From assembly GCF_032813545.1 (NCBI RefSeq), contig NZ_CP136520.1:2846001-2910000 (forward strand): a stretch of DNA of 64,000 nt, given 5' to 3'. This DNA comes from Nodosilinea sp. E11. Lineage in GTDB: Bacteria; Cyanobacteriota; Cyanobacteriia; Phormidesmidales; Phormidesmidaceae. The translations under genes were made by a program, and so were the position numbers. Of this stretch, positions 1-64,000 are shown piece after piece. The notes below the pieces were generated by a model that saw nothing but the letters and a program-made list of their open reading frames with translations, searched no databases and was not told the DNA's origin. Each line of letters opens with the position of its first letter. The stretch's first letter is position 1.

Positions 1-1259
1 CAGAGCACCGCTAGGCGATGATCGTGGGATGCCTCGTCTGCGACTGCGGCGATCTGTTCATCAACAGCAGGGTCAATCTGGGCCACAGGATCGCTCGGAG
101 ACGTCCACATTTCCAGAATCTCGTCGATGGCTTCGGCTGGCGCTTCGGCTAGGGCCACGAGCATATCGGGGGCGGGGTCTTCGCTGGGGGTCAAGGTCCA
201 GGTCTGAGATCTGAGGTCTGGGTCTTTAGCCTCATAAGCGGCGATCGCTTTGGCGACCGCATCGGCGCGGCGCTTTTGGTCACGCCGAATGCTGGGTTCG
301 GTATTGCCTAGGCCGGGGGCGTTCCAGCGGCCAGTGTTGGGGTTGATGTAAGACCGAGTCCGGGCCACTACAATTGCTTCGGCCCCCTCATAGCCATTGG
401 CTTTCGCCTCGGCTAAGCGCTCTATGTACCCCACCCGGCCAATGGCGGCCAGGGGTGACTGGTTGGCCAGGTCTAGCCCATTGAGGGTTTCTTCGAGAGT
501 GAGATTGAGACCGTGGCTCAAGGCCCGTTGGCGCAATACGTCTCCCTGATTTTTAAGTCGGGCCAGCTGTTTTTGATCGGCTTCTGCCGGGGTTTTGGCC
601 CCGTGTTGGTACGAAAAAGTGCCCATATTCCAGACCCGATTGCCAGGATCAGTATGACCAAAGTAGGCCGGGTTGATCGCCCCGTTAGGGGTACGAGTTC
701 CTTCGGCACTGCCCACAGCCCAGGCCACCAAGGAGTTGGTGTCACCCTCAAACAGGCTCAGCAGCGGGTTCGCGGGCTGCTGAGGTTTAGCCAGCTCGGC
801 TTGAGCCACCAACACCGCCGGAGAAGGCGCCATCTCAAAGTCTAGGGCCAGCAGAGCGGGTTCGGGGGTTTCCTCGGGCTGGGGCGTTGGCTCAGGCTCG
901 GGAGGGGCCACTGCCACCAGAACTGGAGCCGCAGACGGCGGCGGCGGCGCTGGTGGCAGCAATGCCGTGGCGGATGTCGAGTCGTTGAGGGCAACAGCGA
1001 CTCCTCGCCGATAGACCCCGGCAGGCAATTGCTGGGGTGAGTGGTAGCGCATGGGCGGGTTCAGGCCGTGGGCTGGTATGGGCAAGGGCTGGTTCTCCGG
1101 GGCAGGGGCGGAGATAGTAACTACGGCTGCCAGCTTCTCCTGCACCCACTGTGGCTCCTCCAGCTCAAAGGTGAGCACACCATCATTGGCACGGGCGGGG
1201 GAAGCACCTAAGATAGCCAGCAAAGCACTGGCAGCTAACAGAGTGGGGTATAGCTTCAT
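1..1259 (-). CDS. Secreted protein of unknown function (C terminus beyond window edge)
   Basis: Translating the minus strand from the ATG at 1259 gives an uninterrupted frame of at least 419 codons that runs off the left edge, so the protein is partial here. The N terminus (MKLYPTLLAASALLAILG, then PARA at about residue 24) is a clear Sec signal peptide, so the product is exported. A Pro/Glu-rich linker fills roughly residues 100-135. It is followed by a region with motifs such as WAVGSAEGT (about 180) and NPNTGRWNAPG (about 305). That region faintly recalls lysozyme-like or transglycosylase-like domains, but I cannot assign a family. A divergent or operon partner is not evident; the next gene downstream on the same strand lies outside the window. 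Confidence 0.75.
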   Translation of the reverse strand, partial: MKLYPTLLAASALLAILGASPARANDGVLTFELEEPQWVQEKLAAVVTISAPAPENQPLPIPAHGLNPPMRYHSPQQLPAGVYRRGVAVALNDSTSATALLPPAPPPPSAAPVLVAVAPPEPEPTPQPEETPEPALLALDFEMAPSPAVLVAQAELAKPQQPANPLLSLFEGDTNSLVAWAVGSAEGTRTPNGAINPAYFGHTDPGNRVWNMGTFSYQHGAKTPAEADQKQLARLKNQGDVLRQRALSHGLNLTLEETLNGLDLANQSPLAAIGRVGYIERLAEAKANGYEGAEAIVVARTRSYINPNTGRWNAPGLGNTEPSIRRDQKRRADAVAKAIAAYEAKDPDLRSQTWTLTPSEDPAPDMLVALAEAPAEAIDEILEMWTSPSDPVAQIDPAVDEQIAAVADEASHDHRLAVL

Positions 1260-1339
1260 GGGGGCAAATCTGTAGGGCAACAACTGACGGGTCAGGTCAA
1301 CTACTCGGCACAATTGAGAGCAAACAATGGGAGCAGGCA

Positions 1340-1963
1340 TTAAAAACCCAGGCTAGATGCAGGCTGATTCAGCGATCGCTCCAGTACGCGATCGGAGGGT
1401 TCGACAATGGCCCAGGCCCCATCGGGCTGACGGCGCAGGGTAGCAAAGTGAATGTGCCGCCCCCGCCCCATAACGTCCCCCGCCTGAAGTGCACCCAGCC
1501 GGGGCCGTCGAATGCCGCAGTAGCGAAATAGATAAGCGGGCACCTCTGGGGTAGAGAAATAAATGCAGCGAAACCCCTTAGCCGCCAGCTCAACCTGTCC
1601 GGCAAAGGGAGCCCGCAGCCGGGTGCCCTGCAACTGCACAGAGATATCTCCGAGACCACCAGTTACCAGTTGCCCAGCGACGCGATCGCCCGACTCAATC
1701 TCCCAAGTCTGTTTCAGCACAATCTGGCGGGGCACCACCCCAGAGAGATGGCTACAGCTGCCCAGGCCTGCTAGCAGCAGCCCTAGCCCAGCCTTCAAGC
1801 AGCAGCGTAGCCAGTAGCCTTGCAGAGCGCCATCGCCCCAGCGACCCAAGGCAGCATAGAGCTGGCGGAAAACACTGGGCGATCGCCCGGTGCTACAGCT
1901 ACCGCATAGAGCCACAGCACTACTGAAACCGAAAACGATAGCCAGCGTACTCGTCATTTTCAT
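1340..1963 (-). CDS. Exported protein with a degenerate M23 (LytM-like) domain
   Basis: The C-terminal half (from about residue 115) follows the order seen in M23 peptidases: an APFAGQV-type strand, an aromatic strand, a GALQAGDVMGRG turn and HIHFATL, which matches the HxH strand of the family. The first His and the Asp zinc ligands are not evident, so it is probably not an active peptidase. The start is uncertain. The ATG at 1963 overlaps the end of the upstream gene by 44 bases and gives a hydrophobic N terminus. A TTG at 1798 would instead give MKAGLGLLLAGLGSC, a textbook lipoprotein signal with lipobox LGSC. Either way the protein is predicted to leave the cytoplasm. It probably forms an operon with the gene at 1920-2333. 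Confidence 0.55.
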   Translation of the reverse strand: MKMTSTLAIVFGFSSAVALCGSCSTGRSPSVFRQLYAALGRWGDGALQGYWLRCCLKAGLGLLLAGLGSCSHLSGVVPRQIVLKQTWEIESGDRVAGQLVTGGLGDISVQLQGTRLRAPFAGQVELAAKGFRCIYFSTPEVPAYLFRYCGIRRPRLGALQAGDVMGRGRHIHFATLRRQPDGAWAIVEPSDRVLERSLNQPASSLGF

Positions 1964-2333
1964 ACAAAATCACTAGCTGAACAGCGGGGTCCCAGGCCAT
2001 GGGGTAGGCCTCTCGCTCAGAAACCACCCCAGAGCGCACTTGCAGCTGGGGCAGGCTGCAATAGGGTTCGGCCACAATTTTGCGCACGGCTTCCTTAGGG
2101 TCACGCTCGGGCACAACCAGCAGCTTGGCCAACTGCTCACGGCTAAGCTGGGCATTGCTCTGCACCATCTTTTCGCACCCCTGGACAGTTTCAGGGCTGG
2201 CCGTTGACAGCCAACGACCCAGGCTCTGACCATCGACGGCCATCAGCCCAATGGCAAACACCAATCCCCCGGCAATGAATGGCTTGGCGGTAGACAGCGC
2301 CACCCCGCCGCCTGACTGATGGGTTGAAACCAT
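1920..2333 (-). CDS. Conserved-looking hypothetical protein with one N-terminal membrane segment
   Basis: The product is 137 residues with one hydrophobic segment near residues 17-33 (AKPFIAGGLVFAIGLMAV). It acts as a membrane anchor or uncleaved signal, and a soluble domain of about 100 residues follows. The soluble part has two Cys residues (GCEKM, EPYCSLP) and ends in aromatic residues (YENDEYAGYRFRF), a composition seen in small cyanobacterial envelope proteins. I do not recognise a named family. The stop lies inside the longest form of the downstream gene, suggesting co-transcription. Confidence that it is real rests on its length, the membrane segment and a codon pattern like its neighbours. 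Confidence 0.6.
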   Translation of the reverse strand: MVSTHQSGGGVALSTAKPFIAGGLVFAIGLMAVDGQSLGRWLSTASPETVQGCEKMVQSNAQLSREQLAKLLVVPERDPKEAVRKIVAEPYCSLPQLQVRSGVVSEREAYPMAWDPAVQLVILYENDEYAGYRFRFQ

Positions 2334-2537
2334 AACCTGACTCCTTATACATTTGATGAAACGTGAGGGTTAAGGAGATTTCTAGAAAAGAAGTTCCCCG
2401 CTGTGTCCGACGACTGTAGCCACCGTAGCGATTATCTTCTTTGTCAAGCTCATCCTGCTATGCGATTAGCCTCGGCGGGATGGCAGCGGAAATCAAGCCA
2501 GGAGCCCTGCCTGCATCAGACAGAGTCTTGCTGTTCC

Positions 2538-3687
<1,150 letters not shown>

Positions 3688-3690
<3 letters not shown>

Positions 3691-3720
3691 TGGGCACTGC
3701 CCACCATTAGGGAGAAAGTT
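3688..3720. repeat. Dispersed 33-bp repeat with palindromic core, copy 1
   Basis: The core GGGTGGGCACTGCCCACC is palindromic, and a 15-base tail follows it. An identical 33-base unit occurs in the opposite orientation at 61987-62019, and the core alone recurs at 49000-49018. All copies lie between genes. Confidence 0.75.
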
Positions 3721-3751
3721 TTCCAGAAGTCGCTTAAGTCACGCATGGCCG

Positions 3752-4732
3752 CTAAATTTGTCCACCCACCACTAACCCGACCACCAGCAAGAACACCCGT
3801 AGAGCCGGGCCAAAGGCGAGTTTGGGAGCCAGGGTAGCTCGATAGAGGGCATAGGCCGTAATCGCCGTAATCGCCGCTACCGCCACAGACCAGAAGGGCG
3901 GAAATGCCGCCAACATTACATTTAGGGCTAGACGGCCAATTACCCCACCACCCAACCAGATCACCCCATCGGTTACCGACAGCGAGGGGGCACCGCTCGA
4001 CGGGTCAATCGTTTGGCCCGATGCTCTGCCGGAGTTAGCAGCAGTAGCAACGCCGGTAAAGCCTTGAACCAAGCTCCAGGCAAGGCGGCCCAGGCGGCTC
4101 AAAAGCTGTAGGGGTTCTTGCCCCAGAGCCAGCACGTCGTGGGACAGGCCACCGCGCCCCCGCGATCGCCTAGCCGGTCGTCCCTGGGCAGATCGCCGTC
4201 GGGTTGGAGGTATGACCTGGGCACTGTGCCCCCTGCTAGACTCAGGCTGGCTGGCCCTCTGCGGCGAGACCGTGCGGCAAGAGAGCAGTATGTTGCCCTG
4301 ACCATCCTCCTCGGCCACCGCGATCATGGCTTGACTGAGGTCAAGTATGGGCGGCACCATCGGCTGCCCCTGAGTCAGGCGAGCCTGAATTGACTGCATT
4401 TCTGCGATCGCCCGCGCTTGCTCAGCGGACAGAGTGTTGATCTTATCGACTATGGCACGGAGCCGTTTGAGGAAAACCTCTGAAGGCACCCCTGAAGGCA
4501 CAGCCCCAGACTGAGACAAACCGTTGACTGCACTCGATTGCTCCACCGCCCGCCACTGTAAGGCATCTACGGCAGCAGCAAAGTCTACCCCAGGCCGAGT
4601 CCTAGCCTCAGGCTGGGGCAGCGAGATGGGCAGATGGGGGCCACCGACCCAATCCACCTGAACCTCGCCATTGCTTTGGTTGAGGGTATTGACCGTTTGA
4701 ATCAGCTTGGTTTGAATGCTTTGCAAATCCAT
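3752..4732 (-). CDS. Hypothetical membrane-anchored protein
   Basis: I place the start at the ATG at 4732 (MDLQSIQTKLIQ), preceded by AGGG at a workable distance. A longer frame reaches 4771 but adds only unremarkable residues. The first 140 residues are Gln-rich and predicted helical (INTLSAEQARAIAEMQSIQ). The middle is basic and Ser/Arg-rich (about 175-210), and the last 80 residues hold two or three hydrophobic segments (GVIGRLALNVMLAAF, FWSVAVAAITAITAYALY, VFLLVVGLVVGG). A soluble N-terminal domain tethered to the membrane at its C terminus is the simplest reading. No catalytic motif or named family is recognised. It lies between the IS110 element and a gene-poor stretch, so its promoter should lie in 4733-5100. 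Confidence 0.6.
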   Translation of the reverse strand: MDLQSIQTKLIQTVNTLNQSNGEVQVDWVGGPHLPISLPQPEARTRPGVDFAAAVDALQWRAVEQSSAVNGLSQSGAVPSGVPSEVFLKRLRAIVDKINTLSAEQARAIAEMQSIQARLTQGQPMVPPILDLSQAMIAVAEEDGQGNILLSCRTVSPQRASQPESSRGHSAQVIPPTRRRSAQGRPARRSRGRGGLSHDVLALGQEPLQLLSRLGRLAWSLVQGFTGVATAANSGRASGQTIDPSSGAPSLSVTDGVIWLGGGVIGRLALNVMLAAFPPFWSVAVAAITAITAYALYRATLAPKLAFGPALRVFLLVVGLVVGGQI

Positions 4733-5481
4733 CGCACAGTAATCCCTAAGGGAGGGCAAAAGTGAACCCAAGACGATTTCCCCAATCCTGAGTTGTCAGG
4801 GCTTAGGGAGAACTCCAAACCATCTCTCATCAAGGACAGGCCTCAAAAGAGATGGTACAAGCGTACCATGAATATCGAGAAAGCGTACTGCTTTCGTACT
4901 ATGTTTAGTTGTTCTGGCTAATTCCCAGTAGTCTGCCAAGCCACCGATGACAGGTGAGTGAGGGTTCAGGGTTTGCGGTACAAGGTTCAAGGCTGGCCGT
5001 AAACCTTGTGCTTGCACCCCGAACCTTGCACCTTGAACTCCAGACCGTTGAGCCGGTCCATCAGCTTGGTCAAGTCCTAGATGGCAAAGTTTTAGGGGCA
5101 TCCTCAGCTAACTAGGCACGATCGCTGAGCGGTTCAATCACCCTTCGAGCAAATTCATCCACAGGATAGATGCACCCTTGGGCTTAACAATCTGAAAACT
5201 ATCCGCACAAAACCTAAAAACGCGCTCGAACTCTGTAAATTGTTGGCAGTCCTAAAGGCGTTTTGCTCGGGTGCTTCCTCAGGCACCCCATCCAATCACC
5301 GCAAAATAAGGTTCAAGTGTGGTTAGGGGGGTCTCCAACGCCGAGCCATTTAGGTAGACCAGCGCCTGACTACTCTCGTTGTTGTCTTATTGTTCTTCAT
5401 ACTGTTTGACTGCCCTAGGTGCTCGGGGCACACTGTACTCGAACATCTGCGTTCATCAACTTTCCCCTACGAGCTGTCGCT
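4733..5481. other. Gene-poor stretch with degenerate short repeats
   Basis: No convincing gene was found. A 101-codon minus frame (4796-5101) lacks any coding signature. Between about 4970 and 5045 the sequence holds several related units of the type AAGGTTCAAGG and AACCTTG in both orientations, and GGTACaagcGTACC forms a small hairpin near 4855. The promoters for the genes on both sides must lie here, but I cannot pinpoint them. Confidence 0.5.
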
Positions 5482-6348
5482 ATGGTTAAGACCTATAACA
5501 AAGCCCTGCGGCTTTCACTGCGTTTTCCAGAGCCAGCCGCACGAGACTGTAAGCGAGCGCCCGAATTTACCCCTACATCGGTCGTCAAGCCAAAATCTTG
5601 CGCCTACCATATTGTCATGGCCTGCTTTTTGGGCGGCCAGGTGCTCATGCGAATTCTACGCAACGGCATCAACCGTCAGCGTACCGTAGAACAGATGGTG
5701 GCAGCGGGGCCGTTGACCCTAACTCCGGTGCTGTTGACTAACCTGTTTGCGGGCATGATTTTTACAATTCAGACCGCCCGAGAATTAGAACGGTTTGGCG
5801 CTTTGCACGCGTTGGGCGGAGCATTTGCCATGGCCTTTTGCCGAGAGCTAGCGCCAATTTTGACCGCTGGCATTATGGCGGGTCAAGTGGGCACCGCCTA
5901 CGCCGCCGAAATCGGCTGTATGAAAGTGACTGACCAGATCGACGCACTCAAAGTACTGCGCACCGACCCGGTTGACTACCTGGTGGTGCCCCGAGTAGTA
6001 GCTTGCTGTGTCATGCTGCCGGTACTCACGGTATTGGGGCTAGTGCTAGGCATCTTCGGCGGAGCCGGAGTAGCGTTTCACTTTTATGACATGCCCATTG
6101 AGCAGTTTTTAGATTCGGTGCGATCGCTAATGGTGCTCAACGACCTGATTGCCGTCCTGATTAAATCGATTTTGTTTGGGGTGATTGTAGCCCTGGCGGG
6201 TTGTACCTGGGGCTTAACCACCACCTGTAGCCGATCGGTCGGTCGAGCGGCGACCTCGGCAGTAGTCACCACCTGGGTGGGCCTATTCGTGGTTGATTTC
6301 TTTCTATCGCTGATGCTGTTTGGGGGCGCTGGGATGGCGCTGCATTAG
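5482..6348 (+). CDS. MlaE/YrbE-type ABC transporter permease
   Basis: This is the permease of an MCE-type lipid transporter, which in bacteria and plastids moves phospholipids or other lipids between envelope layers. The family signature is visible: FLGGQVL at the first helix, then LTNLFAGMIFTIQTARELERFGA, FCRELAPILTAGIMAGQVGTAYAAEIG and MKVTDQIDALKVL, followed by three further hydrophobic segments. The ATG at 5482 gives 288 residues. An ATG at 5617 would give 244, nearer the usual 250-260, because the first 45 residues look non-homologous. No MCE substrate-binding protein or ATPase gene is next to it, so partner subunits must be encoded elsewhere. Confidence 0.85.
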   Translation: MVKTYNKALRLSLRFPEPAARDCKRAPEFTPTSVVKPKSCAYHIVMACFLGGQVLMRILRNGINRQRTVEQMVAAGPLTLTPVLLTNLFAGMIFTIQTARELERFGALHALGGAFAMAFCRELAPILTAGIMAGQVGTAYAAEIGCMKVTDQIDALKVLRTDPVDYLVVPRVVACCVMLPVLTVLGLVLGIFGGAGVAFHFYDMPIEQFLDSVRSLMVLNDLIAVLIKSILFGVIVALAGCTWGLTTTCSRSVGRAATSAVVTTWVGLFVVDFFLSLMLFGGAGMALH

Positions 6349-6373
6349 GCCGCACTAGGCGGAGGTGTTTGCC

Positions 6374-6934
6374 TCATTCGCTTCCGGCGGTCAGCAACTC
6401 AACCCCATAATCCATATAGGTGCCGTCGGGCATCATTGCCCCAATTAGGTTAGCCCCATCGAGGTTGGCGTTGGTGATGTCAGCATGGCGCAGGTCAGCT
6501 CCCTGTAGATTGGCGTTGCTCAGATTAGCGCCCCGCAAATTGGCTTGTCTAAGATTGGCTCCCCGTAAATCGCTGCCCGCCATCACGGCCTCTTGCAATA
6601 GGGAACCCTGAAAATTTGTCCCCATGAGACTGGCTCCGGACAGAATCGCTCGTTTGAGCTGAGCCGCAGATACATCGGCCCGAAAGAAATCGGTGCCAAT
6701 AAGATTGGCCCAGTTGAGCCGGCTGTGTCGCAGACAGCTACGGGTAAACACGCCCCCAGGCATAAACGCCCCCGATAGGTTTAAGCCCTGCAAATTGCAA
6801 TCGATAAATTCTACAAACGGCAGCTTGATGCCCTCTAAGGACAGGTGGCGCAGATCTAAATCCTGAAATTTCAGCTGGCCTCGGCTAAAACACTGGTTCA
6901 GCAAATCAAGAGAGTAACGACTATTGGTAGCCAT
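6374..6934 (-). CDS. Pentapeptide-repeat protein
   Basis: The 186-residue product has tandem A(D/N)LXX pentapeptides from about residue 40 to 170 (for example GANLRQANLRGANLSNANLQ), which fold into a right-handed quadrilateral beta-helix. The first 35 residues and the last 15 lie outside the repeats. No signal peptide or membrane segment is seen, so it is probably cytosolic or peripheral. Such proteins are abundant in cyanobacteria and mostly of unknown role; some mimic DNA and some act in thylakoids. It converges on the permease gene with a gap of only 25 bases. Its promoter lies in the motif-rich stretch 6935-7391. Confidence 0.85.
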   Translation of the reverse strand: MATNSRYSLDLLNQCFSRGQLKFQDLDLRHLSLEGIKLPFVEFIDCNLQGLNLSGAFMPGGVFTRSCLRHSRLNWANLIGTDFFRADVSAAQLKRAILSGASLMGTNFQGSLLQEAVMAGSDLRGANLRQANLRGANLSNANLQGADLRHADITNANLDGANLIGAMMPDGTYMDYGVELLTAGSE

Positions 6935-7127
6935 GGGCGACGATTAAGCAGCGTAAAGGCGAATGCTTGACTTGAGATCGCGATCGCGCGACCGATAGAT
7001 GACGCCAATGCGCTTGACTTACCTGCCTCAATCCGTTTACCAGACTGGGTTAGCGCATTTCCCTTACTGCCTATCCTAGGAGATTTGTCGCACGTTACAA
7101 GGTTATCTCCCTTAACTCTTTGCACCC

Positions 7128-7154
7128 TTCACATAATTTACATCCTTCACATAA
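7128..7154. promoter_or_regulatory. Three tandem 9-bp TTCACATAA-like repeats
   Basis: TTCACATAA, TTTACATCC and TTCACATAA follow one another without gaps, and a further GTTACAAG sits at 7094. They resemble response-regulator half-sites like those at 7283-7311 but do not match HLR1 spacing. They lie upstream of both the pentapeptide gene (minus) and the small membrane protein gene (plus). Confidence 0.4.
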
Positions 7155-7282
7155 ATAGATTACCAACCGGCAAAACCAACCAACCTGCGCCACCTGAGCC
7201 CAGCCTCGACAACACCAACAGACCAGCAAGGCGTGAGCCTTATCATCCGAAGCAAAGAAAATGCAATTCAATTTGACATTTC

Positions 7283-7311
7283 GTTACATTAGAGTTACAT
7301 TTATTTACATA
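7283..7311 (+). promoter_or_regulatory. HLR1-type operator (RpaB site) with an extra half-site, overlapping a promoter
   Basis: GTTACATT, two bases, TTTACATA at 7294-7311 fits the HLR1 consensus (K)TTACA(W)(W)-N2-(K)TTACA(W)(W) exactly. A third GTTACATT sits three bases upstream at 7283-7290. A TTGACA at 7274-7279 followed by TACATT at 7296-7301 could be the promoter, which would place the operator over the -10 region. HLR1 is bound by the response regulator RpaB and controls light-stress genes. The next gene on this strand starts at 7392. Confidence 0.6.
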
Positions 7312-7391
7312 AGCGGAATGCGCCAGCCCACTTTGCCCAACTTTAGAGGCGTGTTTTGCAGCTGTCACCACTTCGAACTGGAGGTTCACCC

Positions 7392-7625
7392 ATGACTGCT
7401 CTACTCATTTCTCTTTTTGTCATTGGCTGGGTTGCTGCCGCACTCATTGGTAGTCAAGCCTACTTCCGAGGCGAGCAAACCAAGCCCATCCACGAACGCA
7501 ACTGGCGCTCCGACTCCTTCGACCAGCTTGCCGAATCGGTCACGGGCCAGGCCACCAGCTTTGGCGATCGCGTGCCCGCCTACGGTGGCGACGCTTACTC
7601 TAGCCAGGCCTTGTCTAGTCAGTAA
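7392..7625 (+). CDS. Small single-span membrane protein, possibly the PSII assembly factor Psb35
   Basis: I start at the ATG at 7392, which gives 77 residues beginning MTALLISLFVIGWVAAALIG, one membrane helix. A longer frame from 7356 would disturb that N terminus. The helix is followed by SQAYFRGEQTKPIHERNW, a strongly conserved cyanobacterial motif. From memory this pattern belongs to the family of Synechocystis Ssl2148, named Psb35, which helps stabilise CP47 and HliA-type proteins in the thylakoid; the assignment is not certain. The gene stands alone, with an HLR1-type operator about 80 bases upstream and a strong terminator 65 bases downstream. That suggests a short, light-stress-controlled transcript. 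Confidence 0.75.
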   Translation: MTALLISLFVIGWVAAALIGSQAYFRGEQTKPIHERNWRSDSFDQLAESVTGQATSFGDRVPAYGGDAYSSQALSSQ

Positions 7626-7690
7626 TGTTTCACCGTTGACTGATACCCACTATCTGCAAGGTATCGACTAAAAACTCTCCTACTCTAGGC

Positions 7691-7720
7691 AACCGCTTCT
7701 CTAAAGGAAGCGGTTTTTTT
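7691..7720 (+). terminator. Rho-independent terminator
   Basis: AACCGCTTC, a seven-base loop and GAAGCGGTT form a perfect nine-base-pair stem followed directly by a run of T. It ends the transcript of the small membrane-protein gene. Confidence 0.9.
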
Positions 7721-7810
7721 ATTGTTCCACCGAATCCGAATTCCATACCTCCGATACCCAATCGGTCAACCTGTAGGCGCTAACCGCCGTTCGCCCAGTG
7801 GAATCGCAGG

Positions 7811-10576
7811 CTAAACCGCTTCCCGCTCGACCATGATGACGTTTTCGGTCACCTGCTCAAAGGTGTCGTCGTGACTAATTACAAACAACTGTTGAAAGGT
7901 TTTGATGCGGCCAATCGCCTCAGCTAACCCCTGCCGCCTAGGGCGATCCATATTGGTCGTCGGCTCGTCAAAGAAGGCAATATCGACATCGGCTAGCACC
8001 TTCAGCAGGGCCAAGCGCACCGCCAGGGCCGCACACATTTGCTCGCCCCCCGATAGGTTGACAAAGCGGCGCTGGTTAGGGCCATCCTGCACCAAAATTT
8101 CGTAGTCCCTAGTCCACTCTAGGGCTACATTCGGACGATTAAGCAGCTCTCGAAACAGCTGGTCGGCCTGGCGAGAAATACTGCGTACGTACTGCTCAGT
8201 AATGCGCGGCCCTGCCTCGTTGTAGGCCTTGCGGGCAAAGTTGACAAAGCGTTTGGCCTTTTCTTGAGCCTGAAGCTGTTGCTTAGCCACATCACGGTGC
8301 TGGGCAATAGCGGTTAACCCCGCAATTTGTTGGTGAATATCGGCCAGTCGCTGCCGCTGCTGGGGTAGACTGCCCGAGAGCTGGTCAGTCTCCGATTTTG
8401 CGGTACTAAACTGGGTATCCAGGGCAGCAGCGGCAGCAGGATCAAAGGTGGCCAGCGCCGATTCATAGGCCTGATTGATAGCGGTGTATTGCTGCTGAAG
8501 CTGGGTAAATGCGGCGGCGGCGGTAGCTAACTCAGCCTGAAGCTGGCTGTGCTGGTTGGCTAGCTGCTGATTTTGCAGGTATAGCCCATAGCCAGCCTGG
8601 TGCCTAGCTCGATCGCCCTGGACCTCAACCAAGCGCTGGTCTAGCTGGGCAAACTGCTCTAGCTGAGTCGTCACCCCCGCTAGCTGCTGGTCAAGCTCCG
8701 CTAGGGCATGGGTTTGGGCCATGTGGGCCTGCTCTACCCGCCCTTTGTCTTGGAGGGTACGCGCTAAAATCTGACTTTTTTCTCGCGGGCGACCCAGTAC
8801 CTCTAGCTGTTGATTCAGAGCCGCTAGGGCGGCGATCGCCGTAGATTGGCCGGCCAACTGCTGCGCCAGAATGTCCAGCTGATGGCTCACCTCAGCCTGA
8901 GACCGCTGAAGCTGTTCAATCTGGTCGGTTACATGACTCAACTGGGCTAGCTCGGCGCGCCAGCCATAGCGCTGTTTGAGATCGGTTTCTACGGTTTTGA
9001 GGGAGGTTCTGAGCGCCGCTGCATCGGTCTGGTCGGCCAGGTCATGCAGAATTGCCTCTAAAGCTGCCACCAAAGACTGGTGCAGCGTAGCGCTGCCCTG
9101 AAGCGCCTGCTCTAAGCGATCTAGGGTTTGCCCCGAGAGGAGGGGCTGGCTGGCGGCCAAAGTCGTTAGCTCTTGGAGTAGCGCTTCAATTTCAGCCCGT
9201 TGGGTTTGGCCTTGGCTTTGGCTGGTCGCCACCAGGGCGCTAATTTCGGTTTCAAACTGCCGGGCCGCAGCTATGCGGCTGAGCTGCTGCTGAAGGCGAT
9301 CGCGCTGGTCTTCTAGCCCAGCAATTTCATCTACCCTGGGCTGGAGCGTCGCTAGGCGATCGCGGGTTTGCACTACCCCTGCGAGCTGCTGAGCCAGCAG
9401 GGCCAATTGGGTCTGCCCTTGCTGCTGCTGCAACTGCCACCGCTGGCACTGTTCGAGCTGCTGCTGAAGAGTTTGGCGCTGGGTCTCTAGCTCGGCCTGG
9501 ACCGCAATCTGGGGTTGCAACTGGGCCAGATCGCGCTCAGTAGCCGCAAAGGACTCTAGCTGAGTTTGCCACCGCATCAGCTCAACCTGCTTTTGGCTTT
9601 GGGTCTTTTGCAGCGTTTGGTACTCAAGTTGCAACGCCTGCCGTCGCTGCTGATCTTGGGCCAAAGCCTGGAGCGCCTGCTCCGCCGCCTGATAGCCCTG
9701 ATAGGCCTCTCGATTGGCTTTACAGTAAGCGATCGCCTGTTCGGCCTGCTCCACCGACTGCTGAAGTCGGGCCAACCCCGCTCGCTGGGCCTCAAGCTGA
9801 TGGCTCAACCCCTGACGTTGGTTAGCCAGGTTTTGCACCTGCTGAGCCTGTACCTGCAACCCATCGCGCTGGGTTTGTAGCGTAGTCAGAGTAGCCTGCA
9901 ATTCAGTTAAGCGGGCTTCACTGGCAGCGATCGCCTGCTGCAGCGTCTGCTGGCGCTGGCACAGATCATCCCAAACCGTCAGCGACTCTTCATACTGAGC
10001 AATTTTGCCCTTGGTTGCCTCTACCTGGTCTTCCGCATAGCGGCGCAGGGTGTTCATTTGCTTAAAGGCCAGTTTGTAGTCTTCTACCTTAAGAATCGCG
10101 TCAAACACGGCCTTGCGATGCTCAGCCGGCTGCAAAAAGTCGGCTGTAAATGTTCCCTGGGGCACTCCCAGCGTGCGGGCAAACAACTGGGGCAAGTTGG
10201 TGGTGGGGCCAACCCCTAAATGCTGGCGCAGCCAGGGCAACACCTCGTCTTTGACGCGGGTGTAGGGCAGTCGCTCGTTGAGCTGAGGGTCAAATAGGGC
10301 ATAGCCCCGCTGAGTGCAGCGCTGCACCTGGTAGGTACGGCTATCGTAGTTGGAGGTAAACGCCACCGTCACCTGGGCGCTGCCGCTGCCATTGCGAATC
10401 AAATCTTCTTTGGCATAGTCGCCCTGATAGTTAAACAGCACCCAGGCGATCGCTTCTAGAATGCTGGTTTTGCCAGCGCCATTTTCTCCACAGATCGCGT
10501 TGGTACCGAGCTGAAACTCAAAATAGCGATCGCGGTGGGTCTTGAAGTTTTGCAGCGCCACCGACAAAATTTGCAT
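7811..10576 (-). CDS. Rad50/SbcC-like SMC-family ATPase lacking a zinc hook
   Basis: The 921-residue protein has split ATPase lobes. Walker A is GENGAGKTS (30-38), and the ABC signature LSGGEQ (about 841), Walker B IAFFDEPT and the H-loop ISHDD are near the C terminus. About 550 residues of Gln- and Leu-rich coiled coil lie between them, with the opening MQILSVALQNFKTHRD typical of SbcC. SbcC/Rad50 works with the SbcD/Mre11 nuclease on DNA ends and hairpins. No CxxC zinc hook exists anywhere in the coiled coil, which is unusual for Rad50, and no sbcD gene is adjacent. The gene starts 64 bases after the caspase-STAND gene on the same strand, so both may share a transcript. Confidence 0.85.
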   Translation of the reverse strand: MQILSVALQNFKTHRDRYFEFQLGTNAICGENGAGKTSILEAIAWVLFNYQGDYAKEDLIRNGSGSAQVTVAFTSNYDSRTYQVQRCTQRGYALFDPQLNERLPYTRVKDEVLPWLRQHLGVGPTTNLPQLFARTLGVPQGTFTADFLQPAEHRKAVFDAILKVEDYKLAFKQMNTLRRYAEDQVEATKGKIAQYEESLTVWDDLCQRQQTLQQAIAASEARLTELQATLTTLQTQRDGLQVQAQQVQNLANQRQGLSHQLEAQRAGLARLQQSVEQAEQAIAYCKANREAYQGYQAAEQALQALAQDQQRRQALQLEYQTLQKTQSQKQVELMRWQTQLESFAATERDLAQLQPQIAVQAELETQRQTLQQQLEQCQRWQLQQQQGQTQLALLAQQLAGVVQTRDRLATLQPRVDEIAGLEDQRDRLQQQLSRIAAARQFETEISALVATSQSQGQTQRAEIEALLQELTTLAASQPLLSGQTLDRLEQALQGSATLHQSLVAALEAILHDLADQTDAAALRTSLKTVETDLKQRYGWRAELAQLSHVTDQIEQLQRSQAEVSHQLDILAQQLAGQSTAIAALAALNQQLEVLGRPREKSQILARTLQDKGRVEQAHMAQTHALAELDQQLAGVTTQLEQFAQLDQRLVEVQGDRARHQAGYGLYLQNQQLANQHSQLQAELATAAAAFTQLQQQYTAINQAYESALATFDPAAAAALDTQFSTAKSETDQLSGSLPQQRQRLADIHQQIAGLTAIAQHRDVAKQQLQAQEKAKRFVNFARKAYNEAGPRITEQYVRSISRQADQLFRELLNRPNVALEWTRDYEILVQDGPNQRRFVNLSGGEQMCAALAVRLALLKVLADVDIAFFDEPTTNMDRPRRQGLAEAIGRIKTFQQLFVISHDDTFEQVTENVIMVEREAV

Positions 10577-10640
10577 ACCGTTCCATCGCTCAAGCCCGCC
10601 CCCTTAGGATAACTTTCTTTAGCCGAGGCATGGCCAACTG

Positions 10641-13547
10641 CTAATGGCTGCGGGCAGCCGTCGACGTAAAACATACCGGCTCAGGCTGGGTGCGAGTACA
10701 CCAAATTTGAATCACCAGTGAGGGATCGCTAGGGGAAATCCACCAGGCCTCTAGATCGACGACTTGATTAGCGGCGGGCAAGCTGTGGCCTTTAGCACTA
10801 GCGGACCCTGGTGCAGCCTGTTTGGGGGTGACCTGAATAGGAGCGGTCTGAACCGGAGCTGTTTGAGGCACCACAGGCTGAGCAGATGCTACCGCCGATG
10901 GTACCTCCCGCTGGAGTGCGGCATTCAGGGCAGCAGCCTGGGTAGCCATAGGGCGAAAGCCTTGGGCCGATCTATCCAGAGCATTGAGTAGGTCTGAGGC
11001 CGCCGTGTGATGGGGCTGGGGCGAGTGACCACCGATCGCACCAGGGGCGAGATTGAGCAGGTCAGTGCGTACAACTCCCGTCTGGGGCGACCCTAAAATC
11101 GGTGCGGGTGAGCTTTCTAGAGCCGGGGGCACCAGTTGAAAGGAAGGAACAACATCACTCATCCCCGGTGGCACCTCAGCTAGTGTTAACGCTAGATCAG
11201 GACGCGTCATATGGCTGTGACCATAGGCTGTGACCATGCCAGTCGCCATGCTCAACGGAATCAAGAGTCGCACCAGGTAGCGTTGGCGGCAGCAGCGGCG
11301 GGTATAGCGATCGCAGGCCTCAAGATAGCGAATTGCCAACACCGAGAGCTGACCAGGATGAGTCTGACGAAAGACTTTGGCCTCGTTTAAGCGGGTTTTA
11401 GTCAAAAAATAGTCGGGGTGGTTGGGCTGTTGATGGTGTTGCCAGCTCTGAGCCGCCACTTCAATGGTGCGTTGCTGCCGCACCATCGGCCCTTGGGCTT
11501 GTAACCACTGTTGCAGTAGCGGCCAATTGCGAATCAACGCTTCATGGGCAATGTCAAAGTAAGGATCGCCGACCAAAGGCAACGGCAGGTTAACCAGCAG
11601 GCTACTCGTCACCATCAGCGCGTCGCCTTCAGTCGATGCAGGTGACCAGCCGGGCACCGCCAGCAGTGACGAACTATCGTTGAGGTCAACCGCTGGGGCC
11701 TGAGAAACCACTAGACGAGCGTTGATCAGCTTTTCTAAGGTGCTAACTACCGCCGCTTGAGGCATCGTTTCGGTGACCAACTCCGCTAAAGCAATCTGAC
11801 GACGGCTGAGGGCTGCCCCATCCCCCAGATCGCAGAGGCTCAAAAACACACGTTGGGCAATCGCCTGCTCAGCCGCCGACAGACTGTCGTATAGATCGTT
11901 GGCCTGCTGGTTGAGCAGGTGACGAATGCCCCCCATATCGGCATAGGCAGCCAGGGTTAGGCGAGGAGGCTCAGACGCACTGGGATTGACCTCTCGCCGC
12001 GACCACAGAGCCTTGAGTGCGAGCTGTAGCAGAGCCAGATCAGCCGGGGCACTCACCACATCGAGCAACAGGGTATAGACCAAATTAGTATCGTAGCGAT
12101 ACCCCACTTTTTCTAAAGGGCCAACAATAGTGGCTTTAAGCTGGTTATAGGTCATAGCAGGCATGGCCAAGGTGTGGCCATGCACCAGCGACTCAAAGTC
12201 AGGAAAGTCGGAGAGGCTCTGTAGGTGGCTAGCCCGCAGCCCTAGCACCAAGTGTAGGGGCAAACAGTCTTGCTGGATTGCCGCCGTTAGGCAGTCAATC
12301 ACCAGGCGGCGATCGCGATCGGGAACCAAGCCAGGGGTCAGCAACACCTCAAACTGATCGATCACCAACACCAGCGGCGTAGCTCCGGCGACAGCCTGCA
12401 CCAGCTGACAAAACCCCTCTGGACCTTGCTGCAAGAACGATTCAGCCCAGCGCAGTTGCTCAGCTCGCGCCAACCCCGTCGCCTGAGCCTCTACAAAGGC
12501 CTCGGCCAGGTTAGTCAACGGCGCAGGCCCCAGAGTCAGATAACGCGCTTCCCAGGGCAAGGCATCATCAATTTCGCTCAGGCGGGGCATCAGGCCAGCC
12601 TGCAAGAGTGACGTCTTACCCGAACCGGAAGCGCCTACTAAAGCACACAGACGAGATGTTCGCACCTGCTCGACCAAAGTTTGAGTAATCTCGTCACGGC
12701 CAAAGAAAAACTCTCGCTGGCCCGCCTCAAAGGGAGCCGCCCCTGGAAAGGGGCAAAACCGATAGCGTAGCCCTTGGAGACGATCGATGAGCGACGGGGC
12801 TGTGTCGGGGGCTGGTGCCATCAGTCCCGCTGCTCGGGTGAGCACAATTTCACCGCCGGAGCTTTCAAACAGGGGCTGCTGTAGCTCGCCCTTGAGTTCG
12901 CGGTTGACCAAGTCAGTTAACGAATGGCCGTTAACAATTCCCCCCTTAACCGTATAGGGGTTCAGCCCCGACAGTAGCGCCTGGGTAAAAACACTGTGAT
13001 GGCTATCTAGCGCCTCGTAGGCGGCTTCATACTCGCGGGCGGCGGCCATAAATAGGCGATCGGTCCCCGCTCTGGCACCGGGATCGGCCTCTAGCATGTT
13101 GAAAAATTCACCGCTGTTGCAACAGTCGAGCAAAATTACCCGCTGGCGCACTGGGCTTTCTTGCAGCAGTCGCCGGAGCCAATGCAGCGACAGCCCATAG
13201 TGGCCGGTGGCGGGGTTGGCGTCGCTAGTGGCCAAATAGCCTTCTTGAATACCAGCCTGACGCTGTAACCCGTGACCAGAATAGTAAAAGATAGCAGTTT
13301 GGGGAATGTTTTTTCCCGCAGGTTTAAATAACCTAATTAGCGCTTCTTCCAGCATAGGGGTAGTCACAGCACCCCGCTGACTAATTGTTGGCTTTTGATG
13401 GGTAATTGCCTCTGGCAACCGCCCCACACGGCATTCGCCAAAGCTCTCTAAACACCGTGCCACGGCCTCGGCATCTTGAGCCGGAGCTTGCAAACTAGGC
13501 AAGTACTGGTAGGTGTTTATTCCGACAACAAGCGCATCCCTTGACAT
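10641..13547 (-). CDS. Caspase-like peptidase fused to a STAND (nSTAND1-type) ATPase
   Basis: I start at the ATG at 13547 (MSRDALVVGINTYQ), preceded by GAGAAGAA; a GTG 12 bases upstream is also possible. Residues 1-240 form a C14 caspase/metacaspase domain with the catalytic His in YYSGHGLQ (about 92) and Cys in LLDCCNSG (about 143). A STAND ATPase follows, with FPGAAPF, EFFFGRDE, Walker A GASGSGKT (about 305-312) and a Walker B-like LVLVIDQFEVLL. After a helical region comes one hydrophobic segment (about 765-785, LVRLLIPLSMATGMVTAYG) and a Pro/Ala-rich tail. Such fusions are regulated proteases linked to stress, programmed death and phage defence. The sensor region here has no WD40 or TPR repeats, and the tail is probably periplasmic or a linker. 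Confidence 0.9.
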   Translation of the reverse strand: MSRDALVVGINTYQYLPSLQAPAQDAEAVARCLESFGECRVGRLPEAITHQKPTISQRGAVTTPMLEEALIRLFKPAGKNIPQTAIFYYSGHGLQRQAGIQEGYLATSDANPATGHYGLSLHWLRRLLQESPVRQRVILLDCCNSGEFFNMLEADPGARAGTDRLFMAAAREYEAAYEALDSHHSVFTQALLSGLNPYTVKGGIVNGHSLTDLVNRELKGELQQPLFESSGGEIVLTRAAGLMAPAPDTAPSLIDRLQGLRYRFCPFPGAAPFEAGQREFFFGRDEITQTLVEQVRTSRLCALVGASGSGKTSLLQAGLMPRLSEIDDALPWEARYLTLGPAPLTNLAEAFVEAQATGLARAEQLRWAESFLQQGPEGFCQLVQAVAGATPLVLVIDQFEVLLTPGLVPDRDRRLVIDCLTAAIQQDCLPLHLVLGLRASHLQSLSDFPDFESLVHGHTLAMPAMTYNQLKATIVGPLEKVGYRYDTNLVYTLLLDVVSAPADLALLQLALKALWSRREVNPSASEPPRLTLAAYADMGGIRHLLNQQANDLYDSLSAAEQAIAQRVFLSLCDLGDGAALSRRQIALAELVTETMPQAAVVSTLEKLINARLVVSQAPAVDLNDSSSLLAVPGWSPASTEGDALMVTSSLLVNLPLPLVGDPYFDIAHEALIRNWPLLQQWLQAQGPMVRQQRTIEVAAQSWQHHQQPNHPDYFLTKTRLNEAKVFRQTHPGQLSVLAIRYLEACDRYTRRCCRQRYLVRLLIPLSMATGMVTAYGHSHMTRPDLALTLAEVPPGMSDVVPSFQLVPPALESSPAPILGSPQTGVVRTDLLNLAPGAIGGHSPQPHHTAASDLLNALDRSAQGFRPMATQAAALNAALQREVPSAVASAQPVVPQTAPVQTAPIQVTPKQAAPGSASAKGHSLPAANQVVDLEAWWISPSDPSLVIQIWCTRTQPEPVCFTSTAARSH

Positions 13548-14019
13548 TTCTTCTCGCACCCTGATTTGGCATTATCTAAATCTGGCTGATGGGCCAATAG
13601 TGTTAGGAAAATAGCAACTCTAGCCATTAATTTAGGTGTGATTTTCAATAACTTGGCTCACGATGAATTTCGAGGAATTCTTTCGCAATCCAAGCCCTCA
13701 CGCCTCAATAGGTTTAGTTTAGCGACTTGCCAAAAATCTTCTAAGAGGGGTTAGACCCCTATAAAAATGATTTACCAAAAATGCAATTTTATAAAAAATA
13801 AATTGAATCCGAAAAAACACGCAAAAACTTTTGCTTGAGCGCGTCTTAGTCGCGATCGCAACAGAGAAAGCCGCAATTAATGGGCATAAATCCCAACTCA
13901 ATCAATTCATTTCCGAAAAGTCTCAGTAGTTTCTCGGAAGTAGCTTTGTACTTCAGCGAACTGGCTGAACAAAGATCCTGTCCTTCTGTCCTAGAAGCAC
14001 CCCGTTTTCAACCAAAGAG
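13548..14019. other. AT-richer stretch without a convincing gene
   Basis: This sequence is clearly richer in A and T than its neighbours. It holds only a 60-codon minus frame (13719-13901) with no recognisable features. It contains the promoter region of the caspase-STAND gene and the ground into which an ISKra4-type element, now decayed, was inserted. Confidence 0.45.
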
Positions 14020-14651
14020 TCAACTTGTGAGCAGACCATTGATATAGACGCAGCGTAGGCTCACCATCGCATTGACAGAGGCCATGTTCCAGCGGGCAGT
14101 GGACGTCACCCAATCTGCTTGACAGCGGATTCGACCGCGCCTGAGCCAATGGGGCAGAGTTCTCGGCCTAGTCGAAACCATAGTTGACGATGCGGGCCTG
14201 ATGGTTAACCCAGACAGGTTTCAAAATTGCAGGCTTGCTTGCACCGACAGTCTGGGAAGAGAGCCGAATGCCCTACTGTCATGCCAGTGAGCGCTGCTAT
14301 ATCAGCCTCTGCAGCTTGAAACAATTCCTTGGCACTTAAGCGTAAGTTAGCGTTGTCCAACCCGCTACTGAAACGGTTATAAGCCTTCATCCCCAGTGGA
14401 TCTGTTTAGCTTTTGTGAATCTCGAGGGTGTCGGCTAACTTTTTAGACAGCAGCGACAGCTTTGGCCAGATCAGCTCGCTGGTTGACCAAACCAGGGCCA
14501 CTCAAGGACTCACCTTTTCCAGTATCTGCTGTCGAACGGTCTGCTCGATGCCTTCAAGTTTATAAAGGTTCTCTGAGGTGCTATTGCGGTGCAAAATCTC
14601 GGCAATCTCTGCCGTACAGGTTGCCAAGCACTTTTGGTCTTCAAGTGTCAT
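14020..14651 (-). pseudogene. Decayed ISKra4-family transposase
   Basis: Three reading-frame blocks on the minus strand line up, in order, with an ISKra4-type transposase. Block one, from the ATG at 14651, starts MTLEDQKCLATCTAEIAEIL and contains LEGIEQTVRQQILEKVSP, then stops. Block two (about 14390-14205) contains AEADIAALTGMTVGHS. Block three contains LCPIGSGAVESAVKQIG, then a frameshift, then SLRCVYINGLLTS ending at the stop at 14020. Stops, frameshifts and a large deletion in the catalytic part make it non-functional. The family match is from memory of ISKra4 motifs. No terminal repeats could be defined. Confidence 0.7.
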
Positions 14652-15080
14652 GATGAGTTGTCCCTGGGGCTACTCCTCTATTCTCCCCCCTGAACCTATT
14701 TTCGCGAACGTGGGATGCTCCCCCCTGTCCTTAACTGATAAAACATGCTCGCTCGTTTCTCGAGTGCAGCATCAAGCCCAATAGACTTACTGGGGAACAA
14801 TCTGAAGAGATGACATTTCTGGGCATAGTCTCGATGAGATTCCAATTGAAATTGACCTGGGCTTTCTGGGATGACAGCAGCAATAGGTCAATATTTGCCT
14901 GCTCCCTAAGGTACCCAAAGGGAGAACCTTAGGGAGCAGGCAGAAGGTCAATTTTTACCCGATGACAGCTTAAGACCAGCATTAAAATAGAACCTCTGTC
15001 ATCGAAGACAGTTCTTTCGGTTATTTCTAAACAGCTCTAATAGTTAGGGCGTCGTAGTCGCATCACGCTAGAGCCTATCT
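14652..15080. other. Intergenic stretch containing a long hairpin
   Basis: No coding frame of interest was found. The striking element is the hairpin at 14896-14942. The remainder is unremarkable. Confidence 0.5.
14896..14942. repeat. Perfect 17-bp-stem hairpin between AGGTCAAT direct repeats
   Basis: TGCCTGCTCCCTAAGGT at 14896-14912 is exactly complementary to ACCTTAGGGAGCAGGCA at 14926-14942, with a 13-base loop. AGGTCAAT occurs on both sides (14885-14892 and 14945-14952). A run of T follows the right copy, so it could end transcription. The flanking direct repeats would also fit the target duplication of a tiny mobile element. Confidence 0.7.
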
Positions 15081-15818
15081 TCATAGCCCTCCGTTGCCAG
15101 ACCAGGTGGTAACCAAAAACACGATCAGGCTAATCAGGGCAAGCACACCCTGCAGAATGTTGCCAACGATAGTGCCCACTACAATGGCCACTCCCACCTT
15201 GACCGACTGCTTCACGCGCTGGAGCAGCTTAAGTTCGCGGCGGTGCAAAAACTCGCCGATAAACGCGCCTAGCACTGTGCCCAGCAGCAGCCCCAGCAAG
15301 GGAATGCCGGTAGGTAGTAGGGGCAGCAACCCAAATAGTCCCACAAACATGCCAATGAAGGCCCCAATCTGGCCCCAGCTGCTAGCCCCCACCCGTTGCG
15401 CCCCTAGAACTCCGGCCAGGTAATCGATCGCAAAGCTGAGGATAAGAGCAGCGATCGCGACTCCCAAAGCCCACTGGAGCCCAGCAAACCCCACCACTAG
15501 GCCCCATACTGCGATCGCGCCCACAATCAGCGTAATGCCGGGTAGGGCCGGTACCACTGCTCCCACAACACCGAACACCATGACCAACACCAGCAGCCAA
15601 TACAGGAGCGGATGCCAGAGGGCTGGGGAGGTGGTGCTGACAGATGCTTGGGCGATCAGATGGGCAGCGGTGGGGCCGGTCTGGCCTAGATAGGCTGCCG
15701 TAGTGCTAGCCGTCTGAGCCACCCACTGGCTCACCTGAGCATAAAACTGCACCATGCCCTGGGGCAGAGCGGGTAGGGTCGAGACAAGGGCTAGAAAAGC
15801 AGCCATGGGGAAAACCAT
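15081..15818 (-). CDS. DUF456 family membrane protein
   Basis: The 245-residue protein has an N-terminal hydrophobic segment, a low-complexity Ala/Thr/Gln stretch (about 20-65) and then the DUF456 core. The core shows alternating Gly-rich membrane segments with VVGAVVPALPGITLIVGAI, SFAIDYLAGVLGAQRVGAS and FGLLPLLPTGIPLLGLLLG, then GAFIGEFLHRRE. The function of this family is unknown; members are small polytopic inner-membrane proteins. It is transcribed alone, and its start at 15818 is supported by the hydrophobic N terminus. Confidence 0.85.
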   Translation of the reverse strand: MVFPMAAFLALVSTLPALPQGMVQFYAQVSQWVAQTASTTAAYLGQTGPTAAHLIAQASVSTTSPALWHPLLYWLLVLVMVFGVVGAVVPALPGITLIVGAIAVWGLVVGFAGLQWALGVAIAALILSFAIDYLAGVLGAQRVGASSWGQIGAFIGMFVGLFGLLPLLPTGIPLLGLLLGTVLGAFIGEFLHRRELKLLQRVKQSVKVGVAIVVGTIVGNILQGVLALISLIVFLVTTWSGNGGL

Positions 15819-16022
15819 CCTGAGATAGCCAGCGCCACCTACTAGCCAGGCACTGGGGTTAAATCGTTATCAGTCTAAAGCGGATCATAGCCAAAACCAG
15901 CAAGCCTCAGAGGTGTGGCCATCCTCACTGGTTCTTTACCTGTCCTCTTTGGCTTAGCAGACGACTAAGGAATGATTGGCTGAATGGGTCATCGATAGCG
16001 GTCATACCCCATTATCGATGCC

Positions 16023-16979
16023 ATGGCTAGGAGGGGTGAGTCGGGAGCGCTAGAGTTGAAGGGCTCTGCCTACTCACGTTGGGGGGATGGGATCTTGTCG
16101 CCGAAGTTTTTACTGCCAAAACCACTATTGCCTGCGTTTACCCCCCCGCCCCCCGTACTGGTGATAGCGGCAATGGCCTCGACTCAGCTGGGGTCAACCC
16201 TGGCTAAAAGCCTATTTAGTCAGGTGGGGCCGTTGGGCATGGTGCTGCTGCGGGTGGGGCTGTCGGCAATAGTGCTGGTGGCCTGGTGCCGCCCTCGCTG
16301 GCGGGGCCACCGCCCTTCAGACTATCGGCTGCTAATCGCTTTTGGGCTATCGCTGGCGGTGATGAACGCGCTATTTTACTGCGCGATCGCCCGCATTCCG
16401 ATTGGCGTGGCCGTGGCGCTGGAGTTTTCGGGGCCGCTGACCGTGGCACTGCTGCACTCGCGCCGCTGGATCGACGGCCTGTGGGTAGCCCTGGCGGCAG
16501 TGGGCATTGTGCTGCTGTCGCCCCTCAACACGCCATCGTTAGACACGTGGGGAGTTGTATTTGCGCTGCTGGCTGGGGTGGCCTGGGGCAGCTATATTGT
16601 GCTGTCGGCCCGCATGGGTCAAGCCTTTCGCGGCGGGGAGGGGCTGGCGCTCTCCATGGCGGTGGGGGCACTGCTGCTGCTGCCAGTGGGGATACTGGCT
16701 GAGGGGCGATCGCTGCTGTCGCCGACCATTCTGCTGCTGGGTTTAGGGGTGGCCATGCTGGCCTCCACCCTGCCCTATTCTCTAGAGATGACGGCCCTGC
16801 GACGCATGCCGGTGAACGTGTTTGGGGTGCTGATGAGTTTGGAGCCTGCGATCGCGGCGGTGATTAGCTTTCTATGGCTGGGCGAAACCTTAACGCTAGC
16901 GATGGTTGCAGCCATTGGTCTGGTGATGGTGGCAGCAGCAGGAGTGTCGCTGTTCCAGCCTGCGGCCAAGGTGGTCTAA
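16023..16979 (+). CDS. EamA-family exporter (RhtA-like drug/metabolite transporter)
   Basis: The 318-residue protein shows the ten-helix, two-repeat EamA fold: LAKSLFSQVGPLGMVLLRVGL in the first repeat, IARIPIGVAVALEFSGPL, WGSYIVLSARMGQ in the second repeat and LRRMPVNVFGVLMSLEPAIAA. These motifs are those of the RhtA group, which exports threonine, homoserine and related amino acids; the actual substrate is not known. The first 40 residues are polar or proline-rich and precede the first helix, so a later start is conceivable. It is a single gene in front of the TPM-protein gene, 104 bases apart on the same strand. Confidence 0.85.
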   Translation: MARRGESGALELKGSAYSRWGDGILSPKFLLPKPLLPAFTPPPPVLVIAAMASTQLGSTLAKSLFSQVGPLGMVLLRVGLSAIVLVAWCRPRWRGHRPSDYRLLIAFGLSLAVMNALFYCAIARIPIGVAVALEFSGPLTVALLHSRRWIDGLWVALAAVGIVLLSPLNTPSLDTWGVVFALLAGVAWGSYIVLSARMGQAFRGGEGLALSMAVGALLLLPVGILAEGRSLLSPTILLLGLGVAMLASTLPYSLEMTALRRMPVNVFGVLMSLEPAIAAVISFLWLGETLTLAMVAAIGLVMVAAAGVSLFQPAAKVV

Positions 16980-17083
16980 CGCTAGTGTGCAGTCCCGCTG
17001 CGCCAGATCGATCCCAGATCGATCAACACCGTTCGGCGGGGAACCCTAGAGATAGCCCACTACGCCAAGAGCGAGAATAAACA

Positions 17084-18238
17084 GTGCAACAGTTAAGGGG
17101 TCACTCTCAGCAGAGATGGCGACGGCTCGCCAGTAGGGCCGGGCTGCTAGGCGCAGTGGTGGTCGTATCTGGGCTAGGCCTAGCCATGGCTACCGCCCAG
17201 CCTGGGTTCGCCTCGGCTGCCGCTACATCCCTGCTGTCCCAGGCTCAGACGGGCTACCCCCAGCGCCAAGCCAGCTTTATTAACGACTACGGCAAGGTCT
17301 TGACACCGGCCGATGCCGATCGCCTGCGCGACGATCTAGAACAGCTCAAGGCATCGACTGGCATTGAGGCCGTCGTGGTCACCGTGCCTTCGACCGAGGG
17401 CTATGGCGCGGGCGATCGCAGCTTTGAGGCGTTTGCGACCAGTCTGTTCAACACCTGGGGCATTGGCGATGCTCAGCGCCACGACGGGGTGCTGGTGCTA
17501 TTTTCCCAGGGCGATCGCGCCGTGCGAATTGAGTTAGGTCGGGGCTACAGTCGCGCCTATGATGCCCCCATGCAAACCATCATTGACGAATACATGGTGC
17601 CCCGCTTTCGCAATGGGGACTACAGCGATGGGCTCTACGCCGGTACCCAGGCCATCATTCGTCAACTCACCGGCCCACCGCCCACTGAGGTAGACACGTC
17701 GCCACTCTCGGGGCTAAACCCCGTTGGCAGCGGTGCTGTGGCCCTAGTTCTTGGTGGGGGAACCTTGATGGCCATCCAGCAGACGCACAACTTTTTGCGC
17801 CCCAAATGCAAACAGTGCGCAGTGCGCATGCAGCCCTTGAGTAAAGACGCCGTCAAAGCCCACCTCAACGCCGGGCAAACCAAAGAACTGGAGCTGGGTT
17901 CTGTCAACCACGAGGTTCTAGAGTGCCCCCAGTGCCATCAGTCTCTCAAGCGCCAATTTCCTACCTGGAGCTCCTTTAGCCCTTGCCCCAGCTGCCGCTA
18001 TCGGACGCTAAAAGTGGTGAAGCAAACAACACTGGTTCCAGCAACCTACCAGTCCTCGGGGGAAGCCGTGGTCGATCGCAGCTGTCACTACTGTAGTCAC
18101 ACCGATCAAGAAAAGGTGATTCTACCAAGGCTAGAGCGCCATGATTCCAGTTCCTCAAGTTACGGGTCGTCGTCGGGAGGTGGGTCGTCGTCAGGAGGTG
18201 GGTCGTCGTCGGGAGGCGGGGCCAGCGGCAAATGGTAG
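17084..18238 (+). CDS. TPM-domain membrane protein with Cys-pair zinc-ribbon region and Gly/Ser tail
   Basis: The frame starts with GTG at 17084. An Arg-rich N terminus leads into a signal or anchor segment (LLGAVVVVSGLGLAMATAQP, about 22-41). Residues about 60-200 form a TPM domain (FINDYGKVLTPADADRLRDD, DDGVLVLFSQGDR-type strand, RIELGRGY), as in YgcG and the PSII repair protein Psb32. A second hydrophobic segment (about 215-230) is followed by four Cys pairs (CKQC, CPQC, CPSC, CHYC), likely zinc ribbons on the cytoplasmic side, and a tail of SSGGG repeats. Overall it resembles YgcG-type TPM proteins rather than Psb32. The kinase gene follows 115 bases downstream. Confidence 0.85.
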   Translation: MQQLRGHSQQRWRRLASRAGLLGAVVVVSGLGLAMATAQPGFASAAATSLLSQAQTGYPQRQASFINDYGKVLTPADADRLRDDLEQLKASTGIEAVVVTVPSTEGYGAGDRSFEAFATSLFNTWGIGDAQRHDGVLVLFSQGDRAVRIELGRGYSRAYDAPMQTIIDEYMVPRFRNGDYSDGLYAGTQAIIRQLTGPPPTEVDTSPLSGLNPVGSGAVALVLGGGTLMAIQQTHNFLRPKCKQCAVRMQPLSKDAVKAHLNAGQTKELELGSVNHEVLECPQCHQSLKRQFPTWSSFSPCPSCRYRTLKVVKQTTLVPATYQSSGEAVVDRSCHYCSHTDQEKVILPRLERHDSSSSSYGSSSGGGSSSGGGSSSGGGASGKW

Positions 18239-18353
18239 CCTAAGCCTTCGTTTTCCCTTCGGATCAATTGCAAAGAAAGCCCTATGGCTAAGATCAAGCG
18301 CCCGCATTCCGTGAAACACTGGGAGTACAGGGGAGTGCATTCTACCGTCGGCT

Positions 18354-20468
18354 ATGAGTCTTTGTATTAACCCAAACTGCCGCCAGCCTAACCATCCCGA
18401 TAACGGAGGTAGCGCTACCTGCGCCGCCTGCGGGTCTTCCCTGGTACTTCAGGGGCACTACCGCGTCATGCGCCTGATCAGCAGCAACAGCGGCTTTGGT
18501 CGGGTGTACGAAGCCTACGATCGCAACGTGCCCAAAATTCTCAAGGTGCTCAAAGAGAGCTACAACACCAACGACAAAGTCGTTGAGCTCTTTCGCCGCG
18601 AGGCTCAGGTGCTGAGCCAGCTCAACCATCCCGGCGTGCCCCGAGTCGAAGCCGAAGGCTATTTTCTCTACCACCCCGCCGACCGTAGCGAGCCGCTGCA
18701 CTGCCTGGTTATGGAGAAAATCGATGGCCCCAACCTCAAGCAGTGGATGGTGCAGCAGGGCAACCACCCAATCAGTGAAAAACAGGCCATGCTCTGGCTG
18801 GCCCAGCTGATCGACGTGCTCAGTCTGGTGCACCAGCACAACTATTTTCACCGCGACATCAAGCCCGAAAACATTATGCTGCGCCCCTCAGGACAGCTGG
18901 TGCTAGTCGATTTTGGGGCCGCCCGCGAGATGACCCAAACCTATATGGCCAACCTGGGTGACAGCGGCATCACCACCGTGAGTTCGGCGGGCTATACACC
19001 GCCTGAGCAAGAACAGGGCCAGGCCGTGCCCCAGTCTGACTTTTATGCCCTGGGCCGCACGCTGATTTATTTAATGACGGCTAAGCTGCCCAACGACTCG
19101 GCCATCTACAACTCGCGCACTAATGCCTTTATGTGGCGGTCTTCGGCCCCCCACATTTCTGCTCCCCTGGCTGATTTAATCGACGACCTGATTGCCCCCG
19201 CCGCCGCTAACCGGCCCCAGACCACGGAGGTGATTTTAGAACGGCTGGCCCAGGTGCGATCGCGTCAAGTGTCTGGCCTGCCTCGCTTAGCCACTAGCTC
19301 GACCCTCTGGGCTGAAACCACGCTCAACCCCAATACAACCCATACCCAAGCTGAGCCCTCCCACAGTTTTTTCCCTCCCTGGCTCGACCAACGCCCCTGG
19401 CTGCTGGCCGGGTTGACCGGTCTGGCCTTGGCCATACCCCTCAGCTGGTATGCCCTGAGCAAAGGGTATAGCCCCTTTGCCCCTGGCCAACCTGGGATAA
19501 CAAACCCATCTGTGGAAAAATTGACCGTCAGCCCTGGGGCGGTGCTCACTGGCCATAGCAACGACATCTACGATCTGCTCCTACTGCGCGACGGCAAAAC
19601 CCTGATATCGGCCAGTGCCGATAGCACAGTGCGCATTTGGGATTTAGAGGCGAGCAGCCTGCTGCATACCCTGGCCCACACCAATGTGGTGCAGTCCCTT
19701 GTCACCACCATCGACCAAACCACCTTAATCAGCACTGGCGACGATCGGGTGATTCGCTTTTGGTCACTGCCCGATGGCATTCCCCTAGGCCAGATCAACA
19801 ATGCCCACGGCACCCCGATTCGCGCCCTGGAGGTCAGCCGCAATGGTCGAGTCTTAGTCAGTGCAGATAGCGAAGGGGCGATCAAATTGTGGCCCTTGAC
19901 CGATAGCACCGGTACCCTCAACCTCTTGGGCATGGAGATGGCTGGGGCTAGCCATACTCTCCAGGCCAACGGCACGATTAACGACCTATTGTTTACCCGC
20001 GACAACACCGTTCTGATCAGCGGTGGGGCCAGTCTTCAGCTATGGCCCCTAGCCGATCTGAAGGCTACCGATGGAGGGAGTGAGATCGTACCGATTACCC
20101 TGGAAGGGCATACCAGTTTTGTCAACCGCATCGACATCACCGACGACGATCAGACATTAATTAGTGCTTCAGCCGATCAGAACGTGCTGCTTTGGGATAT
20201 GACCAGCAACGCCCAGACCGCAGCCTTGAAAGGTCATCAGAGCTACGTCAACACCCTACGCGTAGAGGGGCCTCGGCTGTGGAGTGCTGACGCTGACAAA
20301 ACTATTTTTGTGTGGGATCTCCAGCAGAAGATTCCCCTTCAACGGATCACAGGTTTTGAAACCGATATTTGGCGGTTTACCGTGCAGCCCAATGGTCAAA
20401 TCGTCACGATCGGTGGCACTCAACCGGTGATTCGGCTCTGGCGCTTAAATCAACCGCCAGAACGCTAG
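18354..20468 (+). CDS. Ser/Thr protein kinase with N-terminal zinc ribbon and C-terminal WD40 propeller
   Basis: The 704-residue protein begins with a Cys4 ribbon (C4, C9, C23, C26). A Hanks-type kinase follows (about 34-300), with glycine loop SNSGFGRVY, HRDIKPEN at 166-173 and DFG at 186-188, so it should be active. One membrane segment (about 346-365, WLLAGLTGLALAIPLSWYAL) separates it from a C-terminal beta-propeller. Repeats such as LISASADSTVRIWDLE and LISASADQNVLLWDM mark about seven WD40 blades from residue 393 on. The propeller probably senses or scaffolds partners outside the membrane. The stop overlaps that of the convergent cyanophycinase gene by four bases. Confidence 0.93.
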   Translation: MSLCINPNCRQPNHPDNGGSATCAACGSSLVLQGHYRVMRLISSNSGFGRVYEAYDRNVPKILKVLKESYNTNDKVVELFRREAQVLSQLNHPGVPRVEAEGYFLYHPADRSEPLHCLVMEKIDGPNLKQWMVQQGNHPISEKQAMLWLAQLIDVLSLVHQHNYFHRDIKPENIMLRPSGQLVLVDFGAAREMTQTYMANLGDSGITTVSSAGYTPPEQEQGQAVPQSDFYALGRTLIYLMTAKLPNDSAIYNSRTNAFMWRSSAPHISAPLADLIDDLIAPAAANRPQTTEVILERLAQVRSRQVSGLPRLATSSTLWAETTLNPNTTHTQAEPSHSFFPPWLDQRPWLLAGLTGLALAIPLSWYALSKGYSPFAPGQPGITNPSVEKLTVSPGAVLTGHSNDIYDLLLLRDGKTLISASADSTVRIWDLEASSLLHTLAHTNVVQSLVTTIDQTTLISTGDDRVIRFWSLPDGIPLGQINNAHGTPIRALEVSRNGRVLVSADSEGAIKLWPLTDSTGTLNLLGMEMAGASHTLQANGTINDLLFTRDNTVLISGGASLQLWPLADLKATDGGSEIVPITLEGHTSFVNRIDITDDDQTLISASADQNVLLWDMTSNAQTAALKGHQSYVNTLRVEGPRLWSADADKTIFVWDLQQKIPLQRITGFETDIWRFTVQPNGQIVTIGGTQPVIRLWRLNQPPER

Positions 20469-21283
20469 CTCTTGGCTGTCGCCAAGACTTTGCGGTGGTG
20501 GATATCGAAGCGATCGCCGTGGGCCAGCAGGTGTAGCCGCAACCCGTGGATGCTGAGCGGGTCGGCAGCGGTGATGTCGGGCTCATTGGTGTGGGTCATA
20601 TCGCCGGGGTCAACCACCGCAATTACCCCTTTGCCGATCACCTGAAAGCTACCGTCGCCCTCAAACAGGGCACAGGTGTCTTCGTCTATGCCCAGGCCCA
20701 GACGGTTAGGCTGCATGGCCATGGCGCTCATCAGCCGCGCCATGCGGTTGCGGTTGTGGAAGTGCTGATCGACAATCACCTCGGGCACAAAGCCCAGGCC
20801 AATGGCCATATCTACCAAAGAGCGGTTGGGCGACTCGCCGCTGCCGCCCCCAGCGATCATGTGATGGCCCATGACAGCCGCCCCGGCGCTAGTGCCCGCT
20901 AGGGTAATCTCGCCCAGTTGCGCCCGTTGACGAATGACATCGATCAGGGGAGTGTCGGCCAGCAGACCGCACAGCCGCACCTGGTCGCCGCCAGTGATAA
21001 ACACCCCTGTACAGGGCTCTACTAAGGTTTTCCAACTGGGATCTTCGCCCTGGGCGCGATCGCGAATATCCATCACCACCGTCTCGGGGGCACCCATGTC
21101 AGCAAAAATTTGCTGGTAGCGACCCGAAATCGCCACCGGATCGCGCGACGCGCAGGGAATAATGCCAATGCGGGCTGCCGTCCCCCCCGAGCGCTCAAAA
21201 AAGGTGTGCAGAATTTCTTTACCGTGGACTTTATCTTCTGCGCCGCCAATGGCGAGAATAGCATTGTGCTTAACGGGAGACAT
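20465..21283 (-). CDS. cphB: Cyanophycinase
   Basis: Cyanophycinase is a cytosolic serine peptidase that cuts the nitrogen reserve polymer cyanophycin into beta-Asp-Arg dipeptides. The 272 residues match the usual length. Hallmarks are LAIGGAEDKVHGKEIL at the start, FITGGDQVRLCGLL, the nucleophile elbow LAGTSAGAAVMG and the VDQHFHNRNRMARL segment near the active site. Cyanophycin synthetase cphA, often its neighbour, is not in the window; the upstream gene in the other direction is trmD. The start at 21283 is supported by the conserved N terminus. Confidence 0.93.
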   Translation of the reverse strand: MSPVKHNAILAIGGAEDKVHGKEILHTFFERSGGTAARIGIIPCASRDPVAISGRYQQIFADMGAPETVVMDIRDRAQGEDPSWKTLVEPCTGVFITGGDQVRLCGLLADTPLIDVIRQRAQLGEITLAGTSAGAAVMGHHMIAGGGSGESPNRSLVDMAIGLGFVPEVIVDQHFHNRNRMARLMSAMAMQPNRLGLGIDEDTCALFEGDGSFQVIGKGVIAVVDPGDMTHTNEPDITAADPLSIHGLRLHLLAHGDRFDIHHRKVLATAKS

Positions 21284-21461
21284 GGGCCGCTCAACAAAGG
21301 GACGAGAAATTGCTACCTAGACTCAATTACTGCATGATAGAGAGCGTTACATGCCAAGTCCAGCACGAGATCTGTAGTTTTCCTACAGGCGAGCCTTTGG
21401 GGCTAGACTTGGATGCAGTTCACGCAACCCATCAGGTCTTTAGGCCTCAGCAGTCTAGGCT

Positions 21462-22193
21462 ATGACAACTGGCATCCACGGGGCTTCCCATCTGAGAGTA
21501 GATGTTGTCAGCCTGTTCCCAGACTTTTTTCAATCTCCCCTAGAGTCAGGGTTGATTGGTAAAGCCCTGGCGCGCCAAATTGCAGAAATTCATCTTACCA
21601 ATCCACGGGACTTTACAACGGATAAGCACCGCCGGGTCGATGACGAACCCTACGGTGGCGGGGTCGGTATGTTAATGAAACCTGACCCGATCTTTGCTGC
21701 GGTCGAATCGTTGCCGGTACTGCCCCGGCGCGAAGTCATTCTCCTCACCCCCCAAGGAGAAACCATGACTCAGGGTTTATTTAAGGAACTGGCGAGCTGC
21801 AATCAGCTGGTGCTGATCTGCGGCCATTACGAAGGGGTAGACGAGCGGGTCAGCCATTTACTCACTCGAGAAGTGTCCCTAGGCGACTTTGTGCTCACCT
21901 GCGGCGAAATTCCGGCGCTGACGCTGATTAACGGCGTGGTGCGGCTGCTGCCCGGCACCGTGGGCAAAACCGACTCCCTGCGCTACGAGAGCTTTGAAAC
22001 GCCGCTGCTCGATTACCCCCAATACACCCGCCCCGCCGACTTTCGCGGCTGGGAAGTACCCGAGGTGCTGCGATCGGGCAACCACGAGGCGATCGCCCAG
22101 TGGCGGCGGCAACAGCAGGTCGAGCGCACGCGCCAGCGGCGGCCCGATCTCTACGAGCGATGGGTGGGGGAATCTGGGGACGTGGGTGAGTAG
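21462..22193 (+). CDS. trmD: tRNA (guanine37-N1)-methyltransferase
   Basis: TrmD methylates G37 next to the anticodon using S-adenosylmethionine, which prevents +1 frameshifting. The trefoil-knot signatures are clear: VVSLFPDFF at the start, DDEPYGGGVGM, ICGHYEGVDERV and SLGDFVLTCGEIPALTLING. The length of 243 residues is normal. The first 11 residues before the conserved core are variable and could shift the start slightly. It is followed after about 95 bases by ispF on the same strand, possibly one transcript, with a small palindromic repeat in the gap. Confidence 0.95.
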   Translation: MTTGIHGASHLRVDVVSLFPDFFQSPLESGLIGKALARQIAEIHLTNPRDFTTDKHRRVDDEPYGGGVGMLMKPDPIFAAVESLPVLPRREVILLTPQGETMTQGLFKELASCNQLVLICGHYEGVDERVSHLLTREVSLGDFVLTCGEIPALTLINGVVRLLPGTVGKTDSLRYESFETPLLDYPQYTRPADFRGWEVPEVLRSGNHEAIAQWRRQQQVERTRQRRPDLYERWVGESGDVGE

Positions 22194-22215
22194 AGGGATG
22201 GATGGGCAGCCGTAG

Positions 22216-22239
22216 GGTGCATCCGCGCAGCGATGCACC
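22216..22239. repeat. Small palindromic repeat in the trmD-ispF gap
   Basis: GGTGCAT, a ten-base loop and ATGCACC form a stem. It sits between two genes in the same direction and has no run of T, so it is not a clear terminator. Units of this kind are common intergenic repeats in cyanobacteria. Confidence 0.5.
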
Positions 22240-22288
22240 GTTCTATAGGGTCTTGAAAGCTAGTAAACCACAGGAGTAAAGGGGCACC

Positions 22289-22774
22289 ATGACAGGCATT
22301 CGAATCGGCAATGGCTACGATATTCATCGGCTGGTGGAGGGGCGATCGCTAATTCTCGGCGGCGTCACCATTCCCCACCACCTGGGGCTCGATGGCCACA
22401 GCGATGCCGATGTGCTTACCCACGCCATTATGGATGCCCTGTTGGGAGCACTGAGCTTAGGTGATATTGGCCTCTATTTTCCGCCGGGCGATCCCCAGTG
22501 GGCGGGGGCCGACAGCCTCAAACTACTGGCCCAGGTGAGTGCCATGGTGGGAGAGCGAGGCTGGCAGGTTAGCAACCTGGATACCGTCATAGTGGCCGAG
22601 CAACCCAAGCTAAAACCCCACATTGAAGCGATGCGATCGCACTTAGCCAACACCCTGGGGCTGGCTCCCGACCAGGTAGGGGTTAAGGCCACCACCAACG
22701 AAACCCTCGGCCCAGTAGGCCGTCAGGAGGGCATAGCGGCCTACGCCGTAGCTCTGTTGACCCAAGGCAATTAG
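22289..22774 (+). CDS. ispF: 2-C-methyl-D-erythritol 2,4-cyclodiphosphate synthase
   Basis: IspF closes the cyclodiphosphate ring in the MEP pathway, feeding carotenoids, chlorophyll phytol and quinones. The 161-residue protein shows [35 protein letters not shown] with the zinc ligands Asp and His, and [20 protein letters not shown] near the C terminus. The length fits the family, which forms a trimer. GGAG occurs about 15 bases ahead of the ATG. Confidence 0.96.
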
Positions 22775-23092
22775 AGATTGAGTAGCTTGCCAGGGGCAGA
22801 GTCACGTCAATCAGCCCCAGCCCCTTAAGCTACTGCCCAGCGTCGTGGCAGGAAGGCGCTAGGAGAAGGATTGCTCTCCCTTGCCCAAGCTAGGAACTTT
22901 TTGGCAGTAGGTAAAGTCAAAAAACTTTGTCAAATCTTTATAGATCAGCGACCTCTGTACTCACAGATTTAAATCGATAAAGCTTGGCAACGGTTGCAAA
23001 AGATACGTATTCTTCTAGAAAAACCCGTAGGATACTTTATAATATCTTCAAGTTTGCGGCTCTCAAGCATGCAGACTGGGGGTACTAAGACT
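22775..23092. other. Intergenic, nothing recognised
   Basis: A stretch of 318 bases with no gene, hairpin or repeat that stands out. It is AT-rich close to the next gene, where its promoter probably lies. Confidence 0.4.
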
Positions 23093-23587
23093 ATGCACCT
23101 ACCGCTGAGCTTTATAGAAACTTTGCCTTTGAGGCAATTTAGATCGGGTTCTAGCTACAGATGGTGGTTTTGTCCTAGAGACAGAAGGGGTAAGGCTCAG
23201 ATGGCTAAAGTCGTGCAATCGTTAGTGGCAACAGGCCATACTATTCGCGGGGTTTGCTACCCTCAAGCCCACTACATCAGTCAGGCCGTAGCTGAGTTGT
23301 CAGCCATTCCCCCAGAGCGGGTCGGCTTGAGTGGCGAGTACGATTACTACGGGCTAGCCAAACGTATTCAGGCAAACTTTTGTAGCCATGCCGGACGCGC
23401 CGCTGTCCGACAAATCACCGTCAAGCAGCGCGGATCAACGGTTATTCTCAGCGGTCGGGTAGATAGCCTTCACCTGTTAGATCAGCTGGTCAATTTGGCT
23501 CTACACACCGAAGGGGCCACCCACGTTGAAGTCCAAGATGTACAGGTCAATAGTTTGGCGATGGTTCAGCCGGTTCAAGTAGCTTAG
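23093..23587 (+). CDS. BON-domain-like protein
   Basis: I choose the ATG at 23093 (MHLPLSFIETLPLRQF), preceded by GGGGG; an ATG at 23069 and a TTG at 22994 extend the frame. The product is about 164 residues without a signal peptide. Residues from about 80 on resemble a BON domain: YYGLAKRIQANFCSHAGRAA, then ITVKQRGSTVILSGRVDS, then LLDQLVNLALHTEGATHVEVQ. BON domains bind membranes or phospholipids. The N-terminal 60 residues (SYRWWFCPRDRRGKAQMAKV) are of unknown fold. It stands alone between ispF and the sugar permease on the other strand. Confidence 0.6.
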   Translation: MHLPLSFIETLPLRQFRSGSSYRWWFCPRDRRGKAQMAKVVQSLVATGHTIRGVCYPQAHYISQAVAELSAIPPERVGLSGEYDYYGLAKRIQANFCSHAGRAAVRQITVKQRGSTVILSGRVDSLHLLDQLVNLALHTEGATHVEVQDVQVNSLAMVQPVQVA

Positions 23588-23673
23588 TACTGGTCGGCAG
23601 AAGTTGGATAACCCTAACTCAGGATTTCAGGTGCGAGGGTTTAAGAACCGTTGTCGGCCTAGGCTGCAGGGCA

Positions 23674-24600
23674 TTAGACCAGGGGTTGGGTGCTGTTGTT
23701 GACGGCTAGCCGCAGAGCAGACAGCGCCAAAATCACCAAAAATAACGCCAGCCCAAGGGTGCAGGCGTAGCTAATTTCGAGCTTTTGAAAGGCCTGCTCA
23801 TAGATGTAGTAGACCACGGTTTTAGAGCTGTGGCGCGGGCCTCCCTGGGTCATGATATAGACTTCTTCAAAGACTTTGGTCGCTGCGATCGCCGAAATCA
23901 CCCCCACCAAAACCAGGTAGGGTCGCATCAGGGGCAGGGTAATATCCCAGTGGCGTCGCCAGCCGTCGGAGCCGTCGAGCGCCGCCGCCTCGTAGAGGTC
24001 TTGAGGAATGCCCTGAAGCCCCGCCAAGTAGATCACCATGTAATAGCCCAGCCCCTTCCACACCGTCACCGCCATAACGCTAAACAGTGCCAGGGTTGGG
24101 CTGGTCAGCCACGGAACGCCGCTCTCGGTTAGCCCTAGACTTTTCAGCACCTGGTTAAATAAACCGGTCTCGGCGTAGAGCCAGCGCCAGGCAATGCCAG
24201 CCACCACCATCGACACCACCACGGGCGAGTAGTAGGCCACGCGCAACCAGTGAATGCCCCGCAGCTTCCGGTTGACTAGAATTGCCAACCCCAGCGGGGC
24301 AAAGGTCAAAATGGGCACCACCCCCGCTAAGTACACCAGGGTATTGCGCACTGTCTGCCAAAAGATCGGATCGACCATCAGCCGACGCAGATTGGCAGTG
24401 CCTACCCAGGTTGGGGCCGCCGTCAGGTCTACCCCAAAGGTAGTGAAACTCAGATAAAAGGCCCGCAGCGCCGGCCAAAACACCGAGATCCCCAAGGCCG
24501 CTAGAGCCGGTAGCAAAAACAGATAGGGAATCACCCGCTGGGGAATGGTGATACCTAGAGGCCAGAGGTGATGGGATGTTTTGCGTGACGTAGCAGTCAT
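23674..24600 (-). CDS. Carbohydrate ABC transporter permease, MalF/UgpA type
   Basis: This is one of the two inner-membrane subunits of a sugar importer. The 308-residue protein has about six membrane helices and the cytoplasmic EAA loop EAAALDGSDGWRRHWDITLP, which contacts the ATPase. N-terminal FLLPALAALGISVFWPALRA is typical of the MalF/UgpA group. The matching MalG-type subunit is not adjacent but at 39761-40627, and neither a binding protein nor an ATPase gene is in the window. The gene starts 37 bases downstream of cobQ on the same strand, so the pair may be co-transcribed by chance of position. Confidence 0.9.
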   Translation of the reverse strand: MTATSRKTSHHLWPLGITIPQRVIPYLFLLPALAALGISVFWPALRAFYLSFTTFGVDLTAAPTWVGTANLRRLMVDPIFWQTVRNTLVYLAGVVPILTFAPLGLAILVNRKLRGIHWLRVAYYSPVVVSMVVAGIAWRWLYAETGLFNQVLKSLGLTESGVPWLTSPTLALFSVMAVTVWKGLGYYMVIYLAGLQGIPQDLYEAAALDGSDGWRRHWDITLPLMRPYLVLVGVISAIAATKVFEEVYIMTQGGPRHSSKTVVYYIYEQAFQKLEISYACTLGLALFLVILALSALRLAVNNSTQPLV

Positions 24601-24636
24601 GGGATATCGAGTTAGGCGTAGGATGCTCAGTTTTGA

Positions 24637-26127
24637 TTACCCTAGCAGTGGCGTCAGATCCAAATGTTCACTTACGGCTTCGGTCAGTTCGTTGAGCACC
24701 GCCTCGCGCTGTTCGCGGTAGTTGGGAATGCCTGTAGGCAGCGACCCCAGACCGCGCTGCTGGCGCAGGCGGTTGAGCCAGGCCCGCCGCCAGGGGCCAT
24801 TGTCGAAGACGCCGTGCAGATAGGTGCCCCACAGCGACTGGCTGGCATCAACTACCCCCAAGCTACGGTCTTCGAACAAGAACTCAAACTGGGTGCCCTT
24901 CTCGTCTTTCCCCTCAGAGAGCAGCAGCTGGGTGCGCCCCTGGTGCAGTTCGTAGCCTGCCACTGGCAGCCCCTCCTGGGGGAAACGAGAGCTAACAGTG
25001 CGCTGGCGGGCAATTTTTTGCTGGGTGATCACCGTGCGCAGGGGGAACAGGTCAAGGCCGGGGAAACGTCCCTCGTGCCCCTCAATCCCTTCAGGATCGG
25101 CCAGAAATTGGCCCATCATCTGAAAGCCGCCGCAGACACCCATGACCGTGCCCCCAGCCGCCACATAGTTCTGAATTTCTTCGGCCATGCCGGTGCGCTG
25201 CAAGATCAGCAGGTCGGCAATGGTGGTCTTGGTGCCGGGGATAATCACCGCGTCGGGGTAGCCGAGCTTTTCTTTAGGGCTGAGATAGACGACCCGCACG
25301 TTGGGCTCGGCCTCTAAAGGATCAAAGTCGGTGAAGTTGGAAATGCGCGGTAGACGAATGACAGCGATGGTGATGTCGGCCTGTTTTTTGCTGCCAGGGG
25401 TGCGATCGAGCAGACTGAGGGAGTCTTCTGCGGGCAGGGCGTTTTCAATCCATGGCACTACGCCAATCACAGGGATGCCGGTGCGTTCTTTAATCCACGC
25501 CAGCCCCGGCTCTAGCACCTCGCGCTGACCGCGAAACTTGTTGATGATGATGCCTTTTACTAAGGCTCGCTCGTCGGGATCCATCAGCTCTAGGGTGCCA
25601 ATGATGTGGGCAAATACACCGCCGCGATCGATGTCAGCCACCAGCACCGTCGGAGCATTGAGATGTTTTGCCACGCGCATGTTGGTGAGGTCACGATGCT
25701 TGAGATTGACCTCGACTGGGCTACCAGCCCCTTCACAGACGATAAAGTCGTAGTCTTGGCCCAGGCGGGTGAGGCTGTCTTGAATGGCCTGCCAACCCTG
25801 GTCAAAGAAATTTTCGTAGTACTGCATGGCGGTGGTGCGCCCAACGGCTCGGCCCTTGAGAATGACCTGGGAAGTCATATCACCCTGGGGCTTGAGCAGG
25901 ATGGGGTTCATTTCAACCTGGGGAGGCACGCCAGCCGCCCAGGCCTGGACGGCTTGGGCGTAGCCCATTTCGCCACCGGTCGCGGTGACGTAGGAGTTGA
26001 GGGCCATGTTTTGCCCCTTGAAGGGGGCGACCCGCCAGCCACGACGGCTGAGAATGCGGCAGAGGGCCGTGGTAATCAGTGATTTGCCCACGTGGGAGGC
26101 TGTTCCCACTACCATGATGGCTCTCAT
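24637..26127 (-). CDS. cobQ: Cobyric acid synthase
   Basis: CobQ (CbiP) amidates four carboxylates of adenosylcobyrinic acid a,c-diamide with glutamine and ATP in cobalamin synthesis. The N-terminal ATP-binding domain starts MVVGTASHVGKSLITTALCR and contains GQNMALNSYVT and ADIDRGGVFAHIIGTLELM. The C-terminal class I glutaminase domain has the nucleophile Cys in VMGVCGGFQMMG and the His in YLHGVFDN. The length of 496 is normal. No cobalamin riboswitch motif was seen upstream. Another cobalamin gene, cbiG-cobJ, is at 59905. Confidence 0.96.
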   Translation of the reverse strand: MRAIMVVGTASHVGKSLITTALCRILSRRGWRVAPFKGQNMALNSYVTATGGEMGYAQAVQAWAAGVPPQVEMNPILLKPQGDMTSQVILKGRAVGRTTAMQYYENFFDQGWQAIQDSLTRLGQDYDFIVCEGAGSPVEVNLKHRDLTNMRVAKHLNAPTVLVADIDRGGVFAHIIGTLELMDPDERALVKGIIINKFRGQREVLEPGLAWIKERTGIPVIGVVPWIENALPAEDSLSLLDRTPGSKKQADITIAVIRLPRISNFTDFDPLEAEPNVRVVYLSPKEKLGYPDAVIIPGTKTTIADLLILQRTGMAEEIQNYVAAGGTVMGVCGGFQMMGQFLADPEGIEGHEGRFPGLDLFPLRTVITQQKIARQRTVSSRFPQEGLPVAGYELHQGRTQLLLSEGKDEKGTQFEFLFEDRSLGVVDASQSLWGTYLHGVFDNGPWRRAWLNRLRQQRGLGSLPTGIPNYREQREAVLNELTEAVSEHLDLTPLLG

Positions 26128-26338
26128 GGAGCGTCTCCAATGTCGAATAAGGTCAACCGTAGGGCGAAGGGCTGGAGATGAATTGAGATTTCGTCCTTGA
26201 GGACGAAGGCCCAGCTCGCAGCGACACCCTATGCAGATTCTTCAGGAACAACACAACTGATCAGGACGATGCTATACCAAGTCTATGGAGAGAATTGTAG
26301 GTTTACTATCTCTCACTGGCCTTGGCATAGAAGCAAGC

Positions 26339-26767
26339 CTAGCCTTGCCACCAGCTGGGCGATCGCATCCATCGGCACCATGCATTATAGAGATGATCGC
26401 CTAGGGTGGGACGATACTGGGTCGAGTTGAGCGGTGAGAGATGCTCAAAGACTTGACGACCCATGGGGGTGAGGCGAAAGCTATCGGTCAACCCCTGCCC
26501 ATCAACTTCGCGGCGTAAAAGGCCCACGGCGATTAGCCACATCATTTCATTTTCGGCTTTAAGCTCGGCCATAGGGCGGCGACTATAGCGGCTTTTGACC
26601 CCGGCTGGGCCACACACCTGGCGAATGGAGATGCTCTGCGATCGCATATCGGCCAGCAGATCGAGCCGAAAGGGGGAGCACCGAAAGGCCCGCTCGGCCC
26701 GCTTTAGCGATCGCCGCGTGTAGCTAATAGATAGGGCTGGGCTAGGCTCAGCTAAGGGCATGGGCAA
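26339..26767 (-). CDS. Small conserved cyanobacterial protein, possibly Npun_F0494 family
   Basis: The 142-residue product is soluble and basic, with SYTRRSLKRAERAFRC, SRRPMAELKAENEMMWLIAV and LLRREVDGQGLTDSFRLTP. The last two blocks look like a winged-helix. From memory this arrangement occurs in a cyanobacteria-specific family named after Npun_F0494; the function is unknown. The C terminus after about residue 115 appears less conserved. It lies alone, upstream of cobQ on the same strand but separated by 211 bases. Confidence 0.6.
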   Translation of the reverse strand: MPMPLAEPSPALSISYTRRSLKRAERAFRCSPFRLDLLADMRSQSISIRQVCGPAGVKSRYSRRPMAELKAENEMMWLIAVGLLRREVDGQGLTDSFRLTPMGRQVFEHLSPLNSTQYRPTLGDHLYNAWCRWMRSPSWWQG

Positions 26768-27023
26768 AACCTGAACGGCCTGAACAACGGTGTCTTAAAT
26801 TGTAAACGCATTCCGCTTCAGGCACAGCCTTGCTCCCGAGGGTTCGCCGCTGCTGCCGTTCAACGTCTTGTGATGGTCTCCAGACATTTTCCCCGTATAC
26901 CAAATCCTGCGTGGTTATTCACCACACTCTTAATTTAGTATTGCAACTCCAACCCCTCAGCGCCTCAGATGCTAGGGTTAGTCATCGTTTTAGACCCGCC
27001 GATGGGGGCCGTAGAGTTCCACT

Positions 27024-29120
27024 ATGAGTCCGAAAGTTTTACCTGGCCAGAGCTACCCCCTAGGGGCTACGGTCTACGCTGTGGGGGTCAACTTCTGTCT
27101 CTATTCCAAACATGCCACGGCCATTGAACTGCTGCTATTTGAAGCGGATGATCTGACTCAGCCCAGTCGAGTACTGACGTTTGATCCCCAGTGGAACCGC
27201 ACCTTTTATTACTGGCATTTGTTTGTGCCAGGGCTTAAAAGCGGGCAGATCTACGCCTACCGGGTCCATGGCCCCTTTGACCCTGCACACGGCCATCGGT
27301 TCGATGCCACCAAGGTGCTGCTTGACCCCTATGCCCGAGCGGTTGTCGGCGACGACACCTACGATCGCAGCCAAGCCATTGGCCCCGGTGACAACTGCGC
27401 CACTGCTCTCAAGGGGGTTGTAGTTGATACTCGCAACTACGACTGGCAAGGCGATCGCCCCTTAAACATCCCCTACTCCAGCAGCGTCATCTACGAAATG
27501 CATGTGGGCGGCTTTACCCGCCACCCCTCCTCAGGGTTGCCCGACGAGCAGCGGGGCACCTACGCGGGGCTGATCGAAAAAATTCCGTACCTGCAAGCAC
27601 TGGGGATCACCGCCGTTGAACTGCTGCCCATTCACCAGTTCGATCGCCAAGATGCCATGCCCGGCTTAGAGAACTACTGGGGCTACAGCACCCTGGGCTT
27701 TTTCGCCCCCCATCGCGCCTACAGCTCAAACAAAGACCCCATGGGGCCAGTGAACGAGTTTCGCGACATGGTCAAGGCGCTTCACCGGGCAGGCATTGAA
27801 GTCATTCTCGACGTGGTGTTTAACCACTCCGCCGAGGGCAACCACGAAGGCCCCACCCTGAGCTTTAAGGGCATCGACAACGAAACCTACTACCTGCTCG
27901 AAGACAACCCAATTTACTACTCTAACTACAGTGGCTGCGGCAATACCCTGTCGCCCAACCACGCGGTGGTTGGCCGCATGATTCTCGACAGCCTGCGTTA
28001 CTGGGTGTCGGAGATGCATGTGGATGGCTTTCGCTTTGACCTCGCCTCGGTGATGTCACGCGACATGATGGGCAACCCCCTCGAAGACCCACCGATTCTT
28101 TGGAATATTGAGTCAGAGCCGATTTTGGCAGGTACCAAGATCATCGCCGAAGCCTGGGATGCGGCAGGGCTCTACCAGGTGGGCAGCTTTATTGGCGATC
28201 GCTTTGCCGAATGGAATGGCCCCTACCGCGACCACGTGCGCCAGTTTATCAAAGGCGACGAAGGTGTGGTGCCCGACTTGGCGGCCCGTCTACTCGGCAG
28301 CCCCGACATCTACCAAAAGCCCAACCGAGAACCCAACCGCAGCATTCACTTTGTCACCTGCCACGATGGCTTTACCCTGCAAGATCTGGTGTCGTACAAC
28401 CAAAAGTACAACGAGGCCAACGGCGAACTCAACCGCGACGGCACCGATGCCAACTATAGCTGGAACTGCGGGGTTGAAGGCCCCCAAGCCCCGCCTGCAG
28501 TCGAGCAGTTGCGCCATCGCCAGACCAAAAATTTTCTCACCCTGTTGTTTATGGCCCAGGGCACCCCAATGTTACTCATGGGCGACGAGGTGCGCCGCAG
28601 CCAGCGCGGTAACAACAACGCCTATTGCCAAGACAACGACATTAGCTGGTTCAACTGGGATGCCGTCGAAAAAGAACAGTCGCTGCTGCGCTTTACCCAG
28701 GGGCTAATTCACTTTATCCAAAATCTCAAGGTGTTTCGCCTGGAGCACCTGCTGCGGGTGACCAACACCTGGCACTACGAACCCCACATTGTCTGGCACG
28801 GCACTACCCTGGGCCAGCCCGACTGGTCTGAGCACTCGCGCACCCTGGCCTTTACCCTACGCCACCCCGACGCCAAGGAGCAAATTCACGTCATGCTCAA
28901 CGCCTACTGGAAACCCCTGATGTTTGAGCTACCAGGGCTAGGGCTACGCGATGGCCATCGGGGGCCGGTCTTTGACCAACGCTGGCACCGCATTGTTGAT
29001 ACGTCGGTGGCTCCACCGCGAGATTTTTGCTATCCAGAAGAAGCACCGGTATTTGAAAGCGATCGCTACCCGGTAGGGCCGCGATCGTCGGTAGTGCTGA
29101 TGAGCCAAGGGCAAATATAG
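27024..29120 (+). CDS. glgX: Glycogen debranching enzyme (isoamylase type)
   Basis: GlgX cuts alpha-1,6 branches of glycogen during its breakdown. The 698-residue protein starts with a CBM48-like domain (GQSYPLGATVYAVGVNF). The GH13 barrel follows: VILDVVFNHSAEGN, the catalytic Asp in VDGFRFDLASVMS, the acid Glu in IIAEAWDAAGLYQVG, and FVTCHDGFTLQDLVSYNQ with the transition-state His-Asp. The length is usual for GlgX/isoamylase. The start at 27024 fits the N-terminal motif. A single gene, in tandem with chlB 212 bases later. Confidence 0.95.
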   Translation: MSPKVLPGQSYPLGATVYAVGVNFCLYSKHATAIELLLFEADDLTQPSRVLTFDPQWNRTFYYWHLFVPGLKSGQIYAYRVHGPFDPAHGHRFDATKVLLDPYARAVVGDDTYDRSQAIGPGDNCATALKGVVVDTRNYDWQGDRPLNIPYSSSVIYEMHVGGFTRHPSSGLPDEQRGTYAGLIEKIPYLQALGITAVELLPIHQFDRQDAMPGLENYWGYSTLGFFAPHRAYSSNKDPMGPVNEFRDMVKALHRAGIEVILDVVFNHSAEGNHEGPTLSFKGIDNETYYLLEDNPIYYSNYSGCGNTLSPNHAVVGRMILDSLRYWVSEMHVDGFRFDLASVMSRDMMGNPLEDPPILWNIESEPILAGTKIIAEAWDAAGLYQVGSFIGDRFAEWNGPYRDHVRQFIKGDEGVVPDLAARLLGSPDIYQKPNREPNRSIHFVTCHDGFTLQDLVSYNQKYNEANGELNRDGTDANYSWNCGVEGPQAPPAVEQLRHRQTKNFLTLLFMAQGTPMLLMGDEVRRSQRGNNNAYCQDNDISWFNWDAVEKEQSLLRFTQGLIHFIQNLKVFRLEHLLRVTNTWHYEPHIVWHGTTLGQPDWSEHSRTLAFTLRHPDAKEQIHVMLNAYWKPLMFELPGLGLRDGHRGPVFDQRWHRIVDTSVAPPRDFCYPEEAPVFESDRYPVGPRSSVVLMSQGQI

Positions 29121-29332
29121 GCCGCCTAGGTTAGCTTCCTTCGGTGGATAGCTAGCCATTTGAGAGCAACCCTAACCATCGCCAGCCCTCGGTAGCGTGA
29201 GGTAAAGAATTCTCTCAGAGGCCCCCAACTCTACCCCGGCTTAGCGACAATCAAAGCTGTCTGCCATGGCTGCGCGGCCCAGGGTGTTTCGGCAAACTCA
29301 CGCTGACCACCGCCACCAAGGAGACTCACCCG

Positions 29333-30871
29333 ATGAAACTGGCCTACTGGATGTATGCCGGCCCGGCGCACATTGGCACTTTGCGCATCGCCAGCTCGTT
29401 TAAGAACGTGCACGCGATCATGCACGCGCCGCTGGGGGACGACTATTTCAATGTGATGCGATCGATGCTGGAGCGGGAGCGCGACTTTACGCCTGTGACC
29501 GCCAGCATTGTCGATCGCAACGTTTTGGCGCGCGGCTCCCAAGAAAAGGTGGTCGACAATATTGTCCGCAAAGACCAAGAAGAGCACCCCGACCTGATCG
29601 TGCTCACCCCCACCTGCACCTCCAGCATTCTGCAAGAGGATCTGGCCAACTTCGTGCAACGGGCTAGCCTCGATTCTCAGGGCGACGTGCTGCTGGCCGA
29701 TGTCAACCACTACCGAGTGAACGAGCTGCAAGCTGCCGATCGCACCCTTCAGCAGATCGTGCAGTTTTACACTGACAAGGCCCGCAAGCAGGGCACCCTG
29801 CCCGAAGGCAAAACCGAAAAGCCCTCGGTGAATATCATTGGCCTCACCACCCTGGGCTTTCACAACAACCATGACTGCCGCGAGCTGCGTACCCTGATGG
29901 CCCAGCTCGGCATTGAGGTGAACCTGGTGATGCCCGAGGGCGCATTGGTCACGCAAATCAAAGACATGGGCCGCGCCTGGTTTAACCTGGTGCCCTACCG
30001 CGAGGTCGGCCCCCTGACGGCGGAATACCTGAAAGACGAATTGGGGATGCCCTACGTCGATATCACCCCCATGGGCATTGTCGAAACCGCCCGCTGCATT
30101 CGCGCCATCCAGACGGTGCTGAATGAGCAGGGGGCCGATGTGAATTACGACGCCTTTATCGACGAGCAGACCCGATTTGTGTCGCAGGCGGCCTGGTTCT
30201 CACGCTCGATCGACTGTCAGAACCTGACCGGCAAAAAGGCCGTGGTGTTTGGCGACACCACCCACGCCGCCGCCATGGTCAAGATTCTCGCCCGCGAAAT
30301 GGGCATTCACGTGGTGCTGGCGGGCACCTACTGCAAGTACGACGCCGAGTGGTTTGCCGCCGAGGTAGGCGAATACTGCGACGAGATTTTGGTCAGTGAA
30401 GATAACGGGGAAATTGGCGATCGCATCGCCCAGCTCGAACCCGCCGCCATCTTTGGCACCCAGATGGAGCGCCACGTGGGCAAGCGGCTGGATATCCCCT
30501 GCGGCGTGATCGCCGCGCCCATTCACATCCAAAACTTCCCGGTGGGCTACCGCCCGTTTATGGGCTACGAAGGAGCCAACCAGATCGTTGACCTGGTATA
30601 CAACTCCTTTACCCTGGGCATGGAAGACCACCTGCTGGAGTTCTTTGGCGGCCACGACACCAAAGAAATTCTCACCAAGACCATGAGTGCCGATGCCGCC
30701 ACCGAGGCCGGCCTAGGCTGGAGCGCCGACGGCCTGGCCGAGCTGCAAAAAATCCCCGGCTTTGTGCGCGGCAAGGTAAAACGCAACACCGAGAAGTTTG
30801 CCCGCGACCAGGGCGTCGCCAGCATCACCGCCGAGGTGCTGTACGCGGCGAAGGAGGCGGTGGGAGCGTAG
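29333..30871 (+). CDS. chlB: Light-independent protochlorophyllide reductase subunit B
   Basis: ChlB pairs with ChlN to form the catalytic component, and ChlL is the reductase; together they reduce protochlorophyllide in the dark. The 512 residues match the family, with [18 protein letters not shown] at the start, [14 protein letters not shown] (Cys region), the substrate-site motif [13 protein letters not shown] and [19 protein letters not shown] stands about ten bases ahead of the ATG, confirming the start. chlL and chlN are not in the window. A REPIN element begins ten bases after the stop, in the 3' untranslated region. Confidence 0.96.
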
Positions 30872-30880
30872 GTCGTCTAA

Positions 30881-30942
30881 GGGGTCAGGTGCCTTTTAGG
30901 CCATGACAGTTATCTATCGCAGCATCAAAGGCACCTGACCCC
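30881..30942 (-). repeat. REPIN element 1
   Basis: GGGGTCAGGTGCCTTT and AAAGGCACCTGACCCC are perfect 16-base arms around a spacer of about 30 bases that contains GATAGATAACTGTC in the minus orientation. It matches elements 2 and 3 in inverted orientation. It lies between chlB and the associated transposase. Confidence 0.9.
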
Positions 30943-30951
30943 TTGATGCAA

Positions 30952-30986
30952 GGCACCTGACCCCTTGATGCAAGGCACCTGACCCC
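30952..30986. repeat. Two REP half-elements in tandem
   Basis: GGCACCTGACCCC occurs at 30952-30964 and again at 30974-30986, each preceded by TTGATGCAA. They are single REP arms repeated head to tail, with a 22-base period continuing from REPIN 1. Confidence 0.85.
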
Positions 30987-31030
30987 TGAAGTCGGGGAAC
31001 TCTAGGCCATGATATTCAAAATGTAGAGTC

Positions 31031-31633
31031 ATGCCTCGACCTCAGCGCGACCTGGTGCCAGGGGAGTACTACCATCTCTATAACCGAGGCAACAATCGCC
31101 AGAATATTTTTTTCGAGCGAGAGAACTACCTCTATTTTCTCAAACAGTTTCGTTACTTTGTCGCTGAAGAAACGGTGCATGTTGTGGCCTACTGCCTAAT
31201 GCCCAACCACTACCATGTGCTAATTTACCTGCGCGAAGTCGGGCTATCGAAGGCGATGCAGCGATTTACAATGTCGTACACCAACGCGATGAATCGTCGC
31301 TATGGTCGCTGCGGATCGCTATTTCAAGGTAGGTTTCAAACTATTCATGTCGATAGCGATGCCTATTTACTGCATCTAACTCGTTATATTCACCTGAACC
31401 CGATGAGGGCGTGTTTGGTGCAGCACCCGCAGGAGTGGGAGTTTTCGAGCTATTGCGACTATGTGGGGTTGCGGCGGGGCACGCTGCCGCAGATGGAGTG
31501 TGTGCTAAAGCAGGTAGGCTCGGCGGAGGCGTACCGGCGGTTTGTGGAGGCTCCTTCTAAGGGGTCAGGTGCCTTTGATGCTGCGATAGATAACTGTCAT
31601 GGCTTAAAAAGGCACCTGACCCCTGAACCTTGA
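31031..31633 (+). CDS. REP-associated tyrosine transposase (RAYT, Y1/HUH)
   Basis: The 200-residue protein has the RAYT layout: YYHLYNRGNNRQNIFFE, the HUH motif MPNHYHVLIYL, and the catalytic Tyr in LTRYIHLNPMRA, with GSLFQGRFQTIHVD between them. RAYTs are single-copy HUH nucleases that recognise and spread REP/REPIN palindromes. Matching REPINs flank the gene: one begins 150 bases upstream, and another (31561-31623) forms the last 24 codons. The tail sequence (SGAFDAAIDN) is therefore repeat-derived and not part of the enzyme. The core is intact, and no disruption is seen. Confidence 0.92.
   Translation: MPRPQRDLVPGEYYHLYNRGNNRQNIFFERENYLYFLKQFRYFVAEETVHVVAYCLMPNHYHVLIYLREVGLSKAMQRFTMSYTNAMNRRYGRCGSLFQGRFQTIHVDSDAYLLHLTRYIHLNPMRACLVQHPQEWEFSSYCDYVGLRRGTLPQMECVLKQVGSAEAYRRFVEAPSKGSGAFDAAIDNCHGLKRHLTPEP
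31561..31623 (+). repeat. REPIN element 2, inside the end of the transposase gene
   Basis: The 16-base arms are GGGGTCAGGTGCCTTT and AAAGGCACCTGACCCC. It is inverted relative to element 1. The first 38 bases are identical to element 3. Confidence 0.9.
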
Positions 31634-31714
31634 GGTAGGAGATGTTTGGCCACGTGCCACAATATGGATAGGATTCGAGCTTGCTCACGGTGACCTGTGA
31701 GCAAAATCTAAACC

Positions 31715-31999
31715 ATGAAAATCACCCTAGATATTCCTGATAGCCTAGCCGCAAGCCACACCTTCTCTCAGGTTGATTGGTTACAAGAGGTTGCCGTAGC
31801 GCTCTTTCGGCAAGAGCTAATTACCCTTGGCACGGCCAGCCAACTCGCTGGGATGAATCAAATGGCCTTTCAAGAGCTGCTGTACGATCGTAGCATCGGC
31901 CTTCACTACGACCTAGCCGATTACCAGGCTAGACATTGCCAGCCTGCGCGACAACAATTGGCGATGAGAGATTTCGTCAAAGGGGTCAGGTGCCTTTGA
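31715..31999 (+). CDS. UPF0175-family antitoxin-like protein without a toxin partner
   Basis: The 94-residue protein starts MKITLDIPDSLAAS, followed by EVAVALFRQELITLGTASQLAGM and FQELLYDRSIGLHYDLADY. This is the UPF0175 pattern of small DNA-binding antitoxins normally paired with a PIN-domain (DUF3368) toxin. No such toxin gene follows. The final residues KGVRCL are encoded by REPIN element 3, which starts at 31982, so the insertion replaced the native C terminus and perhaps separated it from a former partner. Confidence 0.75.
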   Translation: MKITLDIPDSLAASHTFSQVDWLQEVAVALFRQELITLGTASQLAGMNQMAFQELLYDRSIGLHYDLADYQARHCQPARQQLAMRDFVKGVRCL

Positions 32000-32043
32000 T
32001 GCTGCGATAGATAACTGTCCTGCTCTAAAAGGCACCTGACCCC
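31982..32043 (+). repeat. REPIN element 3, overlapping the end of the UPF0175 gene
   Basis: Same arms and the same first 38 bases as element 2, differing only in about seven bases before the right arm. It supplies the stop codon of the gene at 31715. Confidence 0.9.
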
Positions 32044-32160
32044 TGATGCCGGGACGATCTTGGCTTTCTCCCTTCGGGAGACGTTTCACGTTGGCGCAGC
32101 CTGTCCAAAGGACAAACGACTCCGTTCAGCCAGCGTAGTCCTAGAGACGCTTACCATTCG

Positions 32161-32384
32161 CTATTCCTCCTCAAGTTCTGCTAAGTCCTCTATCCAGCAC
32201 AGGTACTTAGACCAGCTTGTATCTTTCAAAGCGTTGTATAACTTTTCGTCTGAGGTCACCATTTGACGGTTTTCCTGGATCGCTAGTTGAAGATAAAAGC
32301 AGTCATAAATGCTGCGCTCGGTTTGATTGGCTAGAGAGAAGGCATCTTGACGGCAATACAAACGTCAACGACATACCGTTTCAC
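32161..32384 (-). pseudogene. VapC-type PIN toxin gene with its middle deleted
   Basis: A GTG at 32384 overlaps the antitoxin stop by four bases and opens with MKRYVVDVCIAVK (GTG read as Met), the usual start of a PIN domain. The frame then breaks. In the next frame the C-terminal part of a PIN domain follows immediately: ANQTERSIYDCFYLQLAIQE and VTSDEKLYNALKDTSWSKYL, ending at 32161. About 50-70 central codons with catalytic acids are missing, so the toxin cannot be active. Confidence 0.8.
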
Positions 32385-32635
32385 TGATCCCTGTCCTCTC
32401 GTACCATGACTGCGCTATCTGTGTAATTTTGATGTGGTAGTGACTGGCGCATTTGGGTGACCTCTGCGCGGAAAGTCGCCATTTTTTGGGCTTGGGTTGC
32501 TGCTTCTGCGGTGATGACGTCTTGCAAGATGGCCTTTAACTCGCTCTCTACAGAACGATTGTGTTTAGCTGCTCTCATTTTGAGGCTTTCTAGCATTTGG
32601 GGATCGAGATCGTCGAGTATAAGTTTTGCCATCAA
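32381..32635 (-). CDS. Ribbon-helix-helix antitoxin (FitA/VapB type)
   Basis: The 84-residue protein begins MAKLILDDLDPQMLESLKMRAAKHNRSVE, the Arc/FitA-like beta strand and helices that bind DNA as a dimer, in the form LDPQMLESLKMR...RSVESELKAIL. The C-terminal half (TFRAEVTQMRQSLPHQ) should wrap the toxin. It sits ahead of the broken toxin gene with the four-base overlap typical of these operons. It now works without a toxin, perhaps as an autoregulator or as an anti-addiction module. Confidence 0.85.
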   Translation of the reverse strand: MMAKLILDDLDPQMLESLKMRAAKHNRSVESELKAILQDVITAEAATQAQKMATFRAEVTQMRQSLPHQNYTDSAVMVREDRDQ

Positions 32636-32706
32636 TTTTGCTCCTTACTGATTTCGTTAGTGGCGTCACGCTAGCGCTAATGCACCCCAACCCTCATTCT
32701 GAATTT

Positions 32707-35700
32707 TTAATTTTGCATTTTCAATTTCTCTAACTGCTCCGCCGCCCATTCTCTGAGCTGCACGTCGTTGTCGTTTTGAGCGCGGTCTTGCAGCAGTTCT
32801 AGAGTTTTGGGATGGCCGGGATGTTGCTGTACCAGCACGTTGAGGGCGGTTTGGCGAGGGTTATCATCCCATTCATACTCGCGTTCAAAAGGATCGTTGA
32901 GCGCGCGATCGCACCAAAGCTCAAATAAGTTTAGGTCGTCTTTGAAGCCCTTGGCTAACTCCTGCACCGCCGCCATCCGCACAGCGTTATCTTCATCACT
33001 TTGGGCACGGGTTTTGAGAATGAGCAACGTCTCGGGGTCGTCGTTGAAGCCCTTGGCTAACTCCTGCACCGCCGCCCTCCGCACAGCGTAATTCTCATCA
33101 CTTTGGGCACGGGTTTTGAGCCAGGGCAACGTCTCGGGGTCGTCTTTGAAGCCCTTGGCTAACTCCTGCACCGCCGCCCTCCGCACAGCGTAATTCTCAT
33201 CACTTTGGGCACGGGTTTTGAGAATGAGCAACGTCTCGGGGTCGTCTTTGAAGCCCTTGGCTAACTCCTGCACCGCCGCCATCCGCACAGCGTAATTCTC
33301 ATCACTTTGGGCACGGGTTTTGAGAATGGGCAACGTCTCGGGGTCGTCTTTGAAGCCCTTGGCTAACTCCTGCACCGCCGCCCTCCGCACAGCGTAATTC
33401 TCATCACTTTGGGCACGGGTTTTGAGCCAGGGCAACGTCTCGGGGTCGTCTTTGAAGCCCTTGGCTAACTCCTGCACCGCCGCCCTCCGCACAGCGTAAT
33501 TCTCATCACTTTGGGCACGGGTTTTGAGCCAGGGCAACGTCTCGGGGTCGTCTTTGAAGCCCTTGGCTAACTCCTGCACCGCCGCCCTCCGCACAGCGTA
33601 ATTCTCATCACTTTGGGCACGGGTTTTGAGCCAGGGCAACGTCTCGGGGTCGTCTTTGAAGCCCTTGGCTAACTCCTGCACCGCCGCCATCCGCACATCG
33701 TAATTCTCATCACTTTGGGCACGGGTTTTGAGAATGAGCAACGTCTCGGGGTCGTCTTTGAAGCCCTTGGCTAACTCCTGCACCGCCGCCATCCGCACAG
33801 CGTAATTCTCATCACTTTGGGCACGGGTTTTGAGCCAGGGCAGGGTATCTGATGCAGTGAACCAATTCTGGGCGATCGCGGCAACCACCGCCTCTGGAAT
33901 GTATGAGTCTGGGTTAACTCGAATCCAGCTTTTGAGAAGCGGGAGCAAATTGATATGCTCTCGCCACGCACTGACAGCGGCTCCGACAACAGCATCCGAA
34001 GCATTTCGATCTAGATTATAGGGATACTGGTCTTCGACCTCAGCTTTAAGCCGTTGAAAAAGCTGGTCGGCTTGAGTGGTCAGCTCTTTGCGATTGCGGA
34101 CTTCTGAAAGACAGTTTGCTGCTAACAGTAAGTTGCTCAACCCCTCTCTTTCAAGGGAACCACCATTAGAAAAAGCTACCTTATCAACTTTTTGATCGAG
34201 CAGTAACGTAGTTAGGCTACCAACAAATTTTGCTTCAATCATTCCTGCAATCAGGCGCAAGACCTCTTGCCAGCTTTCTTCCTGCCAGTGGGCTCCAAAG
34301 GTCTGATCGCGCAATTTCTCAAACGTAATCGTTTGGGTTTCCTTGAACTCCCAAACAAAGGCCCAGGCCGCAAAGAACTCTAGAAACGTGCGATGTACAA
34401 AGGCGTAATTGTCGGCACCCAAATAGCACAAAATGAAGTTCCGTGTTCGTAGCTGCTGAATCATCCGTCGCGCCACATCGCGAGGTTGATCCACATCAAT
34501 AGCTTTCAAATAGTCCGTCAAAATCGCTTCTAAATCTTGAGCACTAATGATGTTTCCCGCCAGCCCCGCTTCGCCCGACTGCATGTGATACGCCACCTTT
34601 CGCAGCATCGCCTGCTTATCGCGATAGTCAATCGTCACCGGGTCAAGCTTTTGTTCAATCAAATTTCGCTCCACATCCCACTGGTGCAGCAGCACCCGCG
34701 ACGCCTGGTTATACAGCTCCGGTCTATCCCTCGGTAGCTCCTGGTTGCGGTTCAAAATCGCCATCATCGTCAGCAGCAGCGGGTTCCCCGCCAGCTCCCG
34801 AATCGCCTTCGACTCTCGAATCGCCTTGTGCAGCCGCTCCCGCTTCCGCACCTTATCCGCCCCTTCCGGAAACGTCTGGTCGTGCCACCGCGCAATAAAC
34901 TCGGCAATCTGCTCATCCGTCAGGTCTTGCAGCATGTAGTGCTGAAACCCGGCATCTCGCAGGGTCTGCGCCTTGTACCCCAGCCACCGCGAGGTCACCA
35001 CCACCTGCACCGGGGGGTAGTCGTTGGTAAAGCGGTGAATATCCGTCACCACCACATCCCGCAGGTTGGGGTCAAACACCTCATCAATGCCGTCAAACAG
35101 GGCAATGGCATCCCCCGCCAGCAGCACCTCATGAAGCCGCTGCTGGTTCAGCCGACAGGCAATATCCCCCTGGTGCAGATACTCCACCATGCTGCTGCAT
35201 TTCTGGTCGTTGCGATCGCGCGCATACTTTCGCAGCTCAATCAGCAGCGGCAGCGGTCGCTGGGTCAGCTCCTTGAGGTCGCGAATCGGCTGTTCGGCCC
35301 ACTGCAATGCCACATACTGCAACAACGTCGATTTCCCCGACCCCGGATCGCCTAGCACCACGGCACAGTCTGCCACTGGGCGGCTCCGCTGCCCCACCCC
35401 TGCCGTGCGCCCCACCACCTCCAGCACATTTTGAATGGGCTGCTCTACATAGGTCTGGCGATAGGCTTCAATTTGCGCTGCTTCCAGCGCTTCGGCATCC
35501 AGTTCGCCCCGCTGCTGGAGTTCCTTCAGCTTTTCCTTAGGAATCTCGTACACCTTGGGGTTAAACTCCTGGCACGTCCGCACATCCTGGGGAATGAACA
35601 TGCGCCATAGCTTCAGGTCGTTGTAGGCATAGGCAGAGGTGTCCAGCGACTCCAGCTTCAGGTTGCCGTACTGCTCCCGCAGGGTCTCCTGATACTTCTG

Positions 35701-36357
35701 CAAGTCAAAATCCGGCGGAATCCCTACCAGTTCTTCAATGCCCTGGCGCATCGCCTCCTGGTTGTGCAGCTTCAGCAAGTCCCGCAGTTCATCCGAACTG
35801 CGCAAAATGCCCTTTACCGCCCGCACGTACTGCTTGCCAATTTGTGGCCAGTCAAACTCCTCCGGCAAAGGTCGCAACTCTAGTGTGTCCCACCGCAGCG
35901 CCAGCATCTCGGCATCAATGGCGCGGCAATCCGGCTCAAAAGCTTTGCCCAAGGTCGCCTTCACGTCCTTATCTTTCATGAACTCCCGCAGCGGAATCTC
36001 ATAAAAGTCGCGAATCTCCGCCCCAGAGCAGCCCTGAAACTTTAGCTCTTCCTCCACCAGTTCCACAAACGCCTTTAGCGCTTCGCCAAGCGCTTTCTGC
36101 ACAGGCGCTTGGCTGGCTAAACCCGCTGCATCCGCAATGCAGCCCTTAAAAAAATCTTTGGCATAATCTTCCAGACTGCCTTGCAGCAGGGGCAGCAACA
36201 CATCTTTAGCGACGTACTTGCCTGTTTCCTTCAACCCGATCGCAGCAAGAATGTCCAACACCATAGCTTTCAGGCCCGTGGGCGCAGTTTCTACAACTAT
36301 ATCGCTGGTAAAAGAATCTGCCCCCAAACCGCTAGGGTGCTTCCGCAGAGGAAGCAT
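32707..36357 (-). CDS. NACHT-domain STAND ATPase with nine near-identical HEAT-like repeats (bacterial NLR-like)
   Basis: The 1216-residue protein has three parts. Residues 1-310 are a helical N-terminal region without recognised effector motifs. The NACHT ATPase follows, with Walker A LGDPGSGKST (336-344), Walker B AIALFDGIDE (about 417-426), sensor VVVTSRWLG and a long helical tail. Residues 839-1144 are nine 34-residue repeats of the type LPWLKTRAQSDENYAVR, AAVQELAKGFKDDPET, ending in a diverged tail with REWAAEQLEKLK. Bacterial NACHT proteins act in phage defence, where the repeat region senses and the N terminus kills or signals. The start is uncertain: TATAAT lies only ten bases ahead of the ATG at 36357, and an ATG at 36264 is the alternative. 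The gene contains GCGATCGC octamers, so it is not a fresh import. Confidence 0.9.
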   Translation of the reverse strand: MLPLRKHPSGLGADSFTSDIVVETAPTGLKAMVLDILAAIGLKETGKYVAKDVLLPLLQGSLEDYAKDFFKGCIADAAGLASQAPVQKALGEALKAFVELVEEELKFQGCSGAEIRDFYEIPLREFMKDKDVKATLGKAFEPDCRAIDAEMLALRWDTLELRPLPEEFDWPQIGKQYVRAVKGILRSSDELRDLLKLHNQEAMRQGIEELVGIPPDFDLQKYQETLREQYGNLKLESLDTSAYAYNDLKLWRMFIPQDVRTCQEFNPKVYEIPKEKLKELQQRGELDAEALEAAQIEAYRQTYVEQPIQNVLEVVGRTAGVGQRSRPVADCAVVLGDPGSGKSTLLQYVALQWAEQPIRDLKELTQRPLPLLIELRKYARDRNDQKCSSMVEYLHQGDIACRLNQQRLHEVLLAGDAIALFDGIDEVFDPNLRDVVVTDIHRFTNDYPPVQVVVTSRWLGYKAQTLRDAGFQHYMLQDLTDEQIAEFIARWHDQTFPEGADKVRKRERLHKAIRESKAIRELAGNPLLLTMMAILNRNQELPRDRPELYNQASRVLLHQWDVERNLIEQKLDPVTIDYRDKQAMLRKVAYHMQSGEAGLAGNIISAQDLEAILTDYLKAIDVDQPRDVARRMIQQLRTRNFILCYLGADNYAFVHRTFLEFFAAWAFVWEFKETQTITFEKLRDQTFGAHWQEESWQEVLRLIAGMIEAKFVGSLTTLLLDQKVDKVAFSNGGSLEREGLSNLLLAANCLSEVRNRKELTTQADQLFQRLKAEVEDQYPYNLDRNASDAVVGAAVSAWREHINLLPLLKSWIRVNPDSYIPEAVVAAIAQNWFTASDTLPWLKTRAQSDENYAVRMAAVQELAKGFKDDPETLLILKTRAQSDENYDVRMAAVQELAKGFKDDPETLPWLKTRAQSDENYAVRRAAVQELAKGFKDDPETLPWLKTRAQSDENYAVRRAAVQELAKGFKDDPETLPWLKTRAQSDENYAVRRAAVQELAKGFKDDPETLPILKTRAQSDENYAVRMAAVQELAKGFKDDPETLLILKTRAQSDENYAVRRAAVQELAKGFKDDPETLPWLKTRAQSDENYAVRRAAVQELAKGFNDDPETLLILKTRAQSDEDNAVRMAAVQELAKGFKDDLNLFELWCDRALNDPFEREYEWDDNPRQTALNVLVQQHPGHPKTLELLQDRAQNDNDVQLREWAAEQLEKLKMQN
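32926..33843 (-). repeat. Nine tandem 102-bp coding repeats
   Basis: The units keep a 102-base period (34 codons) and are almost identical in nucleotide sequence, differing at a few codons (W or I, A or D, R or M). Because the unit is a multiple of three, gain or loss keeps the frame. Near-identity at DNA level indicates recent expansion or ongoing homogenisation. Confidence 0.95.
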
Positions 36358-36366
36358 CCTGGCAGG

Positions 36367-36372
36367 ATTATA
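36367..36372 (-). promoter_or_regulatory. Possible -10 element of the NACHT gene
   Basis: TATAAT reads on the minus strand ten bases before the upstream ATG. No good -35 element is present at the usual distance. If used, transcription would begin almost at 36357 and favour the downstream start at 36264. Confidence 0.35.
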
Positions 36373-36414
36373 TGAAGCAAAGACTGAATTGGTGCTCTAG
36401 GCTCTGTAGCGAAT

Positions 36415-36443
36415 TTGACTTGATTTGGAAGTCTGAATAGAGT
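36415..36443 (+). promoter_or_regulatory. Sigma-70-type promoter
   Basis: TTGACT at 36415-36420 and TAGAGT at 36438-36443 are separated by exactly 17 bases. It points away from the NACHT gene and towards 36450. Confidence 0.55.
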
Positions 36444-36449
36444 ACTTTA

Positions 36450-36630
36450 CTGAGCTATGGCTGTGTGCGTGCAGTCTGAGCTTCCCAAAAATTTGGTCTA
36501 ACGCCACTGGAAGGTGCTACCAACACCAACCAGCGGCTAACCCCGTCGACTGTCCTAGCCAGTCTCGGAGGCTAAGGTTGATTTTACCTGGCCGCCCCGA
36601 ACTGCACATGTCTGGGGCGGCCAAGTTTTT
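36450..36630 (+). ncRNA. Candidate small RNA or gene leader ending in a terminator
   Basis: A promoter at 36415-36443 and a terminator at 36590-36630 bracket about 180 bases with no reading frame. Short hairpins (GGTG..CACC, GACTG..CAGTC) occur inside. It is either an independent small RNA or a leader with attenuation in front of the gene at 36669. No known RNA family was recognised. Confidence 0.4.
36590..36630 (+). terminator. Rho-independent terminator
   Basis: GGCCGCCCC at 36590-36598 pairs with GGGGCGGCC at 36614-36622 and is followed by AAG and five T. It lies 40 bases ahead of the gene at 36669. Confidence 0.8.
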
Positions 36631-36668
36631 GGGATTCCTACCCATCGTTAGTAAGGAATCCCTGAACT

Positions 36669-36956
36669 ATGTTGTGTTTTACCCGCCAAGATCCCTGGGT
36701 TCTTGAAGAACCCAGGGATCTGAACCCGCTGCAACTGGCCTCTCCTATCTCCTCGCCCGGGCGCGAACGATTGCGCCATCTGGTGATAGGCTCGCCCGAT
36801 GGGGTGCGCTCCACCATCCACACCCTGCATGTGTTGAACTATGCGGAACAGATGACCTGGAGCCAGTTAATAGCGATACCAGAGTCAGGAATTTTGATTA
36901 CCCCAGAGCAGGGGGAGGCGTTTAGCTACCTGATTCGGCATCGACAGTTAGGCTAG
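36669..36956 (+). CDS. Small conserved cyanobacterial protein carrying a palindromic repeat in its coding sequence
   Basis: The 95-residue protein is soluble and has no recognised domain, but its second half (LRHLVIGSPDGVRSTIHTLH, LNYAEQMTWSQLI, GEAFSYLIRH) looks like a cyanobacterial family that I remember as conserved and uncharacterised. Codons 8-18 (DPWVLEEPRDL) are formed by a 33-base palindrome that also occurs between genes at 40654, so part of the N terminus is repeat-derived. A terminator lies 40 bases before the ATG, so expression may depend on read-through or an internal promoter. Confidence 0.6.
   Translation: MLCFTRQDPWVLEEPRDLNPLQLASPISSPGRERLRHLVIGSPDGVRSTIHTLHVLNYAEQMTWSQLIAIPESGILITPEQGEAFSYLIRHRQLG
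36689..36721. repeat. 33-bp palindromic repeat inside a coding sequence
   Basis: AGATCCCTGGGTTCTT, one base, then its exact complement. The related copy at 40654-40688 has CC for TG changes in both arms, so the pairing is kept. Confidence 0.85.
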
Positions 36957-37044
36957 CCGCCAATGCCAAAGGAGCCAGGAGTGCCGCCATGACCGGCTCC
37001 TGGCTCCTAGCTCAATTCTGTAGCAGAACGCTGTCTCGCCTTAC

Positions 37045-38446
37045 CGCTCTTCAATGACTCTGGCGGTAGATAATTTAGGGTAAAAGGGCTGAGAGCTAGG
37101 CAGACGTGATGACAGCGCCCCGTATGGCCAGACCGACTGTGAGGTTTGTAGACGAATATTGCGAAAGTTACCGTGACTTATTTGTCGAAGTAAGAAGCTT
37201 TGAAGCATTTAAGCATCTGCATGCGGGGATGATTTCGGAAGCAAAGCGGAAATCGCTACCTACTATTGCGAAGGTTGCAGGCCTACCCAATGCCCAATCA
37301 TTGCAGCAGTTCTTGGTCAACTCTCCCTGGCAGGCAAGAGACCTGAGACAGCGACGCATTGAGTTGATTCTTGCCCTCGTGGCGGGCCGCAAGCTAGTCC
37401 TAGTGATTGACGAAACCGGAGACCGTAAGAAGGGACATGTCACGGACTATGTTAAACGGCAGTACATCGGCAACTTGGGCAAAGTAGAGAACGGCATTGT
37501 CTCAGTTGATGCCTATGGTGTCCTTGACAACATCACTTTTCCCTTGACTTTTGAGATCTATAAGCCAAAAGAGCGATTAAAAGCGGGAGAGTGTCATCGC
37601 ACCAAACCTGCCATCGCCGCAGCGATGGTTCAAGACCTCTGTCAATTGGGCTTTAAGTTTGAGTTAGTTCTTGCCGATAGTGCCTATGGGGAAAGCGGGA
37701 GTAGTTTCGTTAGGACACTGCATCAATTAGAACTCCCCTACGTGCTTGCGATTCGCTCCAACCATGCTGTGCTATTGCCCAAGGAGCAACGGGTCAGGAC
37801 CAATCGCTGGCGCGAGTATGACCGGCAGTTCAGTGATGGTAAACGCGAAACTCGTTTTATTCGAGAGATCGTTTATGGCAAACGCCGCGCTCAGCGCTAC
37901 TGGCAACTAACGACTGACAGAGACGTTTTACCGTCGGCTTCAACCTGGATGGTTATGACTTGGGTTAAGGGTCTGTCTTACAAACAGGTCGGAGACCTTT
38001 ATGGCCTGAGAAACTGGGTGGAATATGGCTTTAAGCAAAGCAAAAACGAACTCGGATGGGCTGACTTTCGAGTGACCGACTATACCTCGATTGAAAAGTG
38101 GTGGGAGATTGTCATGAGCGCTTATTTGATGGTCACGTTACACACACCACCGATGCGACCTAAGGGAACTATCCCACCGGAACAAGATGATTCAGGTGTA
38201 GTCTTGTCGTTTACCCATCATTCAGCCTGGGGCGCAGGGAATGGATGGAAGAACTGGCTCAATAACTTACGCCTGATTCTGTTGCCCTGGGTGAGTTCAA
38301 ATCTGTTGAAACCTTGGCTAAAGATTTTTCCGATCCCCAAGTTGGAACAAGGATTTCAGACGCTCACAGGGCTCATGAATCTGTTCCCAGGTGCGTCTAT
38401 TACAAATCCACAAAAACTTTCCTCTGCTTAGAGTCATTGAAGAGCG
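37045..38446 (+). mobile_element. Complete IS701-family insertion sequence with target duplication
   Basis: The 17-base terminal inverted repeats CGCTCTTCAATGACTCT (37045-37061) and its complement (38430-38446) are perfect. TTAC stands directly outside both ends (37041-37044 and 38447-38450), a four-base target duplication as usual for IS701. The single gene fills the element. The state of the ends and gene indicates a recent insertion, and GCGATCGC octamers are absent from it. Confidence 0.95.
37106..38431 (+). CDS. IS701-family DDE transposase
   Basis: The frame opens with GTG at 37106, an ATG follows at 37109, and it gives about 441 residues. Motifs are LVLVIDETGDRKKG (first Asp), GFKFELVLADSAYGES (second Asp) and YGFKQSKNELGWADFRV (Glu), in the order expected of the IS4-superfamily DDE fold. 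TDYVKRQYIGNLGKVENGIV is diagnostic for IS701. The frame is intact, so the element should be able to transpose. The last codon overlaps the right terminal repeat. Confidence 0.95.
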   Translation: MMTAPRMARPTVRFVDEYCESYRDLFVEVRSFEAFKHLHAGMISEAKRKSLPTIAKVAGLPNAQSLQQFLVNSPWQARDLRQRRIELILALVAGRKLVLVIDETGDRKKGHVTDYVKRQYIGNLGKVENGIVSVDAYGVLDNITFPLTFEIYKPKERLKAGECHRTKPAIAAAMVQDLCQLGFKFELVLADSAYGESGSSFVRTLHQLELPYVLAIRSNHAVLLPKEQRVRTNRWREYDRQFSDGKRETRFIREIVYGKRRAQRYWQLTTDRDVLPSASTWMVMTWVKGLSYKQVGDLYGLRNWVEYGFKQSKNELGWADFRVTDYTSIEKWWEIVMSAYLMVTLHTPPMRPKGTIPPEQDDSGVVLSFTHHSAWGAGNGWKNWLNNLRLILLPWVSSNLLKPWLKIFPIPKLEQGFQTLTGLMNLFPGASITNPQKLSSA

Positions 38447-38460
38447 TTACATGGCTACCC

Positions 38461-38997
38461 CTAGCTACCCTGGCAGCCAATCCAGGTGCCCTGGTCTTCG
38501 TAGACAAAGGGGGTGCCCTGATCACAGACCACCGAAATGGCGCTCTGGGGGCCAGGGAGGGTGATCATCGACACGGTACCGCCGACGGGGCTGGGCACGT
38601 CGGACAGTTCAGGCTCAGTTAGCGCCGACTCGGGGCCGACGGCATCGCCGGGGTTAGGCACCTGACAGCCGACCCAATCCATGCCCGTGTCGCTGTAGGC
38701 GAAGGGTACAAAGCCTTCTTGGTCACAGGCTACCATGGCAGCGGCTTCGGGGCCGGGCAGGCGTAGCTCTTTGACGGTGCCGCCAGCGGGGCTTTCCACA
38801 TCGCCAAAGAAAACATCAATCGTGGCTCCCGGCTCCTCGGTGTCAGGGGTTTCAGTGGCGGGGGGAGCGTTGGGGTCGAGCACTTCGACTGGGGTGGTAC
38901 AGCCCACGGCACCGATCAGGCAAAGGATAGTAGCGGCACCTAGGCGGCTCCAGGCACCCATAGACAGTTTGGCAGCGGATAGACGGGAAAAAATCAT
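38461..38997 (-). CDS. Lipoprotein with an internally duplicated domain
   Basis: The 178-residue protein has a lipoprotein signal (ILCLIGAVGC, lipobox ending at Cys 33), so it is anchored to a membrane after export. A Pro/Glu/Thr-rich linker follows. Then come two repeats of about 46 residues. Each begins DV(E/P)SP(A/V)GGTV, continues with LPGP and (V)CDQ, and ends W(V/I)GCQ with two Cys, probably a disulphide pair. I know no family name. The stop is 14 bases from the right end of the IS701 element, so the IS inserted just behind the gene and may have cut off its former terminator. Confidence 0.75.
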   Translation of the reverse strand: MIFSRLSAAKLSMGAWSRLGAATILCLIGAVGCTTPVEVLDPNAPPATETPDTEEPGATIDVFFGDVESPAGGTVKELRLPGPEAAAMVACDQEGFVPFAYSDTGMDWVGCQVPNPGDAVGPESALTEPELSDVPSPVGGTVSMITLPGPQSAISVVCDQGTPFVYEDQGTWIGCQGS

Positions 38998-39275
38998 TGA
39001 AAATTCCTGCTTTTATCTACTTTTTCAGCATTACGGATTATAAGCACTCTGGTGACTTAGCGCTTAACTCGCTGAAAAGTGGCGTTTTTTTAGCCTTAAG
39101 TTGATGCTCGTGCAGGGTAAACGTGCGATCGCTATTTCCTCGTAGCCCATAGGGGGTGATAGCAGATCCTACCTGACTAACCCCAGTTCAGATGGCGGCA
39201 TCAAGGGGATATGGCCGACTTTTTCACCCCATAGAGTTTCGCCAAATTGACCGACTAGTCAACTTTTGGCAATGG

Positions 39276-39674
39276 CTAAACTTGGCGAAAAGCCCCCAGG
39301 TTAGACATTTTCTCAGACTGCTGCTGAATCTGCGCCAGCAGCGAGTCGCACACCAGTTCGCACAGATCAAACACAAAGCTGCTGGCAATCTGGTAGTAGA
39401 CGCAGACCCCCTGCTGCTGGCGACTGACAATGCCTGCCTGGGCCAAAATTTTCAAATGCTTAGACACATTGGCCTGGCCCAGCCCGGTCGCCTCAATGAT
39501 CTCGGTGACATTTTTTTGCCCCGTCTTCAGGGCACAGACAATCTGCAACCGGCTCGACTCAGACAGCACCTTAAAGAAATCGGCCACCAGCTGTAGGGTC
39601 TCGGGAGAGAGGTGAACGGACTGTCGATCGCTCCCCATGGGCAGCGATTGCTCAACCGTAGATGAAGAAGCCAT
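39276..39674 (-). CDS. ArsR-family transcriptional regulator
   Basis: The 132-residue protein has the winged helix of ArsR/SmtB repressors: LSESSRLQIVCALKTG, VTEIIEATGLGQANVSKHLK as the recognition helix pair and GIVSRQQQGVCVYYQIA as the wing. The CxC metal site of ArsR (ELxVC) is not present in helix 3. Cys residues occur near the C terminus (LCELVCDSLL), where a different sensor site could exist. The first 20 residues are a polar extension. Neighbours do not suggest a metal operon, so the signal is unknown. A TATACT-type -10 element lies upstream, near 39730. Confidence 0.88.
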   Translation of the reverse strand: MASSSTVEQSLPMGSDRQSVHLSPETLQLVADFFKVLSESSRLQIVCALKTGQKNVTEIIEATGLGQANVSKHLKILAQAGIVSRQQQGVCVYYQIASSFVFDLCELVCDSLLAQIQQQSEKMSNLGAFRQV

Positions 39675-39760
39675 AGATGTAGACCAGGCGGCAAGAAAAG
39701 GTTAAGAGTTCATTTTATTACTCACCAGTAGTATAACAACTACACGCTCCCCCCACCCCT

Positions 39761-40627
39761 CTACCCCTTCACCCCACTTCCCGTCTCCGTCGGCACAATG
39801 TAGCGTTGAAGCAGAATAAAGACTGCGATCGCAGGCAGCACCGACAAAATTGACCCCGCCGCAATTAGCCGCCAATCGAGGGAGAAACTGCCTGCCAACC
39901 GGGCTACTCCCAGGGGTAAGGTGTAGCGCTCGGGGCGATCGAGCAAAATCAGCGGCCAGAGAAATTCTCCCCAAGTGCCAATAAACACAAAAATGCCCAA
40001 GGTCACCAGGGCTGGACGGGTGGCGGGCAGCATCACATTCCACCAAATACCCAAATCAGAGCAGCCATCCATACGAGCCGCTTCTTCCAGTTCTTTAGGC
40101 ACCCCTTGAAACGCCTGGCGCATCAAAAAAATGCCAAAGGCAGAAGCCAGGTAGGGCAGCACCAGCCCCAGGTAAGTGTTTCGCAGGCCCAAGTTAACCG
40201 CCAAAATGTACAGCGGTATCATCACCACCTGGAACGGAATCATGATTGTGGCCACAATCAGGGCCAGGGTGGTATCGCGGCCCACAAACACCAACCGCGC
40301 CAAGGGATAAGCCGCCAGCGAGCACAGCAGCAAATTGGCCGCCACCGTCAACACCGCCACGATGGTGCTATTGAGAAAATATTGGCCAAAGGGGTTGGTC
40401 TGCCACACCTGGCGGTAGTTGGCCAGGGTAGGCTGCTGGGGTAACAGTTGGGGTGGGGTAGCCAGCAGATTCTCGGTTGGCCCCTTAAAGGAGGTGCTGA
40501 GCAGCCAGAGTAATGGAAAGACCATCACAAAGGCGATCGCTAGCAGCAGCGTGTAGATCCCCAGATTGCGCCAGTGGGGCCACTTAGCAATGGCAGAGAA
40601 AAACGCTGATTGCTTAAAATCTGGCAT
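39761..40627 (-). CDS. Carbohydrate ABC transporter permease, MalG/UgpE type
   Basis: I start at the ATG at 40627 (MPDFKQSAFF), five codons inside the longest frame. The protein has six membrane helices, the EAA loop in ELEEAARMDGCSDLGIWWNV and the C-terminal YIVPTETGSGVKG typical of this group. It is the likely second permease for the MalF-type subunit at 23674-24600, which is 15 kb away on the same strand. No binding protein or ATPase gene is close. A dispersed palindromic repeat lies just upstream. Confidence 0.9.
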   Translation of the reverse strand: MPDFKQSAFFSAIAKWPHWRNLGIYTLLLAIAFVMVFPLLWLLSTSFKGPTENLLATPPQLLPQQPTLANYRQVWQTNPFGQYFLNSTIVAVLTVAANLLLCSLAAYPLARLVFVGRDTTLALIVATIMIPFQVVMIPLYILAVNLGLRNTYLGLVLPYLASAFGIFLMRQAFQGVPKELEEAARMDGCSDLGIWWNVMLPATRPALVTLGIFVFIGTWGEFLWPLILLDRPERYTLPLGVARLAGSFSLDWRLIAAGSILSVLPAIAVFILLQRYIVPTETGSGVKG

Positions 40628-40653
40628 CACTAGTCGCTCCAATGGGGGAGAAC

Positions 40654-40688
40654 CAGATCCCCGGTTTCTTGAAGAAACCGGGGATCTG
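40654..40688. repeat. 35-bp palindromic repeat, intergenic copy
   Basis: CAGATCCCCGGTTTCTT, one base, and its exact complement. It is related to the copy inside the gene at 36669. It lies between the sugar permease and the Tab2 gene and could end transcription only weakly, since no run of T follows. Confidence 0.85.
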
Positions 40689-40723
40689 AGTAGCGAGAAT
40701 TCCCCCTCCCAAAAACCACTGAG

Positions 40724-41587
40724 TTACCCAAAATTGAGCTGCTGCAAGAGCCAGAAGCCCGCGAAGGATTCACTTTCAGGACTGTCTTGGACACCGATGA
40801 AATGGACCTGATTGGCTTTGGCCTTAGCGGCCTCAAAGGCCAAAGCCTCAGCCAGAAGGTTGGGGTTGGGTAATCCAGCCAAAATCCAGCTATCAGAGGC
40901 CCCAGTTTCGAGGACGATCGCAGGATTTTTGCCGGACTCAATGCGCCAGTAGGCCAGTTCTAACCCCGACATCCAAGCCGCCAGAGCGGTGGATCGGGGA
41001 GAAAAAATCAGCAAGCCGGGGATCGGAGTGTCGGGGGACACGGTAGCCAGATCTAGGGAAAACGTTTCGCCAAAGCCAATTTCCCACTCAGGCAAATCGG
41101 CAAAGGCGGCAGCCTCTAGCGTAACAAAGGCCCACTGCTGACCCAGCAGAGCATCGGGTAGGAGCTGGGGGCTAGGAGGCGGTGCCGCTACCGAGGGAGA
41201 AGGCACATCGGTGTAGCCCTCCATTGCAGGGTAGACGGTTTGGTTGCGATCGCTCAGCCACTGCTGCAGCGCCAGAGTACGACGGCTAGGCCGAGCCGGA
41301 ATGCCCGCCTCATCGCAGGCCCGCTGAATCATATTCTGCATTTGATAGCGAAAGTAGCGAATACGACCGGGGGGGGCACCGGCCTCGGCGATCGCTTCAT
41401 CGATTGCCGCTTTGAGCGCAATGGAGTTGACATCGCTGCTGGGCAAAAACTTGCTGTAGCGAAAGGTCTGGGTATTGTCGGTCTGGCTATCGACTAGCCC
41501 CTCACACAACAACACTTCCCACAGTTTTTTTTGGTTTTCATCCAGCACAGGCCGGGAGTAAAAATCGAGTTCCCACACGGTGCCCAT
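40724..41587 (-). CDS. Tab2/Atab2-family RNA-binding protein
   Basis: The 287-residue protein begins WELDFYSRPVLDENQKKLWE, the signature of the Tab2 family (DUF1092). Further family motifs are RYFRYQMQNMIQRACDEAGI, RRTLALQQWLSDRN, LPDALLGQQWAFVTLEA and VLETGASDSWILA. In plants and algae Tab2 promotes translation of photosystem mRNAs, including psaB; in cyanobacteria its role is not well established. The gene follows the S1-protein gene with a five-base gap, so the two are surely co-transcribed. Together they suggest a translation-related unit. Confidence 0.9.
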   Translation of the reverse strand: MGTVWELDFYSRPVLDENQKKLWEVLLCEGLVDSQTDNTQTFRYSKFLPSSDVNSIALKAAIDEAIAEAGAPPGRIRYFRYQMQNMIQRACDEAGIPARPSRRTLALQQWLSDRNQTVYPAMEGYTDVPSPSVAAPPPSPQLLPDALLGQQWAFVTLEAAAFADLPEWEIGFGETFSLDLATVSPDTPIPGLLIFSPRSTALAAWMSGLELAYWRIESGKNPAIVLETGASDSWILAGLPNPNLLAEALAFEAAKAKANQVHFIGVQDSPESESFAGFWLLQQLNFG

Positions 41588-41592
41588 AGCGC

Positions 41593-42492
41593 TTAGGCCT
41601 CGCTGTCGTTGAGCATACGGCTGACATCACCCAGGCGATTTTCGGCATCGGCAAACACGACCTCGGGCTCTTTGATCACCTCGCCGGGATATTTCTCAAG
41701 CACCTTAGTCGAGAGCGAAATTCGGTTGCGCTCTGGGTCTAGACCCACCACCACCGCTTTGATCGACTGCCCCACCTTCAGCACCGTGGGTAGCGACTCA
41801 ACATAGTTTTTGCTGATCTGCTTGATGTGCAGCAGCCCGCTAATGCCGTCAAATTCGACAAACGCACCAAAGGGTTTAAGGCTACCCACCGTACCCTCAA
41901 TGAGCTGGCCCAGCCCTAGGGTGCTCATCACCTGGCTACGAGCCGCGAGGCGAGCCGACATCACCAGTTTATTAGCGGCGGGGTTGACCTCTAAAAAGCC
42001 CACGGTGAGGCGCTGGCCCACGGCATCTTCTAGATTTTCGTAGGTGCGGCCTAGGTGCGATCGCGGCACAAACCCGCGCAGCCCTTCTACATCGACCGTC
42101 ACGCCACCCTTGTTAAAGCCAGTGACCTTGACCTCCATCACCGCACTTTCTTCGGCCTGCTGGGCCAGCTTTTGCCACAGCTGTTGTAATTGCAGCTTGC
42201 GAATCGACAGCAGCACCTGACCGTCGGCATCCTGGTCGCGAATCACCTGAAACGAGTACTCAACGCCGGGTTCTAAAATTCCATCAAAGGACGACACTGC
42301 CCGCACCGCCGCTTCGCGAATGGGCAAAAAGGCTGATGACTTGCCGCCAATGTCGATGGTCGCCCCGTCATTGGCAAAGGAAATCACGGTACCCCGCACG
42401 GTGCTGCCCACCTGAAAGTCGTAGTCGTGGGCCTCAAGGGCTTTGGCAAAATCTTCAGCGGAGAAAGTCAAGGGTGAGACTCCTAGACACAA
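41593..42492 (-). CDS. S1 RNA-binding protein, cyanobacterial ribosomal protein S1 homologue
   Basis: The 299 residues contain three S1 motifs: about 25-95 (GSTVRGTVISFANDGATIDI), 115-180 (VMEVKVTGFNKGGVTVDVEG) and 195-265 (GQLIEGTVGSLKPFGAFVEF, then DGISGLLHIKQIS). The three-domain architecture and size match the short S1 proteins of cyanobacteria, of which the Rps1b form is a plausible identity, but I cannot separate Rps1a from Rps1b. These proteins help recruit mRNAs without strong Shine-Dalgarno sequences to the ribosome. The start is uncertain by a few codons. Confidence 0.88.
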   Translation of the reverse strand: MCLGVSPLTFSAEDFAKALEAHDYDFQVGSTVRGTVISFANDGATIDIGGKSSAFLPIREAAVRAVSSFDGILEPGVEYSFQVIRDQDADGQVLLSIRKLQLQQLWQKLAQQAEESAVMEVKVTGFNKGGVTVDVEGLRGFVPRSHLGRTYENLEDAVGQRLTVGFLEVNPAANKLVMSARLAARSQVMSTLGLGQLIEGTVGSLKPFGAFVEFDGISGLLHIKQISKNYVESLPTVLKVGQSIKAVVVGLDPERNRISLSTKVLEKYPGEVIKEPEVVFADAENRLGDVSRMLNDSEA

Positions 42493-42607
42493 ACATAATT
42501 AGACTAGCTTTCTACTATACAACGCCGACTCCAGCCGCCAACCCAGCACGGCAAGCCGAGACCCTTTACAATAAATGCCGAGAGGATAATGTTGCCCCCA
42601 AGAACCC

Positions 42608-43330
42608 ATGGCCGACGAGCAATTTAGCCTGTTTACTGCTGGCAGCGGTGCCCCTGGTGCTACTGATATTTCCGCAGGGGCAACCAGCCCCAGTGCAGCC
42701 AATTTTGACGCCATACCCACCGACGCGTCAATTCCCATTGTGCCCGGTACCTACGACAATTTGGCCGACCTGGGTACCCACTGCCGGGGATGCGTGCGCT
42801 GCGGGCTAGCGGAAACTCGCACCCACGTCGTCGTCAGCCGAGGCAGCCCCACCGCCCCTGTGCTGATCATCGGCGAAGGCCCCGGCCAGCAAGAGGATGA
42901 ACAGGGCCTGCCCTTCGTGGGCAAATCGGGTCAGCTGCTAGAGAAAATTTTGGCCTCGGTGCGCTTTGACACGGAAAAAGATGTTTACATTTGCAACATT
43001 GTAAAGTGCCGCCCGCCTGAAAACCGGGTGCCGACCACCGCCGAAGTGACCGCCTGCAAAGGTTACCTACTTGAGCAGATTCGCTTGGTGGATCCAAAAA
43101 TTATTTTACTTACTGGGGCAACAGCCCTCAAGGCGTTGCTGGGGGTGAAGTCGGGCATCAGCAAGGTGCGCGGCCAGTGGATGGAGTGGGAAGGCCGACT
43201 GTGCATGCCCATCTTTCACCCAGCCTACCTGCTGCGCAACCCGTCGCGCGACAAGGGCAGCCCCAAATGGTTGATGTGGCAAGATATTCAGGCGGTGAAG
43301 GCGAAGGTTGAGGAGCTGACTAGTAGCTGA
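42608..43330 (+). CDS. Type-4 uracil-DNA glycosylase
   Basis: Family 4 UDGs excise uracil from DNA and carry a 4Fe-4S cluster. The core starts at about residue 45 with four cluster Cys: CRGCVRC, then IVKC and TACKG. Motif A is GEGPGQQEDEQGLPFVGKSG, and motif B is MPIFHPAYLLRNPS with the active-site His. The first 45 residues (GAPGATDISAGATSPSAANF) are variable and low-complexity, seen in cyanobacterial relatives. The length of 240 includes this extension. It is divergent from the S1-Tab2 unit. Confidence 0.93.
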   Translation: MADEQFSLFTAGSGAPGATDISAGATSPSAANFDAIPTDASIPIVPGTYDNLADLGTHCRGCVRCGLAETRTHVVVSRGSPTAPVLIIGEGPGQQEDEQGLPFVGKSGQLLEKILASVRFDTEKDVYICNIVKCRPPENRVPTTAEVTACKGYLLEQIRLVDPKIILLTGATALKALLGVKSGISKVRGQWMEWEGRLCMPIFHPAYLLRNPSRDKGSPKWLMWQDIQAVKAKVEELTSS

Positions 43331-43706
43331 AGGCAGCCGCTGCGCCAACCTAGAGTTGAGCCACGGTTTTGGCGTACTTAAAGAGCTAGGTCGCGATCGT
43401 AGAGTTGAGATTGGGCAATTAACAGCTAGCCAGTCCGTCATTCCCGTACAGAACCTGCCCCAGCGAAGGCGTGGGGTGGGGTTCCACAATGGAGTTTCTC
43501 TAGTTCTATTTCCACAGATTTTTCTGTTCAGCAATTCTGGATCCTGACTGGGCATCCGTCAGGTTCAGTACGGCTTTCTATACCCGGCAATTTGGTAATT
43601 TCTGACAGAATAGACGGGTGGCTGACAAGCCGTTAATGGCGTTGAAGTTTCTATGTACAACGGATAACTTGCCCGGCCCAGCCCCGCTTATAACAAGGAG
43701 ATTTAA
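43331..43706. other. Intergenic stretch, contains the promoter region of the phasin-like gene
   Basis: No gene was found in 376 bases. It lies between the UDG gene and the phasin-like gene. AAGGAG stands seven bases ahead of the ATG at 43707, and no terminator-like hairpin was noticed after the UDG gene. Confidence 0.4.
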
Positions 43707-44030
43707 ATGGATACTAACAACCTTTTGCGCCAGCTACTGATGATTGGCGTGGGCACTACCTCCCTGGTGGCAGAGCGGGTCAAGGTAGTGGCCGAAGAGT
43801 GGGTGCGCGAGGGTAAGTTTAACCCCGAGCAGGCGAGAACCCTGGTGGATGAGGTCATGACCCAACTCAATGAGGGCAACGGGGCGCTCGAAGATCAGTT
43901 TCAGCGGCTGTTTCGCAATACTTTACAAGACCTAGGCGTGCCCCGACAGGCTGAAATGGATGAGCTGCGCGGTCGACTCGATCGCCTAGAGCGTCAGGTG
44001 CGCGACCTGGAAAACCGCGCCTGGAAGTAG
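43707..44030 (+). CDS. Phasin-like small helical protein
   Basis: The 107-residue protein starts with a hydrophobic patch (LRQLLMIGVGTTSLVAERVKV) followed by EEWVREGKFNPEQARTLVDEVM and a C-terminal coiled coil (RLDRLERQVRDLENRAWK). This is the pattern of phasin-superfamily proteins, which coat polyhydroxyalkanoate granules or act as amphipathic helical bundles. No pha genes lie in the window, so a granule role is not shown. The start is firm because AAGGAG precedes it by seven bases. Confidence 0.75.
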   Translation: MDTNNLLRQLLMIGVGTTSLVAERVKVVAEEWVREGKFNPEQARTLVDEVMTQLNEGNGALEDQFQRLFRNTLQDLGVPRQAEMDELRGRLDRLERQVRDLENRAWK

Positions 44031-44125
44031 GCTAGCGTTGAGTCTAGCTATCTGTATCGCAACCGCCGATATTGGCTAGAAAATAGCCGTAGAGTAAAAC
44101 CAGGTTTTTCTCAGGCAAGCGAGCG

Positions 44126-44794
44126 GTGCGCATTTTTCTAGACTTTATGGTGGGCAGCCTGGCGGCGCTGTTTCCGGTGGTAGACCCCATTGGGGGTGTG
44201 CCCATCTTTTTGGTACTGACTACGGGCATACCCGCTAGCCTACGCAATCGCTACGCTCTGCACATAGCTCGTAACGTAGTCGTGCTGCTGATTGCCAGCG
44301 TGTTGGTAGGGGGCAGTGTGCTGCGGTTTTTTGGCGTGTCGCTGGCGGTGGTGCGCATTGCGGGAGGTATTGTCGTGTTCCATGCCGCCTGGAAAGCGAT
44401 GAACTCTGACCCCAAGCTCAACGAGGTGGATAATCAGGATGTCGCTCACCGCCTCGACGAGCACAAAGATATTTCGTTCATGCCCATGACTATTCCTCTG
44501 CTGGCGGGGCCGGGGGCGATCGCGGTGGCTCTGGGCCTCGCCGCCCAAGCCGGGGGCGATTTGTCGGTGTCTACGGCAATGAATTTGCTGGCGATCGCCG
44601 CTGCGATCGGGCTGATTGGGCTGGTGATTTACCTGTCGCTACGATCATCGACACTGCTGCTTAAAGCCTTAGGGGCCAGCGGTATTCAAGCGATGAGCCG
44701 GTTGCTGGGGTTATTTGTGATGGCGATCGGGGTGCAGCTCATTCTCAATGGCTTGGCCGATTGGTTGGCTTCTATCCATCTCATTCGTCTCTAA
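44126..44794 (+). CDS. MarC-family membrane protein
   Basis: The 222-residue protein has six membrane helices and the MarC signature LFPVVDPIGGVPIFLVLT near the start and SFMPMTIPLLAGPGAIAVAL in the middle. The start codon is GTG. MarC proteins are distant relatives of LysE-type transporters, and members have been proposed to move amino acids, but the substrate is not established. The loop MNSDPKLNEVDNQDVAHRLD is polar and cytoplasmic. A single gene, following the phasin-like gene by 95 bases. Confidence 0.9.
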   Translation: MRIFLDFMVGSLAALFPVVDPIGGVPIFLVLTTGIPASLRNRYALHIARNVVVLLIASVLVGGSVLRFFGVSLAVVRIAGGIVVFHAAWKAMNSDPKLNEVDNQDVAHRLDEHKDISFMPMTIPLLAGPGAIAVALGLAAQAGGDLSVSTAMNLLAIAAAIGLIGLVIYLSLRSSTLLLKALGASGIQAMSRLLGLFVMAIGVQLILNGLADWLASIHLIRL

Positions 44795-45066
44795 TTTAAA
44801 GATGCTGATTTTAAAGATACTGAGAGAGGTAGCAAACCTGGTTAACCACTCCATACTTTTGCTTTAGACTTGGGGGGTTCCTGAAGATAGTGGTCACCTG
44901 GTTTTACTGATTCGGCAATCGAAGTTGAGGATAGACGGGGTTGACGACAGACCAATGCCCGCGACCGAGCAGCATTAGCCGCGTTCGCTATTGTTCTGTA
45001 TATTTTGCAACGCTTTATCTGGCGATGCGGCGTTAACCACCAGACCTCTCAGGGAACCCTTGACCC

Positions 45067-45762
45067 ATGAGCTACCCGAGCTTCCACAGCTTTATTAAAC
45101 TACTGCGCAGCCTGCTCAAGCGCAGACAGCCCTGGCTGTTTGAAGAATCTATTTTTTTGGCCGATCTGTGCCTAGCCTACGGCACGATTGCTGGGTTAAA
45201 CGATCGCGACAAAAAAACTCTTTTCTTGGCAGCCCATTTCAAAAACTTAGGCGCTATTTATCTCGACGATCAAAATCTCAGGCAAGAGTACCTTGATCAC
45301 AGCGAAGCCGTTGCTCAAATGGAGGTGCTGTTTAATGCCAGCGCCGAACTGGCTAAGGATGCTGGCCTCACAGAAGTGGCTGACGTGCTAGAGCAGTATC
45401 ATCTGCGGGCGATTCCGCCCAATGCGTTGGCCCGCATTTTTCAGGTGTTAAACGCCTGGGTATCCTGTCGGCAGCGGAAGGGGTGGCGCAGTTCGATGAG
45501 CGATAAAGAAGCCCTGATTATTCTCAAGCAGCGGGCCGAAATGCAGTGGTCTGACCCCAAAGTGGTGTTTCACTTTATTGAGCATCTCTGTCGCTACTCG
45601 TCGCGACCCGAACGGCGCAAAGCCTGTAGCGTTAACGGGTTTGAGGTTCCCCCCCAAGTGCCCCAGGTCAAAGAATATAGCTTTGATACGCTAGAAGACC
45701 AGTTTCAGTATGAGATAGACACAGAACCCGCTAGCACCTCTGGCCTGACTGGCAGTTTCTAG
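45067..45762 (+). CDS. HD-GYP-like protein without the metal-binding residues
   Basis: The 231-residue protein follows the helix order of HD-GYP domains: FEESIFLADLCLAYGTIAGL, LFLAAHFKNLGAIYLDD and IPPNALARIFQVLNAWVSC, then WRSSMSDKEALIILKQRAEM. Where active members have HD (of LLHDIGK) this one has FKNLG, and HHE and GYP are missing. It therefore cannot hydrolyse cyclic di-GMP and is a degenerate receptor or scaffold, if functional. The C-terminal 50 residues are polar. The upstream spacer has no motif that I can name. Confidence 0.7.
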   Translation: MSYPSFHSFIKLLRSLLKRRQPWLFEESIFLADLCLAYGTIAGLNDRDKKTLFLAAHFKNLGAIYLDDQNLRQEYLDHSEAVAQMEVLFNASAELAKDAGLTEVADVLEQYHLRAIPPNALARIFQVLNAWVSCRQRKGWRSSMSDKEALIILKQRAEMQWSDPKVVFHFIEHLCRYSSRPERRKACSVNGFEVPPQVPQVKEYSFDTLEDQFQYEIDTEPASTSGLTGSF

Positions 45763-46018
45763 GTTTGCCGTTGCCTCGGCGGCAGAGCCTATACACCCGT
45801 ATCGCTCCTCAAGAGCACGCAGGCGTGCCGATAACCCACAGGGGGATGGCCAGAGAAAGCGCAAGGGGATACAGTTGGGAAGGTGCAGCGATCGCCTCAA
45901 GGTTCAGCGATTGCTCAGCGCCACACCTCTCTTTGCAGGGGTAAGCAGGTTAGGCGGCAATGAGCAGAGTAATTCTGCCGTAGTTTTTTAGTTCGACAAC
46001 AGCTACCAAGGGTTTGTT

Positions 46019-46495
46019 ATGGCTAACGAGACAATGGATATGGAACTGTCTTACGCCAGCTCACTATCTGAGGATGGCTTGGAGACAGCGACTTACCTAG
46101 AAACCATTGAGGCGGTGATTACCAGCCTCGATCAGGGCGATGGGGCAATGGTGAGCCAGACTACCGAGGGCCATCTGTGGCGGTTTAAGTATGGCAGCGT
46201 AGAGGTATATGTGCAGCTAACCGGCGAAACCGAAGCCGATACCCTCACAGCTTGGTCACCCGTGCTGACGCTGCCCGCCAAAAACGAATCTCAGCTCATG
46301 AAGCTATTGCTTGAGAAAAACTGTAACGAAACCCTAGAAGCCCGCTTTGGTATCTCTGGCAACCAAGTGCTGGTGATTTCGAGCCGCATTCTCAAAGATA
46401 TTTCTGCCGCCGAAATTTCTCGGCTACTGACGATTGTAGCTACCATCGCTGACGACTCCGATGAAGCCCTTGTGGCAGAATTTGGCATGGGTTAG
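46019..46495 (+). CDS. YbjN-domain protein
   Basis: The 158-residue protein has an acidic N terminus and the YbjN/type III chaperone-like fold, with ETIEAVITSLDQGDGAMVSQ, TAWSPVLTLPAKNESQLMKLL and GISGNQVLVISSRILKDISA. Proteins of this group are thought to act as chaperones or stress-response factors in the cytosol; in cyanobacteria they are uncharacterised. It is a single gene, converging with the M50 protease gene, with a hairpin between. Confidence 0.8.
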   Translation: MANETMDMELSYASSLSEDGLETATYLETIEAVITSLDQGDGAMVSQTTEGHLWRFKYGSVEVYVQLTGETEADTLTAWSPVLTLPAKNESQLMKLLLEKNCNETLEARFGISGNQVLVISSRILKDISAAEISRLLTIVATIADDSDEALVAEFGMG

Positions 46496-46514
46496 GCGGG
46501 GTCTTAAGGAGCAG

Positions 46515-46549
46515 GTGTAGGGCCTGGGGGTCAAAAGACGGCCCTACAC
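46515..46549. terminator. Hairpin between convergent genes, likely bidirectional terminator
   Basis: GTGTAGGGCC at 46515-46524 pairs with GGCCCTACAC at 46540-46549, a ten-base stem with a 15-base loop, in the gap between the YbjN and M50 protease genes. T-runs are weak. Confidence 0.55.
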
Positions 46550-46560
46550 GATAGTTCTCC

Positions 46561-47772
46561 TTATGCGTTCGCTTCTTCAAGCACCGATTTTGCGATCGAG
46601 GGCAGCTGCAACCCCGGCGGGTACTGGCCTTCTTCTTTAATCTGCTGAATCATGGCGGGGGAAACCCGTAGACCCAGACGATCGGCGATCGCCCGCACCA
46701 CATCGCCTCGATCAAGGGTGCCAGCGACGGCATCGGCGGGGGTCAGCACCGTTAGCCGAGGCAACTGAAGCGCTTCGAGCTGGTCAATAGCAGCGGTTAG
46801 GGGCGTGCTCTCTCGCACAGAGGGAAGCTCTAGCAGGGGCTTAGCGATGTGGCTGAGAGGTAGGGTTTCCCACTGACTGCGCTCGATCGCCCGCATATCG
46901 TCAATGCTAACTAGCCCGCGGTAGCGCCCATCGGAAGCGGCAAAGTAGGCGGGAGGACGGTTTTCGTCGAGCAGGTAGGTGTCGGCAAACTGCCGGAGCG
47001 ACATCGTAGCGTCTACCACCTTAAAGTCGCGGGCCAGAGCATCGCCTGCGGTGAGGGCCAGCATGGCCTCTTGCAGGTTGGTCACCTGGTTGTAGGCAGC
47101 CGCGTTGCGCAGGGCAAACCAACCGATGGCGGCGATCCAAAAGCCAGAGAAGGCCTGGTAGACCAGAGCCATGACTAAACCAAAGGTAATTGCTACCCAT
47201 CCCAATAGCTGGCCCGATCGCGCGGCCCAGCGAATGCCTTTGATACGGCTATCGGTTGCCTTCCATACCAGGGCTTTGAGCACCTGGCCGCCGTCGAGGG
47301 GCAGGCCAGGAATCATATTGAACAGCGTCAGCACCAGGTTAATCTGAGCGACGCTACCGGTAATGATTGATATAGGCGTGGGCAGGGCTGGAATTTGGGA
47401 GAAGGCCGTTAGCAACAGAAACAGGCCAAAACTCACCAAAGGACCAGCGATCGCCACCTTGAGCGCATCTTCGGGAGTTTTTGACTCTTTGTCGATAGAG
47501 GCAATGCCGCCAAACAGAAACAGCGTAATTGAGTTAACCGCGATGCCCTGACCCTTAGCCGCAAGGCTGTGGCCCAGTTCGTGCAACAGCACCGAGGCAA
47601 ACAATAGCAGCGCCAGGGCAAACCCCATCACCCAGGCTAAGCTGCCCCAGGCCGAGTGCCAGCTAGGCTCTAGACCATAGGACACCGTCACCAGCAGCAA
47701 AATGATAAACCAAGAGCTATCGATAAATAGGGGAATGCCTAAGATAGCCCCAATACGCCAGCTGGATTGCAT
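46561..47772 (-). CDS. Site-2-protease-family membrane metalloprotease with CBS domains (M50)
   Basis: The 403-residue protein starts with membrane helices, then the zinc motif LLHELGHSLAAKGQG, further helices with GLPLDGGQVLKALVW, where the Asp is the third zinc ligand, and a C-terminal CBS pair (about 240-370; DRGDVVRAIADRLGL at its end). M50 proteases of this group (Rip/SpoIVFB-like) cut membrane-bound regulators inside the bilayer, and the CBS pair may sense adenosyl nucleotides. The start at 47772 gives MQSSWRIGAILGIPLF, the standard opening of this group. Confidence 0.93.
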   Translation of the reverse strand: MQSSWRIGAILGIPLFIDSSWFIILLLVTVSYGLEPSWHSAWGSLAWVMGFALALLLFASVLLHELGHSLAAKGQGIAVNSITLFLFGGIASIDKESKTPEDALKVAIAGPLVSFGLFLLLTAFSQIPALPTPISIITGSVAQINLVLTLFNMIPGLPLDGGQVLKALVWKATDSRIKGIRWAARSGQLLGWVAITFGLVMALVYQAFSGFWIAAIGWFALRNAAAYNQVTNLQEAMLALTAGDALARDFKVVDATMSLRQFADTYLLDENRPPAYFAASDGRYRGLVSIDDMRAIERSQWETLPLSHIAKPLLELPSVRESTPLTAAIDQLEALQLPRLTVLTPADAVAGTLDRGDVVRAIADRLGLRVSPAMIQQIKEEGQYPPGLQLPSIAKSVLEEANA

Positions 47773-47898
47773 CGCCCTAACCTCTTAACGCCAACCCAGA
47801 CCCTTAGCCACACCCATTAGTTGGGGGCTTAGGTCTGGGATATGGTCTTATTCTATCAATCGGCCCAATAACTCGCCGGAGACCGGGTTACAGAAACG

Positions 47899-48171
47899 CT
47901 ACAGTAGCCCGGCGTTACCCATGCCTAGGATCATGCCTGCCCCTAAAATGTGGCCAAAGCTGGCGATCGCCAGCAGCTCAGGTAGACCAAAGCCTTCAAA
48001 CAACATCGGTAAGCCCACGGGTAGTGCTGGTCCTGCCCCAGGCTTGCGAATGGCATATTTGCCAATGGCCAGCACAAACAGGTTGCAGGTAATCATGATC
48101 AGCGCTACTTTGTACGACCACTCGGGGGTGGTAGGCACGGTGTAGGCAGCAAGCAGGTTAGAAAGCAGCAA
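47899..48171 (-). CDS. psaK: Photosystem I reaction centre subunit PsaK
   Basis: PsaK is a two-helix thylakoid protein on the PSI periphery that links to accessory antennae. The 90-residue frame starts with TTG at 48171, preceded by GGAG, and shows the first helix (WSYKVALIMITCNLFVLAI), the positive loop (GKYAIRKPGAGPALP) and the second helix (LLAIASFGHILGAGMILGM). The length fits. A TATAAT on the minus strand lies at 48277-48282, about 105 bases before the start. Divergent from trpF. Confidence 0.9.
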   Translation of the reverse strand: MLLSNLLAAYTVPTTPEWSYKVALIMITCNLFVLAIGKYAIRKPGAGPALPVGLPMLFEGFGLPELLAIASFGHILGAGMILGMGNAGLL

Positions 48172-48276
48172 TGTTATTTCTCCGCTAGAGGTCTAAAATT
48201 GGGGCTTGAGAAACAGAATTTAAAGCGATCGCCCCGCGCACGGTCTAGGCCATGGTGGGCATTCGGCTATGGTTGG

Positions 48277-48282
48277 ATTATA
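48277..48282 (-). promoter_or_regulatory. Possible -10 element of psaK
   Basis: TATAAT on the minus strand, with TTGGGG 17 bases upstream of it. A transcript from here would have a leader of about 100 bases, common for photosystem genes. Confidence 0.45.
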
Positions 48283-48327
48283 AAAATCTGACGGCACCCC
48301 CCCAACGGAATGTTTAATAGAGTTAAC

Positions 48328-48987
48328 ATGCGGGTCAAGATTTGTGGCATTACCCAGGCGGAGCAGGCGATCGCGATCGCCCGCCACGGGGCTACGCATC
48401 TGGGTTTTATCTGCGTACCCCAGTCGCCTCGCTACCTGGCCCCCGCCGCTCTAGCAGACATTACTCAAGCGCTCGATGCGGCTGGAGTGGTGACCAAAAC
48501 CGTCGGCGTGTTTGCCGATGCGTCCCTAGCAGACATAGGCGCGATCGCCCGTCAAGCCAACCTCAGCCACCTTCAGCTCCACGGTCAAGAAACCCTAGAG
48601 CAGTGCCAACAACTACTGGCCGAACTACCTGGCATCTTCCTGATCAAAGCAATTCGCGTACGCACCACCGCCGACCTAGCAAGGGCCGAAACCTATGCCC
48701 CCTATGTCGATGCGCTGCTGCTCGATGCCTACCATCCCGACCAGCTGGGCGGCACGGGGCTAACCCTAGATTGGGATGCTCTGGTGTCGTTTAGACCCGC
48801 CTGCCCCTGGATGCTGGCAGGCGGGCTCACTCCTGAGAATATCTCCACGGCGCTCTCGACCCTCAAACCTGACGGCATTGACCTCTCTAGTGGGGTAGAG
48901 CAGAGTCCTGGCGTGAAAGATCTGGCTTTGGTACAACACCTGTTTGAGCAATTACAGCCCTGGCTACACCTTCAGGTTGAGAAGTAG
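48328..48987 (+). CDS. trpF: Phosphoribosylanthranilate isomerase
   Basis: TrpF isomerises PRA to CdRP in tryptophan synthesis. I start at the ATG at 48328 (MRVKICGITQAEQA), because the catalytic Cys motif VKICGIT stands near the N terminus in the family; an in-frame ATG at 48310 is possible. The rest shows GFICVPQSPRYLAP, LHGQE, LLLDAYHPDQLGGTGLTLDW and LAGGLTPEN. About 219 residues, a normal length for a single-domain TrpF. No other trp gene is adjacent. Confidence 0.93.
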   Translation: MRVKICGITQAEQAIAIARHGATHLGFICVPQSPRYLAPAALADITQALDAAGVVTKTVGVFADASLADIGAIARQANLSHLQLHGQETLEQCQQLLAELPGIFLIKAIRVRTTADLARAETYAPYVDALLLDAYHPDQLGGTGLTLDWDALVSFRPACPWMLAGGLTPENISTALSTLKPDGIDLSSGVEQSPGVKDLALVQHLFEQLQPWLHLQVEK

Positions 48988-48999
48988 GGTGACCGCTGA

Positions 49000-49018
49000 T
49001 GGGCAGTGCCCACCCTAC
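49000..49018. repeat. Dispersed repeat core, copy 2
   Basis: TGGGCAGTGCCCACCCTAC, the palindromic core of the 33-bp unit seen at 3688 and 61987, between the convergent trpF and nblS genes. Confidence 0.7.
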
Positions 49019-49044
49019 AAGGCTACAAAGCCTAGGCAAATCGT

Positions 49045-51054
49045 TTAATCAGGCTTGGGAGCGATCAGCGAAGCATCCGTAGGCGCAGGGCTGATGGCAG
49101 CGATCGCTAAATCTTTGCCGCCGTCGCTATGGGTGGTATCTTGAGCCAACACTTCGATCGCATCGGACTGATAGGCCGCCACATCAAACCAGAAAGTGGT
49201 ACCAACACCCACCTCGCTGACCAGATGCACCTGGCTGCTGTGCTTTTCGATAATGTTTTTGACAATAGAGAGCCCCAGGCCAGTGCCTTCTAAGGTATGG
49301 ACGCGGTTTTCGACCCGAAAGAAGCGATCGAAAATAGCCTGCTGATCTTCAGGGGCAATGCCAATGCCAGTGTCAGAAATTTCTATCCGAATATAGCCAG
49401 ACTGACCAGGGTCTTCGCTGGGAGAAACAATTTGATGCGCCCTCAACATCACTTGACCACCGGGTTCAGTAAACTTCAAAGCGTTGCCCACTAGGTTACT
49501 GAACACTTGCAACAGCAAATCATAGTTGCCCATGGCCGGGGGCAAGTTAGGTTCTACGTCTTGCAAAAGCTCAATCTGTTTATCGCGGGCATTGAGCCGG
49601 TGGGTACGCAGGGTCTGCTCAATGGGCTGCACAATATCGACCGCTTCGATCTGGTACTGGCGACTCGACTCTAGGCGCGACAGGTCGAGCACATCGTTGA
49701 CCAGGCGGGTAAGGCGATCGGTTTCGTGGTTGGCGGTTTCGAGAAATTCTTTGCGCTCGCCATCGCTCAAGTCTTCGCCGTACTCGTGCAGGGTTTCGAT
49801 GAAGGACTTGATATTGAACAGCGGCGTACGCAGCTCGTGGGAAACGTTGCTAATAAACTGAGCTTTAGCCTCGTTCAGGGCCACCTCACGGGTAATATCT
49901 TGCACCGTAATCGCTAAACCCTTAACGTTCTCTTTGGCCTGGTCAAGCACAGTGTTGAGCAAAATCCGCAGGGTGCGATGGCTGGGCTCGGTGATCGGCA
50001 CTCGAAATTCCATGGCCTCGGCCTCACCTTTGACCGCTTTAAACAAAGGGCGAGTTAGCTGTACTCGCACCGGACTGGGAAAATGCTCCAAAATATTACG
50101 GCCATCTAGAATCTGATCATCCCATCCAAAGATGCGGCGGGCGGTGGGGTTGACCAACACAGCGTGCATGTCGCTGTCGAGCAGAATAGCGCCGTCAGCG
50201 ATGGTTGAGACTAAGGTTTCAAGCTTCGCCTTTTCGGCGGTAAGTTCCTCAATGTTTTGCTCTTCATAGCTTTCTAGGCGCTCGGCCATGTCGTTGAAGC
50301 TATAGATAAGCTCCCCCAGTTCGCCGCCCAGGGGCAGGTCAATGCGCTGATTGAAGTTGCCAGCGGCAATATTTTTCACCCCCAGCACCAGTTCTTTAAT
50401 CGGTTGGGTAATCGTGAGGGCGTTAAACACCGCGCCTAAAATCACCATCACCCAGATTGAGACAAACACGGCAATGGTAACGTCGCGCGTCAGGTGCGAC
50501 GAGGCCACCACGGTGGGGTTGGGGTTAATGCCCAAGGCCAGCACACCCAGGTGAGTGCCGTTGTAGTTGAGCGGCACAAACACATCAGTGACTTCACCAG
50601 CGGGGGTAACATGCTGACGCACCAGGGGGCGATCGGTGTTTTGGGCATAGCCCTCAGGCAGCTGCATCCGCCGTCTAAGAGAGAGCGAGTTTTGCACTGC
50701 CGATTCAGAGAAGGGAATGCCAAAGAAAATGTCGCCATTTTCGTCGGCGTAGAGCATGTAACGCACGCTAGAGGTGCTCTGGTAAAAGCTGTAGGAAAAC
50801 CGGGCCAATTCGGTGCGATCGGCCTCGTTGACCAGGGGGGCGACGTTGGCAGCCAGCAACAACCCCAGATCACGAGCAAAACGGGTGTCGTTGAGGCGAG
50901 CATCCATTTGGATGGTGTTGACAGCCCAAAAGGTGAGCGCACTGGTAATCATCGACACCACTAACGTTGCCCCGGCCATGAGCCGAGTCTGTAGAGTGAA
51001 GTCGCCCCACCAGCGCAGGAAGATATCACGGATTTTAGCCAGGAGCCTGATCAA
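49045..51054 (-). CDS. nblS: NblS/Hik33-type sensor histidine kinase
   Basis: NblS (Hik33, DspA) is the essential cyanobacterial sensor that phosphorylates RpaB and controls responses to high light, cold and nutrient stress. The 669-residue protein has helix 1 near residue 27-50, a periplasmic domain and helix 2 near residue 195. A HAMP (TITQPIKELVLGVKNIAAGN) and a PAS domain (GAILLDSDMHAVLVNPTARR) follow. The H-box is ISNVSHELRTPL, and the ATPase motifs are ISDTGIGIAPED and GTGLGLSIV. It fits the size of orthologues. An HLR1 site, the target of its partner, occurs in this window at 7294. Confidence 0.93.
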   Translation of the reverse strand: MIRLLAKIRDIFLRWWGDFTLQTRLMAGATLVVSMITSALTFWAVNTIQMDARLNDTRFARDLGLLLAANVAPLVNEADRTELARFSYSFYQSTSSVRYMLYADENGDIFFGIPFSESAVQNSLSLRRRMQLPEGYAQNTDRPLVRQHVTPAGEVTDVFVPLNYNGTHLGVLALGINPNPTVVASSHLTRDVTIAVFVSIWVMVILGAVFNALTITQPIKELVLGVKNIAAGNFNQRIDLPLGGELGELIYSFNDMAERLESYEEQNIEELTAEKAKLETLVSTIADGAILLDSDMHAVLVNPTARRIFGWDDQILDGRNILEHFPSPVRVQLTRPLFKAVKGEAEAMEFRVPITEPSHRTLRILLNTVLDQAKENVKGLAITVQDITREVALNEAKAQFISNVSHELRTPLFNIKSFIETLHEYGEDLSDGERKEFLETANHETDRLTRLVNDVLDLSRLESSRQYQIEAVDIVQPIEQTLRTHRLNARDKQIELLQDVEPNLPPAMGNYDLLLQVFSNLVGNALKFTEPGGQVMLRAHQIVSPSEDPGQSGYIRIEISDTGIGIAPEDQQAIFDRFFRVENRVHTLEGTGLGLSIVKNIIEKHSSQVHLVSEVGVGTTFWFDVAAYQSDAIEVLAQDTTHSDGGKDLAIAAISPAPTDASLIAPKPD

Positions 51055-51123
51055 CGGGATGGTAATACCAAAGGGTAAATTCAGCCTTTATTCTGGCATG
51101 TTCTTTACATCTTAGCCTTGCTC

Positions 51124-51468
51124 TCAGCCGTCAAACAGAGTTTCAAACTCGTGGCGGAGGCTGTCGTAGTTGACGACGCGGGCCACAATTAGGTTTTGGC
51201 TGCCCTCGGCGGTGGCAAACTGCTGCTTCCAATGGCGCACATCTTTCTCTTGGTTCAGCCAGAAGGCAACGATGGTGCTGACGATCGCATCCCAATCCCA
51301 ATCGGGCTTGCGGTGCACCACCTCGGTGGCTTCAATAAAGGCATCAAGGGTGCAGCAGTAGCTGCCCAGATAGGCCTGGCTGCGATCGCGCGTTGTTTCT
51401 ACCTGCTGCTGGTGGTTGAAGAATTGCAGCACCGGGGCAATGCCAATGATGTCAAAGCTATAGCTCAT
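51124..51468 (-). CDS. Conserved hypothetical cyanobacterial protein
   Basis: I start at the ATG at 51468 (MSYSFDIIGIAPVLQFF), because the 12 preceding codons look random. The 114-residue product is soluble, with many aromatic residues (RKPDWDWDAIVSTIVAFWLN, VRHWKQQFATAEGSQNLIVA). No domain is known to me. It sits upstream of nblS on the same strand with about 70 bases between, so a shared transcript is possible. The match to other cyanobacterial proteins is an impression, not a search result. Confidence 0.65.
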   Translation of the reverse strand: MSYSFDIIGIAPVLQFFNHQQQVETTRDRSQAYLGSYCCTLDAFIEATEVVHRKPDWDWDAIVSTIVAFWLNQEKDVRHWKQQFATAEGSQNLIVARVVNYDSLRHEFETLFDG

Positions 51469-52125
51469 GGTTAAACGGGGAATAAAAACGAGGTTTACAG
51501 ACAACTCGCTCCACCGCTGGCGACAGGCCTATCAGCCAAAAACTGCCCTGTTTATAGACCAGAGCGACAACGGAGCAGCGGAAATCTGCCCCGTCAGGCG
51601 ACCATAGATTGGGGAAAAGCCGGTAGGACTGGGCTGAAATCGGTGACGAATCACGTTCAGAGTCGATGGAGACGCAAGTTAGTGAATAGTTTAGACAGTT
51701 CACTCTGTAGCGTTGTTCGCCCGCAACGGTTTTTGACGATTTTCTCAAGATAGACGCGTTGTTGCCATCAAAGGCACTACCGCCGGTTAGAGATCACCGA
51801 CATCCCTCAGGGCCATTCTGTAACCACTCTGAATTCGCCCTTTAGCATTAACCTTGAGGCCGTTCATTTTGTTGATGAGTCGTTCTATTCACGCTGCATC
51901 TACACCCTGGAGATAGCGATGCAGCCAACCGTTATAGCATTGGCTAACGGAGCCTTGTAAGTGACAGGCGTCACATTTGGCCAAACTCTTGGCGACGGCT
52001 ACCCTTTGACCAACCTGCCATGAAGATGCCGAGGCAAGCGTGACGAATCGATGGCCTTTGGGGCATTCTAGGTACAGATACGGCGGCCTTCGCGCAACCT
52101 ATAGCGAACTCTTTATACTAAACAG

Positions 52126-52149
52126 CCCCCGGTGCCTTGGCATCGGGGG
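52126..52149 (-). terminator. Hairpin downstream of ahcY
   Basis: CCCCCGGTGCC and GGCATCGGGGG pair except at one position. On the minus strand it follows ahcY by about 70 bases and is followed by GTTTAGT. Confidence 0.5.
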
Positions 52150-52164
52150 TTATTTAATAGAAGT

Positions 52165-52194
52165 GGCCCCAGAGTTTTCAGAAACTCTGGGGCC
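52165..52194 (-). terminator. Perfect 13-bp hairpin directly behind ahcY
   Basis: GGCCCCAGAGTTT, four bases and its exact complement lie 20 bases after the ahcY stop. The T-run is weak, but together with the next hairpin it should end the transcript. Confidence 0.6.
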
Positions 52195-52214
52195 TGGGTT
52201 AGAACTCGAATCGC

Positions 52215-53492
<1,278 letters not shown>

Positions 53493-53574
53493 TTAGAAAT
53501 CAACCGTAATAAATCGTCTCTGCCCAGCTTTCCTAGCTTAACGGAATTTCACCCTGGGTATTGCTTCGAACCTG

Positions 53575-54360
53575 TCATCCGGGGTACTGCCCCGATCGCA
53601 CCTCTCCACAGAACTGCTGAGCCGCCTCAATAGCCTGCTGTCTCAGGTTGGCATAGACCTTGGCAAAGGGCGGCTGCCAGGCCGATAGCCCCAGCACATC
53701 TGCCGTCACCAGCACCTGACCGTCGCAGTGCACCCCCGCCCCAATGCCAATGGTAGGAATACTCAGCGCCTTAGTGATGTCGCGGGCCAGCTCGGACGGA
53801 ATGTGCTCTAACACAATAGAAAACGCCCCCGCCTGCTCCAGGGCTTTGGCTTCGGTGAGAATGCGATCGCCCTCGGCCTGGGTTTTCCCCTGCTTGCGAA
53901 AGCCACCCAGCTGGTTTACCGACTGTGGCGTCAGCCCCACGTGGCCCATGACAGGAATGCCCCATTGCACCAAGCGACGCACCGTTTCAACGACCTCCCC
54001 ATGGCCCCCTTCCAACTTCACCGCCTGGGCCCCAATCTTCAGCATCTGACCCGCTGCGCGAATGGCATCTGACCCGCTGGTCTGATAGCTGAGAAAGGGC
54101 AGATCAACGACCACCAGAGCATTGGTTACCCCCCGCCGCACCGCCTTGGCGCAGATCAACATGTCTTCCATAGTTAAAGGCAGAGTAGTGTCGTAGCCCA
54201 AGGCCACCATGGCCAACGAATCGCCCACCAGCACAATGTCGGCCCCTGCCGCATCGACAATTTGCGCCGACATCACGTCCCAGGCAGTGAGCACGGCTAG
54301 GGGCTGAGCCGGGCGATCCGTCTGCTTCCACCGCAAAATGTGATCTACGCTGACGGCCAT
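53575..54360 (-). CDS. panB: 3-Methyl-2-oxobutanoate hydroxymethyltransferase
   Basis: PanB adds a hydroxymethyl group from methylene-tetrahydrofolate to ketoisovalerate, the first step of pantothenate synthesis. The 261-residue protein has [48 protein letters not shown] with the metal-binding Glu, [20 protein letters not shown] and [19 protein letters not shown]. The length is normal for the family. The enzyme is a decamer in other bacteria. The ahcY gene follows in the same direction. Confidence 0.95.
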
Positions 54361-54680
54361 GGGCTGCGCCTACAAAGGGGTTATGGTTGCCAGAATAACA
54401 AACCGTGCCCCCCTCAGCGTCGCCCAGATCGGCTTTGGGCAGGCACACCGGAGCTTCACGCAGGCATCGTCTTTAGATGACCGGCGGCTTCCATGCGCTT
54501 TGGGACGATCCTAGCGATCGGAGCTGATGGCATTGAGGGTAGCCAAGCCCTGGCATAGCCACAGAAGCTCGGTCTCTGAGGGCTGTGGTGCGGTAGATTC
54601 GGCTATCCCTCCAATCGGGCATCCCCCTGGTGAACACAAGTCGCTAGAATCAGGTAAAGCAGTACAAGTGGCTGATCCTC
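54361..54680. other. Divergent promoter region between panB and clpP
   Basis: The 320 bases separate two divergent genes. GGTAAAG-type sequences are visible near the clpP start, but no clear -10 and -35 pair or operator was identified. Confidence 0.4.
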
Positions 54681-55286
54681 ATGATTCCAACCGTTATTGA
54701 GCAATCCGGGCGTGGCGAACGCGCGTTTGACATTTATTCCCGTCTTTTGCGAGAGCGAATCATCTTTTTAGGCCAGCAAGTCACCGCTGACTCGGCCAAT
54801 CTGATTGTGGCCCAGATGCTGTTTCTCGAAGCTGAGGATCCAGACAAAGATATTTATCTCTATATCAATTCCCCCGGTGGGTCGGTGAGTGCGGGTCTGG
54901 GTATCTACGACACCATGAACCACATTCGGCCCCAGGTGTGCACCATCTGCGTGGGTCTAGCGGCCAGCATGGGAGCCTTTTTGCTGACGGCTGGCGAAAA
55001 GGGCAAGCGCATGAGCCTGCCCAACTCCCGGATTATGATTCACCAGCCCCTCGGCGGTGCCCAGGGGCAAGCTACGGATATTGAGATTCAGGCCAAGGAA
55101 ATTCTTTACCTGAAAAAGCAGCTAAACGAGGCGATCGCCAACAACACTGGCCAGCCTATTGAAAAAATCGCCCAAGATACCGAGCGCGACTTCTTTATGA
55201 GCCCCCACGAAGCGGTGGAGTATGGCCTAATTGACCAGGTGATCGATCGCACGTCAGTAGGTGCCCGCCCATTGGCAGTCATGTAA
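54681..55286 (+). CDS. clpP: ATP-dependent Clp protease proteolytic subunit
   Basis: ClpP forms the barrel of the Clp protease. The 201-residue protein carries the catalytic triad: Ser in [12 protein letters not shown], His in [11 protein letters not shown] and Asp in [12 protein letters not shown]. It starts with the usual short propeptide ([20 protein letters not shown]) and has [19 protein letters not shown]. Cyanobacteria have three ClpP and one ClpR; the intact triad shows this is an active ClpP, but the paralogue number cannot be told. A strong terminator follows. Confidence 0.95.
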
Positions 55287-55319
55287 ACCTTTACTTAACA
55301 GCCAAGGCTTTGGCCCCTT

Positions 55320-55343
55320 GCCCCCGCTCTGGGGGCTTTTTAT
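55320..55343 (+). terminator. Rho-independent terminator of clpP
   Basis: GCCCCC, five bases, GGGGGC and a run of T with ATT. It lies 34 bases after the stop codon. Confidence 0.9.
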
Positions 55344-55366
55344 TGCCTAACCCAAGGACTCGGCGG

Positions 55367-56164
55367 CTAGGGTCTGCCGGGGGTGGGTTGGGTTTCGAGG
55401 TAGAGCAAGAACTCCAGCAGTTCTTCGTCGGTGAGATCGTGGCGCGATCGCTTGCCGTAGGTCTTCTCTAAAAACTCGCGGCCCTGGTTAACGCCCCAGC
55501 CCAACCGCTGAAGCTCTACATCGGTTTGGGCAATAATGTCTGAGAGATCGACGGGGGCAACTGGCCCAGCTCCTAAGGTCACAAACTCGTCAGCAAAATC
55601 ATCTAGCGCAGGGAGCGGCAGATCTGGAGCAGGAAACGGCAGATTGGGAGCGGCTGTTGGCTGTAGCGACGGTGGGGCTACCCCTGGTAGAGGTGGTTCT
55701 GGGGTAAGTGGTTCTGGGGTAAACAGATGGGGCTGAGGCTCTAGATCTGGCTCTAGCGGGGCGATCGCCGTTGGTAGCTCTACCTGACTACTAGCCTGAT
55801 CAGCCTGCCCCTGGTCTAAATCACCTGAGGCCACGGGGGCTGAATCGTTGGCAGACAAGACACGGGTCGCCCCTGGCAAGGTGGCCGGAGAAGCAGGCAA
55901 AGGTTGCGGGGCAACATCAGCCTGAGGCAGGCGGTTAGTCGCCTGGGGAGCAGCCAACCCTAGGCGCTCTAGGGCACGGGTGGTCGCCGTGTCTTCTGCT
56001 AGCTCTAGGGTTGTATTCGCCCCAAACCCACTGGCGAGAATGCCCTCCTCAGCCCCGGCACAAGCCCGCACTACATACAACCCATCGTGAATTGTCACCA
56101 GGTCTGAGGTCAGACTGCCCTGGGGATACTGTTGTCGAAATTGCGTCAGCAGCGAACTCAGCAC
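55367..56164 (-). CDS. Hypothetical protein with two folded ends joined by a Pro-rich linker
   Basis: The 265-residue protein has an N-terminal domain of about 75 residues (LVTIHDGLYVVRACAGAEEG, ATTRALERLGL), a Pro/Ala/Leu-rich linker of about 110 residues and a C-terminal helical domain of about 60 residues (LSDIIAQTDVELQRLGWGVN, LEKTYGKRSRHDLTDEELLE). The two ends look conserved in cyanobacteria as I remember them, but no name is known. The C-terminal helix pair with KTYGKRSR may bind nucleic acid or a partner protein; this is inference. It is convergent with clpP. Confidence 0.65.
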   Translation of the reverse strand: MLSSLLTQFRQQYPQGSLTSDLVTIHDGLYVVRACAGAEEGILASGFGANTTLELAEDTATTRALERLGLAAPQATNRLPQADVAPQPLPASPATLPGATRVLSANDSAPVASGDLDQGQADQASSQVELPTAIAPLEPDLEPQPHLFTPEPLTPEPPLPGVAPPSLQPTAAPNLPFPAPDLPLPALDDFADEFVTLGAGPVAPVDLSDIIAQTDVELQRLGWGVNQGREFLEKTYGKRSRHDLTDEELLEFLLYLETQPTPGRP

Positions 56165-56382
56165 GCTGTAAGTCTCCCCTGCGGGTGGATGGTAACCGTA
56201 CTATTCTAAGGAAGTGGGGCACGTTAAACTGAAACCATTGCGCCGCTGGCCCAATGCGCCCAGGTCAGAGTAGGCGAGGGAAATTCCCTTAACAGCCTGC
56301 GACCGAGGGCCGGATAAACCAGCCAGCCGATACCTTTCCCCTGAACTATTTGTCTGCTGCCCTAGGCGGTTGAACTGAGCTA

Positions 56383-57189
56383 ATGCTAGATCGACTACTC
56401 GACATCTCTACAAACTTTGGGGTCGATACCCTACTGTTGCTGCCGGTGCTGATTGCCCTAGAGGCGGTGCTGTCAGCCGACAATGCGATCGCTCTAGCTG
56501 CGATCGCCCAAGGTCTAGAGAGCGAAGCTATGCAGCGACGGGCCTTAAACTACGGGTTGCTGATCGCATTCATTTTGCGGGTGGCACTGATTTTGACAGC
56601 AGGCTGGGTGCTGCAATTTTGGCAGTTTGAGGTGATGGGAGCGGCTTACCTGCTGTGGCTTGTGTTTAAGCATTTCACCTCGGACTCTGACGAAGCCGCC
56701 CATCACCATGGGCCTCGGTTTGCCACCGTACTCCAGGCTATCCCGGTAATTGCCTTTACCGACCTGGCCTTTTCGCTTGATAGTGTGACCACCGCCCTAG
56801 CCTTATCTAAAGATGTAGTGGTGATTTTGCTGGGCGGCACGATTGGCATCATTACCCTGCGGTTTATGGCGGGGCTGTTTATTCGTTGGTTAGAAGAATT
56901 TGAGCATTTAGAGGATGCCGGCTTTATCACCGTGGCCTTTGTGGGCATTCGCCTGCTAGTGCGGGTGATCGACCCCACCCTGGTACCGCCAGAATGGGCC
57001 ATGGTACTGGTGATTGCCCTGGTCTTTGCCTGGGGCTTCTCAAAGCGGGTCGAAGCACCCACGCTAGACGAACCCAGCCCTGCCACCAATGGCAAAGTGC
57101 CAACTATTGCGGAGCTAGAAAGCCGGGGTGGCGATCGGGTCGCCGACTCAGAAGACCCCACCCCAGCGTTGCCCCTCCAGTCAGACTAG
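56383..57189 (+). CDS. TerC-family membrane protein
   Basis: The 268-residue protein has seven or so membrane helices with the TerC signature LIALEAVLSADNAIALAAIA, where the acidic residues sit inside the membrane, and the second repeat VIAFTDLAFSLDSVTTALAL. TerC proteins are linked to metal homeostasis, tellurite resistance, Mn export and, in plastids, thylakoid formation. The 50-residue tail after residue 215 is polar (ELESRGGDRVADSEDP). It converges with the rhodanese gene. Confidence 0.92.
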   Translation: MLDRLLDISTNFGVDTLLLLPVLIALEAVLSADNAIALAAIAQGLESEAMQRRALNYGLLIAFILRVALILTAGWVLQFWQFEVMGAAYLLWLVFKHFTSDSDEAAHHHGPRFATVLQAIPVIAFTDLAFSLDSVTTALALSKDVVVILLGGTIGIITLRFMAGLFIRWLEEFEHLEDAGFITVAFVGIRLLVRVIDPTLVPPEWAMVLVIALVFAWGFSKRVEAPTLDEPSPATNGKVPTIAELESRGGDRVADSEDPTPALPLQSD

Positions 57190-57299
57190 GGCCAGCGGTG
57201 AGGGGTTGAGGAGTATGGGGGCAGGGTTAGGTACTTTCTACCCTTGGGGAGCGAACCTTGGCAACCTGGCCTCAGCCCTATGGTTTTCGCACTCTAAGT

Positions 57300-58130
57300 C
57301 TAGGGATAAGAACACCAATCACTCCAGCCGCCGGGGTAAAGCTTGGCCATAGGACGACCAGCAACCGTTTGGCTGAGCAAGTTAACGCAGGCTGTCACCC
57401 CCGAGCCGCAGTAGACGATCACCTCTTCGGCCTCATCTATATCGGCCCAGTGTTGGGCTAAGGTCGCTGGCGATTTCATCAGGCCATTGGTCTCAGAAAC
57501 GTCTTGCCAAAAGTAGTTCACCGCGCCAGGAATGCTTCCCGCTACGGGGTCGATAGGTTCAACCTCGCCACGGTAGCGTTCGGGCGATCGCGAGTCAATC
57601 AGCATCACCCCCTCGTCATCTTTACGGCGGCGCACGGTGTCAATATCGACAATCCAGTCGGCGCGGGGCGCAGGCACAAAGCAGCCAGTTCGGGGCATAG
57701 GCCTTTCTGAACTGGTGGGATAGCCCCCCTGCACCCACCCCGACCAGCCGCCATCGAGCACGGCGACGTCGTCATGGCCCAAGTAGCGCAGTAGCCACCA
57801 AAGCCGGGCGGCAAAGGCAAACCGTGAATCATCGTAGGCGACCACCAGAGTAGCCCCTGGCCCTTCCGATACCACACCCATAGCTGTGAGCCGATCGCTA
57901 AAGGTATTGAAGTCAGGCAGGGGATGACGACCGCCGTGGGCCTGCACCGAGCTAGACATAGCCTGGTTGAGGTCTAAATACCAGGCACCGGCAATGTGGC
58001 TATCGGCATACTGGTGCTGCCCCTGGGTGGGGTCAGCCAGAGCAAAGCGACAGTCCACCACCACTACCCTGGGGTCGTCTAAGTGATGGGCTAGCCAGTC
58101 CGCCGTGACTAGGTTGCGAGTATAGGTCAT
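57300..58130 (-). CDS. Rhodanese-type sulfurtransferase (SseA-like)
   Basis: Two rhodanese domains in tandem: the inactive first (about 1-135, with VVVDCRFALADPTQG and YLDLNQAMS) and the catalytic second (about 155-276). The latter carries the active Cys in VIVYCGSGVTACVNLL and the acidic RYRGEVEPID loop before it. The enzyme moves sulfane sulfur from thiosulfate or 3-mercaptopyruvate; the CGSGVTA loop is typical of the SseA group. The length of 276 residues is usual. Alone on its strand. Confidence 0.92.
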   Translation of the reverse strand: MTYTRNLVTADWLAHHLDDPRVVVVDCRFALADPTQGQHQYADSHIAGAWYLDLNQAMSSSVQAHGGRHPLPDFNTFSDRLTAMGVVSEGPGATLVVAYDDSRFAFAARLWWLLRYLGHDDVAVLDGGWSGWVQGGYPTSSERPMPRTGCFVPAPRADWIVDIDTVRRRKDDEGVMLIDSRSPERYRGEVEPIDPVAGSIPGAVNYFWQDVSETNGLMKSPATLAQHWADIDEAEEVIVYCGSGVTACVNLLSQTVAGRPMAKLYPGGWSDWCSYP

Positions 58131-58351
58131 AGGGCAAGGGCAATGGGTCTAGAGAGGTTTCATCGCTGTTTGGCAGCTAGCCGCAGCTATCTCAAAGAGG
58201 GGATAGCGTTGCTTTATAGAAGTAGGGTATAAGGTTGCTGAACTGGCAACACGCATCGAGCATGAAGCTGGCCGTGGTGGGATATCAATATTCCACTAGT
58301 TTAGGTTCAATTTTTTAATCCGCAGACTATTAAGTCATCGAGGCGTAGGTC

Positions 58352-58906
58352 ATGGTGATAGACCCTCAATTGAGTACTGAGGTGAAAGCGGCGACGGGCT
58401 GGGTTATGGCCCTCAGCCTGGGTTTAATGCTGTTAGGAGTGGTGGCAATTCTGATGCCCGGAGTTGCCCTTACCGTTTTCACCGCTGCGATCGGGTGGCT
58501 GGTGTTGGTGAGCGGCATTTTACAGATTGTTCAGGCCTTTAAGGCCCAACCCCTTAAGGGCCTATGGCTAAACCTGGTGGTCGGTGCTCTCTACGTCATC
58601 GCTGGGTTGTATATCGGGTTTAACCCAGTTAAGTCGGCGGTGGTGTTTGCTTTTGCCTTGGGCCTATTGTTTATTGCTGAGGGCTTTTTCACCATTGCCA
58701 TGGCCTTTGTTTACCGAGTGGGGCACAAGCTGTCGTGGTTTGTGGCGATCAACGGCATTCTCACGCTAATTTTGGGCATTTTGGTCTTTAACCGATGGCC
58801 CTTCGGTGCGATGTGGCTCATTGGGTTATACGTTGGGATTAGCCTACTGTTGAGCGGGGGTTCACTACTGAGTGCTGCCCTAGCTACCCGCAAAACCCTC
58901 ACCTAA
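58352..58906 (+). CDS. HdeD-family (DUF308) membrane protein
   Basis: The 184-residue protein has six membrane helices in three pairs, the DUF308 pattern: LSLGLMLLGVVAILMPGVAL, GWLVLVSGILQIVQAFKAQ, LWLNLVVGALYVIAGLYIGF and LIGLYVGISLLLSGGSLLSA. E. coli HdeD belongs to this family and contributes to acid resistance at high cell density; the function in cyanobacteria is unknown. It precedes the hydrolase gene by ten bases on the same strand, so both form an operon. Confidence 0.88.
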   Translation: MVIDPQLSTEVKAATGWVMALSLGLMLLGVVAILMPGVALTVFTAAIGWLVLVSGILQIVQAFKAQPLKGLWLNLVVGALYVIAGLYIGFNPVKSAVVFAFALGLLFIAEGFFTIAMAFVYRVGHKLSWFVAINGILTLILGILVFNRWPFGAMWLIGLYVGISLLLSGGSLLSAALATRKTLT

Positions 58907-58916
58907 CCCGTTACCC

Positions 58917-59819
58917 ATGCCTAGGCCATACCTTCTGTTTACACAGCACGGCTGGGCTGATACCAACCAGTCGATGATGGCGTTGGCTACTGCTCTCACC
59001 GCCAAGGACGAGGCGCAGATCATGGCCCCCTGTTTAGACTACGCCATGACCTGGCTGCGGATAGCTCCTCTGATTGATCAGGTTGAGACTCTGGCGACAG
59101 CTACTCTGGCCCAGCAGCCCGAGCTACCCCTGCGCATTGTGGGCCACTCCATGGGCGGGTTGATTTGGCTAGAGGTGCTCAATCGCCATCCAGACTGGTG
59201 GGACCGGGTCGATTTTTTGGTGCTGGTCGCTTCTCCGGTGGGCGGGGCAGACCTGGGCCGCATTTTAGACCCGCTCAAGGTGGGGCTGGGAGTTGCCGCT
59301 GACCTGGGCAAAGACCGCCGCCCCCTAGCAGGCCGCATTGCCGCTGCCATCAACACCTTGACCATCGCCGGAGACATTGATGGTGGTAGCGACGGCACGA
59401 TTACGGTAGAGAGCACTCGGGTACCCAATGCCCAATTTGTCTATTTACCAGGGCTGAGCCACGCAGCGATGCGCTGTCATCCCCAGGTGATTGAGCACAT
59501 TCAGGATTTTTGGGCAGGGAAGCGGCTGAGTGAACCGCTGATACCGCACCCCCTGGTCAACCGGCTACGCCAAATACCGGGCATGACCGATGCCCATCTG
59601 CGTGACTTTGCCCGGTCTACCCCCTGGCACACCTTTACCGACGGCACTAGCATTCACCTGTGGCGTAGCCCCTTTGGCATTGATCATGTCTTCCTTGCAT
59701 CAGCCCAGGGCGACTGTCTCTATGCTGGCTATGTGGGGTGGCTTCATGGTGAAGACCTGCGGCGCAGCCTAGACGCCCTGCGGGGTGAGCCTGAGCTTTT
59801 AGAAAAACCAATCCTTTAA
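58917..59819 (+). CDS. Alpha/beta-hydrolase, lipase-like
   Basis: The 300-residue protein has the fold opening LLFTQHGWADTNQSMMALA (oxyanion region), nucleophile elbow IVGHSMGGLIWLEVLNRHP and a later LPGLSHAAMR with the likely catalytic His. A serine hydrolase acting on an ester is indicated; the substrate is unknown. No signal peptide is seen, so it is cytosolic or peripheral. The C-terminal 100 residues (RLRQIPGMTDAHLRDFA, LWRSPFGIDHVFLA) appear specific to this group. It follows the HdeD gene by ten bases. Confidence 0.8.
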   Translation: MPRPYLLFTQHGWADTNQSMMALATALTAKDEAQIMAPCLDYAMTWLRIAPLIDQVETLATATLAQQPELPLRIVGHSMGGLIWLEVLNRHPDWWDRVDFLVLVASPVGGADLGRILDPLKVGLGVAADLGKDRRPLAGRIAAAINTLTIAGDIDGGSDGTITVESTRVPNAQFVYLPGLSHAAMRCHPQVIEHIQDFWAGKRLSEPLIPHPLVNRLRQIPGMTDAHLRDFARSTPWHTFTDGTSIHLWRSPFGIDHVFLASAQGDCLYAGYVGWLHGEDLRRSLDALRGEPELLEKPIL

Positions 59820-59904
59820 CCTCAGTTCGATGGCATCCTCTGGAGCAGAAAAGTTAGCTATATCCCCTGCGGGGACGATTCACATGAAAGTTTTTAAGAT
59901 CCGG

Positions 59905-61752
59905 CTAACGGAGGTTAGCGTTGTAGCCTCGAGGGGTGATTAGCCAGGGGCCGTGGCGCTGGGTGCTCTGGTTGCCAATTAACACCACCGTCAGCATATC
60001 GATGGGGGCCTCTAGGAGGTTGGCTAAGGTGGTGCGATGGATAGTTTCATCGGGTCGGTAGACCGATTTCACCACCGCTACAGGGGTGGTCGGGGCGCGG
60101 TGAGCCATCAAAATGCGGTGGGCGATCGCGACTTGCTCGGTGCGAGTTTTAGATTTGGGATTGTAGAGTGCCACCACAAAATCGGCCTGGGCCGCCGCCT
60201 CCAGCCGTTTCACAATCACCTCCCAGGGAGTCAGCAGATCGCTGAGGCTAATGGCACAGAAGTCGTGCATGAGAGGGGCTCCTACCCGCGCCGCCGCCGC
60301 CTGCAGGGCTGAAATTCCGGGAAAGACTTCGATCGAAGGCGTTGCCCCATCCCAGCCGGTGGCCTGGAGTTGCTCTAGCACCAGCCCCGCCATGCCATAG
60401 ATACCGCAGTCACCCGACGACACGACCGCTACGCTCAGCCCCCAGCGAGCCAGGTCAATGGCGCGATCGGCCCGCTGGCGCTCTTGGGTGATGGGCCAGG
60501 GTTCAACGATTTGGCCAGGGCGGCACAGGGGGCGAATTTGGTCGATGTAGAGGCCGTAGCCAATGACCACATCGGCCCGAGCAATCGCCTGTTTGGCGGC
60601 GGGAGTGATTTGGTTCAAGTCGCCGGGGCCGGTGCCTACCAGCGCTAGATGGCCAGGGTGGGGAATGTACTCGCGCTCGGCCTGGGCGATCGCCACTGTC
60701 ACGGCCCCCGGCTGCCCTTCCAGCCGCACCACCTGCTTGGCCACCCGCAGTTGGCCGCCCCCCGCCCCCGTTGCAGCCAAAATGGCAGCGGCCTCGGCCA
60801 CGCTAGGGGTCTGCACCGCCTGTTCCACCACCGTGGACGGGTTGGGCACCGGAATGGCCTTCAGCTCCTCGGCGGTAAAGCAGCGTAGAGGCCACTGGCG
60901 TTCGGTGCAGAGGGCGACTAACCCCACTTCATCGGCTTTGAGGTCAAGACTGGCAATGCCTGCGATCGCCTCTAAGGCAAAGTGCCCGGCCCGACACACC
61001 CGCTCGATCGCCGCCGCAATCACAGTCTGGGGCGTGCCCCGTTCGCAACCTACCCCCACCCATAATACGCGGGGGTGCCACTGGGCCTTGGGCAAGGTGC
61101 CGTCGGGAGCAAACCGCCGCTGAATCGGACTAATCCAGAGCCTTGCCACCGGAGATTTTACCGCCTCAAACACCAAGGGATGGCCCTCTGGCAAATGGTC
61201 TTGCCAGAGCGTAGAACCAGCCTCTTGAAAAATTTCGACGGGTTTACCGTGGGCGATCGCGGCACTCACCCCTGTCCAGTCACCGCTGCCCTTGCTCCAG
61301 CCAAAGGGCACCCCCAGCACATCCACCCCTGGCAGGCCGTGGGCTGGAGAGGATCCAGTAATTACTGGCACGGCCCCAAGCAGATGGGCGACCTGACGAG
61401 TGAGGGCATCCCCACCGCCCTGGTGCCCGCCGCAGAGACTAATCACCTGATCACCAGTTTCCGCCACCACGAGCACAGCGGGATCGGTGGCTTTGTCGGT
61501 CAGCAGCGGCGCAATTAGCCGCACTACAGCCCCGGTGGCGAGGGCAAAGATCACGCCGTCGTAGGCGGTCCACAAATCAACCAGGGTGTCTTTAAGGGAG
61601 CGATCGCAGACCTGCACCGTCACACCTAGTGCCTCTGCATCGGCAACGAGGCTAGGAGAAACCCACAGATCGGCGGGGAGACCGGTGACCAGGGGCAGCA
61701 GAGACTTAAACCCGGCGGGGGTGACAGCGATCGCAGCGAAGGACGACAACAA
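59905..61752 (-). CDS. cobJ: Fused CbiG (cobalt-precorrin-5A hydrolase) and CobJ/CbiH (precorrin-3B C17-methyltransferase)
   Basis: The 615-residue protein joins two cobalamin enzymes. Residues 1-360 match CbiG, which opens the lactone ring releasing acetaldehyde, with LSSFAAIAVTPAGFKSLL, GVIFALATGAVVRLIAPLL, LCGGHQGGGDALTRQVAHL and GVGCERGTPQTVIAAAIER. Residues from about 365 are CobJ/CbiH, a SAM-dependent methyltransferase, with LALVGTGPGDLNQITPAA, VVSSGDCGIYGMAGLVLEQL and VVALYNPKSKTRTEQVAIAH. The fusion is common in cyanobacteria and uses consecutive steps. cobQ lies 34 kb away. No cobalamin riboswitch motif was found in the 326-base spacer upstream. Confidence 0.94.
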   Translation of the reverse strand: MLSSFAAIAVTPAGFKSLLPLVTGLPADLWVSPSLVADAEALGVTVQVCDRSLKDTLVDLWTAYDGVIFALATGAVVRLIAPLLTDKATDPAVLVVAETGDQVISLCGGHQGGGDALTRQVAHLLGAVPVITGSSPAHGLPGVDVLGVPFGWSKGSGDWTGVSAAIAHGKPVEIFQEAGSTLWQDHLPEGHPLVFEAVKSPVARLWISPIQRRFAPDGTLPKAQWHPRVLWVGVGCERGTPQTVIAAAIERVCRAGHFALEAIAGIASLDLKADEVGLVALCTERQWPLRCFTAEELKAIPVPNPSTVVEQAVQTPSVAEAAAILAATGAGGGQLRVAKQVVRLEGQPGAVTVAIAQAEREYIPHPGHLALVGTGPGDLNQITPAAKQAIARADVVIGYGLYIDQIRPLCRPGQIVEPWPITQERQRADRAIDLARWGLSVAVVSSGDCGIYGMAGLVLEQLQATGWDGATPSIEVFPGISALQAAAARVGAPLMHDFCAISLSDLLTPWEVIVKRLEAAAQADFVVALYNPKSKTRTEQVAIAHRILMAHRAPTTPVAVVKSVYRPDETIHRTTLANLLEAPIDMLTVVLIGNQSTQRHGPWLITPRGYNANLR

Positions 61753-62078
61753 AAGACCTCAAAGAATCTGGGGTACTCAATCTTAGAAGACTTCACTACT
61801 CCAAAGCTGAGAAATGCCGAGAAATATCGCGTTGTCTGTAGCTTTGCTCTGCACGTAGCCGTGGAAAAGCCGCACTAGACAGCCGGGACGGCTAGCCCAC
61901 AACTTCAGCGTCATTTAGCTCTGGTAGGACGGCTATCCAACCGGAGCTGGGATCCTGGGTAATCTCGACTTAGGCGATTTTTAGACAACTTTCTCCCTAA
62001 TGGTGGGCAGTGCCCACCCTACGGTGGCTACTGGTGGGATAGCCGTCCTACCATGGCTGGGTTGCCGGCGATTTTAGC
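61753..62078. other. Spacer holding a MITE-like element, no gene
   Basis: The 326 bases between cobJ and flv3 contain no reading frame of interest. The element at 61922-62053 takes up its middle. A promoter for cobJ must lie in 61753-61920. Confidence 0.5.
61922..62053. repeat. 132-bp element with perfect 17-bp inverted repeats, MITE-like
   Basis: TGGTAGGACGGCTATCC at 61922-61938 and its exact complement at 62037-62053 bound it. It contains copy 3 of the 33-bp repeat (61987-62019). No target duplication is visible. Confidence 0.7.
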
Positions 62079-63803
62079 TTAGTAGTAGGTGCCAACCTTG
62101 CGGTGATGCACAGCGGTCTGACCTTCAGGGTCAGACACCTTACCGTCGTGCACCGTGCAATACACAATCCAGTGATCACTGACTTCCATACGAGTAGTCA
62201 CTTCGCACTCAATGTAAGCCAGGGCATCGGCCAACAGGGGTGAGCCATTGGTAGCTGGGCGGGTGCGCACACCAGCAAAGCGATCGGCACCGGGGGCAAA
62301 CCGCTTGAGAAAATGCTTCATCAGCCCTAGGTGCTTACCCTCTTCAAGAATATTCAGCACGAAGGTATCGCCCACCTGCATCAGCGACTCGATGGCGCGG
62401 TCTTTGGCCACCGCCACCGTAAAGCCCAGGGGCTGAAAGCTGGCCTGAGACACCCAGGAAGCCAACATAGCGCTAGACAGTTCACCCTTTTTGGCGGTGA
62501 TGATATATAGCCCGCTGCTAATGCGGCCCAGGGCCTTTTCAAGGTCGGCATCGAGAGATTTGAGTTTCTTGAGCTTGCCCGCCTGGGCGAGGCTCTGGCC
62601 CAGGTCGGTGCCCGCCTCTTCGCACGACTGGTACAGCCCTTCGGTGGGGCTGTCTTTAATGCGAATGGGCGCAAACGCTTGGATCAGTTCTAGATCTTGA
62701 AACTTGTTGGCCAAGGGATCGACCGGCTCGTCGTCACCACCGTAGGATTCAAACAGGCCAATAGTTTGTTTGCCGTGCACTGCCGCCAAAATCGTGCCCA
62801 GGGTGGTCTGGGTTTCCTGAGCCCTTACCCCGGCAACGGGGGGCATGCCAACAACTAAGCCCTTAGAGCGACTCACCAACTCCATCACCTCTTGGGGATC
62901 GGCGGAGCGCATGTCCATCATTTCGACGGCGACACCGGTTTTGGTAATACCGCGAGCGATCGCCTGGGAAATGCGATCGCTATAGCCGTAGTCAGATACG
63001 TAGAACACCGCGACTAAATCTTCGGCCTTCGTTTTTTCCTGGCTCCAGCGCTGATAGCGGCCCGTTAGCTCGCCCACGTTGTAGCGCAGCAGGGGGCCGT
63101 GGCCCGTAGCCACCATATTCACGGGGGGCAGAGCATCCATACGTTTCATTGCCCCCAGCACCGAGCGGGCATTGGGAGCCATCAGGCACTCGTAGTAAAA
63201 GCGAAAATCGGGGGAAATCGCCTCTAAATCTTCGTCGTAGGGGGCATCGCTGCAATAGTGCAGGCCAAAGGCATCGCAGGTAAACAGCACACCGGTTTTG
63301 TGGTCGTAGGTGAAGATGGTGTCGGGCCAGTGCAGGTTAGGGGCGCTGACAAACTCTAGAGTGTGGCCGTTGCCTAGCTCTAGGGTGTCACCGTTTTTGA
63401 CGATTATGCGCTCGAAGGGGTGGTGCACCAAGTCTTCGAGGAAAGCGATCGCCACCTTAGACCCCACCACCACCACCTGGGGAGCCAGCTCTAGCACATC
63501 GCGCACTAGGCCGCTGTGGTCGGGCTCGGTGTGGCTAATCACCAAATAATCAATGGTTTTGGGGTCAATTTCGCCCGTTAGGGTCTTGAGGTACAGCTCC
63601 TGAAACTTGGCGTGGGAAGTATCGACCAGGGCGACTTTCTCGCCGCGAATAATGAAAGAGTTGTAGGTAGTGCCATTTTGCAGGCCGAACTCAATGTCGA
63701 AGCGATCGCGATCCCAATCGAGGGAGCGAATGGTAGTGGTGTCGTCAGCTACCCCTTCGACCTGAATGGTGAGGCGCTTTTGCGCTGGTGCCGCTACAAC
63801 CAT
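62079..63803 (-). CDS. flv3: Diflavin flavodiiron protein, Flv3-like
   Basis: Flavodiiron proteins of this class reduce oxygen to water downstream of PSI and protect it under fluctuating light. The 574-residue protein has the metallo-beta-lactamase-like domain (1-250), the flavodoxin domain (about 260-400) and the NAD(P)H:flavin-reductase domain (about 420-574), as only in oxygenic phototrophs. The diiron ligands are complete: HTEPDH at 91-96, NLHWPD, FTCDAFG and ATGHGPL. This indicates the Flv3 (or Flv2) type, since Flv1 and Flv4 have replacements. Identity as Flv3 rather than Flv2 rests on overall similarity from memory. The partner flv1 is not adjacent. Confidence 0.88.
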   Translation of the reverse strand: MVVAAPAQKRLTIQVEGVADDTTTIRSLDWDRDRFDIEFGLQNGTTYNSFIIRGEKVALVDTSHAKFQELYLKTLTGEIDPKTIDYLVISHTEPDHSGLVRDVLELAPQVVVVGSKVAIAFLEDLVHHPFERIIVKNGDTLELGNGHTLEFVSAPNLHWPDTIFTYDHKTGVLFTCDAFGLHYCSDAPYDEDLEAISPDFRFYYECLMAPNARSVLGAMKRMDALPPVNMVATGHGPLLRYNVGELTGRYQRWSQEKTKAEDLVAVFYVSDYGYSDRISQAIARGITKTGVAVEMMDMRSADPQEVMELVSRSKGLVVGMPPVAGVRAQETQTTLGTILAAVHGKQTIGLFESYGGDDEPVDPLANKFQDLELIQAFAPIRIKDSPTEGLYQSCEEAGTDLGQSLAQAGKLKKLKSLDADLEKALGRISSGLYIITAKKGELSSAMLASWVSQASFQPLGFTVAVAKDRAIESLMQVGDTFVLNILEEGKHLGLMKHFLKRFAPGADRFAGVRTRPATNGSPLLADALAYIECEVTTRMEVSDHWIVYCTVHDGKVSDPEGQTAVHHRKVGTYY

Positions 63804-64000
63804 GGAGAACCTCCTGCAAAATTAGGTGCTGCTAACTCGAGAGATCAAGCTCAATTCTAAAGTTTAAACCTCGTTCACTGAGGAACCGGGAGCCATTTTC
63901 ACCCTCACACGCTCTCCTGAAGGACAAGGGCAATGGGCAAGATTGAGCACTGCGGTTCTAAGCCAAACTGAGTTTAGCAATCGACATGTTTCTTAATTCT

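Follow-up and report, generated by a model that had tools for sequence, protein, structure and literature searches.

A tandem HLR1 array over the predicted promoter of a Psb35-related one-helix protein gene in Nodosilinea suggests membership of the NblS-RpaB high-light regulon

The high-light promoters of cyanobacteria that are controlled by RpaB (those of hliA/hliB, psb34 and sigD/rpoD3) have in common an 18-bp HLR1 element lying over the core promoter, with small photoprotective or PSII proteins encoded behind it. The HLR1 consensus is KTTACAWW-N2-KTTACAWW, and we score matches to it out of 16 positions. The effect of the element depends on where it lies: HLR1 at -66 to -45 relative to the transcription start activates, while HLR1 at -38 to +23 represses (2026 review, PMC13421787). 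Among the small proteins of PSII, Psb35 (ssl2148; NF047378) is a one-helix protein. A related family, NF047380, carries the NCBIfam name 'photosystem II protein, Psb35-related', and we found no paper on it, or naming it, in the open-access literature searched. Here we describe a member of NF047380 from Nodosilinea sp. E11. The RpaB/HLR1 mechanism is already known, and the gene is a well-supported new predicted member of the regulon.

The window analyzed is the whole stretch of 64,000 nucleotides from this genome, and all unprefixed positions below refer to it. The relevant features are the following.

7273-7290, plus strand: upstream HLR1-like site, TTGACATT (7273-7280)-TC-GTTACATT (7283-7290), 15/16, one mismatch
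7273-7301, plus strand: sigma-70-type promoter TTGACA-17-TACATT, with the -35 element TTGACA at 7273-7278 and the -10-like TACATT at 7296-7301
7294-7311, plus strand: perfect HLR1, GTTACATT (7294-7301)-TA-TTTACATA (7304-7311), 16/16
7380-7384, plus strand: Shine-Dalgarno sequence GGAGG, kept in the genus alignment
7392-7625, plus strand: 77-aa one-helix membrane protein, NF047380 (138.6 bits against a cut-off of 80, full-length)
7691-7715, plus strand: intrinsic terminator, a 10-bp stem followed by a T run (-14.3 kcal/mol, z -3.6)
49045-51054, minus strand: nblS, the sensor kinase of RpaB (NF045911, 1163.7 bits against a cut-off of 1000)

A preliminary description of this DNA had proposed a triple operator, in which two half-sites separated by 2 bp form an HLR1 and a third stands three bases upstream. 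The HLR1 itself is a perfect match, and the third half-site is indeed present at 7283-7290. The count of three, however, was too low: a fourth, TTGACATT, occupies 7273-7280, and the four half-sites make up two HLR1 copies 21 bp apart (host DNA 7271-7314, from the -35 region onward: atTTGACATTtcGTTACATTagaGTTACATTtaTTTACATAagc). Perfect HLR1 sites (KTTACAWWNNKTTACAWW) occur only five times in the 6.1-Mb genome (seven contigs), and 12 more sites have one mismatch; the copies at 7273-7290 and 7294-7311 are the only adjacent pair among these 17. When the genome was searched for two perfect HLR1 copies spaced 2-4 bp apart, nothing was returned, because the upstream copy here has one mismatch.

The -35/-10 pair was likewise correctly described as overlapping the HLR1. 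TTGACA sits within the upstream HLR1 copy, and TACATT, a mediocre -10, within the first half-site of the perfect one. Across orthologues, TTGACA is sharply enriched only 21-22 bp upstream of HLR1, which places it 17-18 bp from TACAWW; this conserved spacing therefore identifies the first half-site as the -10 region. The transcription start is accordingly predicted at ~7308, in or just behind the second half-site of the perfect HLR1. Relative to this predicted start, both HLR1 copies would lie at about -36 to +3, that is, in the repressing zone, and we therefore infer repression in low light and induction in high light. The end of HLR1 is followed by 80 nt of leader before the ATG. The strong terminator that had been proposed is real, lying just beyond the span 7274-7625 originally assigned to the unit, and an Rfam search of 6900-7800 detected no RNA family.

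Other elements were seen upstream. An 18-bp direct repeat at 7119-7154 (TTTGCACCCTTCACATAA / TTTACATCCTTCACATAA, with TTCACATA/TTTACATC units recurring every 9 bp) lies between a divergent pentapeptide-repeat gene (6374-6934, minus strand) and the HLR1 promoter, and its 9-bp period is at odds with HLR1. In the genus alignment, short blocks TTATCAy and GCAAy are conserved at 7239-7275, upstream of the tandem HLR1, and possibly represent an extra regulator or a UP-type element.

The preliminary description had named beforehand the comparison of orthologous upstream regions as a test able to refute its proposal, and the motif turned out to be conserved. All fetched loci were reduced to 112 dissimilar (non-redundant) upstream regions, and HLR1 was counted when it scored at least 14/16 within 220 bp on the coding strand. 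It was present in 89 of the 112 regions, compared with 6/112 on the reverse strand and 10/1120 in shuffled sequences, and both half-sites carry nearly 2 bits per core base across orthologues. Dozens of cyanobacterial genera have retained the site. Within Nodosilinea, the tandem arrangement is found in 18 of 19 species, with the copies 21-22 bp apart and the upstream copy scoring 14-15/16, while shuffled genus promoters gave none (0/3,800). The ribosome site excepted, no other block in the 200 bp upstream is as well conserved in the genus alignment as the array.

Eighteen of the 112 regions have no local HLR1 (score <13), and most of these have one farther upstream. In nine, the gene stands behind psb34 and an HLR1 (14-16/16) lies ahead of psb34; in five, it stands behind a PGR5-family gene with an HLR1 (14-16/16) upstream of the latter. 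The remainder comprise one gene behind psb34 at a contig end and three regions without explanation. Counting both direct sites and those ahead of a psb34/pgr5 unit, HLR1 thus precedes the gene in 103 of 112 cases; the operons are putative and drawn from gene order and strand alone. The nine regions without an HLR1 of 14/16 even through an operon include five that score 13, the one cut by a contig end, and the three with none. In one Moorena genome (L164), psb34 and the NF047380 gene have been duplicated together.

The genome encodes RpaB (locus L113, G000:C7:3430451; 396.9 bits, over the cut-off) as well as NblS, whose gene had been correctly placed in the window; its position there, 42 kb off, is not evidence of a link to the NF047380 gene. 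The other best HLR1 sites of the genome precede psb34/pgr5, two Hli-type proteins (both recognized by sequence, without an NCBIfam match over the cut-off), and a sigD-containing unit, and psb34, hli and sigD units are known RpaB-target types. Because the site is conserved, RpaB and NblS are both encoded, and the other best sites precede known target types, the earlier suggestion that the gene is a good candidate for the NblS-RpaB regulon is strongly supported, and membership of this known high-light regulon is very probable.

The survey of HLR1 sites and of the window gave some further observations. At G000:C7:1853000-1855500 (L062), psb34 and then pgr5 follow a perfect HLR1 that has one more half-site upstream of it. 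At L073 (1180-2464; G000:C7:4076180 onward), an HLR1 with one mismatch lies 40 nt ahead of a 43-aa one-helix ORF (MNIFEILVEVGATLVVAGWLLKRRSEE...), followed by sigD; this ORF has no family match and is a candidate high-light small protein. Another one-mismatch HLR1 (L067, G000:C7:1214835) lies 61 nt ahead of a gene for a protein of 158 aa with a distant likeness to allophycocyanin (27 bits, far under the cut-off), and two further perfect sites precede a pentapeptide-repeat protein and a 363-aa SAM methyltransferase-looking protein (L063 and L064). Elsewhere in the window, a NACHT-like protein of 1216 aa is encoded at 32707-36357 (minus strand); its many HEAT-like repeats of 37 residues (LKTRAQSDENYAVRRAAVQELAKGFKDDPE) are almost identical to one another, which suggests that they expanded recently.

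The direction of regulation could be the opposite of that proposed here if RpaB bound the array and activated the gene in low light from a start (~7350) placed as in PSI genes, 45-66 nt beyond HLR1; the gene would then be off in high light. The 80-nt stretch between HLR1 and the ATG would leave space for such a start in the window, with HLR1 at -45 to -66. However, HLR1 begins only 38-58 nt ahead of the start codon in most orthologues, which leaves no such space except on a leaderless mRNA; the conserved spacing of TTGACA indicates a start inside or just behind HLR1, and the genus alignment lacks a conserved -10 downstream. We therefore regard low-light activation as unlikely and favor repression by RpaB in low light.

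It is less probable still that the repeats are read primarily by another OmpR-family regulator, namely RpaA or an RpaB paralogue such as SrrA. Direct-repeat sites are common to OmpR-type regulators, 21 Trans_reg_C matches occur in the genome, and RpaA and RpaB compete at some sites (PMC13421787), but the match here covers the full 18-bp HLR1 consensus with its 2-bp spacing, and the same motif marks the known RpaB-target types in the host genome. A chance match in AT-rich sequence, or a doubled -10 region that plays no part in regulation, seems a hardly credible account of the motif. TACAWW is -10-like, and its conservation may be partly that of a promoter; yet a promoter would not hold both half-sites at such information content, would not keep a tandem copy in nearly every species of the genus, and would not have its site shift with the gene to the head of psb34/pgr5 operons.

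The product had been described as a one-helix protein with a conserved motif encoded by a Psb35-like gene. The motif GEQTKPIHERNW is present and near-invariant in orthologues, among which the pattern GEQxKxIHxRN is invariant, and the structure model has a membrane helix at residues 2-30 and a short second helix at 41-51 (mean pLDDT 79). Likeness to Psb35 holds at the level of the Psb35-related family NF047380 and not for Psb35 itself: the Psb35 model NF047378 gives 17.3 bits against a cut-off of 40, with similarity confined to the membrane helix, and this identity was rejected. The host genome has a separate true Psb35, whose promoter is without HLR1 (best 11/16). HLR1 as a general trait of Psb35-type genes was also rejected, since only 2 of 30 Psb35 promoters reach 14/16. 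Pfam and PDB sequence searches with the 77-aa protein found nothing, and Foldseek found no PDB counterpart for its model at E values up to 10.

Of the 292 genomes sampled across the phylum, 56-60 contain an orthologue (59 in one count, and 56 when the curated cut-off of the family model is applied), as do 44 of 57 genomes of the host's family, and 328 places with an orthologue were located in genomes of named species. No copy of the gene turned up in the S. elongatus control genome, and Synechocystis probably lacks it as well; published lists of RpaB targets would therefore not be expected to include it. One genus has three reduced genomes (2.8-3.1 Mb), probably those of non-photosynthetic diatom endosymbionts, in which the NF047380 gene (L057, L058 and L059) is broken by stops and the CP43/CP47 genes are broken too, while a congener (G143) is intact for both. 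Upstream of the broken copies, HLR1 has decayed to 12-13/16. The co-loss with CP43/CP47 fits a PSII-dependent function, although many photosynthesis genes decay together once photosynthesis is lost. A role in PSII is suggested by the NCBI family name, the gene neighbors and this co-loss.

From these sequence features, we propose the following working model. In low light, RpaB dimers would bind side by side on the two HLR1 copies; the -35, the -10 and the start would all lie beneath them, and RNA polymerase would be blocked. In high light, NblS would no longer keep RpaB phosphorylated and RpaB would leave, so that transcription could run from ~7308 as far as the terminator (7691-7715). The protein would insert through one membrane helix, with the conserved tail behind it, GEQTKPIHERNW, on the likely cytoplasmic side, and would probably act on intermediates of PSII assembly or repair alongside Psb34 and Hli proteins. 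The reading as a whole is in our judgment likely to be correct: a high-light-inducible NblS-RpaB promoter from which one gene alone is transcribed, encoding a one-helix thylakoid protein associated with PSII. More tentatively, and with somewhat less than even confidence, NF047380 may represent an undescribed PSII assembly/repair factor that is induced by high light, occurs in a large part of cyanobacteria and is missing from standard model strains. In this reading, it possibly connects the repair of PSII with PGR5-dependent cyclic flow, and the tandem HLR1 would provide RpaB control that is cooperative and tighter than at single-site targets.

These results add a widely conserved gene to the predicted RpaB regulon, one that is out of reach of work on S. 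elongatus and probably of work on Synechocystis as well. A small PSII-linked protein that is tied to psb34 and pgr5 by putative operons and predicted common HLR1 control is a candidate factor for light-stress acclimation in filamentous cyanobacteria, and the genus-wide tandem HLR1 offers a natural case for the study of cooperative RpaB repression.

Compared with the systems described so far, the 77-aa protein shares with Psb35 its small one-helix form and, in the membrane helix, a weak likeness (hhalign probability 68 across 23 columns), whereas its C-terminal tail is different and Psb35 promoters are mostly without HLR1. As a member of NF047380, it differs in nothing from its family. Psb34 (NF033486) and cyanobacterial PGR5 (NF049860) are HLR1-controlled, as the NF047380 gene very probably is, and in several genera the NF047380 gene lies directly behind one of them in a putative operon; however, the families are unrelated by profile score, and the psb34-pgr5 unit of the host is located elsewhere, behind its own HLR1. 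With the RpaB high-light promoters, the Nodosilinea NF047380 promoter has the core-promoter HLR1 in common, and it is distinguished from them by carrying this element as a tandem pair.
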